64,000 nucleotides of DNA from contig NZ_CACVCH010000125.1 in assembly GCF_902729425.1 (NCBI RefSeq), forward strand, positions 1 to 64,000, given 5' to 3'. The DNA is from Magnetospirillum sp. SS-4. Lineage in GTDB: Bacteria > Pseudomonadota > Alphaproteobacteria > Rhodospirillales > Magnetospirillaceae. Shown here piece by piece: positions 1 to 64,000 of the stretch. The first letter of the stretch is position 1; every line of letters starts with the position of its first letter. The translations under genes were made by a program, and so were the position numbers. A model generated the notes under the pieces. The model was not told where the DNA came from. It saw nothing but the letters and a program-made list of their open reading frames with translations, and ran no database searches.

Positions 1-201
1 GTGCGCCGTCGAGATGGTGATGCCGCGCGCCTTCTCCTCCGGCGCCTTGTCGATCTGGTCGTACGCCGTGAAGGTGGCGCCGCCCGTCTCCGCCAGGATC
101 TTGGTGATCGCCGCGGTCAGCGAGGTCTTGCCGTGATCGACGTGACCAATGGTGCCGACATTGCAGTGCGGCTTGTTGCGCTCGAATTTAGCCTTAGCCA
201 T
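1..201 (-). CDS. tuf: Elongation factor Tu, N-terminal part (cut by window start)
   Basis: This is the first 67 codons of EF-Tu, the GTPase that delivers aminoacyl-tRNA to the ribosome. The ATG lies at 201-199 and the reading frame runs off the left edge of the window. The translation starts [19 protein letters not shown], followed by the P-loop GHVDHGKT and the start of the switch I region (RGITISTAH). It is the last visible gene of the str operon, 33 bases downstream of fusA, the classical order. Only the N-terminus is present, so nothing can be said about the rest of the protein or about a second tuf copy. Confidence 0.97.
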
Positions 202-234
202 CGTGTCTTACTCCGTCCTCGAATAGCGTCGAAC

Positions 235-2319
<2,085 letters not shown>

Positions 2320-2340
2320 GAATTTACTCGATTCTCGATG

Positions 2341-2823
<483 letters not shown>

Positions 2824-3195
2824 TTACTTCGGACGCTTGGCGCCGTACTTCGAACGACGCTGACGGCGGTCCTTGACGCCCTGGGTATCCAGAGTGCCGC
2901 GAATAATGTGGTAGCGAACGCCGGGCAGATCCTTCACGCGGCCGCCGCGGATCATCACAACCGAGTGTTCCTGGAGGTTGTGACCTTCGCCGGGAATGTA
3001 GCTGGTGACCTCGAAACCGTTGGTCAGGCGCACGCGGGCGACCTTACGCAGCGCCGAGTTCGGCTTCTTCGGCGTCGTGGTGTAGACGCGGGTGCACACG
3101 CCGCGCTTCTGCGGGCAGGCCTCCATGGCGGGCACCTTGTTGCGCGCCGCCACGGGCTGGCGCGGCTTACGGATCAATTGATTGATCGTGGGCAT
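2824..3195 (-). CDS. rpsL: 30S ribosomal protein S12
   Basis: S12 is the decoding-centre protein of the small subunit. It has 123 residues, the usual length, and starts [15 protein letters not shown]. The two loops where streptomycin-resistance substitutions occur read wild type ([12 protein letters not shown] and [12 protein letters not shown], both lysines kept), so this locus predicts a streptomycin-sensitive ribosome. It is the first gene of the str operon. About 175 bases of leader separate it from the predicted promoter at 3378-3406, with a terminator-like hairpin in between. Confidence 0.98.
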
Positions 3196-3233
3196 TCAGT
3201 CACTTTCCCTTCACACGAATCGACGCAACCAAG

Positions 3234-3266
3234 AAAAAACCCGCCGGTAGCCTTTCCACCGGGGTT
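3234..3266 (-). terminator. Terminator-like hairpin inside the str operon leader (possible attenuator)
   Basis: Read on the minus strand, AACCCCGGT and ACCGGCGGGTT can pair around a 9-base loop (GGAAAGGCT), with one or two bulged bases. The stem is followed at once by TTTTTTCTT, the classical layout of an intrinsic terminator. It lies about 40 bases before the rpsL start and about 105-135 bases after the predicted transcription start. No minus-strand gene lies upstream for it to terminate. It therefore looks like a premature terminator or attenuator of the ribosomal protein operon. Confidence 0.6.
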
Positions 3267-3377
3267 TCTTTCGGGTTCCAGTCGCCGACCCGTTCGGCGT
3301 TGAAATTGTGGTTCGCACATCACGGAGCGACCGCCACCAAGCCGACGCCTGAGAACGGTCCCCCCGAGGAAGGCGGC

Positions 3378-3406
3378 ATCCTATTTATCCACCGCCCCCC
3401 CGTCAA
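3378..3406 (-). promoter_or_regulatory. Predicted sigma-70 promoter of the str operon
   Basis: The minus strand reads TTGACG, 17 bases, TAGGAT: a five-of-six -35 box and a four-of-six -10 box at ideal spacing. Transcription would start near 3371. Within 3196-3521, the only gene-free stretch over 300 bases in this window, I see this promoter, the leader hairpin at 3234-3266, and no clear promoter for the plus-strand gene at 3522. Confidence 0.55.
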
Positions 3407-3521
3407 GAGAAAGAGTCGCCCCGCCCGAGCCCCCTCGCCGCCAATTCCGGCCGGCGACGAGTCGGGTCTTGGTAACCTTTATCTGCTACGATGCCTGCAT
3501 CCGTCGAAGACGAGGCGTCCC

Positions 3522-4550
3522 ATGCAGACCCCCACCGCCGACATCGTCCGCACCGACCAGTCCGAACCCGCCCGCCCGGGCCGCGTGGTTTCCGGCATCC
3601 GCGAGGCCGCCGCCCGCACCGGCGTCTCGTTCGATTACCTGCTGGCGCAGGCCACCCAGGAAAGCGGGCTGGACCCCCACGCCCGCAACGCCAAGTCCTC
3701 GGCATCGGGACTGTTCCAGTTCACCGCGTCGACCTGGATGGACATGGTGCGCCGCCATGGCGCCCGGCATGGCCTGGAGGCCGAGGCCGCCGCCATCGTC
3801 AAGGGCGCCAACGGCCGCCTGGACGTCGCCGACAAGGCGGCCCGCAAGGCCATCTTGGACCTGCGCAAGGACCCCGGGCTGTCGTCGCTGATGGCGGCCG
3901 AATACGCCAGGGACAACGCCCGGGTGCTGGAGCGCCGGCTGGGCCGGGCCGCCACCGCCTCCGACCTTTATCTCGCCCATTTCCTGGGAGCCGGCGGCGC
4001 CGCCCGCGTCATCGAGGGCAAGGAGGACAATCCCCGCCATTCCGCCCGGACCCTGCTGCCCGAGGCGGCGCGGGCCAATCCCGAGATATTCCGCAAGGCC
4101 ACGACCGTCGCCGGCCTTTACGACAAGGTGCAGGCCCGCTTCATGAGCGCGATGCCCGACGGCGCCGACGCCTCCCGCCCGGCGCTGAGCCGCCGCGTCG
4201 ATCTGGCGGCGATACGCCCCCTGCCCCGTCCGGAAACCGCGGACCAGGACGCCCACCGGCAAAGCGCCCGTTCCGACACCCCGCCCCTGCCCCCGGTTCC
4301 GCCCGGCAAGGCGATGCCCGCCTCGGACACCCCCACCGCCCAGGCCATGGCCCGGGTCGCCAGCGCCGCCGCCGCCGAGATCGGGGCGGCCTTGCCGGCC
4401 GCCGCCTTCGCGACCGCCATCCAGCCGGACAGCCCGTTCTTCCCGGTCGCGATACCGCCGGCCCCTTCCTCGGTCCGCCAGGGACCGAACGTCGATTCCC
4501 TGACCATGCGGGCGGTGATCCAGGCGATGGATTCCGACAAGGACGTCTGA
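3522..4550 (+). CDS. Lytic transglycosylase-like (SLT fold) protein
   Basis: A 342-residue protein whose first 170 residues look like a soluble lytic transglycosylase domain, the peptidoglycan-cleaving lysozyme-like fold. The catalytic-type glutamate sits in ATQESGLDP and is followed by SSASGLFQFTASTW, the usual GLFQ(F) motif. The C-terminal half is Pro/Ala-rich and low complexity. I chose the ATG at 3522 because a purine-rich GAGGCG precedes it and the upstream in-frame extension is not protein-like. No signal peptide is visible, so export may use another route; flagellar-type transglycosylases also lack classical signals. Its exact substrate or partner is unknown. Confidence 0.75.
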   Translation: MQTPTADIVRTDQSEPARPGRVVSGIREAAARTGVSFDYLLAQATQESGLDPHARNAKSSASGLFQFTASTWMDMVRRHGARHGLEAEAAAIVKGANGRLDVADKAARKAILDLRKDPGLSSLMAAEYARDNARVLERRLGRAATASDLYLAHFLGAGGAARVIEGKEDNPRHSARTLLPEAARANPEIFRKATTVAGLYDKVQARFMSAMPDGADASRPALSRRVDLAAIRPLPRPETADQDAHRQSARSDTPPLPPVPPGKAMPASDTPTAQAMARVASAAAAEIGAALPAAAFATAIQPDSPFFPVAIPPAPSSVRQGPNVDSLTMRAVIQAMDSDKDV

Positions 4551-4559
4551 GCGGGACGG

Positions 4560-6107
4560 CTATTCGTCGAGCCAGTGGGGATCGATGCCCTTGCGGGCCT
4601 TGCGGGCCTCGGCCAGCTTGCGCACATGGGCCAGATTCTTGGCCGCCACCTTGGCCGGCCCCCTGGCGCCATGGGCCTGGAACACCTCCAGCGCCGCCCC
4701 CAGCACCCCCTCGGCCTCGGCCAGATGGGCCGTGCTGCCCTCGCTGTGGCGGTCGATCATGAACAGGGCGGACCCCAGGGTGTTCTGGGTCGCCGCCCAG
4801 GCCAGCGGACCGCGCTCGCGGGTGCGGATCTCCAGCACGGAATGACAGGCGTCGACCGCCCGCTTCAGCACCTCGACGCTCTTGGCCTGATCGCCGTAGA
4901 CCTCCAGCACCTGGGCGACGGTATGCATGATGTCGGCCCAGCGCTGCGGCGTCTCGGTGCGGGAGTAGACCTGAAGCGTCGCCTGGAGCGCCTGGAGCGA
5001 TTCGCGCAGCAATTCGGTCTGGCCGGTCAGCAGGTCCAGCCGGTACAGCCCCACCCCCAGCCGCACCTGGGCCGAGGCCCATTCCTGCGGCATCAGGGCG
5101 CGCGGCAAGGTCTCGACCGCCTGACGCCATTCCTTGATCGCCTCTTCCCACAGCGGCGCGGCGCCGGTCTTCTCGCGCTCGGCCTTGGCGGCCAGGGCGG
5201 CGGCGATGTGCTTGTGCAGCAGGCCGGCCTCCCAGCCGGGATCGGCGCGGCCCAGCCGGCGCTGGGCCTGGCGGTAGGCGTTGACCGCCTTGTCCAGCCA
5301 GGAAGCGGCCTCGGCCGGAGGGACGGCAAGGGCGGCGGCGGTGGCCACATGACCGAACACCAGTTGGACCGAGCGCTGCTGCGGCATGCTCATCTGCACC
5401 GGCGGCTTGGCCGCCAGGGCCTCGGCGGCGGCGGCGGCGGCGGGAAGGTGTCGGCGCAGCGCCGAGCGCTGGGTCTCGGTGACGGGATCGAGGGCGGCCA
5501 GGATGGCGGCGTACAGAAGGTTTCCGGCCGGCTCGGAGAAATCCTTGGGAAGCTCCACCCGGGTGGAGGGGCCGAAGGCGGCGGCGCGCTCGTCGTCGGT
5601 GGTGGCGGTGGCGAGGCGCAGGCGATAGCCCTCCTTGCCGAAATCCCCCCACACCAGCAGGTCGGCATCCTCCTCGGCCACGGCGTGGCGGGTGTTCAGC
5701 ACCACCGAGGACACCAGCGAAGGGTCCTCCAGATTGTCCAGGTGGAATACCTTGCCCAGGGCCTTGACCTTGAGGGTTGGCCGCGCCGTCAGCGCCTGGT
5801 TGAGATAGCCGGCGGCGGCGCCGTCGGCGTCGCCGACCAGGGCGGCCACGATGATGGTGAAGGCCGGCGGCTCGATTCCGGCGGCGGCGGGAGCCGGAGA
5901 CGACGACGGGGCGGCGGCCGGCCTGGCCCGGAACAGGCCGGCGATCATCTCCAGCAGACCGCCGCTCCTGGCCGAGGCCGGATCGGGAGCGGCCGCCGGT
6001 GCCGAGGCCGGAGCCGAAGGCACGCCGCCGCCGCCACGCGGCGCCATCAGGTCGCGGGCGCGGCGCAGGCGTTCGGCCTTCTTGTCGTTGTCCTCGGCGG
6101 TTGCCAT
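4560..6107 (-). CDS. TPR-like protein of unknown function
   Basis: I do not recognise a specific family for this 515-residue protein. Residues 1-90 are charged and then Ala/Pro/Ser-rich. From about 95 there is a folded domain (FTIIVAALVGDADGAAAGYL). The C-terminal half has tetratricopeptide-like helices with the WA-x-TQNTLGSAL and RWADIMHTVAQVLEVYG patterns that recur in alphaproteobacterial TPR proteins. No signal peptide or membrane segment is evident, so it is probably a cytoplasmic scaffold. It converges on the transglycosylase gene, with 9 bases between their ends, and is divergent from the AmpG-like gene. Confidence 0.65.
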   Translation of the reverse strand: MATAEDNDKKAERLRRARDLMAPRGGGGVPSAPASAPAAAPDPASARSGGLLEMIAGLFRARPAAAPSSSPAPAAAGIEPPAFTIIVAALVGDADGAAAGYLNQALTARPTLKVKALGKVFHLDNLEDPSLVSSVVLNTRHAVAEEDADLLVWGDFGKEGYRLRLATATTDDERAAAFGPSTRVELPKDFSEPAGNLLYAAILAALDPVTETQRSALRRHLPAAAAAAEALAAKPPVQMSMPQQRSVQLVFGHVATAAALAVPPAEAASWLDKAVNAYRQAQRRLGRADPGWEAGLLHKHIAAALAAKAEREKTGAAPLWEEAIKEWRQAVETLPRALMPQEWASAQVRLGVGLYRLDLLTGQTELLRESLQALQATLQVYSRTETPQRWADIMHTVAQVLEVYGDQAKSVEVLKRAVDACHSVLEIRTRERGPLAWAATQNTLGSALFMIDRHSEGSTAHLAEAEGVLGAALEVFQAHGARGPAKVAAKNLAHVRKLAEARKARKGIDPHWLDE

Positions 6108-6252
6108 GCCCCAACCCTATACGGCACCGCCGCGCCAACGGCAACTGGTCTGGCGTCCGGAACCGGGGCATTTGCCACTGGACGGAGGCGGCGACATCAT
6201 CTAGTGGTCATGATGCGCGTCGCGATCAATCCTTTGCAAACAGGATGGCTCC

Positions 6253-7587
6253 ATGACCGGCTGGGCTTCATCCTTCGCCGCCTACCTGGATCGGCGGGTG
6301 ATGATGGTGCTGCTGCTGGGATTTTCCAGCGGCCTGCCCTTGCTGTTGACCTTTTCCACCTTGTCGGCCTGGCTGAAGGGGGAAGGCATCTCGCGCACCG
6401 CCATCGGCATCTTCGCCCTGGTGGGCACCCCCTACGCCCTGAAATTCCTGTGGTCGCCCCTGATCGACCGGCTGCCTCTGCCCATCCTGACCCGCGCGCT
6501 GGGACGCCGGCGCGGCTGGGGGGTGCTGATCCAGGTATTGCTGATCGTCACCATCCTGGCGCTGGGGGCCACCGATCCGGTCGAGCACTTGTGGCTGACC
6601 GCCTCGCTGGCGGTAATGGTGGCCTTCCTGTCGGCCAGCCAGGATATCGTCATCGACGCCTACCGGGTCGAGATTCTCGATTCCGGCCAGCAGGGGCCGG
6701 GAGCCGGGGCGGTGCAGACCGGCTATCGTCTGGCCATGCTGGCCGCTGGCGCCAGCGCCTTGCTGGTGGCCTCGCAATGGGGATGGTTCGCCGCCTACGC
6801 CACCATGGCGGCACTGCTGTCGGTGGGGCTGGTCACCCTGCTGCTGGGGCCGGAGCCCGAAATCAAGGTCTCGGCCGCCACCCTGGAGCGCGAGCGCAAG
6901 GCCGCCGAATTCCTGAACACTCGCCCCCATATGAAGGGTGCCAGGGCCAAGGTGGTGGCGTGGCTGTACGGCGCCGTGGTCTGCCCCTTCGCCGACATCA
7001 TGTCGCGGCCGGGCTGGCTGGCGGTACTGCTGTTCGTCATCGGCTACAAGATGGGCGAGGCCATGGCCGGCGCCATGGCCAACACCTTATATATCGAAAT
7101 GGGCTTCGGGCTGGACGAGATCGCCTATGTCAGCAAGGTCTTCGGCTTCGGCGCCACCATCCTCGGCACCCTGATCGGCGGCGCCCTGGTGGCGCGTCTC
7201 GGGGTGATGCGGGCGCTGCTGATCTTCGGAATCCTGCAATCGCTGGGCAATCTGTTCTATGTGGTCCAGGCGCTGGCCGGACACAATGTCTGGGCGCTGG
7301 CGGTGTGCGTCTTCGCCGAGAACCTGACCGCCGGCATGGCCGGATCGGCCCTGGTCGCCTATATCTCGGGCCTGTGCAACGTCGCCTACACCGCCACTCA
7401 ATACGCCCTGCTGTCGTCGCTGACCGCCGTCGGCCGCACCCTGTTCGCCTCCACCAGCGGCAAGCTGGCCGACATGCTGGGCTGGGTGGATTTTTTCCTG
7501 ATGACCACGGTGATCACCGTGCCGGCGCTGCTGCTGCTGCCATGGCTGATGCGCCAGCAGGAGAGAGTTGCGCCGGAGACGGGTTGA
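6253..7587 (+). CDS. ampG: AmpG-type MFS permease (muropeptide transporter family)
   Basis: A 444-residue inner-membrane protein with about 12 hydrophobic segments. The N-terminus matches the AmpG family: LGFSSGLPLLLTFSTLSAWL, then GTPYALKFLWSPLIDR, and SASQDIVIDAYRVE. AmpG imports GlcNAc-anhydroMurNAc peptides for cell-wall recycling. The ATG at 6253 has CAGGA seven bases upstream. Other recycling-type genes (an LdcA-like and a MurC/Mpl-like gene) lie at the far end of the window, which supports but does not prove the substrate. Family assignment is strong; substrate is by homology. Confidence 0.85.
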   Translation: MTGWASSFAAYLDRRVMMVLLLGFSSGLPLLLTFSTLSAWLKGEGISRTAIGIFALVGTPYALKFLWSPLIDRLPLPILTRALGRRRGWGVLIQVLLIVTILALGATDPVEHLWLTASLAVMVAFLSASQDIVIDAYRVEILDSGQQGPGAGAVQTGYRLAMLAAGASALLVASQWGWFAAYATMAALLSVGLVTLLLGPEPEIKVSAATLERERKAAEFLNTRPHMKGARAKVVAWLYGAVVCPFADIMSRPGWLAVLLFVIGYKMGEAMAGAMANTLYIEMGFGLDEIAYVSKVFGFGATILGTLIGGALVARLGVMRALLIFGILQSLGNLFYVVQALAGHNVWALAVCVFAENLTAGMAGSALVAYISGLCNVAYTATQYALLSSLTAVGRTLFASTSGKLADMLGWVDFFLMTTVITVPALLLLPWLMRQQERVAPETG

Positions 7588-7602
7588 AACCCGGCCCCCA
7601 AG

Positions 7603-7618
7603 GGGTCATGCTTGACCC
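7603..7618 (+). terminator. Weak hairpin after the AmpG-like gene
   Basis: GGGTCA-TGCT-TGACCC forms a perfect 6-bp stem 15 bases after the stop codon. There is no T-run and a competing CCCC-AA-GGGG fold lies just upstream, so this is only a possible terminator. Confidence 0.3.
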
Positions 7619-7639
7619 AGGAATCATTCCAAAGGCCAT

Positions 7640-8764
7640 ATGTCCATGCGGCTGGGCGTTCCCAGGGAGATCAAGACGCACGAATACCGGGTCGGGCTGA
7701 CTCCGGGTTCGGTGCGCGAACTGGCCCATCGCGGCCATCGGGTGGTGGTGGAGACCGGGGCCGGCGACGGCATCGGCTGTTCCGATGCCGCCTATCTGGC
7801 CGCCGGAGCCGAAATCGCCGGAACCGGCGCCGAGGTGTTCGCCGCCGCCGATCTGGTGGTCAAGGTCAAGGAGCCCCAGCCCTCGGAATTTCCGCTGCTG
7901 CGCGACGGCCAGATCCTGTTCACCTATCTGCATCTGGCCCCCGACCCTGCCCAGACCCGTGCCCTGGTGGAATCGGGCATCAGCGCCATCGCCTACGAAA
8001 CCGTCACCGATGCCGCCGGACGGCTGCCGCTACTGGCGCCCATGTCCGAGGTGGCCGGGCGCATGTCGATCCAGGTCGGCGCCCATTGCCTGGAAAAGGA
8101 GCAAGGCGGCGCCGGCGTGCTGCTGGGCGGCGTGCCCGGGGTGGCGCCGGCCAAGGTGGTGGTGCTGGGCGGCGGCGTGGTCGGGTCCAACGCCACCCGC
8201 ATGGCGGTCGGCCTGGGCGCCCGCGTCGTGGTGCTCGACCGCTCGCTGGCCCGGCTCGCCCATATCGACGAATTGCTGCTGAACACGGTGGAAACCGCCT
8301 ACGCCACCATGGACAACATCGAGCACCACGTACTGGAGGCCGACCTGCTGGTCGGCGCCGTGCTGGTACCGGGCGCGGCGGCTCCGAAACTGGTCAGCCG
8401 CCAGATGGTGGCGGCCATGCGCAAGGGCTCGGTGCTGGTGGACGTGGCCATCGACCAGGGCGGCTGTTTCGAGACGTCGCGGCCCACCACCCACGCCGCG
8501 CCCACCTTCGTGGCGGAAGGCATGGTGCATTACTGCGTCACCAACATGCCGGGCGCGGTGGCACGGACCTCGGCCTTCGCGCTCAACAACGCCACGCTTC
8601 CCTTCGTGCTGGCCCTGGCCGACAAGGGCCTTGCCGGCGCGCTGTCCGAGGACCCGCATTTCCGCGCGGGCCTCAACGTTCATCGCGGCCACGTCACCCA
8701 TGCGGCGGTGGCCCGCGACCTGGGCTATGCCTTCACGGCGCCGGAGAGCGCCCTTTCTGACTAG
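7640..8764 (+). CDS. ald: Alanine dehydrogenase
   Basis: NAD-dependent L-alanine dehydrogenase, which interconverts alanine with pyruvate and ammonium. The 374 residues are full length for the family. It opens [20 protein letters not shown], has the catalytic-type lysine in VKVKEPQ and histidine in YLHLAPD, and carries the Rossmann motif [17 protein letters not shown] at about residues 172-188. A second ATG six bases downstream (7646) is an equally possible start. It is followed 15 bases later by ppa on the same strand. Confidence 0.95.
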
Positions 8765-8779
8765 GGATACACAGCAGAC

Positions 8780-9337
8780 ATGGACATCAAGAAGATTCCC
8801 ATCGGCAAGAACCCGCCCCGCGACGTCAACGTGATCATCGAAATTCCGTTGCGCGGCGATCCGGTCAAGTACGAGGTGGACAAGGAATCGGGCGCCATGT
8901 ACGTGGACCGCTTCCTCAACACCGCCATGCATTACCCGGTGAATTACGGCTTCGTGCCCCACACCTTGTCCGAGGACGGCGATCCGGTCGACGTCATGGT
9001 GGTGGGCAGCGTGCCGGTGGCGGTGGGCGCGGTGATGCGCTCGCGCCCCATCGGGGTGCTGCTGATGGAGGACGAGGCCGGCATGGACGAGAAGATCCTG
9101 GCGGTTCCCCACACCAAGCTGCATCCGTTCTACGACGGCGTCACCACCTACGAGGATCTGCCCAAGATCCTGGTACAGCAGATCGAACACTTCTTCGTCC
9201 ACTACAAGGACCTGGAAGTGGGCAAGTGGGTGCAGTTGAAGGGCTGGGGCGGGCCGGAGAAGGCCGCCGCCATCATTCAGGAATCCATCGACCGCGCCGC
9301 CGCCGCCAAGCCCAAACCCAAGCCCCGGAAGAAGTAG
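8780..9337 (+). CDS. ppa: Inorganic pyrophosphatase (family I)
   Basis: A soluble pyrophosphatase that hydrolyses PPi and pulls biosynthetic reactions forward. The core is typical: MHYPVNYGFVPHTLSEDGDP followed by VDVMV holds the metal-binding acidic residues. The protein is 185 residues, a little longer than E. coli Ppa because of a Lys/Pro/Ala-rich C-terminal tail. It lies 15 bases after ald and ends at a bidirectional hairpin shared with the convergent nadK gene. Confidence 0.96.
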   Translation: MDIKKIPIGKNPPRDVNVIIEIPLRGDPVKYEVDKESGAMYVDRFLNTAMHYPVNYGFVPHTLSEDGDPVDVMVVGSVPVAVGAVMRSRPIGVLLMEDEAGMDEKILAVPHTKLHPFYDGVTTYEDLPKILVQQIEHFFVHYKDLEVGKWVQLKGWGGPEKAAAIIQESIDRAAAAKPKPKPRKK

Positions 9338-9343
9338 GACAGG

Positions 9344-9379
9344 CTCCCATCCCGGCGGACAGCCCCGCCGGGATGGGAG
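9344..9379. terminator. Bidirectional terminator-type hairpin between ppa and nadK
   Basis: CTCCCATCCCGGCGG and CCGCCGGGATGGGAG form a perfect 15-bp stem with a 6-base loop, filling the 43-base gap between two convergent genes. There is no clear T-run on either strand, so termination may rely on stem strength or on Rho. Confidence 0.65.
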
Positions 9380-9380
9380 A

Positions 9381-10148
9381 TCACGGCAGGAACTGCTCGG
9401 CGATGATGCGTTCCTCCAGATTGTGCTCGGGGTCGAACAGCAGCGCCAGATCGATGGAACGGTCCTCGCGCACCTCGACCTCGGCCACGTCGCGCACCTC
9501 GGTGTAGTCGGCGACGGCGCTGACCGGACGCTTGGCCGCTTCCCGCACCTCGAAGATCACGGTGGCGGTATGGGGCAGCAAGGCGCCGCGCCAGCGCCTG
9601 GGCCGGAACGGGCTGATGGGGGTCAGGGCGGTGATGCCGGCCCCCAGCGGAATGATCGGACCGTGGGCCGACAGGTTGTAGGCGGTGCTGCCGGCCGGGG
9701 TGGACAGCAAGATGCCGTCGCAGGCCAGTTCGTCCAGCCGCACCTTGCCGTCGATGCGGATGCGCAGCTTGGCGGCCTGCCGGGTTTCGCGCAACAGCGA
9801 CACCTCGTTCATGGCCAGGGCCTCGACCTGCTCGCCCTGGCTGGTGCGGGCGATCATGCGCAGCGGATGCAAGATCACCTTCTGGGCGCGCGACAGCCGC
9901 TCGATCAGGCCGTGCTCGCGGAAGCTGTTCATCAGGAAGCCCACCGTTCCCCGGTTCATGCCATAGATGGGAATGCGGCGGCCGACGAAACGGTGCAGCG
10001 TCTCCAGCATGAAGCCGTCGCCGCCCAGCGCCACCACCAGATCGGCCCGGTCCGGGTCCACATGGTCGTAGCGGCTCTCCAGCCGACGCATGGCCGCCTG
10101 GGCGGCGTCGGATTCGGCGGCGACGAAGGCGACGGAGGAAAAGGTCAT
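9381..10148 (-). CDS. nadK: NAD kinase
   Basis: Phosphorylates NAD to NADP. The 255-residue protein has the diagnostic [13 protein letters not shown] motif (GGDG) near residue 40, then [13 protein letters not shown], and the [14 protein letters not shown] region typical of short bacterial NAD kinases. The ATG at 10148 is 10 bases downstream of the esterase gene on the same strand, so the two are probably co-transcribed. Confidence 0.95.
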
Positions 10149-10158
10149 GGCGGCCCCG

Positions 10159-10827
10159 TCACAATCCGAAGGTCTGGCCCAGGAATTTCAGCGCCAGCTT
10201 GGCGCCGGGACCATCGATGCCGTGACCGAGGCCGGGGCGCAGTTCGGTCAGCACCGGCACCCCCACCGCGGCCAGCGCCCGCTCGGCGGTGGGCAGGCTG
10301 GCGGGGTTGACCACCTCGTCATCCTCGCCGTGGATCAGCAGCACCCTCGGCCTGGCGGAAATCTCGCCGGCCAGCGAGGCGGCGTCCACCAGGGCGCCGG
10401 AAAAGCCCACCACCGCCGCCGGCGGCCGGGGACGGCGCAGCGCCACATGCAGCGCCATCATGGTGCCCTGGCTGAATCCCACCAGCGCCATGTCGGCGTC
10501 GGCCACGCCCCACAAGGCCAGTTGCTCGTCGAGATAGGCGTTCAAGAGCGGCGCGGTGCGGCGCACCCCCTCGGCGATGACGCTGGCGGTCCGGTCCTGG
10601 AGGCTGAACCACTGGCGGCCGAAAGGCGCCATGTCGAATTCCTGGGGCGCGTCGGGAGCGACGAAGGCGGCATCGGGCAGGATGTTGGCGAAGAATGGCG
10701 CCAGGTCGATCAGGTCGCCGCCATCGACCCCGACCCCGTGCAGCAGCACCACCAGTTGCGCCGCCGGCCCGCCCGAGGCGGGTTCGACGCAAGGACCGGT
10801 CAGGGTGGATTCTGGCTTGGGGGGCAT
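10159..10827 (-). CDS. Phospholipase/carboxylesterase-family alpha/beta hydrolase
   Basis: A 222-residue serine hydrolase of the carboxylesterase/thioesterase family (YpfH/Abhydrolase_2 type). The oxyanion-region motif [15 protein letters not shown] is near residues 25-40, the nucleophile serine is in GFSQG, the acid is in HGEDDEVV and the histidine is in GLGHGID. No signal peptide is seen, so it acts in the cytoplasm, probably on small esters or acyl-protein thioesters. It is first in a two-gene unit with nadK. The physiological substrate cannot be read from sequence. Confidence 0.85.
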
Positions 10828-10908
10828 GGGGGCTCCTGGAGAATTCGAACTGATCGGCCACTATGATATGGTCGCGTCGCTTACACCAACTCTAACATTG
10901 CGATTGCC

Positions 10909-11766
10909 GTGATCGTCACCCGATTCGCCCCCAGCCCGACCGGCGAGCTTCACCTCGGCCACGCCCATTCCGCCTTGTTCGCCCACGGCGAGGCCATGCG
11001 GGCCGGCGGACGGTTCCTGCTGCGCATAGAAGATATCGACCAGAGCCGCTGCCGCCCGGAATTCGCCGATTCCATCCTGGCCGACCTGGCGTGGCTGGGA
11101 CTGGACTGGGAAAAGCCGGTGCGCCGCCAGTCCGACCATTTCGACGATTACCGCGCCGCCCTGGAACGGCTGGAGGCGGCCGGCCTGCTTTACCCCTGCT
11201 TTTGCACCCGCAAGGACATCGTCCAGGCCGGCAACGCCCCCCACGGACCGGACGGACCGGTCTATCCCGGCATTTGCCGCCCCCTGTCGGCAGCGGAACG
11301 GCATGACCGCATCCAATCCGGCATCGCCTACGCCCTGCGCCTCGACATGACGGCGGCCACGGAGCGCGTCGGCGCGCTGAACTGGCACGACCGCGCGGCG
11401 GGATGGGTGGAGGCGCGGCCCGACCTGTTCGGCGATGTGGTGCTGGCCAGGAAGGACACCCCCACCAGCTATCATCTGGCCGTCACCGTCGACGACGCGG
11501 CGCAGGGGGTGACGCTGGTGACGCGGGGAGAGGACCTGTTCGCCGCCACCCATGTCCATCGCTTGCTTCAGGCGCTGCTGGGCCTGCCGGTGCCGGACCA
11601 TGCCCACCATCGCCTGCTGACCGATGCCGAGGGCCGGCGCTACGCCAAGCGCGACCGTTCGCTGACGCTGCGCGCCCTGCGGGAAGCCGGTGCGTCGCCC
11701 GCCCGAGTGCGGGACATGGCCGGCATGGGTGAGGCCTTCCGCCTGGGTCGCGGCGATGCCATTTAA
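10909..11766 (+). CDS. gluQ: Glutamyl-Q tRNA(Asp) synthetase
   Basis: A truncated GluRS paralogue that attaches glutamate to the queuosine at position 34 of tRNA(Asp). It has 285 residues, lacks the anticodon-binding domain, and starts at a GTG (VIVTRFAPSPTGELHLGHAH). HLGH is the class I signature. The zinc site CFCTRKD...YPGICR is typical of GluQ. KMSKS is replaced by YAKRDRSLT, as in the family. It is followed 24 bases later by the formate dehydrogenase genes and could share their transcript. Confidence 0.93.
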   Translation: MIVTRFAPSPTGELHLGHAHSALFAHGEAMRAGGRFLLRIEDIDQSRCRPEFADSILADLAWLGLDWEKPVRRQSDHFDDYRAALERLEAAGLLYPCFCTRKDIVQAGNAPHGPDGPVYPGICRPLSAAERHDRIQSGIAYALRLDMTAATERVGALNWHDRAAGWVEARPDLFGDVVLARKDTPTSYHLAVTVDDAAQGVTLVTRGEDLFAATHVHRLLQALLGLPVPDHAHHRLLTDAEGRRYAKRDRSLTLRALREAGASPARVRDMAGMGEAFRLGRGDAI

Positions 11767-11790
11767 CGAAATACCAGCCCCGGAGAGCCC

Positions 11791-13245
11791 ATGCCGCCCC
11801 GTGATCTGCTGATCGAACGCCTGCACGACCTCCAGGACCGCCATGGCGGGCTGTATCCCCGCGATCTCGATGCGCTGGCGGCGGAGTTCGCCCTGGCGCC
11901 GTCCGAGGTGTTCGAGACCGCCAGCTTCTACGCCCATTTCCGCCTGCTGAAGGAGGACGAGGCACCGCCGGCAGCGGTGGTCCGGGTCTGTCGCGGCCCG
12001 GCCTGCGAGATGCGGGGCGCGGCGATCGTGGCGTGCGACTGGGCGGCCAAGGCCCATGTCGAGGATCACCCCTGCCTGGGACGCTGCGACCACGCCCCGG
12101 CGATCCTGGTGGAGACCCCGCGGACGGCAACCGCCTCCGGCCATGGCTATCTCCTGCTCGGCCGCTGCCGTTCAGGCGGCCTGAACCGCGAGGCGGCGCA
12201 GGCCGAGCTGGAGGCCGCCGGCCTGCGCGGCATGGGTGGCGCCGGCTTTCCCACCGCCCGCAAATGGCGGACGGTGGCGGGGCATCCGGGACCGCGCTTC
12301 GTGGTGGTCAATGCCGACGAGGGCGAGCCCGGCACCTTCAAGGACCGTCATTTCCTCGAAACCGCCCCGGCCCGCGTGCTGGAGGGCGCCCTGATCGCCG
12401 CCTGGGTGGTGGAGGCCGAGGCGGTCTATCTCTATCTGCGGGACGAATACCCCCATATCCGCGCACAGTTGATGGCCGAGATCGCGGCGCTGCCGCCGGG
12501 GCTGCCGCCGGTTCACCTGCGGCGCGGCGCCGGCGCCTATGTCTGCGGCGAGGAATCGGCGCTGATCGAAAGCCTGGAGGGCAAGCGCGGCCTGCCGCGC
12601 CAGCGCCCGCCCTATGTGGCCGAGGCCGGGCTGTTCGGCCGCCCCACCCTGGTCAACAATGTCGAGACGCTCTACTGGGTGTGCGAGATTCTCGACAAGG
12701 GGGCTGCGTGGTTCGCCGACCACGGCCGCCACGGCCATTCGGGGCTCCGCGCCTATTCGGTGTCGGGCCGGGTGAAGCATCCCGGCGTCAGGATCGCCCC
12801 CAACGGCATCACCATCACCGAGCTGATCGACGAATTCTGCGGCGGCATGGAGGACGGGCACAGCCTTGCCGCCTATCTGCCCGGCGGCGCCTCGGGCGGT
12901 TTCCTGCCGGCCCACATCACCCCGCCGCTGGCGTTCGGCGCCATCGAGGACCATGGCGGCTTCATCGGTTCGGCCGCGGTGACGGTGTTTTCCCAGGCCG
13001 ACGATCTTAGGGCGGCGGCGGCCGGCCTCGCCCGCTTCTTCGCCCACGAAAGCTGCGGCCAGTGCACGCCGTGCCGGCTGGGAACGGCGCGGGCGGCGGA
13101 GATTCTGGACCGGCCGGACTGGGACATTGACCTGCTGGGCGAGCTTGCCCATGTGATGCGCGAGGCATCCATCTGCGGTCTGGGCCAGGCGGCCCCCAAT
13201 GTCTGGCAAAGTCTGGTCCGCCATTTCCCCGAGGTGGTCCGATGA
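11791..13245 (+). CDS. fdsB: NAD-dependent formate dehydrogenase, fused gamma-beta subunit (NuoE-NuoF type)
   Basis: The diaphorase half of a soluble NAD-linked formate dehydrogenase: it takes electrons from the molybdenum subunit and reduces NAD. The 484 residues combine two normally separate proteins. Residues 1-125 are a thioredoxin-like NuoE/FdsG domain with the [2Fe-2S] ligands CRGPAC and CLGRC. Residues 140-484 are a NuoF/FdsB domain with the FMN site GMGGAGFPTARKW, the NADH site GAYVCGEESALIESLEG and the [4Fe-4S] motif ESCGQCTPCRLG. Its stop overlaps the start of the alpha-subunit gene (ATGA). The nearby boxC product releases formate, its likely substrate source. Confidence 0.88.
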   Translation: MPPRDLLIERLHDLQDRHGGLYPRDLDALAAEFALAPSEVFETASFYAHFRLLKEDEAPPAAVVRVCRGPACEMRGAAIVACDWAAKAHVEDHPCLGRCDHAPAILVETPRTATASGHGYLLLGRCRSGGLNREAAQAELEAAGLRGMGGAGFPTARKWRTVAGHPGPRFVVVNADEGEPGTFKDRHFLETAPARVLEGALIAAWVVEAEAVYLYLRDEYPHIRAQLMAEIAALPPGLPPVHLRRGAGAYVCGEESALIESLEGKRGLPRQRPPYVAEAGLFGRPTLVNNVETLYWVCEILDKGAAWFADHGRHGHSGLRAYSVSGRVKHPGVRIAPNGITITELIDEFCGGMEDGHSLAAYLPGGASGGFLPAHITPPLAFGAIEDHGGFIGSAAVTVFSQADDLRAAAAGLARFFAHESCGQCTPCRLGTARAAEILDRPDWDIDLLGELAHVMREASICGLGQAAPNVWQSLVRHFPEVVR

Positions 13246-15899
13246 CCCGCTTCACCCTTGACGGCGCCGAGGTCGAGGCCCAACCCGGCGAGACCATCTG
13301 GGCGGTGTCCAAGCGCCTGGGCCGGCTGATTCCCCATCTCTGCCACGGCGACCGCGACGGCTTGAACGCCGACGGCAATTGCCGCGCCTGCGTCGTCGCC
13401 ATCGAGGGCGAGCGCGCCCTGGCGCCGTCCTGCCGCCGTCTCCCCACCGCCGGCATGGTGGTCTCGACCAATGCCGAGCGGGAAGACAAGGCGCGGCGGA
13501 TGGTGTTCGAGCTGCTGTGGGCGGACCAGCCCGAGGACAGCCATTTCCGCCGCATGGCGACGCGGGCCGGGGTGACGGGCAGCCGCTTCACCCCCGCCCC
13601 GGCGATCCCCGAGGACCGCAGCCACCCCGCCATCGCGGTCAGGCTGGATGCCTGCATCCACTGCACCCTTTGCCTGCGCGCCTGCCGCGATATCCAGGGC
13701 AACGACGTCATCGGCATGAAGGGGCGGGGCGGCAGCCAGCGCATCGTGTTCGACCAGGACATGCCCATGGGGCGAAGCTCCTGCGTCGGCTGCGGCGAAT
13801 GCGTCCAGGCCTGCCCCACCGGCGCCCTGCTGCCGGCCTCCAACCGCCTTGCCAAACGGGCGGTGGACAGTTTGTGCCCCTATTGCGGGGTGGGCTGCCG
13901 GGTGCGCTACCACGTCGACGGCGATTCCATCGCGCGGGCGGAAGGCCTGGATGGCGAGGCCAACCACTTCCGCCTCTGCGTCAAGGGCCGCTTCGGCTTC
14001 GATTACGGCCGCCATCGCCACCGTTTGACCAAGCCGCTGATCCGCAAGGCGGGCGCGCCGAAGGAGCCGCTCGACCCCGCCGACCCGCTTTCCCATTTCC
14101 GCGAGGCCAGTTGGGACGAGGCGCTGGATTTCGCCGCCGCCGGGCTGCGGCGGTTGAGGGACAACCAACAACTGGCCGGATTGGGGTCGGCCAAGGGCTC
14201 CAACGAGGAGGCCTATCTGTTCCAGAAGCTGGTGCGCGCCGGCTTTCGCACCAACAACGTCGATCATTGCACCCGGCTGTGCCATGCCTCGTCGGTGGCG
14301 GCGCTGCTGGAAGGCATCGGCTCGGGCGCCGTCACCGCCCCGGTGGCCGAGGTCGCCAACGCCGAGGTCATCCTGGTGATCGGCGCCAATCCCACCGCCA
14401 ATCATCCGGTGGCGGCCAGCTTCATCAAGAACGCGGTCAGGACCGGCGCCCGGCTGGTGGTGATCGACCCCAGGGGCCAAGCGTTGGACCGCTTCGCCGC
14501 CCATTCCCTGCGCTTCACGTCGGGGACCGACGTGGCGCTGCTCAACGCCATGCTGCATGTGATCGTGGCGGAAGGCCTGCACGACGCCGATTTCGTCGCA
14601 TCGCGCACCACCGGCTTCGAGGCGCTGGCCGAGCACGTCATGGCCTATGCCCCCGACGCCATGGCGCCCCTGTGCGGCATCGAAGCCGACACCATCCGCG
14701 AGGTGGCCCGGCTGTTCGCCAAGGCCGGCTCGGCCATGATCCTGTGGGGCATGGGGGTGTCGCAGCACAGCCACGGCACCGACAATGTCCGCGCCCTGAT
14801 CGCGCTCGCCCTGCTGTGCGGCCATGTGGGCAAGCCCGGCAGCGGCCTGCACCCCTTGCGCGGCCAGAACAACGTCCAGGGCGCGTCCGATGCCGGCCTG
14901 ATCCCGATGATGCTGCCCGATTACCGCCGAGTCGGCGATGACGGGCACCGCCATCGGTTCGAGGCCACCTGGGGCGTCGAATTGGACCCCAATCCCGGAC
15001 TGACCGTGGTCGAGATGATGCACGCCGCCCTGGCCGGTCGAATCAGGGGCATGTACGTGATGGGCGAGAATCCCGCCATGTCGGACCCCGACCTTGCCCA
15101 TGCCCGCGCCGCCCTGGCCAAGCTGGAACATCTGGTGGTCCAGGACATCTTCCTGACCGAGACCGCCATGCTGGCCGACGTGGTTCTGCCGGCCGGCGTC
15201 TTCGCCGAGAAGACCGGAACCTTCACCAACACCGACCGCCATGTCCAGATGGGGCGCCAGGTGTTGAGCCCACCCGGCGACGCCCGCCAGGATCTGTGGA
15301 TCATCCAGGAGATCGCCCGCCGTCTGGGGCTGGCCTGGGATTACGACGGCCCCGCCGCCGTGTTCGCCGAAATGGCGGCGCTGATGCCGTCGCTGGCCGG
15401 CATCACCTGGGACCGGCTGGAGACCGAGGGCGGCCTTACCTATCCCGCCGGCAAGGCCATCCTGTTCGGCGAGAGCTTTCCCACCGATGACGGCAAGGCC
15501 CGTCTGGTGCCGGCCTCGGGCATCGCGCCGGCCGAGCTGGCCGACGCCGATTATCCCTTCATCCTCACCACCGGCCGGGTGCTGGAGCACTGGCACACCG
15601 GCTCCATGACCCGGCGCTCGGCGGTGCTGGACGCGCTCAGGCCCGAGGCCGAGATCACCGTCAATCCCGACGACCTGCGGGCGCTGGGCATCGCCGAGGG
15701 GGGGATGGCGCGCATGGAAAGCCGGCGCGGCGCGATCGAGGCCATGGCCCGCGCCGACGCCCGCCTGCCCCGCGGACTGGTGTTCATGGCCTTCTGCTAT
15801 GGCGAGGCCGCCGCCAATATGCTCACCAATCCGGTGCTGGACCCGGTCGCCAAGATTCCGGAACTGAAGGTATCCGCCGTGCGCCTTCATGCATTATAA
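13242..15899 (+). CDS. fdsA: NAD-dependent formate dehydrogenase, catalytic alpha subunit
   Basis: The molybdopterin subunit that oxidises formate to CO2. The 885 residues contain, in order: an N-terminal [2Fe-2S] domain (CHGD...NCRACVV...SC), two ferredoxin-type clusters (CIHCTLCLRAC and CVGCGECVQACP), the [4Fe-4S] motif of the Mo-bisMGD domain (LCPYCGVGC), and the Mo-ligand cysteine region VDHCTRLCHASSV near residue 345. The C-terminal MGD-binding domain (TTGRVLEHWHTGSMTRR) is intact. It is coupled to fdsB by a 4-base overlap. I see no fdhD/fdsC or fdsD gene beside it. The stop codon lies inside the palindrome of the next regulatory region. Confidence 0.93.
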   Translation: MTRFTLDGAEVEAQPGETIWAVSKRLGRLIPHLCHGDRDGLNADGNCRACVVAIEGERALAPSCRRLPTAGMVVSTNAEREDKARRMVFELLWADQPEDSHFRRMATRAGVTGSRFTPAPAIPEDRSHPAIAVRLDACIHCTLCLRACRDIQGNDVIGMKGRGGSQRIVFDQDMPMGRSSCVGCGECVQACPTGALLPASNRLAKRAVDSLCPYCGVGCRVRYHVDGDSIARAEGLDGEANHFRLCVKGRFGFDYGRHRHRLTKPLIRKAGAPKEPLDPADPLSHFREASWDEALDFAAAGLRRLRDNQQLAGLGSAKGSNEEAYLFQKLVRAGFRTNNVDHCTRLCHASSVAALLEGIGSGAVTAPVAEVANAEVILVIGANPTANHPVAASFIKNAVRTGARLVVIDPRGQALDRFAAHSLRFTSGTDVALLNAMLHVIVAEGLHDADFVASRTTGFEALAEHVMAYAPDAMAPLCGIEADTIREVARLFAKAGSAMILWGMGVSQHSHGTDNVRALIALALLCGHVGKPGSGLHPLRGQNNVQGASDAGLIPMMLPDYRRVGDDGHRHRFEATWGVELDPNPGLTVVEMMHAALAGRIRGMYVMGENPAMSDPDLAHARAALAKLEHLVVQDIFLTETAMLADVVLPAGVFAEKTGTFTNTDRHVQMGRQVLSPPGDARQDLWIIQEIARRLGLAWDYDGPAAVFAEMAALMPSLAGITWDRLETEGGLTYPAGKAILFGESFPTDDGKARLVPASGIAPAELADADYPFILTTGRVLEHWHTGSMTRRSAVLDALRPEAEITVNPDDLRALGIAEGGMARMESRRGAIEAMARADARLPRGLVFMAFCYGEAAANMLTNPVLDPVAKIPELKVSAVRLHAL

Positions 15900-15937
15900 T
15901 GCTTCTAAGGTCGGGGTGCGCGGTGCTATAGTGCATT
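15890..15937 (+). promoter_or_regulatory. TGCA-type operator region and candidate promoter before the box genes
   Basis: TGCA-TTATAA-TGCT (15890-15903) overlaps the fdsA stop codon and includes a perfect 12-base palindrome. A second site, CTATAGTGCA (15926-15935), contains the -10-like TATAGT at 15927-15932. The same CTATAG core recurs in the perfect palindrome before boxC (18949-18962). TGCA repeats are the type of operator described for the BzdR/BoxR benzoyl-CoA-responsive repressors; that link is inference. No good -35 box is visible. Confidence 0.5.
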
Positions 15938-15963
15938 AAATCAAACCGACAGGAGCATCCGCC

Positions 15964-16434
15964 GTGTCCAAATCCGCATTCCAGGCGCTGGTGGCGCAGG
16001 TGACCTCGGCCATCGCCGGCCGGCCGGTGAATTCCGATCTGCGCGGCCTGCTTCAGACGACGTTTCCGCCCGAGGGCGAGGTGTTCCGGGCCATCGAGGC
16101 CGCCTGCCGCCAGGGGGTGACGGACGGCTGGATGTGCGAGCGGGAACATGGCGGCATCCGCTACGGCCGGGTGGTGGAGGCCTGCCCCGAACTGGCGGGC
16201 TATTCCATCGACGTGGTTCACATGACCGACGTGGCCGGGCCGCATCACCGCCACCCCGAGGGCGAGATCGACATGGTGATGCCGATTTCCGCCACCGCCC
16301 AGTTCGACGGCTCGCCCCGGGGCTGGGTGGTCTACGGCCCCGACAGCGCCCACCGGCCGACGGTGACCGGCGGAACCGCGCTGGTGCTTTACCTGCTGCC
16401 GGGCGGCAAGATCGACTTCACCCGGACCAAGTAG
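15964..16434 (+). CDS. DUF4863-type protein of the box cluster
   Basis: A 156-residue protein starting at a GTG with AGGAG about eight bases upstream. The C-terminal half is cupin-like, with GPHHRHPEGEIDMV and VVYGPDSAHRPTVTGGTAL resembling a metal-binding His/Glu set. It looks like the DUF4863 family, which I associate with 4-hydroxylaminobenzoate lyase (PnbB) and with aromatic-acid clusters. Its role in benzoyl-CoA metabolism is not established. It is the first gene after the TGCA-type sites and lies one base before the hydrolase gene, so the two are translationally linked. Confidence 0.65.
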   Translation: MSKSAFQALVAQVTSAIAGRPVNSDLRGLLQTTFPPEGEVFRAIEAACRQGVTDGWMCEREHGGIRYGRVVEACPELAGYSIDVVHMTDVAGPHHRHPEGEIDMVMPISATAQFDGSPRGWVVYGPDSAHRPTVTGGTALVLYLLPGGKIDFTRTK

Positions 16435-16435
16435 C

Positions 16436-17260
16436 ATGTGGCGCGACCACACCCACGGCCGGATCGATCTGGGCGACCAGTTCCTGGAATACAAATGGCT
16501 GCATCCCACGGCGGCGGGACGGCCCACCCTGATGCTGCTGCACGAGGGTCTGGGCTGCGTCGCCATCTGGAAAGGCTTTCCCGAAAGGCTGGCCGAGGCC
16601 ACCGGCTGCGGCGTGTTCGTCTATTCCCGCGCCGGCTACGGCAAGTCCTCTCCGGTGACGGTGCCGCGCCCCCTCACCTACATGCATCACGAGGGGCTCG
16701 ACGTGCTGCCCCGGCTGCTGGCCCATCTGGGCCTGGGCGACGTGGTGCTGGTCGGCCATTCCGACGGCGCGTCCATCAGCCTGATCCATGCCGGCGGCAC
16801 CCCGGCCGAGACGGTGCGGGGGGTGGTGGCGATGGCGCCCCATGTGATGAACGAGGAGGTCTGCGTCGCCTCCATCCGGCTGGCCAGGACCGCCTATCAG
16901 ACCGGCGATCTGCGATCCCGCCTGCTGCCGCTGCACCACGACAACGTGGATTGCGCCTTCTGGGGCTGGAACCACGCATGGCTCGATCCCGATTTCATGC
17001 GCTGGAACCTGGAGGAATACCTGCCCGGCATCCGGGTGCCGCTGATGGTCATCCAGGGCCGCGACGACGAATACGGCTCGTCGGTTCAATACGAGTCCAT
17101 CCGCGCCAAGGCCGGGGCCGGGGCCGAGGTGGTGCTGTTGGACCATTGCCGCCACTCGCCCCACAAGGACCAGCCCGAGGCGGTCCTGGCCGCCATCACC
17201 CGCTATGTCGTGTCCATTTCCGTCGCCTCACCCTTCGAGACGCTTCGCTCCTCAGGATGA
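16436..17260 (+). CDS. Alpha/beta hydrolase of the box cluster
   Basis: A 274-residue alpha/beta hydrolase: LMLLHEGLGC near the oxyanion hole, nucleophile serine in VGHSDGAS, acidic residue in IQGRDDEYG, and histidine in CRHSPHKDQ. Similar hydrolases in box clusters are suspected CoA-thioester or lactone hydrolases acting on dead-end intermediates; the substrate here is unknown. The last ten residues (SPFETLRSSG) and the stop codon are encoded by the left arm of a dispersed inverted repeat (17232-17312). The native C-terminus has therefore probably been replaced by repeat sequence. Confidence 0.82.
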   Translation: MWRDHTHGRIDLGDQFLEYKWLHPTAAGRPTLMLLHEGLGCVAIWKGFPERLAEATGCGVFVYSRAGYGKSSPVTVPRPLTYMHHEGLDVLPRLLAHLGLGDVVLVGHSDGASISLIHAGGTPAETVRGVVAMAPHVMNEEVCVASIRLARTAYQTGDLRSRLLPLHHDNVDCAFWGWNHAWLDPDFMRWNLEEYLPGIRVPLMVIQGRDDEYGSSVQYESIRAKAGAGAEVVLLDHCRHSPHKDQPEAVLAAITRYVVSISVASPFETLRSSG

Positions 17261-17312
17261 GGCCCGTCAAACTACCTCATCCTGAGGAGGCCCGCATGGG
17301 CCGTCTCGAAGG
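17232..17312. repeat. Dispersed inverted repeat element, copy 1
   Basis: Left arm 17232-17262 (CCTTCGAGACG...CTCAGGATGAGG) and right arm 17275-17312 (CCTCATCCTGAGG...CGTCTCGAAGG) are imperfect reverse complements around a 12-base spacer. The RNA would fold into a long hairpin. The same arms occur at 23404-23494. This is the CCTTCGAGACG/CTCAGGATGAGG type of intergenic repeat that is widespread in alphaproteobacterial genomes. It overlaps the hydrolase 3' end and stops 27 bases before boxD. Confidence 0.85.
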
Positions 17313-17339
17313 ATGAAGCCACCACAAGGAACCTCTCCC

Positions 17340-18854
17340 ATGATCAGACTGCAAAGCTACCTCGCCGGCCGCTGGCAGGATGGAACCGGCCCCGGAACCC
17401 CGCTGACCGACCCGGCCACCGGCGAGGTGATCGCCACCGCGTCGGGCGACGGCCTCGACATGGCCGAGGCGCTGGAGCACGGCCGATCCAGGGGCGGACC
17501 GGCACTCCGCGCCCTGACCTTCGCCGGCCGCGCCGGGCTGATCAACGCCCTGGCCGGCGTGCTGGCCGAGAACCGCGAGCGCTATAACGCCATCGCCCAG
17601 GCCAATTCCGGCAACAGCCCCGGCGACGCCGTGCTGGACGTGGACGGCGGCATCGGCACCCTGAAATATTACGCCTCGCTGGGGCGCAAGCTGGGCGAGA
17701 TTCATACCCTGGCCGAGACCGGCATGGACCAGTTGTCCAAGGACGAGAACTTCCGCGTCCTGCATCTGTGGACCACCATCCGCGGTGTGGCGGTGCATAT
17801 CAACGCCTTCAACTTCCCGTCCTGGGGGTTGTGGGAAAAGGCGGCGGTCAGCCTGCTGGCGGGAGTGCCCTTCCTGGCCAAGCCCGCCACCGCCACCTGC
17901 TGGCTGGCCCAGGAGATGGTCAAGGATATCGTTGCCGCCAAGGTGCTGCCCGACGGCGCGATCTCGCTGCTGTGCGGCGGCGGCCGCGACCTGATGGACC
18001 ATCTAAGGCCCGGCGACGTGGTCGCCTTCACCGGTTCGGCCGATACCGCCCTGATGCTGCGCTCGCATCCCAATGTGCTGGCATCCAACATCCGCTTCGC
18101 GGTGGAGGCCGATTCCCTGAACCTCTGCGCCCTGGGGCCGGATGCCGGGCCGGAGAGCGCCGAATTCGCCGCCTTCATCAAGGCCGTCACCCAGGAAATG
18201 ACCGTCAAGGCCGGCCAGAAATGCACCGCCATCCGCCGCATCCTGGTGCCCCGCGACCGGGTCGGGGCGGTGACCGGGGCGCTGGCCGCGGCGCTGGCCG
18301 ATATCCGGGTGGGGCCGCTGGTCAGCGCCGCCCAGGTCCAGGCGGCACTGGACGGACTGGCGAAACTGACGGCCGAGGCCCGGGTGGTGGCGGGCGGCGG
18401 TCCGCCGTCCGGCCGCATCCTGCCGGCCACCTTGCTGCTGTGCGACCAGCCCGAGACCGCCACGGCGGTCCACGAGGTCGAGGTGTTCGGCCCCGTCGCC
18501 ACCCTGATGCCCTATGATTCGGTGGATCAGGCCATCGCCCTGGCGCTGAAGGGCGGCGGCTCGCTGGCCGCCTCGGTGTTCTCGGGCGATGGCGGCTTCA
18601 CCGCCGCCTTCGTGCCCGCCATCGCCACCGCCCATGGCCGCGTCCTGGTGGTGGATGCCCAGGTGGCCTCCAGCCATACCGGCCACGGCGTGGTGATGCC
18701 CCAGTGCGTCCACGGCGGCCCCGGCCGGGCCGGCGGCGGCGAGGAACTGGGCGGCCTGCGCGGCCTGCGCTTCTACATGCAGCGCACCGCCGTCCAGGGC
18801 AACAGGGCGACGCTGGAATCCCTGGCGGCGGCTTCGGCTTCGGTGGCCTTGTAG
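17340..18854 (+). CDS. boxD: 3,4-dehydroadipyl-CoA semialdehyde dehydrogenase
   Basis: Oxidises the aldehyde formed by BoxC to 3,4-dehydroadipyl-CoA, using NADP in characterised homologues. It is a 504-residue aldehyde dehydrogenase of the BoxD/PaaZ-N type. The cofactor region AVHINAFNFPSWGLWEKAA is present, along with FTGSADTA, the catalytic-type glutamate in FAVEADSLN, and the nucleophilic cysteine in VKAGQKCTAIRR. HTGHGVVMPQCVHGGPGRAG is characteristic of this subgroup. I chose ATG 17340, with AAGGA upstream, because the frame above it runs into the inverted repeat. It is followed by a strong inverted repeat and a new promoter, so it may end the upstream transcript. Confidence 0.88.
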   Translation: MIRLQSYLAGRWQDGTGPGTPLTDPATGEVIATASGDGLDMAEALEHGRSRGGPALRALTFAGRAGLINALAGVLAENRERYNAIAQANSGNSPGDAVLDVDGGIGTLKYYASLGRKLGEIHTLAETGMDQLSKDENFRVLHLWTTIRGVAVHINAFNFPSWGLWEKAAVSLLAGVPFLAKPATATCWLAQEMVKDIVAAKVLPDGAISLLCGGGRDLMDHLRPGDVVAFTGSADTALMLRSHPNVLASNIRFAVEADSLNLCALGPDAGPESAEFAAFIKAVTQEMTVKAGQKCTAIRRILVPRDRVGAVTGALAAALADIRVGPLVSAAQVQAALDGLAKLTAEARVVAGGGPPSGRILPATLLLCDQPETATAVHEVEVFGPVATLMPYDSVDQAIALALKGGGSLAASVFSGDGGFTAAFVPAIATAHGRVLVVDAQVASSHTGHGVVMPQCVHGGPGRAGGGEELGGLRGLRFYMQRTAVQGNRATLESLAAASASVAL

Positions 18855-18891
18855 CGGCGGCACCGGCCGACCACATGCACGGGAGTTCATG

Positions 18892-18925
18892 AAAATACGC
18901 AATCCAGCACTGGATTGCGTATTTT
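18892..18925. terminator. Perfect 16-bp inverted repeat after boxD
   Basis: AAAATACGCAATCCAG, CA, then its exact reverse complement ending TATTTT. The A/T ends flanking a 12-bp mixed stem fit a bidirectional intrinsic terminator with a GCAC loop, which would separate boxD from the boxC promoter downstream. A dimeric-regulator operator is the alternative, because the symmetry is exact. Confidence 0.55.
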
Positions 18926-18930
18926 AGAAC

Positions 18931-18962
18931 TGGTCAAAGTCGGATTTCTGCACTATAGTGCA
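18931..18962 (+). promoter_or_regulatory. boxC promoter with overlapping TGCA palindrome
   Basis: TGGTCA, 17 bases, TATAGT gives a four-of-six -35 and a five-of-six -10 box. The -10 lies inside the perfect 14-base palindrome TGCACTATAGTGCA (18949-18962), so a protein bound there would block RNA polymerase. The transcript would start near 18966, about 35 bases before boxC. Confidence 0.6.
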
Positions 18963-19000
18963 TAAAGTCACTTCCCACCCCGAACCCGATTGGCAGGCCC

Positions 19001-20647
19001 ATGATCGACTTTCAGACATCCCCGGATCGCTACAGGCACTGGAAGCTGTCGTTCGACGGCCCGGTCGCCACCCTGACCATGGACGTTGACCCGGCCAGCA
19101 CCCTGGCGCCGGGCTACGAGCTCAAGATGAATTCCTACGACCTCGGCGTCGACATCGAGCTGTACGACGCCGTCCAGCGCCTGCGCTTCGAGCATCCCGA
19201 GGTGCGCGCCGTGGTGATGGCGTCGGCCAATCCCAAGATCTTCTGCGCCGGCGCCAACATCAAGATGCTGGGGGTCTCGTCGCACGGCCACAAGGTCAAT
19301 TTCTGCAAGTTCACCAACGAGACCAGGAATTCCATCGAGGACGCCACCGAGAACTCGCGCCAGAAATACCTGTGCGCGGTCAGCGGCACGGCGGCCGGCG
19401 GCGGCTACGAACTGGCGCTCGCCACCGACTGGATCATGATGGTCGACGACGGCAACACGGCGGTGTCGCTGCCCGAGGTGCCGCTGCTGGCGGTGCTGCC
19501 CGGCACCGGCGGCCTGACCCGCGTGGTGGACAAGCGCAAGGTGCGCCGCGATCTGGCCGACATCTTCTGTTCCATCGAGGAGGGCGTGAAGGGCAAGCGC
19601 GCCGTGGAATGGCGGCTGGTGGACGAGGTCATTCCGTCCTCGGCCTTCAAGGACGCGGTCCGCAAGCGGGCCGAGGCCATGGCCGCCACCTCGGACCGTC
19701 CCGGCGGCAAGGGCGTCACGCTCGACCATCCCGCCCGCGCCATCTCGGACGAGGCGGTCAGCTATCCCCATGTCCACATCACCTTCGACCGCGGCAACCG
19801 TTGCGCCCACATCACCATCAGGGGGCCGGGCGCCGACGCTCCCGCCGACGCCGCCGGCATCCACGCCCAGGGCGTCGGGTTCTGGCCGCTGGCCCTGGCC
19901 CGCGAGCTGGACGACGCCATTCTTCACCTGCGCGCCAACGAGACATCGCTGGCCAGCTGGGTGATCCGCGCCGAGGGCGATGCCGATCTGGTGACGGGCT
20001 ATGACGCGCTGTTGCAGAAGACCCAGGACGACTGGCTGTCCCGCGAGATCCTGCTGTACTGGAAGCGGACGCTGAAGCGCCTGGACGTCACCTCGCGCAC
20101 CCTTTACGCCCTGGTGGAACCGGGATCGTGCTTCGCCGGAATGCTGGCCGAAATCCTGTTCGCGGTGGACCGCTCCTACATGCTGGACGGAACCTTCGAG
20201 GGCGACGACCGGCCGGCCGCCACCATCCGCCTGTCGGCGCTGAACTTCGACGGCCTGCCCATGGGCAACGGCATCTCGCGCATCGCCACCCGCTTCCTGG
20301 GCGAGCCCGACACCGTCGGCAAGGCCAGGGACACCATCGGCCGGGACCTGGACGCCGCCGCCTGCGCCGCGCTGGGTCTGGTCACCGCCACCCCCGACGA
20401 CATCGACTGGGAGGACGAGATCCGGCTGACGATCGAGGAACGCGCCAGCTTCTCGCCCGATTCGCTGACCGGCATGGAGGCCAATCTCCGCTTCGCCGGC
20501 CCCGAGACCATGGAAACCAAGATCTTCGGCCGCCTGACCGCCTGGCAGAACTGGATATTCCAGCGCCCCAACGCCGTCGGCGACAACGGCGCCCTCAAGC
20601 TCTACGGCACCGGCAAACGCGCCGCCTATAATCAGGAAAGGGTGTAG
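19001..20647 (+). CDS. boxC: 2,3-epoxybenzoyl-CoA dihydrolase (benzoyl-CoA-dihydrodiol lyase)
   Basis: Ring-opening enzyme of the aerobic benzoyl-CoA pathway: it adds two waters to 2,3-epoxybenzoyl-CoA, giving 3,4-dehydroadipyl-CoA semialdehyde and formate. At 548 residues it matches the long, double crotonase-like BoxC family. The N-terminal half has CAGANIKML and SGTAAGGGYELALATD, which form the CoA oxyanion-hole region. The second half repeats a crotonase-like pattern (LSREILLYWKRTLKR...LVEPGSCFAGMLAEILFA). It follows the TGCA-palindrome promoter by about 40 bases and precedes boxB by four bases. Confidence 0.95.
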   Translation: MIDFQTSPDRYRHWKLSFDGPVATLTMDVDPASTLAPGYELKMNSYDLGVDIELYDAVQRLRFEHPEVRAVVMASANPKIFCAGANIKMLGVSSHGHKVNFCKFTNETRNSIEDATENSRQKYLCAVSGTAAGGGYELALATDWIMMVDDGNTAVSLPEVPLLAVLPGTGGLTRVVDKRKVRRDLADIFCSIEEGVKGKRAVEWRLVDEVIPSSAFKDAVRKRAEAMAATSDRPGGKGVTLDHPARAISDEAVSYPHVHITFDRGNRCAHITIRGPGADAPADAAGIHAQGVGFWPLALARELDDAILHLRANETSLASWVIRAEGDADLVTGYDALLQKTQDDWLSREILLYWKRTLKRLDVTSRTLYALVEPGSCFAGMLAEILFAVDRSYMLDGTFEGDDRPAATIRLSALNFDGLPMGNGISRIATRFLGEPDTVGKARDTIGRDLDAAACAALGLVTATPDDIDWEDEIRLTIEERASFSPDSLTGMEANLRFAGPETMETKIFGRLTAWQNWIFQRPNAVGDNGALKLYGTGKRAAYNQERV

Positions 20648-20651
20648 TCCA

Positions 20652-22073
<1,422 letters not shown>

Positions 22074-22078
22074 TTTCC

Positions 22079-22203
22079 CCTCTCCCGCTTGCGGGAGAGG
22101 GTGGTGAGCGAAGCGAGACGGGTGAGGGCTTGCGGCACAGGCCCTCACCCTCCCACCGCCAGATGGCGGCGGGTCCCTCCCTCTCCCACGAGCGGGAGAG
22201 GGT
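22079..22203. repeat. Complex palindromic repeat between boxB and boxA
   Basis: The gap contains CTCTCCCGCTTGCGGGAGAG (22080-22099 region), then a GTGAGGGC...GGCCCTCAC hairpin, and finally CTCTCCCACGAGCGGGAGAG (22181-22200). The outer CTCTCCC/GGGAGAG arms also pair across the whole element. This matches the common proteobacterial CCCTCTCCCGC-type intergenic repeat. It differs from the copies at 17232 and 23404. A role in mRNA processing or differential expression of boxB and boxA is possible. Confidence 0.8.
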
Positions 22204-22218
22204 AAGAGCGAGGCGGCC

Positions 22219-23394
22219 ATGGAACTCAGACGTCAGCACTTGATCGACCCGGTGGTCTGCATCCGCTGCAACACCTGCCAGGAAGCCTGTCCGGTCGGCG
22301 CCATCACCCACGACGCCAACAATTACGTGGTGTCGTTCGACAAGTGCGAAAGCTGTCGCGCCTGCGTCTCGCCGTGCCCGACCGGGGCCATCGACAACTG
22401 GCTGCTGGTGGACCGGCCCTGGACCATCGACGAACAGTTCGGCTGGGAGGAACTGCCCGAATCCATGCCCAGCCACGGCGCCACCATCGTCGAGACCCCG
22501 TCCGAGGTCTCGACCCTGCTGGATGCGGCCACCACGGCCACCGGCGGCAAGGCCCCGGCCCCGGCCAGCGCCCCCCAGCCCTTCACCAACGTCTATTCGC
22601 GCGAAACCCCGGTGACGGCGCGGGTGGCCGGCAACATGCGCATCACCGACGCGGGGGCCGAATCCGACATCCGCCATGTGGTGCTGGATTTCCAGGCCAA
22701 CGCCTTTCCGGTGCTGGAAGGCCAGAGCATCGGCATCCTGCCGCCGGGTACCGACGACAAGGGCCGCCCCCACAACATCCGGCTCTATTCCGTGGCCAGC
22801 CCCAGGGAAGGCGAGCGGTCCGGCTACAACAACCTGGCGCTGACGGTGAAGCGGGTGCCGGGCGGCGTCGGCTCCAACTATGTCTGCGACCTCAGGAAGG
22901 ACGACGAGGTCCGGGTGGTGGGGCCGTTCGGGGAATCCTTCCTGATGCCCGACGATCCCGACTCCAACATCGTCATGATCTGCACCGGCACCGGCTCGGC
23001 GCCGTTCCGCGCCATGACCGAGCGCCGGCGGCGCAACCACCCCGACGCGCCGGGGCGGCTGATGCTGTTCTTCGGCGCCCGCTCACCCGGGGAACTGCCT
23101 TATTTCGGGCCGCTGATGAAGCTGCCCAAGAGCCTGATCGACGTCAACCTGGCCTTTTCGCGGGTTCCCGACCAGCCCAGACAATACGTCCAGGACAAGC
23201 TGCGCGAGCGCAGCGCCGATCTGGCGGTCCTGCTGCGTTCGGCCGCCACCCACATCTTCATCTGCGGTCTCAAGGGAATGGAGCAGGGCTGCGACGAGGC
23301 CTTCGCCGACATCTGCCGGCTGAACGGCCTCGACTGGGCCTCCTTGCGCGAAATCATGCGGCGGGAAGGGCGCTATCATGTCGAAACGTATTGA
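22219..23394 (+). CDS. boxA: Benzoyl-CoA 2,3-epoxidase, reductase subunit
   Basis: Transfers electrons from NADPH through FAD and two [4Fe-4S] clusters to BoxB. The 391 residues start with a two-cluster ferredoxin domain (CIRCNTCQEACP and CESCRACVSPCP, residues about 13-55). An Ala/Pro linker follows, then an FNR-type reductase: FAD motif IRLYSVASP, NADPH motif MICTGTGSAPFRAM and the C-terminal YHVETY aromatic end. It is in the box run but separated from boxB by a repeat. Confidence 0.95.
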   Translation: MELRRQHLIDPVVCIRCNTCQEACPVGAITHDANNYVVSFDKCESCRACVSPCPTGAIDNWLLVDRPWTIDEQFGWEELPESMPSHGATIVETPSEVSTLLDAATTATGGKAPAPASAPQPFTNVYSRETPVTARVAGNMRITDAGAESDIRHVVLDFQANAFPVLEGQSIGILPPGTDDKGRPHNIRLYSVASPREGERSGYNNLALTVKRVPGGVGSNYVCDLRKDDEVRVVGPFGESFLMPDDPDSNIVMICTGTGSAPFRAMTERRRRNHPDAPGRLMLFFGARSPGELPYFGPLMKLPKSLIDVNLAFSRVPDQPRQYVQDKLRERSADLAVLLRSAATHIFICGLKGMEQGCDEAFADICRLNGLDWASLREIMRREGRYHVETY

Positions 23395-23403
23395 TTTCCC
23401 CAT

Positions 23404-23494
23404 CCTTCGAGACGGCCCTGACGGGCCTCCTCAGGATGAGGGCAGGGGCTTGTGCTTTTTCGCCCTCGTCCTGAGGAGCGAAGCATCTCGAAGG
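23404..23494. repeat. Dispersed inverted repeat element, copy 2
   Basis: Left arm CCTTCGAGACGGCC...CTCAGGATGAGGGC and right arm GCCCTCGTCCTGAGGAG...ATCTCGAAGG pair around an 18-19 base spacer that includes a TGCTTTTT run. It is the same family as 17232-17312. It fills the boxA/crotonase gap, and its right end supplies the purine-rich AAGGGCGGGG just before the next start codon. Confidence 0.85.
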
Positions 23495-23508
23495 GCGGGG
23501 GCGGCCTC

Positions 23509-24291
23509 ATGACCACCATTCTTGCCGAGACCACCGACGGGGTGACCACCATCACCCTCAACCGGCCGGACAAGCTGAACTGCTTCAACGCCGCCATGCA
23601 TGACGAACTCCGCGCCGCCATCGCGGCGGCGGCGGCCAATGGTTCGCGCTGCCTGGTGCTGACCGGGGCCGGCCGCGCCTTCTGCGCCGGCCAGGATCTG
23701 GCCGACCGGGTACGGGGACCGGATGACCCGCCGCCCGACCTGGGGGCGTCGCTCGATGCCCGCTACAACCCGCTGATCCGGGCGCTTTCGGCCCTGGAGA
23801 TGCCGGTGGTCTGCGCCGTCAACGGCATCGCCGCCGGAGCCGGGGCCAATCTGGCCCTGGCCGCCGACATCGTGGTCGCCGCCCGCTCGGCCAGTTTCGT
23901 CCAGAGCTTCTGCAAGGTCGGGCTGATCCCCGATTCCGGCGGCACCTGGACCCTGCCGCGTCTGGTGGGCCGGGCCCGCGCCACCGCCCTGATGATGCTG
24001 GGCGACAAGGTCGGCGCCGAGCAGGCCGAGGCCTGGGGAATGATCTGGCGCTGCGTCGACGACGACCAGCTGATGCCGCTGGTCTCGGCCATGGCCCGCC
24101 ACCTGGCCCAGCAACCGACCCGGGGCCTCGCCCTGACCCGGCGGGCGCTGGCGGCCTCGGGCCGCAACGGCCTCGACGCCCAACTGGACCTGGAGCGCGA
24201 TCTTCAGGCCGAGGCCGGCCGCACCCTCGATTACCGCGAAGGCGTCGCCGCCTTCATGGAAAAGCGCCCGCCCCGCTTCGAGGGCCGGTGA
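23509..24291 (+). CDS. PaaG-type enoyl-CoA hydratase/isomerase
   Basis: A 260-residue crotonase close to PaaG: GRAFCAGQDLADR and VNGIAAGAGANLALAADIV form the oxyanion hole, and GLIPDSGGTWTLPRLVGRARA contains the aspartate that PaaG uses for proton transfer. PaaG isomerises ring-1,2-epoxyphenylacetyl-CoA and can shift double bonds. Here it could interconvert 3,4- and 2,3-dehydroadipyl-CoA after BoxD, an inference from position. I chose ATG 23509 because the upstream frame is repeat sequence. It has homologues in both phenylacetate and benzoate pathways, so I give no symbol. Confidence 0.82.
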   Translation: MTTILAETTDGVTTITLNRPDKLNCFNAAMHDELRAAIAAAAANGSRCLVLTGAGRAFCAGQDLADRVRGPDDPPPDLGASLDARYNPLIRALSALEMPVVCAVNGIAAGAGANLALAADIVVAARSASFVQSFCKVGLIPDSGGTWTLPRLVGRARATALMMLGDKVGAEQAEAWGMIWRCVDDDQLMPLVSAMARHLAQQPTRGLALTRRALAASGRNGLDAQLDLERDLQAEAGRTLDYREGVAAFMEKRPPRFEGR

Positions 24292-24343
24292 TTTTTTGAT
24301 GCATCGTTCCTACATCTAAGTGGAATGACTCCAGGAGGGCGGC

Positions 24344-26467
24344 ATGGCCGAGCGATCATTCCATCATGAGATTCAGTCGCTGCGGCTGGGCGACGGCCAG
24401 ACCTTCCGGGGCGAGGGCATTCTGGCCGTCACCAAGGCGTTGCTGCAATCGGGCATCTCCTATGTGGGCGGCTACCAGGGCGCGCCGGTGTCGCACCTGA
24501 TGGACGTGCTGGTGGAGGCCGAGGACCTGCTGTCCGAACTGGGCATCCACATCGAGGCCTGTACCAACGAGGCCGGCGCCGCCGCCATGCTGGGCGCCTC
24601 GATCGCCTATCCCATCCGGGGCGCGGTGACCTGGAAATCGGTGGTGGGCACCAATGTCGCCTCCGACGCCCTGTCCAACCTGGCCTCGCCCGGCGTGATC
24701 GGCGGCGCCATGATCATCATCGGCGAGGATTACGGCGACGGGGCGAGCGTCATCCAGGAACGCAGCCACGCCTTCGCCATGAAATCCTCCATCTGGCTGC
24801 TGGACCCGCGCCCCAACCTGCCCAGCATCGTCGCCATGGTGGAAAAGGGGTTCGAGCTGTCCGAGGCCAGCAATTCACCGGTCATGCTGGACCTGCGCAT
24901 CAAGGCCTGTCACGTCACCGGCTCGTTCGTCACCAGCGACAACCGCCCGGCCGCCGCCCGCTCCGGCCCGGCGGCGTTCGATTACGGCCGGCTGTCGCAT
25001 CCGCCCAGCACCTTCGCCCACGAGATCGCCAAGGCCGAGGACCGCATGCCCCGCGCCCGGCGCTTCATCGCCGAGCATCGCCTGAACGAGCTGTTCGACG
25101 GCGATCTGGCCGAGATCGGCATCGTGGTGCAGGGCGGGCTCTACAACTCGCTGATGCGGGCCCTGATGCGGGTCGGCCTCGCCGACGCCCTGGGCAACAG
25201 CCGGGTACCGGTCTATTGCCTCAACGTCACCTATCCGCTGGTGCCGGAGGAGGTGGTGGCGTTCTGCACCTCCAGGCGCGCCGTACTGATGGTCGAGGAG
25301 GGCTGTCCCGACTACATCGAGCAGGCGCTGGGCCAGATCCTGCGCAAGGCCGGCCTTCCGACCGGATTGTTCGGCAAGGGCTGCCTGCCCCAGGCCGGCG
25401 AGTACACCTCGGACGTGCTGGTCGAAGGGCTGGCCGCCTTCCTGGAACAGGTGGGGCCGGCCGGCTTCGATCCGGTCCACGCCCGCAAGGTGGCCGACGA
25501 GATCGCCGGACGCCGCAAGGCCGCCGCCGGGCTGCTGGAGGCCGAACTTCCCGGCCGCCAGCCGGGATTTTGCACCGGCTGTCCAGAACGGCCGGTGTTC
25601 GCCGCCCTCAAGCTGGCACAGAAGGAGGTGGGCGCCACCCACGTCTCCGCCGATATCGGCTGTCATTCCTTCGGCACCCTGCCGCCGTTCAGCATGGGCA
25701 ATTCCATCCTGGGCTTCGGCATGAGCCTCGCATCGGCGGCGGCGGTCGGCCCCCATATCGGCCGCCGCCCGGTGGCGGTGATGGGCGATGGCGGCTTCTG
25801 GCACAACGGCGCCATCACCGGCGTGGCCGGGACGCTCTACAATCGCGGCGACGGCGTGCTGGTGATCCTCCAGAACGGCTATACCTCGGCCACCGGCCAG
25901 CAATTCATGCCGTCCTCCATCGCCGAGGGCCGGCGGCCCGAAACCCCCATGAACATCGAGGCGACCCTGAAGGTCATGGGGGTCAAGTGGCTGAGGACGG
26001 TGCGGTCGTACTCGGTGGGCGCCATGAAATCCGCCCTGGCCGAGGCCATGGCCGGCACCGGCAAGGGGCTGCGGGTGATCATCGCCGACGGCGAATGCCA
26101 GTTGGCCCGCCAGCGCCGGGTCAAGGTCGAGGATTCGGCGAAACTGAAGGCCGGCGAGCGGGTGGTGCGGGTGCGCTACGGCGTCGACGACGAGATCTGT
26201 TCCGGCGACCATTCCTGCATCCGGCTGTCGGGCTGTCCGTCGCTGACCATCAAGCCCAACCCCGACCCGTTGCGCGACGATCCGGTGGCGTCGGTGATCA
26301 ATTCCTGCGTCGGCTGCGGCCTGTGCGGCGAGGTCGCCCACGCCGCCGTGCTGTGCCCGTCGTTCTGGCGGGCCGAGGTGATCCAGAATCCCAACCGCCT
26401 CGACCTGTGGCTGGAATCCTGGCGACGGCGGGTCAGGACATGGCTGAGCGGGAGGGTGGCGGCATGA
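24344..26467 (+). CDS. iorA: Indolepyruvate ferredoxin oxidoreductase-type alpha subunit
   Basis: A 707-residue TPP-dependent 2-oxoacid:ferredoxin oxidoreductase subunit of the IorA family, which makes aryl-acetyl-CoA from arylpyruvates. N-terminal pyrimidine-binding domain: GGYQGAPVSHLMDVL and ACTNEAGAAAMLGAS. TPP/Mg site: MGDGGFWHNGAITG...NGY near residues 475-510. The C-terminus has two cysteine-rich [4Fe-4S] sites (CSGDHSCIRLSGCP and CVGCGLCGEVAHAAVLCP). AGGAGGGCGGC precedes the ATG. It overlaps iorB by four bases. Its place after the box genes suggests aromatic acid metabolism, but the substrate (arylpyruvate or an aroylformate) is unknown. Confidence 0.85.
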   Translation: MAERSFHHEIQSLRLGDGQTFRGEGILAVTKALLQSGISYVGGYQGAPVSHLMDVLVEAEDLLSELGIHIEACTNEAGAAAMLGASIAYPIRGAVTWKSVVGTNVASDALSNLASPGVIGGAMIIIGEDYGDGASVIQERSHAFAMKSSIWLLDPRPNLPSIVAMVEKGFELSEASNSPVMLDLRIKACHVTGSFVTSDNRPAAARSGPAAFDYGRLSHPPSTFAHEIAKAEDRMPRARRFIAEHRLNELFDGDLAEIGIVVQGGLYNSLMRALMRVGLADALGNSRVPVYCLNVTYPLVPEEVVAFCTSRRAVLMVEEGCPDYIEQALGQILRKAGLPTGLFGKGCLPQAGEYTSDVLVEGLAAFLEQVGPAGFDPVHARKVADEIAGRRKAAAGLLEAELPGRQPGFCTGCPERPVFAALKLAQKEVGATHVSADIGCHSFGTLPPFSMGNSILGFGMSLASAAAVGPHIGRRPVAVMGDGGFWHNGAITGVAGTLYNRGDGVLVILQNGYTSATGQQFMPSSIAEGRRPETPMNIEATLKVMGVKWLRTVRSYSVGAMKSALAEAMAGTGKGLRVIIADGECQLARQRRVKVEDSAKLKAGERVVRVRYGVDDEICSGDHSCIRLSGCPSLTIKPNPDPLRDDPVASVINSCVGCGLCGEVAHAAVLCPSFWRAEVIQNPNRLDLWLESWRRRVRTWLSGRVAA

Positions 26468-27987
26468 GCGCGTCCAACAAGCCCATATCCATCGTCATCG
26501 CCGCCATGGGCGGCGAGGGCGGCGGCGTGCTCACCGACTGGCTGGTGGAGGCCGCCAACGCCGAGGGTCTGGCGGTGCAGAGCACCTCGGTGCCCGGCGT
26601 CGCCCAGCGCACCGGCGCCACCACCTATTACATCGAGATCTTTCCGGTGCCGCTGGCCCAGTTGAACGGGGCCGCGCCCATTCTCGCCCTGGCGCCCTCG
26701 GTGGGCGACGTCGATCTGGTGGTGGCCACCGAACTGATGGAGGCGGCCCGCACCGTTTCCCGCGGCTACGCCACCCCGGAACGCACCCGCCTGATCGCCT
26801 CGACCCACCGGGTCTACGCCATCGACGAGAAGGCGGCCATGGGCGACGGCCGCGCCGATTCCGAGGCGCTGCGGCGGACGATCGAGGCCGGCACCCATGC
26901 CCGGCTGCTGTTCGACATGGAACAGGCGGCGAAACAGGCCGGCTGCATCGTCAATTCGGTGCTGCTGGGCGCCATCGCCGGCAGCGGCGTGCTGCCGATT
27001 CCGGCCGAGACCTTCGAGGCCGGCATCACCGCCGCCGGCAAGGCGGTCGACAGCAACCTGAGGGGATTCCGCGCCGGCCTCGCCGCCGCCCGGGGCGAGG
27101 TTCCGGCCCCGGCGGCCGCCCCGCACAAGCGGCCCCACGCCGAATCCGCCGCCGCCCTGCCGCTGGTGGCCCGCGCCCACGCCGAACTGCCCGAACCGGC
27201 CCAGGCCATGGCGGCGGAAGGCGTCCGGCGTCTGGTCGCCTATCAGGACCAGCGCTACGCCGCCCTTTACCTGGAGCGTCTAGGCCTGATCTGGACGGCG
27301 GAACGCGACACCGGCGGCGACGGAACGCTGACCCGGAATGTGGCCCGCCATCTGGCGGTGCGCATGTCGTTCGAGGACGTGATCCGGGTGGCGCAGTTGA
27401 AGACCGACCCCGCCCGCTTCGACCGCATCCGCGCCGAGGCCGGCGCGGCGGCCGGCCAACCGGTGGTGGTGACCGATTTCCTGAAGCCGGGCATCGAGGA
27501 GGTCTGCTCCCTTCTGCCCGGAATCGTCGCCCGGCCGATCCTGGCCCTGGCGCGGCGCCGGGGCTGGATCGACCGCGTCCATGTGGGACGGAAGGTCACG
27601 AGCAGCGGCGCGGCCGGATTCGCCACCTTGTGGCTGATGGCCCGCCTCAAGGGCTGGCGGCGGCACGGCCATCGGTTCGGCGAGGAACAGCGCGCCATCG
27701 AATTGTGGCTGGAATCAATCCGGCGGGCGCTGGGATGCTCGGTGGAACTGGCGGTCGAAGTGGCGGAATGCGCCCGTCTGGTCAAGGGCTACGGCGAGAC
27801 GTGGCGGCGCGGCGAGGGCAATTTCCGCCGTATCCACCAAGCCGTCATCGTCCCCGCCGTCACCGGGCTCTGGCCGCCGGCCTTCGCGCTGGACGCCATC
27901 GTCAACGCCCGCGCCGCCGCCCTGGCCGACCCCGAGGGCCGGGGACTGGAGCGCACCCTGGAGGCGATGGCGAAACGGGCGACGTAG
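26464..27987 (+). CDS. iorB: Indolepyruvate ferredoxin oxidoreductase-type beta subunit with long C-terminal domain
   Basis: Second subunit of the 2-oxoacid oxidoreductase. Residues 1-200 are the gamma-type domain of the 2-oxoacid oxidoreductases (IAAMGGEGGGVLTDWLVEA, VPGVAQRTGATTYYIEIFP). Residues about 215-507 form an additional helical domain (DUF6537-like) absent from the short archaeal IorB (about 200 residues). The ATG at 26464 overlaps the iorA stop (ATGA). Long IorB forms occur in aerobic proteobacteria, where the electron acceptor is not always ferredoxin. It ends 22 bases from the convergent STAS gene. Confidence 0.85.
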   Translation: MSASNKPISIVIAAMGGEGGGVLTDWLVEAANAEGLAVQSTSVPGVAQRTGATTYYIEIFPVPLAQLNGAAPILALAPSVGDVDLVVATELMEAARTVSRGYATPERTRLIASTHRVYAIDEKAAMGDGRADSEALRRTIEAGTHARLLFDMEQAAKQAGCIVNSVLLGAIAGSGVLPIPAETFEAGITAAGKAVDSNLRGFRAGLAAARGEVPAPAAAPHKRPHAESAAALPLVARAHAELPEPAQAMAAEGVRRLVAYQDQRYAALYLERLGLIWTAERDTGGDGTLTRNVARHLAVRMSFEDVIRVAQLKTDPARFDRIRAEAGAAAGQPVVVTDFLKPGIEEVCSLLPGIVARPILALARRRGWIDRVHVGRKVTSSGAAGFATLWLMARLKGWRRHGHRFGEEQRAIELWLESIRRALGCSVELAVEVAECARLVKGYGETWRRGEGNFRRIHQAVIVPAVTGLWPPAFALDAIVNARAAALADPEGRGLERTLEAMAKRAT

Positions 27988-28009
27988 GGCCTTGGCCGCC
28001 TTTTCCGGA

Positions 28010-28339
28010 TCAGAGGGCGGCGAGGGCGGCGGCGCGGTCCGGATGGATGGCGAGGATCTTGGCGAAGCCGGAAACGTCGAAAATTTCCCGGATATTGGGC
28101 TTCATGGCGCACAGCACGAACTTGCGGCTGCCCCGGGTCATCTTGGCCCCCACCAGCACCACCCGCAGGCCGGCGCTGGAGATGTAGTTCAGTTCGCTGA
28201 AGTCGATGACGATCTTGGTGGCGCCGGAATTGACGACCGCCAGGACCTTGGCCTCGAAGGCCTTGGCCGACGAACTGTCGACGCGGGCCAGGGGCACCAG
28301 GACCGTGGCGTCGCCGATGGTCTCTTCACGGATTTCCAT
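28010..28339 (-). CDS. STAS-domain anti-sigma-factor antagonist-like protein
   Basis: A 109-residue single STAS domain. The phosphorylatable serine region is intact (ELNYISSAGLRVVLVGAK, serines near 57-58). In partner-switching systems such a protein is phosphorylated by an RsbW-type kinase and dephosphorylated by a SpoIIE-type phosphatase, and only one form binds the downstream target. Both activities are predicted in the gene five bases upstream. The final target (a sigma factor, diguanylate cyclase or other protein) is not encoded next to it. Confidence 0.9.
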   Translation of the reverse strand: MEIREETIGDATVLVPLARVDSSSAKAFEAKVLAVVNSGATKIVIDFSELNYISSAGLRVVLVGAKMTRGSRKFVLCAMKPNIREIFDVSGFAKILAIHPDRAAALAAL

Positions 28340-28344
28340 GAGCT

Positions 28345-31137
28345 TCAGCTCTCCTGTGCTCCAACGGTCTTGCGGAGGACCGTGACGTTGCGCCGATCCT
28401 CGTGGCGATACTCGGTCCGGTCCATGAACTCCTTGACCAGGAAGACGCCCAGCCCGCCGATGGGACGGTCGTCCACCTCAAGGTCCAGGTCTGGCTCCGG
28501 CGCCTGGGTGAAGGGATCGTACTCGTTGGCATCATCGATGATCTCGGTGACGAATTCACGGCCGTCGTAGCTGAAATTCACCACGATGTCATGGGGGTCT
28601 TCGTCATCGTATCCGTAGGAGATAATATTGGTGATCAACTCGTCCAGGCAAACGTTGAGGTTGAAGGCGAGTTTCTCGGGCAGGGCGTGCTTTTCGACGA
28701 AGGCGTCGACCAGTCCGGCGAGACGTTCCAACTCGCTCACGTCGTTGGCGATGGTGACGCCGAGGCGGTCGGGCTCCATCGCCGCAGCCGACGGGGACGG
28801 GGGAAGCGGTTGGGCTGGGGGCGTCATCATCCTGACCGGCGGCGTCGATGCAATGGACGAAACCACCACCGGAGCCGGCCTGGGGCGGATCACGCCCTTC
28901 AGCGACGGCGAGGCGGCGGCGATGGCGGGGGGGGCGTCGTTTGCCGCCTCCCCGTCGGCGGCGGCGCCCTTGAAGCCGGTGAGCATCAGGCGCCGCTGGG
29001 GCTGTTCGGTTCCGGCCCCATCCGGGGACGGCCGGTCGAAGCGCAGGGTCAGCATGGTGATGTCGTCGAATTGCGGCGCGGTGCCGACGAACGCCTCGAC
29101 CGAGCGCAGGACATGGCCGATCACCGCCTCGGGATGGTTGTCGGCCACCTGCCCCAGTTCCCCGATCAGCCGGGGTTCGTCGTACAGGGCATCCTCGGGG
29201 TCCTGGGCCTCGGTGACCCCGTCGGTGTAGAGGTGCACCACCTCGCCGGGAGCCAGGATGAAGCGGCCGGTTTCGTAGTCCAGATCCTCCATGACGCCGA
29301 GCGCCACGCCGGAAACGTCCCGGATCGCCTCGATCCGGCCGTCGCCGCGCAGGATCAGCGCCGGTGGATGGCCGGCGTTGCAGAAGGCGACCTCGCCGTT
29401 CCTGGTGTCCAGCACCCCGTAGAAGCAGGTGGCGAACAGGGTCTGGGGATTGTCGCGCGACAGCATGGTGTTGACGAAGGCCAGGCATTCGCCCGGAGTG
29501 GCCGACAGCGGCGCCACCGCCTTGACCAGGGACCGGGTGATGGCGATGAACATGGCCGCCGGCACGCCCTTGCCCGAGGCGTCGCCGATCACGAAGCCGA
29601 GATGGTGGTGGTCGATCAGGAAGAAGTCGTAGAAATCCCCCCCCACCTCCTTGGCCGGCACCATGGAGGCGTGAATCTGGAATTCCTGCCGGTCGGGGAA
29701 CGGCGGGAACACCTGCGGCAGCGAACTCAGCTGGAGTTCGCGGGCGAAGTCCAGTTCCTGGCGCAGCATCGCCAGCTGGTCGCGGGTCCGCAGGGCCTCG
29801 CGCAGAATCTCGATGTCGCGGGTCCGCTCGGCGATCAGGGTTTCCAGCCGCTCGTGCTGCTCGCGGATGCGCGACGACATGGTCTGGAACGCCACCGCCA
29901 GCACGTCCAGTTCGCCCTTCGAGGACGGCCCCTCGCCACCGGCCTCGGTGGCCCGGCTGGACAGTGCCTCGATCTGCTTCAGATCGTCCAGCACCGCCTC
30001 GCGGGCGTCTTGCTCCAGCATCTCGGACAGTTTCAGCATCTGGAGGCGGATGAACAGTTCCTGGCGGCGGCGCTGGCGTTCGCGCCGCTCCTCCAGCAGG
30101 TCCAGCTTGATGGCGTTCTCGCGGAACACGCCGACGGTGCTGGCGATGCGGCCGATCTCGTCGTTGTCGTTCTTCACCTCCAGCATCACCGAGGTGTCGC
30201 CCCGCGACAGGGCGTTCAGCACGGTGATGGCCTGATCCAGCGGATCGAACGAACGGCGCAGGTAAAGCGAGAACACCCCCAGAACCAGAACCAGGAAGCC
30301 GGCGACGGCGCCGATGGCGACGACGCGAATCCGGTGCTGGCGCGCCTGGGTGTCGGTGGAATCGCGGACGCTGACCAGGGAGCCGATCACCCGGCCCTGG
30401 CCGTCGCCCAGGGGGAACACCACCACCGAGTAGAAACGGTCGCCGTCGGGCCAGGTTTCCAGGCGGCTCTTGCGGGTGCCGAGGCGGGAATCGAACACCG
30501 TCCACAGCCGGTCGTCGGTGCCGTCGCTCATGTGGCCGCCGCGGTCGAGCAGGAACACGTCCGAGCCGGTGGCCGCCTTGAATTCCTCGATGGGCGGACG
30601 CAGGTCGGACATGATGGTGGCGACGCCGGCGACGGCGCCGTCCTCCAGGATCAGCGGCAAGGTGATGACGGCGATGAAGCGCTTGTCGCTGTTTTGCATG
30701 ATGCCGGCGCGGGCCTTGCGGCTTTCGGCGATAAGCCGCACCGTCGCGGTGTCGGCCAGGGGATTGTCCAGCAGCGATCCCCTGGAGGTGTAGAGAAGTT
30801 CGCCGTCCAGCCCGACGATCTCGAAACGGCTGACCGCCGGCCGGCGGCGGATGGCCTCGGCGGTGGGGGCGACGGTCTCGCGCACCTGGGTCGGGTTCTT
30901 GCGGGCCACCGCGATGATCATCTCGCGGTTGGACTGAAGCAGCGGCACGGCGGCTTCCAGGCGCTGGACGGTGTTTTCCACCAGCTTGTCCCAGAAGATC
31001 TGCTGGCCGTTGAGGGTGGCGCTGGCATAGCGCTCGTCCGCCAGTTCCTCGCTCTTCAGGCCGGCGAAGGTCAGGCCGACCACCAGCAGCGAATAGGTGA
31101 GCGTGACGATCAGGGTTACGCGCGTGCGAAGAAGCAT
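28345..31137 (-). CDS. Membrane sensor-HAMP-SpoIIE phosphatase with C-terminal RsbW-like kinase domain
   Basis: A 930-residue one-protein switch. TM1 is at about 7-27, a periplasmic dCache-like sensor at about 30-270, TM2 at about 273-295, HAMP at 296-350, a coiled coil at 350-470, and a PP2C/SpoIIE phosphatase at about 480-700 (KEVGGDFYDFF, IGDASGKGVPAAMF, DDITMLTLRF metal-binding aspartates). A Pro/Ala-rich linker leads to an HATPase_c domain at about 790-925 (N box CLDELITNIISYGY, G box GGLGVFLVKEF). Phosphatase and Ser/Thr kinase acting on the same STAS protein would be combined; HsbR of Pseudomonas is a soluble precedent. It lies five bases before the STAS gene. Confidence 0.9.
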   Translation of the reverse strand: MLLRTRVTLIVTLTYSLLVVGLTFAGLKSEELADERYASATLNGQQIFWDKLVENTVQRLEAAVPLLQSNREMIIAVARKNPTQVRETVAPTAEAIRRRPAVSRFEIVGLDGELLYTSRGSLLDNPLADTATVRLIAESRKARAGIMQNSDKRFIAVITLPLILEDGAVAGVATIMSDLRPPIEEFKAATGSDVFLLDRGGHMSDGTDDRLWTVFDSRLGTRKSRLETWPDGDRFYSVVVFPLGDGQGRVIGSLVSVRDSTDTQARQHRIRVVAIGAVAGFLVLVLGVFSLYLRRSFDPLDQAITVLNALSRGDTSVMLEVKNDNDEIGRIASTVGVFRENAIKLDLLEERRERQRRRQELFIRLQMLKLSEMLEQDAREAVLDDLKQIEALSSRATEAGGEGPSSKGELDVLAVAFQTMSSRIREQHERLETLIAERTRDIEILREALRTRDQLAMLRQELDFARELQLSSLPQVFPPFPDRQEFQIHASMVPAKEVGGDFYDFFLIDHHHLGFVIGDASGKGVPAAMFIAITRSLVKAVAPLSATPGECLAFVNTMLSRDNPQTLFATCFYGVLDTRNGEVAFCNAGHPPALILRGDGRIEAIRDVSGVALGVMEDLDYETGRFILAPGEVVHLYTDGVTEAQDPEDALYDEPRLIGELGQVADNHPEAVIGHVLRSVEAFVGTAPQFDDITMLTLRFDRPSPDGAGTEQPQRRLMLTGFKGAAADGEAANDAPPAIAAASPSLKGVIRPRPAPVVVSSIASTPPVRMMTPPAQPLPPSPSAAAMEPDRLGVTIANDVSELERLAGLVDAFVEKHALPEKLAFNLNVCLDELITNIISYGYDDEDPHDIVVNFSYDGREFVTEIIDDANEYDPFTQAPEPDLDLEVDDRPIGGLGVFLVKEFMDRTEYRHEDRRNVTVLRKTVGAQES

Positions 31138-31171
31138 CGTCCCCCCTTGGCCGTGGCCGTCTCGCGCCCGC

Positions 31172-32194
31172 TCATTTCACGCCGCCCTCCGCCGGATCGA
31201 AGACCTCGGCCAGGCCCAGCAGCTTCATGGGAGGATAGATGCCCAGCCGGCGGACCACCGGCATGTTGATGATGATCGACAGCCGCCTGGGGGCGTCGAT
31301 GGCGATGTCGGCCGGCCTGACCTTGTGGACCAGGATCTGCTCGGCCTTGTAGGCGGTGAGCTGGCCGACCGTGTAGTAGCGGTAGACGCCCCCGAACATG
31401 GCCTTGGAGGTGAGGACGGCGTTCTCGCCCACCGCGAAGCTGGGAATGCCCAGTTCCAGCGCCGCGCCGGTCAGGAGATCGCGGTTGACGTTGAGAAAGG
31501 TGTCCGGCGGAATGTAAAGGAAGTCGATGCCGGCTGTCTTCAGTTCGGCCACCTTGCCGGCGATGCTGGCCGGGTTGGGCTTGCCGTCCACCAGGTCGAC
31601 CGCGCGGGTCTCCAGGGTGAAGCCCGATTTCTCGCCGATGGCGCCCATCTCCTCGATGGCCACCAGGGCGTTGCGCTCCAGCGGAATGTAGACCACGCCA
31701 AGCCGGGACAGCGGCCGGTACGACTGGATCAGGTTGGCCTGGGTCTCGGGCGGAACCAGATAGGTGGTGCCGGTGATGTTGCGCCCCGACGACGACAGCG
31801 ACGGCACCACGCCCCCCAACGGCTGCGACACGATGGCGAACACCGCCGGAATGTCGGTGATGTGGCGTGCCGGGTCGACGGCGTCGTGGCGGCCCAGCAT
31901 CTCCTCGGTGACGGTGGTGCCCCAGGTGAAGACCAGATCGACGTTCAGGCGCCGGGCCTCGGCGACGAAGTCCTTCAGCTTGGCCTTGTCCTGGCCAGCG
32001 TCGCGCACGATCAGCTCGACCGGGATGTCCTGGTTGGCGAAATAGTCCTTGAAGCCCTGGGCCGCCTCCTCCCAGCCGCGCCACAGCGCCATGTAGATGC
32101 GGAACGGCTTGGCCGGCGGGTCGGCGGCCACGGCGGCCGGCGAGCCGCCGGCCAGCATCAGCAGGGCGAGGACAAGTCCGGCCAGCCGCCTCAT
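31172..32194 (-). CDS. Periplasmic ABC-type substrate-binding protein without transporter partners
   Basis: A 340-residue binding protein of the TrpX/PF04392 (DUF534) family, with a clear signal peptide (MRRLAGLVLALLMLAGGSPAAVAA). Motifs of the two-lobe fold are visible: TWGTTVTEEML, FAIVSQPLGG, LGVVYIPLERNA, DFLYIPPDTFLN and FAVGENAVL. Related proteins bind aromatic amino acids or similar small molecules. The ATG overlaps the HAMP-MFS stop (ATGA). No ABC permease or ATPase lies in the operon, so it may instead present ligand to the sensor proteins. The ligand is not predictable. Confidence 0.85.
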   Translation of the reverse strand: MRRLAGLVLALLMLAGGSPAAVAADPPAKPFRIYMALWRGWEEAAQGFKDYFANQDIPVELIVRDAGQDKAKLKDFVAEARRLNVDLVFTWGTTVTEEMLGRHDAVDPARHITDIPAVFAIVSQPLGGVVPSLSSSGRNITGTTYLVPPETQANLIQSYRPLSRLGVVYIPLERNALVAIEEMGAIGEKSGFTLETRAVDLVDGKPNPASIAGKVAELKTAGIDFLYIPPDTFLNVNRDLLTGAALELGIPSFAVGENAVLTSKAMFGGVYRYYTVGQLTAYKAEQILVHKVRPADIAIDAPRRLSIIINMPVVRRLGIYPPMKLLGLAEVFDPAEGGVK

Positions 32195-34281
32195 TCCGCC
32201 AGCTCCGTCTCGATATGGGGACCGGAGCCGTAGGCGAAGGACAGCAGCGCGAACACCACGCTCATGCCCAGCACCAGCCAGCCCAGCGCCACGATGGCGC
32301 CCTCCTGGCCATGAAGCGGAATCAGGGCGGCGGCCAGCAGGGGGCCGGCGACGCTGCCGACGCGCTCGGCCAGGCGCAGGAAGGCCAGCACGTTGGTCTG
32401 GCCCATGTTGCGGCACTCGATCCAGCAGACGTCGGGAATCATCGCCAGTTGCGGCGACGCCGACAGGCCGTGCGACAGCCCCAGCAACACGATGGCCAGG
32501 GCGATCATCTCCAGGCCGGGCGCCAGCATGGGCAGCAGCATGCCGGCGCCGCCGATCACGCCGCCGACCGCCACCAGCCCGGCCTTCCAGCCGGTGCGGT
32601 CCGCCAGCCGCGCCGCCAGCGGCGACAGCAGCACCACCGCCACCGGGTAGAGCATCATCATCCGGGCCACGTCGCCGAGGGCGATGCCCCGGTCCTGGGT
32701 CAGGGCGAGGGGAACCAGGAAGAACAGGAAGCCGGTCAGGGCGATCTTGCTGGGAATGGCGGCGAACAGCACCAGGGCGCTGAAACGCCAGTTGCGCAGC
32801 AGGCCCAGCAGTTCCCGCTTCCTGGGGGCCCGGTCGCGGCCCTGGGGCTGGGCGGCGGCCACCAGACGGTAGATCAGCATGCCGGCGACCAGGGCCAGGA
32901 GGGCGGCGATGACGAAGGTGGTGCGATAGCCGACCCTCTCGGCCAGCACGCCGCCGATGCCGGTGCCGCAGACGCTGGCGGTGAGCACCGCCCCCACATA
33001 GACCCCCAGTCCCTGGGTGCGGTTCTGCTGCTGCGACGCCTGCGAAATGTAGCCCTGGCAGGCCATAGTGATGACGGCGTAGCCGGTCGCCGTCACCGCC
33101 CGCCACAAGATGAAGTCGTAGACGTTGTGGGCCAGGGCGGTCATCAGGAAGCCGATCACCGCCGGAATCAGGCCGGCCAGGAACACCCTGCGGCTGCCCA
33201 GCCGGGCGGTGGCCAGGGCGGCCGAGGGCGAGGCCAGGGCGATCACCAGCATGAACACCGCGATCGGGATGGCGATGACCATCTCCCGCGACAGCCCCTC
33301 GATGGGGGCGTAGAGACTGCTGATGTAAAGCGGCATGAACGAGCGCGAGATTTCCTCGGCGAACACGAACAGGAACAGCGGCAGGCGGATGTCGGTGGCC
33401 TGACGCTCGGTGACCACCTCGGGCTGGCCGGTCCGCGAGAAGCGGAACAGGAAGCGGACGCGGGAATCGATGTCGGCCACCCGCTCGACCACCGACTTGT
33501 CGAAATGGGCCGACCTGACCTCGTCGATATAGGCGTCCAGGCGGCGGAACAGGTCGTCGGCCCGACGGATGGCGGCGTTGAAGCGGTGGACGAACCGCCC
33601 GACCTCGTCATCCGAGCCGCCGCCGCAGATGGCGGTGAAGTCACCCCGCCGGACCTTGTCGACCACCTTTCCCACCACCCGCATGGGGCCGGTGACGTTG
33701 GCGGCGACCACGAACAGCAGAATTTCCACCGCCACCAGCAGCGAGACCAGCGTCACCACCCCGATGTCCACGGTGATTTCCAGCAGGCGGTCGCGGACGT
33801 AATCGTGGTCGATGCCGACGTGAAGGTGGCCGACGTCCGAGCCCTTCACCGTCAGGGACTGGGTCAGGTTGATGAAGTTGCCGATGATGGATTTCGGATG
33901 CTCGGCGCCGGCGGCGCCGAAATCGGCGACGCTGAAATAGGGCTCCAGCGCCTCGCGGCCGGCGCCGCTGAGAAACAGGATGGCGCCGGACGGGTCGGTG
34001 ACCGCCAGATAGCGGATTTCCGGATTGGCGGCCAGCACCGGGGCGAAGAAGTCCTCCATTCCCTGCAAGCTGGCGATGGGAATGCCGAAGCCGACGGCGC
34101 GTTCGATGCTGGCGGCGAGATCGTGGCCGACGGTGACCGCCTTCTTATCCATTTCCGGCACCAGGCCGCGGGCGAATTCGTCCATGGCGCCGAAAGACAG
34201 CAGCCCCACCGGCGGCACCAGCACCAGGAAGGCCAGCAGCAGCAGCCGGACGAACAGCGGGCGGGTGCGGTCGAGGGTCAT
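32191..34281 (-). CDS. Periplasmic sensor-HAMP-MFS transporter fusion
   Basis: A 696-residue fusion. The N-terminal 255 residues look like a bacterial sensor: TM1 at about 10-30, a periplasmic domain at about 31-175 (EIRYLAVTDPSGAILFLSG), TM2 at about 178-200 and a HAMP domain (GPMRVVGKVVDKVRRGDFTA...DEVGRFVHRFNAAI). After a short coiled segment, residues about 290-690 form a 12-TM major facilitator protein (SAALATARLGSRRVFLAGL between helices, GLGVYVGAVLTASVCGTGIGG). There is no kinase or methyl-accepting output. The MFS part may be a sensor-gated transporter or a receptor. It overlaps both neighbours by four bases, so a sequencing artefact is unlikely. Confidence 0.85.
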   Translation of the reverse strand: MTLDRTRPLFVRLLLLAFLVLVPPVGLLSFGAMDEFARGLVPEMDKKAVTVGHDLAASIERAVGFGIPIASLQGMEDFFAPVLAANPEIRYLAVTDPSGAILFLSGAGREALEPYFSVADFGAAGAEHPKSIIGNFINLTQSLTVKGSDVGHLHVGIDHDYVRDRLLEITVDIGVVTLVSLLVAVEILLFVVAANVTGPMRVVGKVVDKVRRGDFTAICGGGSDDEVGRFVHRFNAAIRRADDLFRRLDAYIDEVRSAHFDKSVVERVADIDSRVRFLFRFSRTGQPEVVTERQATDIRLPLFLFVFAEEISRSFMPLYISSLYAPIEGLSREMVIAIPIAVFMLVIALASPSAALATARLGSRRVFLAGLIPAVIGFLMTALAHNVYDFILWRAVTATGYAVITMACQGYISQASQQQNRTQGLGVYVGAVLTASVCGTGIGGVLAERVGYRTTFVIAALLALVAGMLIYRLVAAAQPQGRDRAPRKRELLGLLRNWRFSALVLFAAIPSKIALTGFLFFLVPLALTQDRGIALGDVARMMMLYPVAVVLLSPLAARLADRTGWKAGLVAVGGVIGGAGMLLPMLAPGLEMIALAIVLLGLSHGLSASPQLAMIPDVCWIECRNMGQTNVLAFLRLAERVGSVAGPLLAAALIPLHGQEGAIVALGWLVLGMSVVFALLSFAYGSGPHIETELAE

Positions 34282-35120
34282 GCCAGCCGGTCCAGTCGCC
34301 CGACCTCATCGGTGGCGTCGCGGATGTGGTCGATGGCCTCGCGGGTCTTGTCGACGAATTCGGCGAAATGCTCCTCGAACTCGCCGCCTCCCGCCTCGGG
34401 AACCGCGTGCCCGCCCACCGACAGCACCTCGGTCAGGGCGTGTTCCATGCCGGCCAGCTTGCGTCCGACCCGGCCGAACAGCAGGTAAAGCCCGGCCAGG
34501 GCCACCACGGCGAAGATGGCCAGGTACACGCCAACCGCCTTGGCCAGTTCCAGCAGCAGGCCGCCCACCCCCTGTTCGACGTAGACGGCGGAATAGCGCA
34601 GCACCACACCGCCCTCGACCTTGCCCAGGGCGTTGACCAGCGGCAGGCCGACGATCAGGGTATCCTCGTCCGCGAGGCCGAAGGCCTGCGACGGGTTGCC
34701 GCGCGCCGCCTCGACCAGGGCGTCAGACACCTTGCCGCCGATGGCGCCGCGGTCGGTGTCGAACAGCACCTCGCCCCGGTGGTCGTAGACCTCGACGGCC
34801 AGGACCTGGGCGTCGCGCTGCTTCTCGTGTTCCAGGATATCCTGGACCTGCCGCAACTGGCGCAGCGACAGCCCCAGGTTCAGGCTGTCCTCCACCCGCT
34901 TCTTGATGGTGAAGACCATGAAGCTGTAGCGCGACTGTACCTGGGAGGAGTAAACGCTCTCGAACTTGAAGTAGGCGAAGAACCCCGCCACCAGCAAGGT
35001 GAACAGCAAGATGGAGATCAGCGCCAGCGACACCTTGCGGGCCAGCGACCAGCGGACCGGCCGGGGCGGCGGCAGGCCGCCGGACATGGCGGCGAGGCTG
35101 GTCTGGCCGATCTTCTCCAA
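34278..35120 (-). CDS. Two-TM periplasmic sensor protein without output domain
   Basis: A 280-residue membrane protein. It has TM1 at about 29-50, a periplasmic Cache-like region with a coiled start (KKRVEDSLNLGLSLRQLRQVQD, then VYDHRGEVLFDTDRG), TM2 at about 193-215 and a short cytoplasmic acidic helical tail. It has no kinase, HAMP or cyclase domain, so it probably works through its operon partners. The predicted start is TTG at 35120 with GAGG upstream; the ATG eleven codons later is an alternative. It is the first gene of the five-gene unit and overlaps the HAMP-MFS gene by four bases. Confidence 0.75.
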   Translation of the reverse strand: MEKIGQTSLAAMSGGLPPPRPVRWSLARKVSLALISILLFTLLVAGFFAYFKFESVYSSQVQSRYSFMVFTIKKRVEDSLNLGLSLRQLRQVQDILEHEKQRDAQVLAVEVYDHRGEVLFDTDRGAIGGKVSDALVEAARGNPSQAFGLADEDTLIVGLPLVNALGKVEGGVVLRYSAVYVEQGVGGLLLELAKAVGVYLAIFAVVALAGLYLLFGRVGRKLAGMEHALTEVLSVGGHAVPEAGGGEFEEHFAEFVDKTREAIDHIRDATDEVGRLDRLA

Positions 35121-35166
35121 GCCGCTCGGTCCTCGATCTGGGGTGATTCAAGCTAGCAACTGGAAG

Positions 35167-35194
35167 GTTATAGGATATTCCATGATAATGTCCA
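35167..35194 (-). promoter_or_regulatory. Predicted promoter of the five-gene sensor operon
   Basis: The minus strand reads TGGACA, 16 bases, TATAAC: five of six matches in each box. The start would be near 35160, about 40 bases before the TTG start of the sensor gene. It lies in the divergent region shared with murI. Confidence 0.6.
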
Positions 35195-35256
35195 AGACTC
35201 CACGGGTCCGATAGACGACAATCCGCCGTCGACTTTCCCGATCTTCAATCCCGCGC

Positions 35257-36132
35257 ATGTCCAGCCACGGAATTCCCATGTCCCCGGCCTCGTCACCCAC
35301 GGTCTTTGCCTTACCGGATGCTGCGTCCGATACCTATCCTATCGGAATATTCGATTCCGGTGTGGGGGGGCTGACGGTGGCGGCGGCCATCCGCCGAGAC
35401 ATGCCGGCCGAGACCCTGCTTTACCTTGCCGACATCGCCCGCCAGCCCTATGGCACCAAATCGGCGCGGACGGTGATCCGCTATGCCGTCCAGGCCGCCG
35501 AGTTCCTGGTGGGGCGGGGCATCAAGGCGCTGGTGGTGGCCTGCAACACCGCCTCGGCGGTGGCGCTGGACGCCATCCAGGCCCGCTTTCCCGGCCTGAC
35601 GGTGATCGGCGTGGTCGAGGCGGGCGCCGCCGGCGCCGTCGCCGCCTCGGCGTCCGGGCGCATCGTCGTCGCCGCCACCGAGGGCACCTGCCGTTCCGGC
35701 GCCTACGAGCGCGCCATCCTGCGCCGCCGCCCCGACGCCCATGTCACCGCCATCGCCTGCCCGCTGTTCGTGGGATTGGCCGAGGAAGGCCTGACCGATG
35801 GCGACATCGTCGAGAGCGTGGCGCGGCATTACCTGTCGTCCCGGTTCGTCGCCGACGAGGGAAACGATTGCCTGGTGCTGGGCTGCACCCATTTCCCGCT
35901 GCTGACCGGGGGCATCGGCCGGGTGACCGGGCCGGGAGTGCGACTGGTGGATTGCGCCGGAATGACCTCGGCCCTGCTGGCCGAAGCCCTGGCCGACCGC
36001 CGCGCCCCTTCCGGCGGCGGGGGCGGCCTGTCGCTGCTGGTCACCGCCGACCCCGAACGCTTCACCCGCATCGCCGCCCGCCTGTTCCCCGACCAGGAAA
36101 GCACGGCGGGCGTCGAACTGGTGGACGTGTGA
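35257..36132 (+). CDS. murI: Glutamate racemase
   Basis: Makes D-glutamate for peptidoglycan. The 291-residue protein has the family motifs IGIFDSGVGGLTVA (aspartate and serine of the substrate site), the two catalytic cysteines in VVACNTASAVAL and LVLGCTHFPLL, and the histidine next to the second one. The start is ambiguous: ATG 35257 and ATG 35278 are both in frame and neither has a strong Shine-Dalgarno sequence. The conserved domain begins about 27 residues in, which favours the later start. It overlaps the following permease gene. Confidence 0.95.
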   Translation: MSSHGIPMSPASSPTVFALPDAASDTYPIGIFDSGVGGLTVAAAIRRDMPAETLLYLADIARQPYGTKSARTVIRYAVQAAEFLVGRGIKALVVACNTASAVALDAIQARFPGLTVIGVVEAGAAGAVAASASGRIVVAATEGTCRSGAYERAILRRRPDAHVTAIACPLFVGLAEEGLTDGDIVESVARHYLSSRFVADEGNDCLVLGCTHFPLLTGGIGRVTGPGVRLVDCAGMTSALLAEALADRRAPSGGGGGLSLLVTADPERFTRIAARLFPDQESTAGVELVDV

Positions 36133-37019
36133 AGCCCCGCTTCAACAGGCATCACCTGCTTTTGGTGCTGCCGGCGCTGTTCTGGGCCGGCAACGCCCTG
36201 GTCGGCCGCGCCACCGTCGGGCAGGTGCCGCCCATCGCCCTGTCGTTCTGGCGCTGGGCGCTGGCGCTGGCGATCATCCTGCCCTTCACCCTGCCGGAGG
36301 TGCTGCGCGCCCTGCCGGTGCTGCGTCCCCGCTGGCGGCTGGTGCTGGGCATGGGGCTGACCAGCGTCGCCGCCTACAACACCTTTCTCTACCTGGCGCT
36401 TCAGACCACCACCGCCATCAACGCCACCCTGGTGGCGGCGGCCATGCCGATGATGATCCTGGCGCTCGGCGTGATCTGGCTGAAGACCCGGATACCGCCG
36501 CGCCAGGGACTGGGCCTCGCCGTCTCCCTGGCCGGGGTGCTGGCGGTGATCGCCCGGGGCGATCCGGCCCGGCTGGCGGGCGTCGGACTCACCGGCGGCG
36601 ACGGCCTGGTGCTGGCGGCGGTGCTGGCCTGGGCGGTCTATTCGGTCCTGCTGAGGCGTCATCCGCTGCCGGTGGGGCCGCTGGCGCTGCTGACCGTGCT
36701 GATCGCGGTGGGAGTCGCCGCCATCCTGCCGCTGTATCTGTGGGAACTGACCACCGGCGCCGCCATCCGGCCGCATTGGAGCTCCTGGGCGGCCATCGCC
36801 TATACCTCGGTGTTTCCGTCGCTGCTGGCCTACTACTTCTGGAATGGGGGCGTCGCCGCCCTGGGGGCCGACGTGGCCGGCCAGTACACCTATCTGACGC
36901 CGCTGTTCACGGCGGCGCTGGCCACCGTCTTGCTGGGCGAGAGCTTCCAGTGGTTCCACGCCGTGGGCGGCGGCCTCATCTTCGCCGGCATCTGGCTGAC
37001 CACGTCACGGCGGGCTTGA
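36129..37019 (+). CDS. EamA/DMT-family permease
   Basis: A 296-residue inner-membrane protein with about ten hydrophobic segments forming two EamA repeats (FWAGNALVGRATVGQVPP at the first helix; AVLAWAVYSVLLRRH at the start of the second repeat). DMT permeases usually export amino acids or other small metabolites. The GTG start at 36129 overlaps the murI stop (GTGA), so expression is coupled to murI. Substrate unknown. Confidence 0.87.
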   Translation: MKPRFNRHHLLLVLPALFWAGNALVGRATVGQVPPIALSFWRWALALAIILPFTLPEVLRALPVLRPRWRLVLGMGLTSVAAYNTFLYLALQTTTAINATLVAAAMPMMILALGVIWLKTRIPPRQGLGLAVSLAGVLAVIARGDPARLAGVGLTGGDGLVLAAVLAWAVYSVLLRRHPLPVGPLALLTVLIAVGVAAILPLYLWELTTGAAIRPHWSSWAAIAYTSVFPSLLAYYFWNGGVAALGADVAGQYTYLTPLFTAALATVLLGESFQWFHAVGGGLIFAGIWLTTSRRA

Positions 37020-37090
37020 TCACCGTCAATTACCCGAGCACTTAACTTGGTTATTGTCGCCTCATCGACATCAAACCAAGGAATACGGCC

Positions 37091-37510
37091 ATGCGAAAGA
37101 CCGATAACTACCGTAAGCATCACGATGACCTGCGCGGCGTCGTCGGCCGGCTGGAACCCATGCTGACCGTCAGCGGCATCAGCGCCGACCCGGCGGCGGT
37201 GGCGGCGGTGGTGCGCGACCTGTTCGGCAAGTTCTCGGTCCACCTCGCCATCGAGGACAGCACCCTCTACCCCAAATACGCGGCCCATGCCGACCCGCGC
37301 CTGCGCCAGGTGGCGCTCAGCTTCCAGACCGAGATGGGCAACCTGTCCGGCCTGTTCGACGCCTACAAGCGTGACTGGGCCGGCCCCCTGGCCATCGGCC
37401 GCGATCCCGAGGGCTTCATCCGCGCCACCCGCGACATGCTGGCCCTGCTGAAGGCGCGGGTTAAGAGGGAGGAGGACGGGCTTTACGATCTGATCGACCG
37501 GGCGGCGTAG
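37091..37510 (+). CDS. Hemerythrin-domain protein
   Basis: A 139-residue four-helix protein with hemerythrin-like iron ligands: YRKHHDDLRG near the N-terminus, HLAIEDSTLYPKY (HxxxE) in the second helix, and later acidic positions. Such proteins bind O2, NO or iron and are common in microaerophilic, magnetotactic-type alphaproteobacteria. The ligand set is less obvious than in classical hemerythrins, with no clear later HxxxH. It stands alone, 71 bases after the permease. Confidence 0.75.
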   Translation: MRKTDNYRKHHDDLRGVVGRLEPMLTVSGISADPAAVAAVVRDLFGKFSVHLAIEDSTLYPKYAAHADPRLRQVALSFQTEMGNLSGLFDAYKRDWAGPLAIGRDPEGFIRATRDMLALLKARVKREEDGLYDLIDRAA

Positions 37511-37562
37511 GAAACCGCCCCGCCCCGACGGCATCCCCCCCATGCCATGAGATCGGTCGTTC

Positions 37563-37613
37563 TGGCGGATGGTATCGGTTGCCTCCGACGGCGGCAGTCG
37601 ATACCATCCGCCA
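37563..37613. repeat. Large hairpin overlapping the apparent start of the PAS-GGDEF-EAL gene
   Basis: TGGCGGATGGTATCG (37563-37577) and its exact reverse complement (37599-37613) form a 15-bp stem, extended by two G-T wobbles and four more pairs (TGCC with GGCA) to a 9-base loop. The possible TTG start at 37579 lies inside the stem. It could terminate the hemerythrin transcript, hide the start codon, or be a regulator site. Confidence 0.6.
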
Positions 37614-40251
37614 TATTGCGTATCCAGCGCCCGGACCCGATCCGGCAGGGGAGAGAGCGATCAACCGGACCGATTCCATCGCGGCCGCACGTTCGGGCGG
37701 CCAGAGCGAGCCTGCCGCCGCCGGCGGGGGGACGGTCGTACCCTGCGCCCCCGAGACGCTGCTTCCCCGTCTGGCCGCGGCCGAGGCCCGGCTGGCCGGA
37801 CTGGTCGCCAATCTGCCCGGCTTCATCTTCCAGCGGACCCTGGGCGCCGACGGCACCATCGCCTACCCCTGGATCAGCGACAGCGTCGAGCGGCTGCTGG
37901 GCTTTTCCGCCGCCACCATGGGGGTCAATTCCAAGGGCTGCCTGCATGTGATCCATTGGGCGGACCGCGACAGCCATATCGCGGAAATCCTCCGCTCCGC
38001 CGCCGCCCTCGACACCTGCCGCGACGAGTTCCGCGCCATCTCGGCCACCGGCGAGGTGTGCTGGCTGCGGGGCGCCTCCGAACCCCGCCGCCTCGACGAC
38101 GGCACCGTGGTGTGGAACGGCGTCGTGGTCAACGTGACCGAGGAACGCCGGGCCGAACTGCGCCTCGACATGCTGATGGACCACGCCGACGATTCCATCG
38201 TCGTGCTGGATTCCCAGGGGGCCATCGACACGGTCAACGCCGCCGCCGAGCGCCTGTTCGGCCGGGCCGCCGCCGAGATGATCGGCCAGCCCTTCGCCAT
38301 CTTGCTGCCGCCCGACCTCAGGGACCCCGAATTGCTGGACGCGCCCGAGGCCACCAGAGCCAGCATCGTCGGCGGCGGCCCGCGCGAACTGACCGGCCTG
38401 CGCAAAGACGGTTCGACCTTCGACCTGGAGCTGTCCACCAGCGAGGTCCGGCTGGAAGGCCAGCGCCTGTTCGTCGGCATCGGCCGCGACATCACCAGCC
38501 GCCGCCAGACCGAGGCGGCGCTGCGCGAGACCGAGCAGCGCCTGCGCGCCATCGCCGCCAACATGCCCGGAATGGTGTTCCAGCGGGTCCTGGCCCCCGA
38601 CGGCAGGTTTGAATTCTCCTATGTCAGCGAGGGATGCCGGTCCATCCTGGGCATGGGGCCGGACGAATTGCTGGCCGAGCCGCAACGTTTCCTGGCCCTG
38701 CTCGACCCCGACGAGCAGCGGGCTTTCCTGACCGCCCTGGGCCGCTCCGCCCGCACCATGGAGCCGTTCGACGAAGAGATGTCGGTGGTGGGCGCCGATG
38801 GGCGCCGCCACTGGCTGCGCGGCCAGTCGCGCCCGACGTCGCGCCCCGGCGGCGTGGTGGTGTGGGACGGCGTCATGCTGGACGTCACCGACCGCAAGCT
38901 GGCCGAACAGCGCCTGTCGTTCCTGGCCTATCACGATCCGCTGACCCGACTGCCCAACCGCACCGCCTTCCTGGAGCGATTCGCCGCCGCCGCCGAGAAC
39001 GCCCGCCACCGCAACACCCTGGCGGCGGTGGTCAGCCTGGGGATCGACCGCTTCGGCATCATCAACGCCACCATGGGCCACGCCATCGGCGATCAGGTGC
39101 TGATGGCCGCCGCCGACCTGGTGCGGGCCACCATCGGGCCGGACGACGTCATGGCGCGGGCCTCGGGCGACCGTTTCCTGCTGCTGCTGACCGGATTCTC
39201 GTCGCGGCGCGATCTCCAGGAGGCGCTGGAGCGCCTGCACCGGAGCGCCCAGGCCACCGTCACCGTCGCCGGCCAGGATTTCGATATTTCCGCCGCCATC
39301 GGCGTCGCCGTCTATCCCCGCGACGGCGACGACAGCGAAACCCTGATCAAGAACGCCGACGCGGCGCTGCAACGGGCCAAGGACCAGGGACCGGCGACGC
39401 TGCAAATGTTCACCAAGGAGATGAGCACCCAGGCGACCAGGACCCTGTCGCTGCAAAACCGCCTGCGCCGCGCCGTCGACAACGGCGAACTGTCGGCCCA
39501 CTACCAGCCGCAGGTGGATTTGCGCGGCGGAGACGTCATCGGCATGGAGGCGCTGGTGCGCTGGAACAGCCCGGATCTGGGCATGGTCTCGCCGGCCGAC
39601 TTCATCCCGGTGGCCGAGGAATCCGGCCTGATCGACGCCATCTGCGAATTCATGCTCGACGTCTGCACCCGTCAGGCCAAGGCGTGGCAGGACCAGGGGC
39701 TGCCGGCCATTCCGGTCGCCGTCAACGTGTCGGGCCGCCAGTTCCAGTACGCCCGACGCCTGCTGACCGCCTGCGAGCAGGCGCTGTCCTCGACCGGACT
39801 GTCCAGCAGATGGCTGGAACTGGAACTGACCGAAAGTTCGGCCATGCGCGACGCCGACAACGCCATCGCCGTGGTCCAGCAGTTGAAGGAAATGGGAATC
39901 GGCTGTTCCATCGACGATTTCGGCACCGGCTATTCGTCGCTGTCGGTCCTGAAGCGCTTTCCCATCCAGAAGCTGAAGATCGACCGCTCGTTCGTCATGG
40001 ACATCACCACCGATCCCAACGACGCCGCCATCGTCGCCGCCATCGTCGCCATGGCCAAGGCGCTCAAGCTCAAGGTGGTGGCCGAGGGCGTCGAGAACCA
40101 GGAACACCTGGACTACCTGCGCGACCTGGGCGCCGACCAGATCCAGGGCTACTTCTTCAGCCGCCCGCTGCCGGTGGACGGCATGACCCGCCTGCTGACC
40201 GAGGGACGCCGCCTGAACCTGTCGGCGCCGGTGCCGCAACTTCACGGCTGA
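37579..40251 (+). CDS. PAS-PAS-PAS-GGDEF(degenerate)-EAL protein, probable c-di-GMP phosphodiesterase
   Basis: Up to 890 residues: three PAS domains (about 65-185, 190-310, 320-440), a GGDEF domain at about 445-600 whose signature reads ASGDRF instead of GGDEF, and an EAL domain at about 620-880. The EAL motifs are intact (MEALVRW, ELELTESSAM, SIDDFGTGYSSLS, VVAEGVEN), so hydrolysis of c-di-GMP is likely and synthesis unlikely. No membrane segment is seen. The start is uncertain: no ATG or GTG precedes the PAS region in this frame. The choices are TTG 37579, inside a hairpin, or a rare ATC at 37660 preceded by GGGGAG. Confidence 0.88.
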   Translation: MPPTAAVDTIRHIAYPAPGPDPAGERAINRTDSIAAARSGGQSEPAAAGGGTVVPCAPETLLPRLAAAEARLAGLVANLPGFIFQRTLGADGTIAYPWISDSVERLLGFSAATMGVNSKGCLHVIHWADRDSHIAEILRSAAALDTCRDEFRAISATGEVCWLRGASEPRRLDDGTVVWNGVVVNVTEERRAELRLDMLMDHADDSIVVLDSQGAIDTVNAAAERLFGRAAAEMIGQPFAILLPPDLRDPELLDAPEATRASIVGGGPRELTGLRKDGSTFDLELSTSEVRLEGQRLFVGIGRDITSRRQTEAALRETEQRLRAIAANMPGMVFQRVLAPDGRFEFSYVSEGCRSILGMGPDELLAEPQRFLALLDPDEQRAFLTALGRSARTMEPFDEEMSVVGADGRRHWLRGQSRPTSRPGGVVVWDGVMLDVTDRKLAEQRLSFLAYHDPLTRLPNRTAFLERFAAAAENARHRNTLAAVVSLGIDRFGIINATMGHAIGDQVLMAAADLVRATIGPDDVMARASGDRFLLLLTGFSSRRDLQEALERLHRSAQATVTVAGQDFDISAAIGVAVYPRDGDDSETLIKNADAALQRAKDQGPATLQMFTKEMSTQATRTLSLQNRLRRAVDNGELSAHYQPQVDLRGGDVIGMEALVRWNSPDLGMVSPADFIPVAEESGLIDAICEFMLDVCTRQAKAWQDQGLPAIPVAVNVSGRQFQYARRLLTACEQALSSTGLSSRWLELELTESSAMRDADNAIAVVQQLKEMGIGCSIDDFGTGYSSLSVLKRFPIQKLKIDRSFVMDITTDPNDAAIVAAIVAMAKALKLKVVAEGVENQEHLDYLRDLGADQIQGYFFSRPLPVDGMTRLLTEGRRLNLSAPVPQLHG

Positions 40252-40270
40252 TCCCGCCTGCCGGCTTGCC

Positions 40271-40291
40271 GTCGGTCCGGTTTGGACCGAC
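40271..40291 (+). terminator. Hairpin after the PAS-GGDEF-EAL gene
   Basis: GTCGGTCC-GGTTT-GGACCGAC is a perfect 8-bp stem starting 20 bases after the stop codon. There is no T-run; it could be a weak or Rho-assisted terminator. Confidence 0.45.
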
Positions 40292-40296
40292 AATGA

Positions 40297-40316
40297 ACCT
40301 CCTGGAACCGGGAGGT
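40297..40316 (+). promoter_or_regulatory. Hairpin that would sequester the DUF748 ribosome binding site
   Basis: ACCTCC, eight bases, GGAGGT. The second arm is the Shine-Dalgarno sequence, five bases before the GTG at 40321. When folded, this 6-bp stem would hide the ribosome binding site. Confidence 0.45.
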
Positions 40317-40320
40317 GACG

Positions 40321-42984
40321 GTGCTTCTGGGCAAACATGTCCTCGGCGTGGAAATCCGGCGTCGCCACCTGCTGGCGGCGCTGCTGGCCGCCGTCGGCCT
40401 CGGCCTGGGGCTTGCCTGGGCGCTGCTGCCCGGTGCCGGGCTGCGCTGGGGACTGGTCAAGGCCCTGCGCGACCTCGGCATGGCCGAGGTCACCATGTCG
40501 GATGCCGACCTGTCGCTGTTCCAGGGCCGCGCGACCATCCGCCGCATGGAGGCGCGCCCCCCCCTGGGCGCCGCCCTGGGGATACGGGATTTCGCGCTTC
40601 TGTTCCGCTGGAGGCCGCTGCTGGACCGCAAGGTGATGGTGGACCGCATCGCCTTGCGAGGAGTCGAGGTCGACGTGCGGCGCGACCCCCGCACCGGCGG
40701 CTTCGTCATCAACGGCCTGCCGCTGCCGGCGGCCGCTGCCGGGTCGGCGACGGACGCCGCCTGGGGGCTGAGCGTGACGGCGCTGGAGCTGGCCGACAGC
40801 CGCCTGATCCTGGCCGACGGCGGCACCGTCCTGGACATCCAGGTGGCGAATCTGGTGATCGAGAACCTGAACAGCCAGGATTCCGTCACTCCGGCCAGCT
40901 TCCGCCTGGAAGGCCGCCTCAACGGCGCCCCGCTGCGGCTGGCGGGCAGCCTGCTTCCCTTCGCCGCCACGCCATCCTTCAACCTGAGCGTGGCGCTGAC
41001 CGGCCTTGATCTGGCGCAAGGCGGAATCGCCGCCAGGACCCCGCTGGACGGACTGGCCGGCCGCGCCGACCTGACGCTTTCGGCCGGCGGCGCGCTCCGC
41101 CCCGACGGGCTGACGGTCCGCGTCTCGGGCAAGGCGGCGCTGACAAAGCCGGCCCTGACCGCGCCGCTGGCCCTGACCGCCGGCCGCATCGCCCTGGATG
41201 TCGGCCATGCCGACTGGGACGGCCGGCGGCTGGACCTCGCCGCCGCCGTCGAGGCCGAGACCCTGTCCGCCAGGACCGGCGACATGGCGGTTTCCGCCCG
41301 TTCGCTGCGAGCCGTCGCCGCCGGCCTGACCTGGGACGGCCGCCTGGCGTGGCGGGGATCGCTCGACGCCGCCGGAACCTCGGTCGCCATCGCCGGAATC
41401 AAGGCGATTCCCGACCGGATCGCCTGGAACGGCGTCCTCGACCTGGACCCCGCCGCCGACCCGAGCGGCCGCGCCGAGGGACGTCTCGACCTGGGGGGAC
41501 TGCGCCTGACCATGCCGGGCCTGTCCTACGCCCACCGCCACGCCCTGGCCGAGGGCTGGCTGGCCTTCGGTCCCGGCACCATGTTGCCGGTCACCGCCAA
41601 GGTGGCGCTGTCGGCCGAGGGCCTTGCCCTCGGCGACCCCGCCCGGCGGCTGGAATGGCTGGCGCTGGAACGCCTGGACGCCGCCGGGGCCGAGGTCGAC
41701 GCCGCCGGCGCGGTTTCGGCCGATCGCCTGGATATCGCCGGACTGGCGGCGCTGAGGCGCCAGGGACGGGGCGGCCATTTCTGGCGGGTGGAGGCGCGCG
41801 CCGCCCGCCTGGACCATCCCCGGCGCGGCGATGCCGGCGACATGGCCGCCGCCGCCCTGCACCTGGACGGTCTGACCCTGCGGGTGACCCGCACCCGGGA
41901 CGGTCTGACCGGCCTGTCTTCGGCCGGCGGCGAGCGGGAAGATGCCGCCGCCCCGGCCATACGGCTGAGCCGCCTCAACGTCGCCGGAGCCAGCCGCATC
42001 CTGTTCGAGGACCGGACCCTGGCCGAGCCGGTGCGGCTGGAGGCCCGCGACGTCAGCCTTGCCGCCTCCGACATCGACAGCGGCCACCCCGAACGCGACA
42101 GCCGCTTCGCCCTCAAGGCCGGCATCGGCGCCGCCTCGGTCGCCCTGTCCGGAACCGTCCGCCCCTTCGCCGCCCCCCTGTCGGCGCGCCTGGACGGCCG
42201 CATCCAGGCGCTGGAACTGCCGCCGCTGTCGCCGTATCTGGCCGAGGCGCTGGGCATTCACCTTCAGACCGGACAGTTCGACGGCACCTTCACGGGCGGC
42301 GCCGACCAGGGCGCCCTGGACGGCCGCCTCGACATTGCCCTGCATCACCTGTTCATCGCCCCCCCCGATCCCGCCGCCCCGGTGGCGCGCAAGCTGGACA
42401 TGCCGGTCGAGACGGTGCTGGACCTGCTGCGCGACGGCGAGGACCGCATCCGCCTCAGCCTGCCGGTGCGCGGCGACCTGGACAACCCCGACCTGGACGT
42501 CAGCGACGCGGTGGCGCAGGCGGTGGCGGGCGCCCTGAAATCCACCGTGCTGACCACCCTGAAGATCGCCTTTCCGGTGGCGACGCTGATTTCCATGGTG
42601 GTGGACGCCGACGAGAAGGCGCGGCTGGCGCTGGCGCCGCTGACGTTCGCCGCCGGCAGCGACGCCCTGTCCGACGGCAGCCGCGAAACGCTGGACGGAG
42701 TGGCCGGACTGATGAAGGACCGGCCCGGCCTGAAGCTGACCCTGTGCGGCAAGGCCGATCCCGGCGACTGGCCGGTCCTCGCCGAATCCCGCCGGTTCCG
42801 CGCCAGGACGGCCGAGGTCGACCGCGACGCGCTGGTCCGGCTGGCCGAAAGCCGGGCCGCCGCCGCCAAGGCCTATCTGGTGGAGCGGACCGGCGTCGAG
42901 GCCGGCCGGCTGTTCACCTGCCGCCCCGAGGTCGAGGCCGGATCGCCGGCCGCCAAGGGGGCGAGAGTGGACCTGCTGCTGTAG
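40321..42984 (+). CDS. DUF748/AsmA-like envelope protein
   Basis: An 887-residue protein with one N-terminal membrane anchor (about residues 16-37, LLAALLAAVGLGLGLAWALL) and a long periplasmic part rich in beta strands. The repeating AsmA-like pattern (LRWGLVKALRDLGMAEVTMSDADL, VDRIALRGVEVDVRRD) and the region LPPLSPYLAEALGIHLQTGQF match DUF748 proteins. The last 120 residues have an OmpA-like feel (FAAGSDALSDGSRETLDGVAG). AsmA-like proteins are linked to lipid transport between membranes. I prefer GTG 40321 because the GGAGG spacing is right; GTG 40315 is directly on the Shine-Dalgarno sequence. One base separates it from the next gene. Confidence 0.8.
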   Translation: MLLGKHVLGVEIRRRHLLAALLAAVGLGLGLAWALLPGAGLRWGLVKALRDLGMAEVTMSDADLSLFQGRATIRRMEARPPLGAALGIRDFALLFRWRPLLDRKVMVDRIALRGVEVDVRRDPRTGGFVINGLPLPAAAAGSATDAAWGLSVTALELADSRLILADGGTVLDIQVANLVIENLNSQDSVTPASFRLEGRLNGAPLRLAGSLLPFAATPSFNLSVALTGLDLAQGGIAARTPLDGLAGRADLTLSAGGALRPDGLTVRVSGKAALTKPALTAPLALTAGRIALDVGHADWDGRRLDLAAAVEAETLSARTGDMAVSARSLRAVAAGLTWDGRLAWRGSLDAAGTSVAIAGIKAIPDRIAWNGVLDLDPAADPSGRAEGRLDLGGLRLTMPGLSYAHRHALAEGWLAFGPGTMLPVTAKVALSAEGLALGDPARRLEWLALERLDAAGAEVDAAGAVSADRLDIAGLAALRRQGRGGHFWRVEARAARLDHPRRGDAGDMAAAALHLDGLTLRVTRTRDGLTGLSSAGGEREDAAAPAIRLSRLNVAGASRILFEDRTLAEPVRLEARDVSLAASDIDSGHPERDSRFALKAGIGAASVALSGTVRPFAAPLSARLDGRIQALELPPLSPYLAEALGIHLQTGQFDGTFTGGADQGALDGRLDIALHHLFIAPPDPAAPVARKLDMPVETVLDLLRDGEDRIRLSLPVRGDLDNPDLDVSDAVAQAVAGALKSTVLTTLKIAFPVATLISMVVDADEKARLALAPLTFAAGSDALSDGSRETLDGVAGLMKDRPGLKLTLCGKADPGDWPVLAESRRFRARTAEVDRDALVRLAESRAAAAKAYLVERTGVEAGRLFTCRPEVEAGSPAAKGARVDLLL

Positions 42985-42985
42985 A

Positions 42986-44809
42986 ATGGACAACACCGCC
43001 GCCGCATCCTCGGTCATCGCCCCGGTCGCCGCCGGGTGGGTCCTCGACGAGGTCCCCGAGCCGCTGCAACCGGTCTGCCTCGGCTGGATCGACGCCTGGC
43101 GGGGCAAGGCCGGCCTGTCGCCGCTGAACCTCTGGCTTCCCCTGGCCCAAACCCTTCGCCGGTACGGCTGCCTGGACGCCGAGGTTGATCTGTGCCGCCT
43201 GGCGCTGTCCCTTTCTCCCGATCTGGCGCCCGTCCGGCTTCTTCTGACCGAAAGCCTGATCGCCATCGGCGAGGATGCCGAGGCCCGCCTGATCCTGTCG
43301 GAAATCGCCCGGCCGCCGGCCGCCCGGCTCGAAGCCCTCGGCCTGCTGGCGCGCCTGCCGGAGCAAGATGGCCATCTCGACGAACTGGAAGCCCTGCTGC
43401 TGGAATCCGGCGAATGGAGCGGACACCACGCCGGGCTGGCGCGCCGGTTGATGGCGGCCGGCCAAACGGAACGGGCCGCCGCCTTCCTCGCCGCCTGGAT
43501 GCGGCGCTGGCCGGTGGCTCCGGCCGCCGCGGCCGATATCGCCGGCCTGGCCCTGCTGTGCGGCGACGCCGCCACCGCGCGCCGGCTGTTCACCTCCGTC
43601 TGGCCGCGCCCCGGCAACGAGATGGTCAAGGTGTTCGGCAACTTCCCGGGCAGCGTCCCCCCCTATGACGACGCCGTCGAATCCGGGTTGCTGCGGCGGA
43701 TCGACCACGCCTTCCGTCTGGACGAGGATCGGCTGGCCCGGCTGCCGCCGGGGGATTTCGGGCCGGTTCCCGCCGATGCGACGGTGATGCTGGTCAGCTT
43801 CCCCCACGGGGCGCTGCCCAACGACATGGCCGAGCATCTGGCGGGGACGGCGGCGGCGGCCGGCGTGACCCTCGACCTTCATCTTGACGCCGCCCTGGCG
43901 ACCCCCGACGAATGCCGCCGGCCGGACGGCTTCGTGCGCGGGCGAATCGAAGCCTTCGCCGCCCATCTGGCCGCCGCCCGGCCAGCGGTGGTCATCGTCG
44001 ATTGCTGCGGTCCGCTGGGATTTCGCGGCCTGAATCCGGCGGTGATGGCGGACCTGAAGGAGCGGTTCGGCTTTCACCTGGTCTGCCTGATGCGCGACGC
44101 CCATTCCTATGCCCTGCCGGGATTGCGGGCATGGCTGCCGGCCTGCGATTCCATGCTGCTGTTCGACCCGGCCTCGCCGCTGCTCGACCCGCGTCTCGCC
44201 CCGGCCAACGCCAAGGCCATCGTCCTGCCGGTGCCGGCCCTGCACGGTCCCTTCCTGGAGCGGCCGCCGCGGGGCGGTCATCTGCTGTTCATCGGCGCGG
44301 CCAATTTCGCGGTGCGCCAGGCGGTGCTGTCGGTGCTGCTGACCGAGGACATCCCCGTCACCGCCATCATCGGCAAGCACCTCGCCGCCGAACGGCCCGA
44401 CACCGCCGCCTATGCCCGCAGGCTGGCCGGGGCCGGGGCCGTCGTCAACGTCTCGGCCCATACCCCGTCGGAACATCTGGTCACCGGACGGGTGTGGGAG
44501 ACGATCGCCGCCGGGGCGCTGCTGATCGAGCAGGACAACGACGCCGTCGCGCGCTTCTTCACTCCCTGGCGCCACTACCTGCCGTGGACCGACGTGGCCG
44601 ACATCGTCCAGATCGTCCGCCTGATGGGCCGGCGTCCCGAGGCGGCCCGGCGGGTTGCCGAGGATGGCCACGCCTGGGCGGCCCGGCATTATCACGCGCA
44701 AGCGTTCTGGACCGCCCTGATCGGCCACGCCCTGCGTCCGGACAGGGACCGCGACGCCGCGGGCGACCTCCGCGCGGCGCGGGCATGGCACGAGGTCTTC
44801 ATCGGCTGA
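42986..44809 (+). CDS. TPR-like and glycosyltransferase protein
   Basis: A 607-residue cytoplasmic protein. Residues 1-215 are alpha-helical and TPR-like (LDAEVDLCRLALSLSPDLAPVR, then RRLMAAGQTERAAAFLAAW). Residues about 260-600 resemble group 1 glycosyltransferases of the PF13524 type: VWETIAAGALLIEQDNDAVARFF and HYLPWTDVADIVQIVRL are the usual nucleotide-sugar-binding end. It lies one base after the DUF748 gene and 193 bases before fliK. TPR-glycosyltransferases next to flagellar genes often modify flagellin; that is a hypothesis here. Confidence 0.7.
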   Translation: MDNTAAASSVIAPVAAGWVLDEVPEPLQPVCLGWIDAWRGKAGLSPLNLWLPLAQTLRRYGCLDAEVDLCRLALSLSPDLAPVRLLLTESLIAIGEDAEARLILSEIARPPAARLEALGLLARLPEQDGHLDELEALLLESGEWSGHHAGLARRLMAAGQTERAAAFLAAWMRRWPVAPAAAADIAGLALLCGDAATARRLFTSVWPRPGNEMVKVFGNFPGSVPPYDDAVESGLLRRIDHAFRLDEDRLARLPPGDFGPVPADATVMLVSFPHGALPNDMAEHLAGTAAAAGVTLDLHLDAALATPDECRRPDGFVRGRIEAFAAHLAAARPAVVIVDCCGPLGFRGLNPAVMADLKERFGFHLVCLMRDAHSYALPGLRAWLPACDSMLLFDPASPLLDPRLAPANAKAIVLPVPALHGPFLERPPRGGHLLFIGAANFAVRQAVLSVLLTEDIPVTAIIGKHLAAERPDTAAYARRLAGAGAVVNVSAHTPSEHLVTGRVWETIAAGALLIEQDNDAVARFFTPWRHYLPWTDVADIVQIVRLMGRRPEAARRVAEDGHAWAARHYHAQAFWTALIGHALRPDRDRDAAGDLRAARAWHEVFIG

Positions 44810-44946
44810 GAGAGGGCGATCCCCGGCAGGTTTTTCCGCCGCCCGGCAGAATTTTCCCCTTCCGCCATGCCATTCCCCCTGGCATCCCCACCGAACAATC
44901 CGGAAATATCATTGCAAATCAGTCAATTGCCCCATCAGGCATGAAC

Positions 44947-44961
44947 TGGCCCGCCCCTTGC
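44947..44961 (+). promoter_or_regulatory. Predicted sigma-54 (-24/-12) promoter of the fliK-flgD-flgE unit
   Basis: TGGCCCGCCCCTTGC has the invariant GG and GC separated by exactly ten bases (GG 44948-44949, GC 44960-44961), matching TGGCAC-N5-TTGC. Transcription would start near 44973, 30 bases before fliK. Sigma-54 control of hook genes is usual in many alphaproteobacteria. I could not identify an enhancer site with confidence. Confidence 0.6.
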
Positions 44962-45002
44962 GTGGGAGATGGCGCGACAATCCCATTTTCGGGGACGTGA
45001 CC

Positions 45003-46712
45003 ATGACCGTGCAATCCATCGACAAGAGAGTGGTTCCCGAGACCAACATGACTCCGGCCGGCCAGGACCGGCCGCAGGGGAGCGTGTCGGCGGAGGACGC
45101 CTTCGTGGCGCTGCTCTCGCAGACCTCCCAGCGTTTCGGCAACAAGCTGGCGGGATCGACCTCGGCCACCACCGTGCTGGCGAACCACTTCTCCCGCAAG
45201 CAGGCCGAACCCAAGGCCGAAAGGCCCCAGCCGAACCGCGACGACGCCGCGCCGGCCCGTACCGCCGCCAAGGACGCCCGTCCCGCCGCCAAGACCGACC
45301 GGCCGCGCCAGGCCGAGGACGGCGCCGCTGCCTCGCGCAAGGCGGACGCCAAGGATGCCGCGCCGGTGAAGACCGACAAGGCCGAGGCTCCGGCGGCCTC
45401 CGACGATGCCGCCGCCCCCGCCGAGACCAGCCGCGCCGACGCCGGCCAGGACAACCAGGCCGACCCCCAGGCCCAGGACGAACCGGCCGTGCAGGTCGTC
45501 GTCCAGCCCCGGACCGAGATCGAGATCGAGGTGGCGGCCTTGCAGGCCGAAACCACCGTGGCGTCCGACGCCGCCGCCGGCGACGCCGCCGCCGTCCAGG
45601 CCGAGGGGGATGATCCCCTGGCCGGACTGGGCAAGGACGACCGCCAGCGGGTGACCGACCTGGGCAAGCTGATCGTCGCCGACAAGGATGCCGACGCCTC
45701 CGACGAGGCGCTGGACGCCGCCACCAAGATGGTGGACCACCTGATCCGTCAGGCGGGGGCGCAGCAGGCCAAGGCCGGCCCACAGCAGACCGGCGAGACC
45801 GACCTGATGCGCGAACAGGCCGCCGGCCTGACCGAGATGGTCGCCAATACCGGCGTCCGCCTCGACGTCAAGGTCCAGACCACCGCCAATCAGCCCACCG
45901 CCACGGTGGAAACCGCCGCGGCGGTGACCGAATCGTTCACCCGGATCGACCCCGCGCTTCAGGGCGAGGCCGAACAGGGGTTTGATCCGTCGGCCCGCCA
46001 GCAGGGCGGCCAGCCGGGTGGCGATGCCGCCAAGGCCGCCGCCCAGACCCAGGCGAACGCCGCCGCCGCCGACGCCGCCAAGGCCGCTCCCGCCGCCGAT
46101 GCCAGGGTGTTCAGCGCCGTGCTGGCCGCCCAGGTCGACGCCAACGCCAAGGTGATCGACGCGGCTCCGGAGCAGCGCCCGCTTTCCGGCATCGCCGGTC
46201 CCGGAGCCGCCCAGGCCGCCGACAAATCCGCTCCGGCCCAGGCCGCCCAGGGGCCGCGCGCCCCACGGGTGCCGTTGCAGCAGCAGGTGATGGAGCAGGT
46301 CAGCGTCCAGATCGACAAGGCGGTCAAGGACGGCGCCGACAGCGTCCGGATTCAGCTGCGTCCCCACGACCTCGGCAAGATCGAGGTCCGGCTGGAAATG
46401 CACGACGGCCGCGTCACCGCCACCGTCACCGCCGACAAGCCCGAGACCCTGGCGCTGTTGCAGCGCGATTCCAAGGGACTGGAAAAGGCGCTGGAAGACG
46501 CCGGCCTGAAGCCGGAGGCCAATTCCACCAGCTTCAACCTCAGGGGCGGCGAGCATCAGAACAACGCCGACCGCGGCAACAACAACCAGCGCGCCGGCCG
46601 CAATCACGGCGGCGGCCCCGGTTTCGCCGACGGCGACAATCCGGCGGCCTCGGCCGAGGCGCCGCCGCCGCGCCGCGCCAACGGACGCTCCGGCGTCGAC
46701 ATTTCGGTCTAG
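45003..46712 (+). CDS. fliK: Flagellar hook-length control protein
   Basis: A 569-residue FliK: a secreted molecular ruler that measures the hook and switches export specificity through FlhB. Most of the protein (about 60-430) is low-complexity Ala/Asp/Gln-rich, as expected for the ruler. The conserved C-terminal domain is at about 430-520 (VRIQLRPHDLGKIEVRLEM, LALLQRDSKGLEKALEDAG). The ATG at 45003 has GGGGACG upstream. It is first in a three-gene unit with flgD (11 bases) and flgE. Confidence 0.85.
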   Translation: MTVQSIDKRVVPETNMTPAGQDRPQGSVSAEDAFVALLSQTSQRFGNKLAGSTSATTVLANHFSRKQAEPKAERPQPNRDDAAPARTAAKDARPAAKTDRPRQAEDGAAASRKADAKDAAPVKTDKAEAPAASDDAAAPAETSRADAGQDNQADPQAQDEPAVQVVVQPRTEIEIEVAALQAETTVASDAAAGDAAAVQAEGDDPLAGLGKDDRQRVTDLGKLIVADKDADASDEALDAATKMVDHLIRQAGAQQAKAGPQQTGETDLMREQAAGLTEMVANTGVRLDVKVQTTANQPTATVETAAAVTESFTRIDPALQGEAEQGFDPSARQQGGQPGGDAAKAAAQTQANAAAADAAKAAPAADARVFSAVLAAQVDANAKVIDAAPEQRPLSGIAGPGAAQAADKSAPAQAAQGPRAPRVPLQQQVMEQVSVQIDKAVKDGADSVRIQLRPHDLGKIEVRLEMHDGRVTATVTADKPETLALLQRDSKGLEKALEDAGLKPEANSTSFNLRGGEHQNNADRGNNNQRAGRNHGGGPGFADGDNPAASAEAPPPRRANGRSGVDISV

Positions 46713-46723
46713 GAGCAACCGCC

Positions 46724-47533
46724 ATGACCTCGATCACAGGCGTCGACACCAGCGGCAGCGCGGAAAAGTCGGTCACCTCCAAGTCCACCCTGGGGACCAA
46801 CTTCAACACCTTCCTGACCATGCTGACCACCCAGTTGAAGCACCAGGACCCGCTGTCGCCCATGGACTCGACCCAGTTCACCAACCAGCTGGTCCAGTTC
46901 TCCAGCGTCGAGCAGCAGATCAACGCCAATTCCAACCTGGAAAAGCTGATCAAGCTGCAACAGGCGACCCAGACATCGGATTCCATTTCCTATCTCAACC
47001 AGACGGTCGAGGTGTCGGGGTCCAAGCTGCCGTTGCAGGGCGGAGCCGCCGCTTTCAGCTATACCCTGCCGGCCTCGGCCAGCAGCTGCGAGGTCCAAAT
47101 CCGCGATTCCTCGGGCGTGCTGGTCTACAAGACCCAGGCCGACACCGCCGCCGGCCGGCACGACCTGGCCTGGGACGGCACCGACAGTTCGGGCGAGAAG
47201 CAGGACGACGGCCTTTACACCGTCAGCGTCGTCGCCAAGGGCGTCGACGGCACTCCGCTGACCGCCACCACCACGGTGCAGGGCACGGTGACCAAGGTGA
47301 CCAACGACGCCACCTTCGGCGCCATGCTGGAAATCGGCGCCGGCGACGACGACGCCAAGGTGACGGTCACCCCCGATCAGGTGCTCAGCGTCACCGCGAA
47401 CAACATCGTCGGCAATTCCCAGCTTCTGGCCGCCAACGCCCAATACCAGGCGGCGCTGGCCCAGTTGCAGGCCCTTGAGGCGGCGCAGGCCGAGGCAGAA
47501 CAGGCAGCGGCCGACGCCGCCGCCGCACAGTAA
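46724..47533 (+). CDS. flgD: Flagellar hook capping protein
   Basis: FlgD forms the cap under which hook subunits assemble. The 269 residues have the conserved N-terminal segment NTFLTMLTTQLKHQDPLSPM and QFTNQLVQFSSVEQQINAN, then a FlgD Ig-like part (WDGTDSSGEKQDDGLYTVSV). The C-terminus is extended by an Ala/Gln-rich helix (LQALEAAQAEAEQAAAD) not usual in the family. Position between fliK and flgE supports the call. Confidence 0.93.
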   Translation: MTSITGVDTSGSAEKSVTSKSTLGTNFNTFLTMLTTQLKHQDPLSPMDSTQFTNQLVQFSSVEQQINANSNLEKLIKLQQATQTSDSISYLNQTVEVSGSKLPLQGGAAAFSYTLPASASSCEVQIRDSSGVLVYKTQADTAAGRHDLAWDGTDSSGEKQDDGLYTVSVVAKGVDGTPLTATTTVQGTVTKVTNDATFGAMLEIGAGDDDAKVTVTPDQVLSVTANNIVGNSQLLAANAQYQAALAQLQALEAAQAEAEQAAADAAAAQ

Positions 47534-47548
47534 TCCCAGGAGGCTATC

Positions 47549-49996
47549 ATGAGCTTGTACGGCGCATTATTTTCCGGTGTCTCGGGCCTGGCCTCCCAGT
47601 CCAGCGCCATGGGCGCGATCTCGGACAACATCACCAACGTCAACACCGTGGGCTACAAGGGCGCCCAGGTGAACTTCCAGACGCTGGTCACCAAGCAGGT
47701 GTCCATCACCCAATACTCGCCGGGCGGCGTGCAGTCCAAGCCGAGGTCAAGCATCGACGTGCAGGGCCTGTTGCAGGCCACCTCCAGTTCCACCGATCTG
47801 GCGCTGTCGGGCCAGGGCATGTTCGTGGTCAACACCGACCCCGACGCCGCCACCTCGGGCAGCGGCATGTTCGCCTATACCCGCGCCGCCTCGTTCAAGG
47901 TCGACAAGGAAGGCTATCTCCAGAACGTCTCGGGCTTCTACCTCCAGGGCTGGCCGCTGGCGCCCACCAACAACAACGTGCTGGCCAAGCCCACCGAGGT
48001 CACGGTGGACGGCAACACCTACATGAAGGCCTACAAGGAATCCGACGGCCAGTATCACTACATCAACCAGAACATCATCAATCCCCAGGAAATGAGGTCG
48101 CTCAACCTCAAGACCATCGGCGGCACCGCCGACCAGACCACCCAGATCAAGATGGGCGCCAACCTGCCGGCCGGCGACACCATCTACAATCCGGCCCTGA
48201 CCTCGTCCACCGGCCTGCACCAGACCAGCGTGCTGATCTACGACTCGCTGGGGTCCACCCACAGCTTCAACGTCAACTGGATGAAGACCAACGCCAACCA
48301 GTGGGACGTGCAGAACAAGACCAACGTTCACGCCGCCAGCCCGCTGTCCCTGACCGACACCGACAACGAGACCACGGCGGTGATCAGCGTCAAGGGCGCC
48401 CGCGACGGCAGCGGCAGCACCACCCTGGCCGCCGCCGGCACCACCATGGGCTTCTTCGAGGACAACGGCGTCATCGCCTTCACCGCCGCCACCATCGCCA
48501 CTCCGGCCCAGGTTCCGGCCGGCGCGGTGATCGAGGTCACCGCCGCCACCACGGCGGCCAACAACGGCACCTTCGTGGTGCAGACCCAGCCGCAGACCTC
48601 GGCCGCCATGGTCGCCGACGCGGTCGCCCACACCATCACCATGACCGCCAACGGCAGCACCACCGCCATCACCAACTGCACCGTCGCCGCCGGCGGCGTC
48701 GTCACCTTCGGCTCGGCCCACGGCCTGACCAACGGCGACATCATCTACATCAGCTCGACCACCAACACCGGCTATTACAAGGTCAGCGGCGTCGCCGGCC
48801 TCGACGCCACCCTGACCGCCGCCCAGTACGTCGAGATCGACCAGACCCCCTATCAGGACCAGCGCGGCATGTCGGCGCCGTCCGGAGCGGCGGTGATGAA
48901 CGTCTACGACGAAAGCGGCAACGTCTACGGCAGCCAGGCCCGCCTGGACTTCACCGCCTCGTCCAGGGCCGACGTGCTGGCGCTGGAAGGCAAGAGCATG
49001 ACCTTCACCGTCAACAGCGTCACCCTGACGGTCTATTTCGACACCACCGGTTCCGCCGCCAACGCCGCCGGCCGGGAAGTGATCATCGACCTCAGCAACG
49101 CCGCCACCGACTCGGCCTCCGACGTGGCCACCCTGATCGCCGAGGCGCTGCGCAATCCGCAGAACTGGGACAGTTCGACCAACACCGACCTGACCGCCGA
49201 CGTGATCGGGCTGGGCAGCACCATCCCGCTGTTCCGCGCCAATGGCGGCACGGTGGAGATCATGCAGCAGGTCAACGGCCCGGAGATGAGCGTCGACGTC
49301 TCCACCCTGGGAACCTCGGTCACCCAGTCGCAGGCCCGGCAGTGGAGCTCGGCCATTCCGTCGGTGGACACCATCACCGGCACCTTCACCCTGGAAGCCA
49401 TCAACCAGAGCGGCGCCGCCATGACCTTCAACGGCGACGGCACGCCCCAGACCATCAACGTGGACAAGCTGGGCATCGTGTGGGCCAACGGCGCCCAGAG
49501 CATGATGGAGGTTCCCAACGGCACCGGCGCCGACCAGCGCATCGACTGGTTCATCGGCAACACCTCGCAGGCCGACGGCATGACCCAACTGGGCGGCAAC
49601 TACCAGCTGTCCTACCTGACCCAGAACGGCGCCAAGTTCGGCAACTTCTCCGGCGTGTCCGTGGGGTCCGACGGCGTGGTCACCGCCCTGTTCGACAACG
49701 GCGTCCGCCGCCCGGTGTTCCAGATTCCGGTCGCCACCTTCACCAATCCCAACGGCCTCGAATCACTGACCGGCAATTCCTGGATCGAGACCAACATCTC
49801 GGGGTCCTACACCCTGCGCGTCGCCAACAACGCCGGCGCCGGCGCCATCAACTCGGCCTCGCTGGAAGCGTCCACCGTCGACATCGGCGCCGAGTTCACC
49901 ACCATGATCGTCACCCAGCGCGCCTATTCGGCGGCGGCGAAGATCATCACCACCGCCGACCAGATGCTGGACGAACTGGTCAACATCAAGCGATAG
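47549..49996 (+). CDS. flgE: Flagellar hook protein, oversized
   Basis: Structural protein of the hook. The N-terminus (MSLYGALFSGVSGLASQSSA, DNITNVNTVGYKGAQVNFQT) and the C-terminus (TTMIVTQRAYSAAAKIITTADQMLDELVNIKR) are canonical and form the D0/D1 core. The protein is 815 residues, about twice the enteric FlgE length. The extra sequence, roughly residues 270-620, is Thr/Ala/Val-rich and beta-like, and should form additional surface domains. It ends the flagellar unit, 15 bases after flgD. Confidence 0.93.
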   Translation: MSLYGALFSGVSGLASQSSAMGAISDNITNVNTVGYKGAQVNFQTLVTKQVSITQYSPGGVQSKPRSSIDVQGLLQATSSSTDLALSGQGMFVVNTDPDAATSGSGMFAYTRAASFKVDKEGYLQNVSGFYLQGWPLAPTNNNVLAKPTEVTVDGNTYMKAYKESDGQYHYINQNIINPQEMRSLNLKTIGGTADQTTQIKMGANLPAGDTIYNPALTSSTGLHQTSVLIYDSLGSTHSFNVNWMKTNANQWDVQNKTNVHAASPLSLTDTDNETTAVISVKGARDGSGSTTLAAAGTTMGFFEDNGVIAFTAATIATPAQVPAGAVIEVTAATTAANNGTFVVQTQPQTSAAMVADAVAHTITMTANGSTTAITNCTVAAGGVVTFGSAHGLTNGDIIYISSTTNTGYYKVSGVAGLDATLTAAQYVEIDQTPYQDQRGMSAPSGAAVMNVYDESGNVYGSQARLDFTASSRADVLALEGKSMTFTVNSVTLTVYFDTTGSAANAAGREVIIDLSNAATDSASDVATLIAEALRNPQNWDSSTNTDLTADVIGLGSTIPLFRANGGTVEIMQQVNGPEMSVDVSTLGTSVTQSQARQWSSAIPSVDTITGTFTLEAINQSGAAMTFNGDGTPQTINVDKLGIVWANGAQSMMEVPNGTGADQRIDWFIGNTSQADGMTQLGGNYQLSYLTQNGAKFGNFSGVSVGSDGVVTALFDNGVRRPVFQIPVATFTNPNGLESLTGNSWIETNISGSYTLRVANNAGAGAINSASLEASTVDIGAEFTTMIVTQRAYSAAAKIITTADQMLDELVNIKR

Positions 49997-50084
49997 GCGG
50001 AACGCCATGGGCGGGAGGGGCCGGATGCCGGGCGGGCGTCCGGCCCCTTTGCTTTTCCGTCGCCGCCCGCTCATAATCCGGGGC

Positions 50085-51662
50085 ATGGCGACGCGGTTTT
50101 CCATGATCCGGCGGCTTTTGCCCCTTCTGGCGCTGGTCGCGCCGGGGCCGGCCCTGGCCGATTGGATTCCGGCCGAGGCCGAACGCACCATCGCCTTCGG
50201 TTTCGCCGCCATCGTCGAACGCCACCTGCACCCGGTCAGCGCCGCCACCCTGGCCGTCGACGGCATGCGCGGACTGGCCGACATCGATCCCCAGTTCGCG
50301 GTCTCGGTCCGGGACGGGGGCGTGCGGCTGTCGACCGCCGAGGCGACGGTGGGCGAGTTCGGGTCCCCGGCCGACAACGACGCCGCCGGATGGGCCAAGG
50401 TGACCGCCGCCGTGATCGAGGCCGCACGACTCCAGTCCGCACGGCTGCGCGACGCCGATGCGGAAAAGCTGTATCAGGCGGTGTTCGAGGGCGCGCTGGG
50501 CAAGGCCGACCTGCATTCCCGCTATGCCGGAGCCTGGGAAGCGCGCGAGCACCGCGCCAGCCGCAACGGGTTTGGCGGCATCGGCATCCGCTTCGATCTG
50601 GTGGATTCCGAGCCCCGGATCGTCGAGGTCATAGAAGATACGCCGGCGGCCCGGGCCGGCCTTCGGGTCGGCGACGTCATCATCACCATCGACGGCCAGC
50701 CGGTGGCCACCCTCGACCGGGTCGACATTTCCAGCCGCCTGCGCGGCGCCGTCTCGACCGAGCTGTCGCTGACGGTGCGGCGCGACGGCCAGCCGCTGGA
50801 CATCGGCCTCAGACGCTCGCGCATCGTGCCGCGCACCGTCACCATGACCCTGTCCGACGGCATCGCCCGCCTGCGCGTCAGCAGCTTCAACCGGCTGACC
50901 GCCCACAGCCTGGAAGAACAGGTGAAAATCGCCCGCGACCGGCTGGGACCGGGCCTGCTGGGGGTGGTGCTGGACCTGCGCGGCAATCCCGGCGGCCTGC
51001 TGGACAAGGCGGTGGCGGTGGCCGACCTGTTCATCGCCCAAGGCCCCATCGTCTCCACCAAGGGCCGCCATCCCGAATCAGTCCACGCCTTCGCCGCCCA
51101 TCCCGGCGATATCGCCGAGGATCTGCCGGTGGTGGTGCTGGTGGACGGCCGCTCCGCCTCGGCGGCCGAAATCGTCGCCTCGGCGCTGCAAGACGCCGGA
51201 AGGGCCGTGGTGGTCGGCACCAATTCCTACGGCAAGGGCACCGTCCAGACCGTCATCGACCTGCCCAACGGCGGCGAGATCACGCTCACCTGGTCGCGTT
51301 TCCACGCGCCGTCCGGCTATGCCCTGCACGGACTGGGGGTGCTGCCGACGCTGTGCACCGGCCAGGGCGCCACCCCCACCGCCATCCTGGACGGACTGGC
51401 CAGGGGCAAGTGGTCGCCGACCCTGCCCGAGACCCTGGCGGTATGGCGCAGCGCCGGCCTGGGCGAGACCGATCTGCGTCTCAGGCTGCGCGGCGGCTGT
51501 CCGCCGGCACGCCGGGCCGACGCCAGGGCCGACATGGATCTGGCCGAACGCCTGCTTCTGAACGGCGCCGCCCATGCCCGCGCCCTGTCCATGTCGACTC
51601 CGCCCAGGATGCTGGAGGCGCGGCGCCCCGGCATCGCCGGACCGGAACAGCCCCCGCACTAA
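50085..51662 (+). CDS. S41-family C-terminal processing protease
   Basis: A 525-residue secreted serine protease related to CtpA/Prc. Signal peptide: MATRFSMIRRLLPLLALVAPGPALA. A PDZ domain follows at about 160-260 (GIGIRFDL, DTPAARAGLRVGDVIITIDG), then the peptidase domain with LDLRGNPGGLLDKAV, the catalytic serine in VDGRSASAAEIVASAL and the lysine in GTNSYGKGTVQT. I chose ATG 50085 because it begins the signal peptide; ATG 50103 is also possible. It is 88 bases after flgE but not an obvious flagellar gene; it may process envelope proteins. Confidence 0.87.
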   Translation: MATRFSMIRRLLPLLALVAPGPALADWIPAEAERTIAFGFAAIVERHLHPVSAATLAVDGMRGLADIDPQFAVSVRDGGVRLSTAEATVGEFGSPADNDAAGWAKVTAAVIEAARLQSARLRDADAEKLYQAVFEGALGKADLHSRYAGAWEAREHRASRNGFGGIGIRFDLVDSEPRIVEVIEDTPAARAGLRVGDVIITIDGQPVATLDRVDISSRLRGAVSTELSLTVRRDGQPLDIGLRRSRIVPRTVTMTLSDGIARLRVSSFNRLTAHSLEEQVKIARDRLGPGLLGVVLDLRGNPGGLLDKAVAVADLFIAQGPIVSTKGRHPESVHAFAAHPGDIAEDLPVVVLVDGRSASAAEIVASALQDAGRAVVVGTNSYGKGTVQTVIDLPNGGEITLTWSRFHAPSGYALHGLGVLPTLCTGQGATPTAILDGLARGKWSPTLPETLAVWRSAGLGETDLRLRLRGGCPPARRADARADMDLAERLLLNGAAHARALSMSTPPRMLEARRPGIAGPEQPPH

Positions 51663-51857
51663 CGGAACCCTCGCCATCCCGCCCATCGGACGGAAGTCCA
51701 TATGGACAGGCCGGCCGATATGGATCAGCCCAATACTTTTAGATGGAATTTGAACAGGCAGGCATTCTTCTCTGTTGCGGCGGGATGAAGTCGTGATAAG
51801 GGAGAAAGGGGAGCTTGGGCGGGGGGATGCGTAAGAACTACCGCTTGGAGTTTGGAA
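51663..51857. other. Intergenic region with a 12-base palindrome before the kinase operon
   Basis: GTCCATATGGAC at 51696-51707 is a perfect palindrome, followed by a second TATGGAT at 51713-51721. An AT-rich stretch (about 51730-51752) follows. I could not assign -35 and -10 boxes. The region probably holds the promoter of the signalling module at 51858-57700. Confidence 0.3.
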
Positions 51858-54824
51858 ATGGTGGGGAAGTCATCGACTCCGCCTGTCGCCAAAGGGGACC
51901 GGTCCGCCGCGCCGGCCCCAGATTTCCGCGCATTGTTCGAGGCGGTTCCCGGCCTTTACCTTGTCCTTGACGCCGATCTCGGGATCGTGGCGGTCAGCGA
52001 CGCCTATGCCCAGGCGACCATGACCCGCCGCCAGGATATCGTCGGCCGCAAGATCTTCGATATTTTCCCCGACAACCCCGACGACGCCAACGCCGACGGC
52101 GTCCGCAACCTGAGAGCCTCGCTGGAGCGGGTCCTGGCCACCAGAGCCGCCGACGCGATGGCGGTTCAGAAATACGACATCCGCAAGCCCGAGACCGAGG
52201 GGGGCGGCTTCGAGGTCCGCTACTGGAGCCCGATCAATTCGCCGGTCCTGCGGCCGGACGGATCGCTGGCCTACATCATCCACCGGGTCGAGGACGTCAC
52301 CGGGTTCATCCAGCTTCAGGATCGCGAGGCCGAACGGTCCCGGCTGGCCGAAAGCCTCCGCGAACGCGCCGGACAGATGGAGGCCGAGGTCTACGCCCGG
52401 TCCAGGGAGGTGGCGGAGAGCAATTTCAAGCTCAAGCAGGCCAACAGGGAACTGGCCCGGCTTTATGAAAAGACCATGGAACTGGACGAACTGAAGTCCC
52501 GGTTCTTCGCCAATGTCAGCCACGAGCTGCGCACCCCCCTGGCGTTGATTCTGGGACTGGTGGACCGGCGAAGGACCGATCCGGAGCTTGCCGAGGCCGT
52601 CCGGCGGGACATGGAGGGCGTTCACCGCAACGCCCGCCTGCTTTACCGGCATGTCAGCAACCTGCTCGACATCTCCAAGCTTGAGGCGGGCCGGATGCTG
52701 ATCCGCTACGCCCAGGTCGACCTGGGCCACGAGCTCCGCCTGATCGCCTCTCATTTCGAATCGCTGGCGGAGGAGCGGGGCATCCGCTACGCGATCCGGG
52801 GGCCGGACCGACTGCCGGCGCAGGTCGACCAGGAAATGTGCGAGCGCATCGTGCTCAACCTCCTAGCCAACGCCTTCCGCCACACCCCCGACGGCGGCGC
52901 CATCACGCTGTCGTTGCGGGAACGGGACGGTCACGCGGTCATCCAGGTGGAGGACAGCGGCCCCGGCGTTCCCGCCGCCCTGCGCGACGTCATCTTCGAA
53001 CGGTTCCGGCAGGGCGAGAGCCGGTCGGGCGGCACCGGGCTCGGACTGGCGATCGTCCGGGAGTTCTGCGGCCTCCACGGCGGCGGCGTCGCCGTTTCCG
53101 ACGCGCCCGGCGGCGGAGCGCTGTTCTCGGTCGACCTGCCGCTTGCCGCCCCGGCCGGAACCGAGATCGAAACCGGCGTCGCCCTGGCGATCGATCCCGG
53201 CCTGCTTCCCCGGATGGAGGACGATCCGCGGCGGGACGGAACCGCGCCCTCTCGGGGGCCGGCCGGGGCGCCGCTGATCCTGATCGTCGAGGACAATCCG
53301 GACATGAGGGATTTCGTGGCCGAGGCGCTGGCCTCCCAGTACCGGATCGCCCTGGCCGCGGATGGGCAGGACGGCCTGGACAAGGCCCGGGAACTCCATC
53401 CGGACCTGATCATCAGCGACGTCATGATGCCGCGGATGAGCGGCGACGAAATGGTGGCGGCCCTGCGCGGCGCCCCCGGGATGGACGACATCCCCATCAT
53501 CATGCTGACGGCCAAGGCCGATGACGAATTGCGGATCAAGCTGCTGCGCGACGCGGTTCAGGACTATGTCCACAAGCCGTTCTCGCTGGAGGAATTGCAG
53601 GCCCGGGCGGGGCGGCTGATCGACGAGCGCCGGCGCAAGCTGACCAGGCTGCGCGAAAGCGAGGCCCGGTTCCGGGCGATCTTCGAGCAGGCGGCGGTTG
53701 GAATCGCCCAGCTTGCCCCGGATGGCCGCTTCCTGCGCGTCAACGCCAGGCTTTGCGACATTCTCGGCCTTGACCGGGACGCGCTGCTGAACCGCGCCAT
53801 CGGCGACGTGACCGCCCCCGACGACCGGGACCTGGACGCCCCCCAGGTCCGGGCGCTGATCGCCGGCGACATCCAGACCTACACCGTCGAAAAGCGCTGC
53901 GTCGGCCAGGACGCGCGGCCGGTGTGGATCAGCCTGACCATGTCGCTGGTCCGCGACGCGCTGGGCGGCCCCGACTATTTCATCGCGGTGATGGAGGATA
54001 TCCAGCGCCGCAAGCAGGCCGAAAACGACGTCCTGCGCCTCAACGCCAGCCTGGAGCAGCGGGTTCGGGAACGCACCAGCGAATTGCAGGCGGCCAACGA
54101 GGAACTGGAAAGCTTTTCCTACGCGGTATCGCACGACCTGCGGGCTCCGCTGCGGGCCATGACCGGATTCAGTCAGGCGCTGGTGGAGGATTACGGAGAA
54201 TCGCTGGCCGACGAGGCGCGCGGCTATCTGAGCGAGATCGTCCGGGGTGGGCGGCATATGGGCGAACTGATCGACGGGCTGCTGCAACTGGCCAGGGCCA
54301 CCCGCAGGGAATTGCGCATCGACCACGTCGACCTTTCCGGCATGGCGCGCACGGTCCGCGACGAATATTCCCGCATCAAGCCCAAGCGCCGGGTGCGGTG
54401 GCGGATCGCGGACGGCCTGACGGCATGGGGCGATTCCAGGATGATCGACGCCGCCTTGCGCAATCTTCTGGACAACGCCTGGAAGTATACAGCCCACACC
54501 GACGACGCGACGATTTCGGTTCATACCGAGGACGACGGGGCCGGCCCGGTCTATTGCGTCGCCGACAACGGCGCCGGCTTCGACCCCAAGCACGCGGAAA
54601 AGCTGTTCAAGCCGTTTTCCCGCCTGCACCGCCAGGACGAGTTTCCCGGCATCGGCATCGGGCTGGCGACGGTCCGGCGGATCATCCACCGCCACGGGGG
54701 GACGATCCAGGCCGTGGCGTCGCCGGGAAAGGGGGCCGTGTTCCGGTTCACCCTGCCGATGACGGAAGCGGAGACAAGCGAGGAAGGAGCCCCCGATGGC
54801 CGGCAAGACGATTCTCCTGGTTGA
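51858..54824 (+). CDS. Hybrid histidine kinase with two kinase cores
   Basis: A 988-residue soluble sensor kinase. In order: PAS (about 25-150), coiled coil, HisKA 1 (FANVSHELRTPLALI, His near 222), HATPase 1 (about 330-440, GGTGLGLAIVREF), REC (about 470-590, phospho-Asp in LIISDVMMP), PAS (about 605-725), HisKA 2 (FSYAVSHDLRAPLRAM, His near 765) and HATPase 2 (about 860-970). The second core resembles bacteriophytochrome-type kinases that pair with Rcp1-type single-domain regulators, and such a gene overlaps its end by 29 bases. There is no TM segment, so the signal is internal. I chose ATG 51858, seven bases after GGAG. Confidence 0.9.
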   Translation: MVGKSSTPPVAKGDRSAAPAPDFRALFEAVPGLYLVLDADLGIVAVSDAYAQATMTRRQDIVGRKIFDIFPDNPDDANADGVRNLRASLERVLATRAADAMAVQKYDIRKPETEGGGFEVRYWSPINSPVLRPDGSLAYIIHRVEDVTGFIQLQDREAERSRLAESLRERAGQMEAEVYARSREVAESNFKLKQANRELARLYEKTMELDELKSRFFANVSHELRTPLALILGLVDRRRTDPELAEAVRRDMEGVHRNARLLYRHVSNLLDISKLEAGRMLIRYAQVDLGHELRLIASHFESLAEERGIRYAIRGPDRLPAQVDQEMCERIVLNLLANAFRHTPDGGAITLSLRERDGHAVIQVEDSGPGVPAALRDVIFERFRQGESRSGGTGLGLAIVREFCGLHGGGVAVSDAPGGGALFSVDLPLAAPAGTEIETGVALAIDPGLLPRMEDDPRRDGTAPSRGPAGAPLILIVEDNPDMRDFVAEALASQYRIALAADGQDGLDKARELHPDLIISDVMMPRMSGDEMVAALRGAPGMDDIPIIMLTAKADDELRIKLLRDAVQDYVHKPFSLEELQARAGRLIDERRRKLTRLRESEARFRAIFEQAAVGIAQLAPDGRFLRVNARLCDILGLDRDALLNRAIGDVTAPDDRDLDAPQVRALIAGDIQTYTVEKRCVGQDARPVWISLTMSLVRDALGGPDYFIAVMEDIQRRKQAENDVLRLNASLEQRVRERTSELQAANEELESFSYAVSHDLRAPLRAMTGFSQALVEDYGESLADEARGYLSEIVRGGRHMGELIDGLLQLARATRRELRIDHVDLSGMARTVRDEYSRIKPKRRVRWRIADGLTAWGDSRMIDAALRNLLDNAWKYTAHTDDATISVHTEDDGAGPVYCVADNGAGFDPKHAEKLFKPFSRLHRQDEFPGIGIGLATVRRIIHRHGGTIQAVASPGKGAVFRFTLPMTEAETSEEGAPDGRQDDSPG

Positions 54825-55233
54825 GGACAACCGCCAGGACGAGATGCTGATCATGCGGGCGCTGCGCAAGGTCAACCTGGCCAATACGGTCGACATCGTC
54901 CGGGATGGGCAGCAGGCCCTCGACTACCTTTTCCGGGAAGGCGAGTTCGCCGGGCGCCCGGACACGGGAAGCCCCGCCGTCGTCCTGCTCGACATCAACC
55001 TGCCCCGGGTCAACGGACTGGATGTCCTGAGACAGCTTCGCCGCGACCCCCGCACCAGCCTGGTGCCGGTCGTGCTGCTGACCTCGTCGGACGAGGAACG
55101 GGACCGCCTGACCGGCTACGAGGAAGGCGCCAACAGCTTTGTCCGCAAGCCCCTGGATTTCAGCGAATTCGCCGAAACAGCCGCGCGCCTGGGCGTGTAC
55201 TGGCTGATAACCAACGATCCCCCGGTGAAGTGA
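54796..55233 (+). CDS. Single-domain response regulator (Rcp1 type)
   Basis: A 145-residue REC domain alone: EDN acidic pocket in LLVEDNRQDEML, phospho-Asp in VVLLDINLPRVNG near residue 66, Thr/Ser in LLTSSDEE and Lys in FVRKPLD. The insert after the first strand pair and the C-terminal YWLITND resemble Rcp1-type regulators. Its start lies inside the 3' end of the kinase gene, so it is translationally coupled and probably takes phosphate from that kinase. Confidence 0.92.
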   Translation: MAGKTILLVEDNRQDEMLIMRALRKVNLANTVDIVRDGQQALDYLFREGEFAGRPDTGSPAVVLLDINLPRVNGLDVLRQLRRDPRTSLVPVVLLTSSDEERDRLTGYEEGANSFVRKPLDFSEFAETAARLGVYWLITNDPPVK

Positions 55234-55234
55234 G

Positions 55235-57700
55235 ATGATCATGGACAGGCCCGTCAATATCCTGGTCATCGAGGACGTCAAGGCCGACTTCCTGATGATC
55301 GAGCGCCATCTTCACCGCAACCAGATCGCCGCGCGCTGCCTTTGGGCCGCCAATGCCGCCGAGATCGGGGACGCCCTGGACCGGGGAGGATGGGACCTCG
55401 TGCTGTCCGACTACAATGTTCCCGGCCTGGATTTCCGCGAGAACCTGACCCGTATCCGGGGACGTTTCCCCAACCTGCCCGTTTTGTTGATTTCCGGCAG
55501 CATCGGGGAAGAGGAAGCCGTCGAGATTCTCAAGATCGGCGCCTGGGACTTCGTCTTGAAGGACAATCTGGCCCGGCTGGCGCCCTCGGTCCGGCGGGCC
55601 TTGCTCGAAGCCTCGGAGCGGGAGGCGCTGCGTCGGGCCGAGGAAAGCCTTCGGATCAGCGAGGAACGGTTCCAGCTGGCGATGCGCGGCGCCAACGACG
55701 GACTGTGGGACTGGAACCTGAAATCCAACGACGTGTACTTTTCCCCTCGCTGGAAAGCCATGCTTGGCTACGCCGAGGACGAGCTGTCGTCGTCTCCGTT
55801 CACCTGGATCAACCTGCTCCATCCCGACGACCGCCTTCCCACCCAGGCGCGGATGGGAGAGTTCCTCAAGGGCGGGGACGACCGCATCGAACTCCGGTTC
55901 AGGATGCGGCACAAGGATGGCGGCGACCGCCACATCCGCGCTCCGGCCTTCCTGATCCGGGACGGCCAGGGGCAGCCGGAACGGCTGGTCGGAACCCATG
56001 TCGACCTGACCGAGAGCAAGCTGGCCGAGGCCGGCCTGCGTCAGGCGGCGGCGGTGTTCACCTCGACCCTGGAGGCGGTCTTCGTCACCGACCGCGACGG
56101 CGTCATTCTCGCCGTCAATCCGGCGTTCAGCATCATTTCGGAATATCCCGAGGACGAGGTCCTGTCCAGGGGACTGGACATCTTGCAGCCGGGTCACGAC
56201 GACCGGGCGTTCTATCAGGCGATGTGGCGGGAGGTCTGGGCCAAGGGGAGCTGGCAGGGCGAGGTGTCCTGCCGTCGCCGGGGGGGCGATATCTTTCCCG
56301 CGTGGCTGGGAATGACGTCGGTGGTCAACGAAGGAGGGGAATCGGTCAGTTACGTCGGGGTCTTCACCGATCTTTCCCGCCTCAAGCATTCCGAGGCGAA
56401 GCTACAGCATCTGGCCCATCACGATCCCCTGACCGATCTTCCCAACCGGGTCCTGCTGCGGTTGCGGCTCGAACACGCGCTGGACCGGTCGCGGCGCGAC
56501 GGCAGCCGCTGCGCCGTGCTGTCCCTGGATCTCGACCACTTCAAGGTGGTCAACGACAGCCTGGGCCACGATTGCGGGGACGAGGTGCTGCGGATGGCCG
56601 CCGGACGGCTGCGCCGGCAGATAGGGGGGGCCGATACCCTGGCCCGCCTGGGGGGCGACGAGTTCGTGGTGGTGCTCGATGACGTCGTCCGCGTCGAGGA
56701 CGCCGCCGGCGTGGCGCAAGAGATGATCGAAAACATCGGCGCCCCCCACCGCCTGAACAACGGTCACGAGGTCTGCATCAGGGCGAGCGTGGGCATCAGC
56801 CTGTTTCCCGACGACGGCGACAGCGCCGACCAGCTGATTCAGCACGCGGACACCGCCACCTATCAGGCCAAGCAGGAAGGGCGCGGCGGCTACCGCTTCT
56901 ACACCCGGTCCCTGACCGAGAAAGCCAACCGGCGGCTGGCGATGGAGTCCGGGCTGAGGCGGGCCCTGGAACAGAAGGAATTCGTGCTGCACTACCAGCC
57001 GCTGGTTTCGCTGGCCAGCGGCCGCGCCGACGGCGTCGAGGCGCTGGTGCGGTGGCAGCCTCCGGGCCAGGACCTCGTTCCGCCCTGTCAGTTCATCCCC
57101 CTGGCCGAGGAAACCGGCCTGATCGTCACCCTGGGCGACTGGGTGCTGCGGGAGGCATGCTCGCAGATGAGGCGCTGGCTCGATCTCGGACTGGGCCTGA
57201 ACAAGGTGGCGGTCAACCTGTCGCCGCAGCAATTCCGCCTGTCCAGCCTGCACGAGCGGGTCCGCGACATCCTGCACGACAGCCGGCTGCCGCCGTCCTG
57301 TCTCGAACTGGAATTGACCGAGACGACCATCATGGCCCAGGGGGACCATGCCGTGACTCAGATGGCCGCTCTCAAGGACCAGGGGATTCACCTGGCGATC
57401 GACGACTTTGGCACCGGATATTCCTCGCTCGCCTATCTCCGCCGCTTTCCCCTGGACAAGCTCAAGATCGACCAGAGTTTCGTCCGCGACATTCCCCACG
57501 ACCAGGGGGCCATCGAAATCACCTCGACGATCATCGCCATGGCCAAGAACCTGAAGCTCTCGGTTCTGGCCGAAGGCGTCGAAACCCATGCCCAACTCGA
57601 CTTCCTGTCCGGCAGCGGTTGCGATTCGTGCCAGGGTTTCCTCTACAGCCGCCCCTTGCCCGCCGACGACTTCAAGGGCTGGATGGCGCGTTCCGGATGA
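55235..57700 (+). CDS. REC-PAS-PAS-GGDEF-EAL c-di-GMP regulator
   Basis: An 821-residue protein. A receiver domain is at about 8-125 (phospho-Asp in LVLSDYNVPG), two PAS domains are at about 150-270 and 275-395, a complete GGDEF domain is at about 400-560 (LARLGGDEFVVVL), and a complete EAL domain is at about 575-815 (VEALVRW, LELTETTIM, AIDDFGTGYSSLAYL, LAEGVET). Both catalytic motifs are intact, so it can potentially make and degrade c-di-GMP under phosphorylation control. It starts one base after the response regulator stop. ATG 55241 is an alternative start. Confidence 0.92.
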   Translation: MIMDRPVNILVIEDVKADFLMIERHLHRNQIAARCLWAANAAEIGDALDRGGWDLVLSDYNVPGLDFRENLTRIRGRFPNLPVLLISGSIGEEEAVEILKIGAWDFVLKDNLARLAPSVRRALLEASEREALRRAEESLRISEERFQLAMRGANDGLWDWNLKSNDVYFSPRWKAMLGYAEDELSSSPFTWINLLHPDDRLPTQARMGEFLKGGDDRIELRFRMRHKDGGDRHIRAPAFLIRDGQGQPERLVGTHVDLTESKLAEAGLRQAAAVFTSTLEAVFVTDRDGVILAVNPAFSIISEYPEDEVLSRGLDILQPGHDDRAFYQAMWREVWAKGSWQGEVSCRRRGGDIFPAWLGMTSVVNEGGESVSYVGVFTDLSRLKHSEAKLQHLAHHDPLTDLPNRVLLRLRLEHALDRSRRDGSRCAVLSLDLDHFKVVNDSLGHDCGDEVLRMAAGRLRRQIGGADTLARLGGDEFVVVLDDVVRVEDAAGVAQEMIENIGAPHRLNNGHEVCIRASVGISLFPDDGDSADQLIQHADTATYQAKQEGRGGYRFYTRSLTEKANRRLAMESGLRRALEQKEFVLHYQPLVSLASGRADGVEALVRWQPPGQDLVPPCQFIPLAEETGLIVTLGDWVLREACSQMRRWLDLGLGLNKVAVNLSPQQFRLSSLHERVRDILHDSRLPPSCLELELTETTIMAQGDHAVTQMAALKDQGIHLAIDDFGTGYSSLAYLRRFPLDKLKIDQSFVRDIPHDQGAIEITSTIIAMAKNLKLSVLAEGVETHAQLDFLSGSGCDSCQGFLYSRPLPADDFKGWMARSG

Positions 57701-57734
57701 CATGGCCGGAATGGCCGCCGGCCTTCCGTCGGCG

Positions 57735-58547
57735 TCAGTCGTGCTGCCGGGACAGGAAGTCGAGGATGTGGTTGTCGGCGCCGTGATCCCACAGATCGTT
57801 GTGATGGGCGTCGGGCAGGAAGACGCCGTGCTTGATGGTGTCGGCCGCCTTCAGCAGGGCGCGTCCCTGGGCGACCGGAATGGTCTCGTCCCTGTCGCCG
57901 TGAACGATCAGCAGCGGCGCCTTCAGGTCCCTGATCTTGGCGAGATTGTCGTAGCGATCCGCCATCAGCATATGGGCCAGGCCGGGAATGACGTAGGACG
58001 GCGCCAGGTCGGGCAGGCTGGTGAACGGGCATTCCAGCACCACCATCATCGGCTCGATCAGCCGGGTCATCTCCATGGCGACGCCCGATCCCAGCGATTC
58101 GCCGTAAAGGACGATGCGGGAGGCGGGAATGCCCCGGGCGGTCAGCCACGAGACAACCGCACGGCCGTCGGCGTACAGCCCCGTCTCGCTGGGACTGCCG
58201 GGACTGCCGCCATAGCCGCGGTACTCGGCCAGGAACACGCCGTAGCCGGCATCCAGCAGAACCCGGGCCTTGAAGGCGCGCGACGCGATGGTTCCCGAAT
58301 TGCCGTGAAAGAACACCACGGTCGGCTTGCCGGGAATGCGCGGCGGGGCGTACCAGCCCGCCACCGGCCAGCCGTCGTCGGCGCGCAGCGGAACCGGCAC
58401 CATTTCGGGCACGCCGGCCTCGGCCGGATCGCCCCGTTTGGGATCGGGGTGATAGATCATGCCCCGCTGGAACAGGGCCATCAAGACCAGCAGCAGCAGA
58501 TAAAGCCCCCCCAGGGCCAGCAGGACCAGTCCCAGCACCTTCAGCAT
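57735..58547 (-). CDS. Membrane-anchored alpha/beta hydrolase (ABHD13/17-like)
   Basis: A 270-residue hydrolase with an N-terminal anchor helix (VLGLVLLALGGLYLLLLVLM). VVFFHGNSGT is the oxyanion region, the nucleophile is in YGESLGSG, the acid in HGDRDETIP and the histidine in DAHHNDL. Related proteins are peptidases, thioesterases or lipases; the substrate is unknown. It converges with the GGDEF-EAL gene (34-base gap) and is downstream of acs on the same strand, separated by a strong hairpin. Confidence 0.85.
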   Translation of the reverse strand: MLKVLGLVLLALGGLYLLLLVLMALFQRGMIYHPDPKRGDPAEAGVPEMVPVPLRADDGWPVAGWYAPPRIPGKPTVVFFHGNSGTIASRAFKARVLLDAGYGVFLAEYRGYGGSPGSPSETGLYADGRAVVSWLTARGIPASRIVLYGESLGSGVAMEMTRLIEPMMVVLECPFTSLPDLAPSYVIPGLAHMLMADRYDNLAKIRDLKAPLLIVHGDRDETIPVAQGRALLKAADTIKHGVFLPDAHHNDLWDHGADNHILDFLSRQHD

Positions 58548-58568
58548 GCGCCTCCCCCCATAACGAAC

Positions 58569-58596
58569 GGGGCCCGTGGATCACTCCACGGGCCCC
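58569..58596 (-). terminator. Hairpin terminator after acs
   Basis: GGGGCCCGTGGA-TCAC-TCCACGGGCCCC is a perfect 12-bp stem with a 4-base loop, 19 bases after the acs stop. The sequence after it on the minus strand (GTTCGTTAT) is only weakly T-rich. Confidence 0.65.
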
Positions 58597-58615
58597 GCGC
58601 GCACGATTGCACGGA

Positions 58616-60550
<1,935 letters not shown>

Positions 60551-60630
60551 TCGGGGGTGTCTCCCTTTTCTGATTGACCCGCGTCGGCGATCAACCGCGC
60601 GGGGTGTTTCCCCATATGCGTATGGCGGCG

Positions 60631-60659
60631 ATTATGTTCGACTCCAGCGGGGGAAACAA
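60631..60659 (-). promoter_or_regulatory. Predicted acs promoter
   Basis: On the minus strand TTGTTT, 17 bases, CATAAT: a weak -35 and a five-of-six -10 box. Transcription would start near 60624, leaving a leader of about 74 bases before acs. Confidence 0.45.
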
Positions 60660-60687
60660 GCCCGCTCGAAGGGGTGGGACCGTGGCC

Positions 60688-60706
60688 AAACCGCCCGGCG
60701 GCGGGC
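60688..60706 (-). terminator. Short hairpin after ldcA
   Basis: On the minus strand CCGCC-GCCG-GGCGG followed by TTT, starting about six bases after the ldcA stop. A compact, GC-rich intrinsic terminator is likely. Confidence 0.45.
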
Positions 60707-60711
60707 CTCCG

Positions 60712-61551
60712 TCATCGCCGCCACGATCCGAACGGCACCACCTTGTTGGCGGCGTCGTGGCCGATGTCGGCGCGGCCCAGATAGGCGATGCCGGAGCGGG
60801 CGCACCAGTGCCGGGCGATATCCTCCTCGGTCTGGCCGAAGGCGGGATCGTTGTCGGGAATGTCGCCGCACCGGCCCAGCCTGACCCCCGCCACCCGGCG
60901 GATGGCGGGATTGGCGGTGAGCTGGCAGAAATCACGGTCGATGCGATAGAGGTGCTCGGACACCTCCTCCAGCATCAGGACATGCCCCGACAGGTCGGGC
61001 TGCCACGGCGTTCCCAGCAGGTGGCACAGAATGGTCAGGTTGAACGCCGCCGCCGCCTGTCCCGCGGCCAGGCCGGGCTCCAGGCTCGCCGGGTCGCCCT
61101 CCACCAGGAAAGCCAGGGCGCGGGCCACCGCCGCCTCGCCGCCGGCGCGGGTGATGTCGGTGGCCATGGGGCCGTGGGCGATCGCGGGAAAGCCGGCGCC
61201 GTACAGCGCCCCCAGCAGCGAGCCGGCATCGCTGTAGCCCAGATAGGCCTTGCGCCGCGCCGCCTTGTCCAGGGCCGGCAGCAGGCGTTCGATCAGGCGG
61301 CAGGCGCCGTAGCCGCCGCGCCCGAACCACAGGGCGTCGAAGCGCCGGTCGTTGGCGACGTCGAGAAAGGCCCGGACGCGGATGTCGTCGGCGCCGGCGA
61401 AGTGTCCCGACGATTCGAAGCATTGAGGATGGAACCACAGTTCCAGCCGGCCGTCCGGATAAAGCCTGCGCGCCAGACCGGCCACCCGGTCGGCCACCGC
61501 CGGGTCCATGCGCGAGCCGGGGGCGACGACGCCGATTCTGAACCCTGTCAT
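60712..61551 (-). CDS. LD-carboxypeptidase-like S66 peptidase
   Basis: A 279-residue protein of the LdcA/MccF family, which trims the terminal D-alanine from cell-wall tetrapeptides or related substrates. It starts MTGFRIGVVAPGS. WFGRGGYGACRLIERLL, LGYSDAGSLLGALY (nucleophile serine in GYSD) and AHGPMATD follow the family layout. No signal peptide is seen, consistent with a cytoplasmic recycling role. AAGGA precedes the ATG at 61551. It diverges from a MurC/Mpl-type ligase gene 45 bases away, a plausible functional partner in muropeptide recycling. Confidence 0.85.
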   Translation of the reverse strand: MTGFRIGVVAPGSRMDPAVADRVAGLARRLYPDGRLELWFHPQCFESSGHFAGADDIRVRAFLDVANDRRFDALWFGRGGYGACRLIERLLPALDKAARRKAYLGYSDAGSLLGALYGAGFPAIAHGPMATDITRAGGEAAVARALAFLVEGDPASLEPGLAAGQAAAAFNLTILCHLLGTPWQPDLSGHVLMLEEVSEHLYRIDRDFCQLTANPAIRRVAGVRLGRCGDIPDNDPAFGQTEEDIARHWCARSGIAYLGRADIGHDAANKVVPFGSWRR

Positions 61552-61596
61552 TGCGAATTCCTTGCCTCGCCACGGGGTGGATTGTAGCTTCCGGCC

Positions 61597-63009
61597 ATGG
61601 ACCGAGACAGCCTCTATTTCTTCTGCGGCATCGGCGGCAGCGGCATGCTGCCGCTGGCCCTGATCGTCCAGGCGCGCGGCCTTGCCGTGGCCGGTTCGGA
61701 CCGCTCGCTCGACCAGGGCCGCACCGCCCCGAAATTCGACTTCCTGCGGGCGCGCGGCATCGCGCTTCATCCCCAGGACGGCAGCGGAATCGCCGGGCCG
61801 CATGTGGTGCTGGTGACCTCGGCGGCGGTGGAGGAAAGCGTTCCCGACGTCCAGGCGGCGCGGCGCGCCGGCGCCCGGCTGATGACGCGGGCCGAAGTGC
61901 TGGCCCAACTGTTCAACGCCGCCCCGCTGGCAATCGGCGTCGCCGGCACCAGCGGCAAGTCCACCACCACCGGCATGATCGGCTGGCTGCTGCACCAGGC
62001 CGGGCGCGACCCCACCGTGATGAACGGGGCGGTGATGCGGAATTTCATCACCGCCGACACCCCGTTCGCCAGCGCCCTGGTGGGTGGCGGCGACGCCTTC
62101 GTCGCCGAGGTGGACGAAAGCGACGGCTCCATCGCCCGCTACCGGCCCACGGTGGCGGTCCTCAACAATATCGCGCTCGACCACAAATCCATGGACGAGT
62201 TGCGGACCCTGTTCGGCGATTTCGTCGCCAAGGCCAGCATGGCGGTGCTGAACCTGGACAACGCCGAGACCCGCGCCCTGGCCGGCCGGGTGGCGTCCGG
62301 ACAGCGGATCACCTACAGCCTGGACGATCCCTCGGCCGACCTGCTGGCCCAGGATATCGTCCCGGCCGCCGACGGCGTCGCGTTCGCCGTGGCCGAGGGC
62401 GGGAATCGGGCCGGCCTGCGCCTGGGGGTGCCCGGCCGCCACAATGTCGCCAATGCCCTGGCGGCGGTTGGAGCCGCCCGCGCCCTTGGGCTGACACTGG
62501 CCGAGGCCGTCCACGCCCTGGACGGCTTCGCCGGCATCCGCCGCCGCCTGGAGGTGGTGGGCAGCATCGGCGGCGTGACGGTGATCGACGATTTCGCCCA
62601 CAATCCCGACAAGCTGGCCGCCAGCTTCGACACCCTGCACGCCTTTCCCGGCCGCCTGCTGGTGATGTTCCAGCCCCACGGATTCGGGCCACTGAAGCTG
62701 ATGAAGGACGAGTTCATCGCCACCTTCGCCGCCCGGCTTGGCCCCGACGACCTGCTGCTGCTGCCCGATCCGGTCTATTTCGGCGGCACGGTGGATCGGG
62801 CCGTCACCAGCGCCGACATCGCCGAGGGCGTGCGGGCGCGGGGACGCGACGCCCTGGCCCTGGGCGACCGCGCCCGGTGCGGCGACGTCCTGGTGGAGCG
62901 GGCGCGTCCCGGCGACCGCGTCGTGGTGATGGGCGCGCGCGACGACACCTTGTCCACCTTCGCCGCCGAGATTCTGGCGCGAATCGGCAATGCGGCGGCG
63001 GTCAGGTGA
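61597..63009 (+). CDS. Mur ligase-family protein (MurC/Mpl type)
   Basis: A 470-residue ATP-dependent ligase: N-terminal Rossmann-like [14 protein letters not shown]-loop [15 protein letters not shown] (residues about 111-125), [15 protein letters not shown] and DDFAHNPDK. The set fits MurC (UDP-MurNAc:L-alanine ligase) or Mpl (UDP-MurNAc:murein tripeptide ligase). The P-loop has GTSGKST rather than the usual GTHGKTT. Divergence from an LdcA-type gene favours the recycling enzyme, but this is not decisive. Its last eight bases overlap the convergent flagellin-like gene. Confidence 0.8.
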
Positions 63010-63769
63010 ACAGGCTGAGGATGCTCGGGGCCGGAGTCGCGGACGCGCCGAAGCCGCCGGAACTGCCGTAGCTGGTGGCGTTGGCGGCAGCCTGGTTGGC
63101 CAGGGCCTTTTCCAGCGACGCCGCCGCCGAGCCCGGCTCCGGCGTCGCGGCCAAGCTAGCCGCGATCTTCTCGTAGGCGGAAACGCCCGGACCGGACGGC
63201 GCCGGGGCGCCGGTGGCGCCGTCGGCGGTTTGCAGGCGGAAGACCGCCAGCTGGGTCTGTCCCACCGCCTGGGCGACCCTGCCGGTGGCCTTGCGCAGCG
63301 AATCGGCGTCGGTGACGTCGATGTCGTCCAGCCCCAGCGCCTTGCTGTCCAGCGACTGGGTGGCGATGTTGACCTTGAGGCCGGAAGCGGTGGCGACGCT
63401 GACGCTGCGCTGGCTGTCGGACAACAGGTTGGCCTCGCCCACCTTGGCGTCGGCGGCCAGTTTGTCGACCTTGGCCTTGACCTCCTTGATCCTGTCGTTA
63501 AGCGCCTGCGCCTCTTCCTTGCCGAGGGTGGCGCCGGGCCGGGTCGCCGCCTTGATCTGCTCCTGCAATCCCGACAGGGCGGCGAAGGCCTCGGTGGCGT
63601 TGCCGAGCGCCTTGCCCACGGCCTCGGCCCCCTGCTTGGCGGTCAGGGTCTTGGCGGCGGACGCCGTGCTTGGCGGCGTGCCGGGCGCGGCCGGACGCAG
63701 GCCGATATTCAGCGTGTCGCCGACGCGAATTGGAAGATTGGAGCCGGACAGGGGGGATACAGCGACCAT
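63002..63769 (-). CDS. Flagellin-like protein (D1 core without D0 ends)
   Basis: A 255-residue protein I do not recognise as a named family. Residues about 85-185 resemble the flagellin D1 region: [18 protein letters not shown] then ANLLSDSQ (compare the flagellin pattern before NLL), and [20 protein letters not shown]. It lacks the flagellin D0 termini; its first 50 and last 75 residues are Ala/Pro/Ser-rich. I chose the ATG at 63769 with AAGGG upstream; a GTG at 63808 is possible. It could be an exported flagellar accessory protein or a secretion-apparatus decoy. Confidence 0.55.
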
Positions 63770-63897
63770 GGCAAGCCCTTCTGACAAAGCCAATGATCCA
63801 CTATGCACCGTTCCGGCGAGAGATTCAACGCCGGGTTAGGGGGCAAATCGGGGAGCCACACCGTCACGGAAGTATCATTTTCCTGTTTGGCTAATTG

Positions 63898-63907
63898 ATG
63901 ATATCAT
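63898..63907. promoter_or_regulatory. Palindrome and -10-like box before the ArsR gene
   Basis: ATGATATCAT is a perfect 10-base palindrome. It contains TATCAT (63902-63907), a five-of-six -10 box that would place the transcription start at about 63914, the A of the ATG. TATCATT occurs again at 63873-63879. The layout suggests a self-repressed, possibly leaderless gene. Confidence 0.4.
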
Positions 63908-63913
63908 TCCGCC

Positions 63914-64000
63914 ATGATCGAGACATTCGAAACCGTATCCAAGGCCGTCGCCGATCCCTCGCGGGTCCGCATCCTCAAGCTGCTGGAACCGGGCGAGTTG
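63914..64000 (+). CDS. ArsR-family regulator, N-terminus (cut by window end)
   Basis: The first 29 codons only. FETVSKAVADPSRVRILKLL is the typical first helices of an ArsR/SmtB winged-helix repressor (ADPSRVRIL). No Shine-Dalgarno sequence precedes the ATG. Many alphaproteobacterial proteins with this start carry a C-terminal methyltransferase domain and sense S-adenosyl compounds; the window ends too early to tell. Confidence 0.8.
   Translation, partial: MIETFETVSKAVADPSRVRILKLLEPGEL

Follow-up and report, generated by a model that had tools for sequence, protein, structure and literature searches.

A conserved operon of Magnetospirillum sp. SS-4 joins a sensor-MFS-binding-protein input to a STAS partner switch

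Partner switching is a familiar mechanism, but little is known of the routes by which signals at the membrane feed into it. This question is raised by a five-gene operon of Magnetospirillum sp. SS-4, located at 28010-35194 of contig NZ_CACVCH010000125.1 (positions 1-64,000; this whole stretch of 64,000 nucleotides is referred to as the window). Can periplasmic sensors, an MFS domain and a binding protein act together on a single STAS protein? The operon consists of two halves, an input half made up of g1, g2 and g3 and an output half made up of g4 and g5, all five open reading frames (ORFs) being carried by the minus strand. The ORFs and Pfam matches bear out the five genes, their order and their junctions as given in the initial annotation: g1 and g2 overlap by 4 bases, as do g2 and g3, and gaps of 34 bases and 5 bases separate g3 from g4 and g4 from g5.

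The promoter (TTGGACA-spacer-TATAAC, 35167-35195, minus strand) is supported by a comparison of the upstream regions of relatives. More specifically, the blocks CTTGGAC and AATATC-TATAA are identical and equally spaced in all eight aligned regions, with diverging flanks, and the TTG start of g1 is common to the same eight relatives, in line with the single promoter that had been proposed. A consensus promoter scan has no entry for it; the scan demands a -10 element ending in T, and the window reads TATAAC. No RNA families were found at gathering scores in window positions 20000-45000.

The output half is of a recognizable kind. The g4 gene (28345-31137) encodes a protein with dCache_3, HAMP, SpoIIE (2.2e-49; amino acids 510-700, 29038-29610) and RsbW-type HATPase_c_2 (PF13581, 3.4e-24; amino acids 797-923, 28369-28749) domains in Pfam. 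It carries the motifs GGDFYD, GDASGKG, YTDG and DDIT, which include the metal-site Asp motifs of PP2C/SpoIIE phosphatases, and its N-box reads LDELITN. Among 32 g4 proteins, a count that includes two places twice (L013/L094 and L016/L080), the GGDFYD-type motif is present in 31, YTDG and DD[IVM]T in all 32, whereas D[AVS]SGKG fits no more than 25 of them. A loose N-box pattern, likewise present in 25 of the 32, was kept out of the evidence. The g5 gene (28010-28339) encodes a STAS-only protein (Pfam, 6.4e-14). Aligned with anti-sigma F antagonists, its Ser55 falls on the position occupied by Ser in 1th8 and by Ala in 1tid, and an SSAG-type motif occurs in 30 of 31 g5 proteins (the same two places counted twice), the exception being YISSVG in L047. 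Judged by these motifs, the pair has the predicted make-up of a partner switch, namely a phosphorylatable STAS serine, SpoIIE metal motifs and an RsbW-type HATPase.

The input half begins with g1 (34278-35120), which has no Pfam match at E 0.1 and no output domain recognised by Pfam. Hydropathy indicates two transmembrane segments enclosing a single periplasmic PAS/Cache-like sensor, followed by a short cytoplasmic tail. An AlphaFold model (mean pLDDT 69.9) matches the PAS/Cache sensor domains of WalK, DctB, CitA and DcuS. Furthermore, g1 aligns with the periplasmic sensor of g2 (hhalign 98.7%, E 4.5e-16), so these are not two unrelated sensors; the initial annotation had counted three different periplasmic sensing parts, and the sensors are indeed present, but those of g1 and g2 are homologous. 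The g1 gene also tends to accompany g2. A separate g1 lies immediately upstream of 77 of 79 short g2 proteins (one place, L118 = L146, is counted twice) and of none of 12 long ones, and 11 of these 12 have two sensors before the MFS part, the extra one being N-terminal. In only 5 of the 12 does the first sensor resemble g1 more closely than it does the sensor of g2, which makes the fusion argument good for a second sensor and weaker for g1 itself.

The g2 gene (32191-34281) encodes a periplasmic sensor, a HAMP region and an MFS domain, as indicated by Pfam, NCBIfam, hydropathy and matches to solved sequences. The HAMP match (amino acids 192-240, 33562-33708) lies below the Pfam cut-off at E 0.029; further matches of this part of g2 are to a histidine kinase chain, a chemoreceptor chain and NF053592. 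The MFS domain (MFS_1, 8.5e-38; amino acids 292-690, 32212-33408) has NorA, SLC18B1, VMAT2 and MdfA as its nearest solved sequences. The transmembrane residues E309, E310, R313, R394 and E639 do not vary among 27 sequences from the clade of the window, a number in which two places again count double. We take the motif B arginine, the GPxxGG of motif C and the acidic residue of motif A to be marks of MFS drug/amine antiporters. The first is kept in 31 of 32 sequences (R394). For motif C, G443 is kept in all 32 and Pro440 in 14, with T440 in the window; for motif A, position 359 is D or E in 17 of 32 and A in the window. An AlphaFold model of g2 was discarded (pLDDT 53.7, six alignment rows).

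The third input gene, g3 (31172-32194), encodes a secreted substrate-binding protein (ABC_sub_bind, PF04392, 1e-15) that matches the solved sequences 6hni, 3lft and 3lkv and scores far under the cut-off of the NCBIfam TrpX model. Pfam finds no ABC permease or ATPase among the five genes, and for this reason an ABC importer was rejected; nor was one found among the best 25 of 35 families for the 39 genes at the position next to g3 in relatives. In many relatives the g3-g4 interval holds a further, sixth gene, missing from the window, and the gene after g3 often encodes a formyl-, acetyl- or PanB-like transferase. A formyltransferase follows g3 directly in 17 loci, and 17 of the 39 neighbouring genes encode GNAT proteins; among 37 distant control genes, no GNAT family has two members. 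A formyltransferase was rejected as part of the SS-4 system itself, as the gap from g3 to g4 is 34 bases and the best match in the genome (53 bits) lies elsewhere.

To what extent does the operon behave as a unit? The initial annotation had named a lack of conserved gene order in relatives as grounds for refutation. This did not come about, the same order being kept in 5 of the 5 named relatives examined. Among 55 genomes of the family, all 30 with a close g2 also have g4 and g1, the latter split or interrupted in G039 and G002; in three genomes of the same genus without g2, neither g4 nor g1 was found at the thresholds used. The input half is found more widely than the full operon, in many other bacteria. 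Of 56 sampled genera, 50 have a sensor-MFS gene near one for a binding protein, and 83 of 90 loci have the binding protein at most three genes away from g2 (L075 and L160 were dropped for want of a sensor-MFS gene, and the Amycolatopsis locus L018, a partial MFS match, was left out). Partner-switch genes accompany 47 of the 90; the other 43, some of them on cut contigs, lack genes for SpoIIE, HATPase and STAS over a distance of 8 genes. Co-occurrence with these genes as a conserved operon agrees with the earlier suggestion that the sensing parts feed one STAS output, but the 43 loci make this look like a property of some lineages rather than of the input module. Several loci carry fusions or swapped parts. 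In L069 the MFS domain is fused to a Peripla_BP_6 binding protein, L142 and L145 combine a g2-type sensor with one of g4 type and SpoIIE in a fusion, and L137 shows an output swap, with a guanylate-cyclase domain attached to a g4-type sensor. Second copies of the triad in L137 and L138 have a strongly eroded MFS domain beside a signalling gene (HMM E about 2e-9; hhalign 96-97%, against 0.2% for the reversed sequence). Type VI secretion genes lie nearby in some of the loci; the expectation of 0.29 for this linkage supposes that genes are placed at random and leaves relatedness and broken contigs out of account.

We consider it moderately likely that the five genes together specify a multi-part receptor in the membrane, which controls a partner switch through phosphorylation of g5. 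In such a receptor, g3 would capture a small periplasmic ligand and present it to a hetero-complex of g1 and g2, whose g2 sensor is joined via HAMP to the MFS domain. The state of this complex would pass to the g4 sensor through HAMP/coiled-coil contacts, g4 would switch from phosphorylating STAS (HATPase) to dephosphorylating it (SpoIIE) or back, and phosphorylation of Ser55 would select the binding target of g5. The MFS domain, probably a transceptor, would both signal and work as an antiporter or exporter for that ligand or a related one. Support for this reading comes from the conserved order, the joint presence or absence of g2, g4 and g1, the pairing of g1 with short g2 proteins and the two sensors of long ones, the fusions, the frequent binding protein, the output swap in L137, and the conserved SpoIIE motifs and g2 transmembrane residues. 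Counting against it are the loci without partner-switch genes nearby, the few first sensors nearer to g1, the lack, in the window, of an acidic residue at 359 (motif A) and of a proline at 440 (motif C), and the incomplete occurrence of D[AVS]SGKG.

Several of these observations could be read differently. The input genes may instead form a HAMP-gated MFS exporter or exchanger whose substrate is often modified by the transferase from the gene beside g3, with the partner switch as a parallel output that shares the operon. We regard this as rather unlikely: the conserved antiporter-type residues, the drug and amine transporters among the solved relatives, the input-half loci lacking a partner switch and the GNAT and formyltransferase neighbours speak for it, but the g2-g4 sensor fusions, the joint presence or absence of g4 and g2, and the eroded MFS domains kept beside signalling genes (a cyclase in L137) do not fit it. 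Those eroded domains, together with the replaced motif A residue of the window, would suit an MFS domain that serves purely as receptor or membrane scaffold and transports nothing, for which UhpC acting towards UhpB is a parallel. The transmembrane charges, motif B arginine and motif C glycines conserved in the main family argue the other way, and we judge this unlikely. That chance brought functionally unrelated genes together in a compact genome is scarcely credible; the order kept across genera, the shared presence and absence, the fusions, the overlapping genes and the one conserved promoter contradict mere juxtaposition.

For the multi-part receptor, two extensions can be considered. We tentatively propose, as a possibility, that g1, g2 and g3 represent a new and widespread receptor class, an MFS transceptor with HAMP, an obligate second Cache-type sensor and its own binding protein, whose outputs can be exchanged (a STAS partner switch, a cyclase and perhaps type VI or III secretion). 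Quite improbable is the boldest form, in which the neighbouring formyl-, acetyl- or PanB-like transferase would make the ligand that the MFS domain exports and g3 senses, a self-made signal. The spread across genera, the frequent transferase neighbour and the occasional type VI secretion genes suggest an uncharacterised general sensing device. In this conserved unit a single STAS protein is linked with two sensors, an MFS domain and a binding protein, which opens two questions to experiment: can MFS domains signal by way of HAMP, and what input do alphaproteobacterial STAS switches receive?

The partner switch itself is of a known kind. The initial annotation knew of no described system of this composition, and no description of such an operon or of its sensor-MFS-binding-protein input appears among the literature matches listed. 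In HsbR-HsbA and in CrsR-CrsA of Shewanella oneidensis, phosphatase and RsbW-type domain are joined in one protein beside a STAS-only protein, and the HsbR-type protein carries a receiver domain. Likewise, g4 joins both domains and adjoins the STAS-only g5. In contrast to these systems, the input in SS-4 is a membrane dCache-HAMP sensor together with g1, g2 and a binding protein; g4 has dCache_3 and HAMP instead of a receiver, with no Response_reg match in Pfam at E 0.1. According to an excerpt of the published account (PMC6482189), HsbA of Pseudomonas aeruginosa binds HsbR when phosphorylated and FlgM when unphosphorylated. The triad of phosphatase, kinase and STAS protein is shared with RsbU/SpoIIE-RsbW-RsbV and with RbaVWY of Rhodobacter capsulatus, described in excerpt as an alphaproteobacterial system of that type (PMC3999984); unlike these systems, the window's family fuses kinase to phosphatase and has the multi-sensor, MFS and binding-protein half upstream. 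The best NCBIfam match of g4 is the SiaA model NF038263 (7.5e-18), at 64 bits against a cut-off of 700. As far as the excerpted account of SiaABC goes (PMC7647112), g4 resembles the membrane phosphatase SiaA in its SpoIIE-type phosphatase, but has a kinase domain in the same chain and other operon partners. Like the SLC5-STAC histidine kinases CbrA, CrbS and RpuS, in which, in the excerpted descriptions, a transporter domain is fused to a signalling protein, g2 couples a transporter domain with a signalling part. Unlike them, it has MFS in place of SLC5, HAMP in place of STAC and no kinase in the same chain, and Pfam matched only MFS families and HAMP in g2, with no SLC5 or STAC domain. Finally, UhpC is an MFS receptor feeding UhpB, and TorT is a binding protein feeding TorS; the SS-4 operon combines both arrangements with Cache-HAMP sensors and a SpoIIE/STAS output.

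The operon is real and conserved. Its five minus-strand genes, with the strand, junctions and domains described in the initial annotation, were all reproduced by open reading frame analysis and Pfam searches: the two-TM sensor g1 (34278-35120), the sensor-HAMP-MFS protein g2 (32191-34281), the ABC_sub_bind protein g3 (31172-32194), in which a signal peptide can be read from the sequence, the dCache_3-HAMP-SpoIIE-HATPase_c_2 protein g4 (28345-31137) and the STAS protein g5 (28010-28339). Pfam gave no match on g1 at E 0.1. The AlphaFold model of g1 (mean pLDDT 69.9, six sequences) resembles the extracytoplasmic PAS/Cache domains of WalK, DctB, CitA and DcuS in a comparison with PDB structures. 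The HAMP domain of g2 scores below the Pfam cut-off (E 0.029), and a PDB profile search also matched this region to one histidine kinase chain and one chemoreceptor chain. The promoter that the initial annotation placed at 35167-35194 is backed by alignment: the blocks CTTGGAC and AATATC-TATAA upstream of g1 are identical and at one spacing in 8/8 aligned regions, window included, and the sequence flanking these blocks is divergent. The TTG start of g1 is likewise common to all eight sequences. A consensus promoter scan of the window did not return 35167-35194 among its predictions.

The gene order, which had been put forward as a feature to look for in relatives, is kept. More specifically, g1-g2-g3-g4-g5 follow one another, with a divergent MurI gene upstream, in 5/5 named relatives' loci (a Magnetospirillum sp. 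MAG, a Phaeospirillum sp. MAG, a record titled Terasakiella sp. PR1, M. moscoviense and Paramagnetospirillum caucaseum); an Amycolatopsis locus, in which only part of the MFS domain matched (23%), was left out. Downstream in the window and convergent to the operon, the plus-strand genes at 24344-27987, which we take to be IorA/IorB-like, have no match in these five loci. Genomes of the window's family either have the operon as one unit or lack it. Close g2 matches (E no worse than 1e-196) were found in 30 of 55 genomes, all 30 of which carry g4 (E 1e-80) and g1 (E 1e-8; split or interrupted in G039 and G002), and the three genomes of the same genus without g2 (G035, G036 and G042) lack g4 and g1 as well at these thresholds. 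Two further genomes hold only divergent g2 copies (G003, 3e-92; G009, 1e-96), with a divergent g4 in G003 and weak g1 matches in both. In two relatives, g1 is seen as two reading frames (L098 10204-11108 and L078 3934-4723).

Beyond the family, g2 was searched for with a profile of 32 sequences and with the protein itself in order, class and phylum samples that overlap. The protein query matched 76 of 317 genomes of the order at E 1e-25, including matches to the MFS part alone; at 1e-60, g2 matches were found in 30 of 385 genomes of the class sample and 10 of 398 of the phylum sample, five of them outside the class. From the matches, 91 regions were hand-picked, each containing a g2 or MFS match, giving 92 loci with the window; L075 and L160 have no sensor-MFS gene, and 90 loci (56 genera, 35 families) were counted. 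A binding protein lies within three genes of g2 in 83 of them (50 genera, 33 families). Within eight genes, SpoIIE was found at 44 of the 90 loci, HATPase and STAS at 34 each, at least one of the three at 47 (26 genera, 16 families) and all three at 31, with many contigs cut and some absences only apparent. A fused SpoIIE-HATPase with a g4-type sensor occurs in 19 loci, every one in the window's family; in other loci, kinase and phosphatase are separate genes.

The sensing half of the module is built around a pair. The g1 protein is homologous to the sensor of g2 (hhalign 98.7%, E 4.5e-16), and 91 sensor-MFS proteins fall into 79 with a short N-terminal part (one place twice) and 12 with a long one. 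A separate g1 lies directly upstream of 77/79 short versus 0/12 long proteins (Fisher p 3e-13, for rows that are not independent and with one place counted twice). By the rule we applied, 11/12 long proteins have two sensor stretches before the MFS part; in the exception, L149, the second stretch measures 48 residues and fails the rule. A second sensor is therefore nearly always present, either encoded separately or built into the same chain. In five long proteins (L149, L153, L154, L155 and L156), the first sensor is nearer to g1, and in the remaining seven it is nearer to the sensor of g2; descent of the domain from g1 is thus clear in just five of these 12 proteins. Fusions tie g2 to a binding protein and to g4, each in some organism: L069 encodes an MFS domain and a Peripla_BP_6 binding protein in a single chain, and in L142 and L145 one chain holds SpoIIE together with sensors of both the g2 and the g4 type, none of these loci being of the window's genus.

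The MFS domain of g2 may act in transport or in signalling, and we entertain both roles. Its solved relatives in a PDB profile search, NorA, SLC18B1, VMAT2 and MdfA, are drug/amine transporters. Of 32 sequences, 28 have E309, 26 have E310, 26 have R313, 31 have R394 (motif B), all 32 have G443 (motif C), and D561 and E639 are each found in 31; E309, E310, R313, R394, G443, G444 and E639 are invariant in 27 window-clade sequences (two counted twice). In the window's g2, the acidic position 359 of motif A is Ala and the Pro position 440 of motif C is Thr, substitutions that would count against plain transport. Several loci (L137, L138, L139, L141, L143 and L155) carry a second set of genes, in which g1 and a protein with a g2-type sensor followed by a multi-TM tail stand with a g4-type sensor protein; the g4-type protein of L137 ends in a guanylate-cyclase domain. 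In L137 and L138, the tail is an eroded MFS domain (HMM E about 2e-9; hhalign 96-97% versus 0.2% for reversed sequence), the tails of L139 and L143 match MFS only in part (45% and 44%), and that of L155 has no MFS match in the HMM/hhalign comparison; the shorter tails of L046/L048 and L141 give no convincing MFS match. These observations favour a part for the membrane domain in signalling, at least in these copies.

The neighbouring enzymes suggest a small amine or amino-acid-like compound, which may be made, exported or sensed. Among 39 g3-neighbour genes (38 directly after g3 and one between g2 and g3, in L053; about seven loci from genus g102), 17 matched the GNAT acetyltransferase family PF00583 and five the PanB-like family PF02548 at E 0.01; in a control of 37 genes distant from g3 at those loci, no GNAT family had two or more members, judged from the best 25 of 81 matched families, a single GNAT being possible. 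GCS2-like ligases (L071, L073) and an ATP-grasp protein (L138) were also found. In many relatives, a formyltransferase-like gene (PF00551) lies between g3 and g4; at 17 loci of the window's family it directly follows g3, and a related gene directly precedes g1 in the distant locus L134. Neither the window nor L094 or L095 has it between g3 and g4, and elsewhere in the window's genome the highest-scoring match is a weak one (53 bits). The formyltransferase-like protein (L016/L017 13100-14030 and the 17 loci, L080 being the same as L016) has in many cases a Cys-rich C-terminal tail (CCCAHA, CCSAPA). In L076 (3-12355), a sensor-MFS gene and a binding protein lie near a formyltransferase-like gene and a large protein, the start of which resembles an NRPS condensation domain by eye.

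Secretion genes also occur near the module. Of 101 genomes listed with a g2 or MFS match, 80 were searched for TssC (PF05943), among them G660 with an MFS match only; 21 gave a match, and in seven this lies no more than 25 kb from the module, versus 0.29 expected under random placement, three of the seven being one genus. TssC has no match in the window's genome. Pfam confirmed Hcp (L150, L043), TssK (L153, L044) and a VgrG-type protein (L147), and in L153 the module follows a Pfam-confirmed ClpB-type AAA gene, with TssK a few genes further. Pfam-confirmed type III secretion genes beside the module encode a needle protein and YscD (L050) and a CesT chaperone (L071). In L150, L151, L153, L154, L147, L043 and L044, the module stands among or close to type VI secretion genes.

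On the output side, the phosphatase motifs of g4 were counted in a set of 32 proteins that includes two duplicates: 31 have the GGDFYD-type motif, all 32 have YTDG and DD[IVM]T, and 25 have D[AVS]SGKG. The kinase N box reads LDELITN in the window's g4; the corresponding pattern was too loose to count over the g4 set and was left out as evidence. Ser55 of g5 aligns with the SpoIIAA phospho-site, which is occupied by Ser in 1th8 and by Ala in 1tid. The window's genome holds 11 STAS_2 matches above the cut-off, g5 included, and five SpoIIE-like matches besides g4, so that genome content does not single out a target of g5. Contig C62:17334-19124 of this genome carries another partner-switch cluster, separate from the operon, in which SpoIIE-like, STAS and HATPase-like genes and a STAS-like match under the threshold follow one another. 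For the operon itself, the ligand, the target and the path of the signal are inferred.

The open-access papers listed by our literature searches include none on a module of this type, most subscription papers lying outside this coverage, and the phrase 'MFS domain' does not occur in the 20 papers that one of the searches listed; within these matches, this agrees with the initial annotation, which was aware of no described precedent. According to PMC10710835, MFS fusions are usually C-terminal, and the domains named are CBS, cyclic-nucleotide-binding, PAS and UspA. Partner switching and STAS domains are treated in PMC3999984, PMC6482189 and the STAS review PMC8256260. The operon combines an output of a known kind, the partner switch, with an input that is unusual, conserved and, within this coverage, apparently undescribed.
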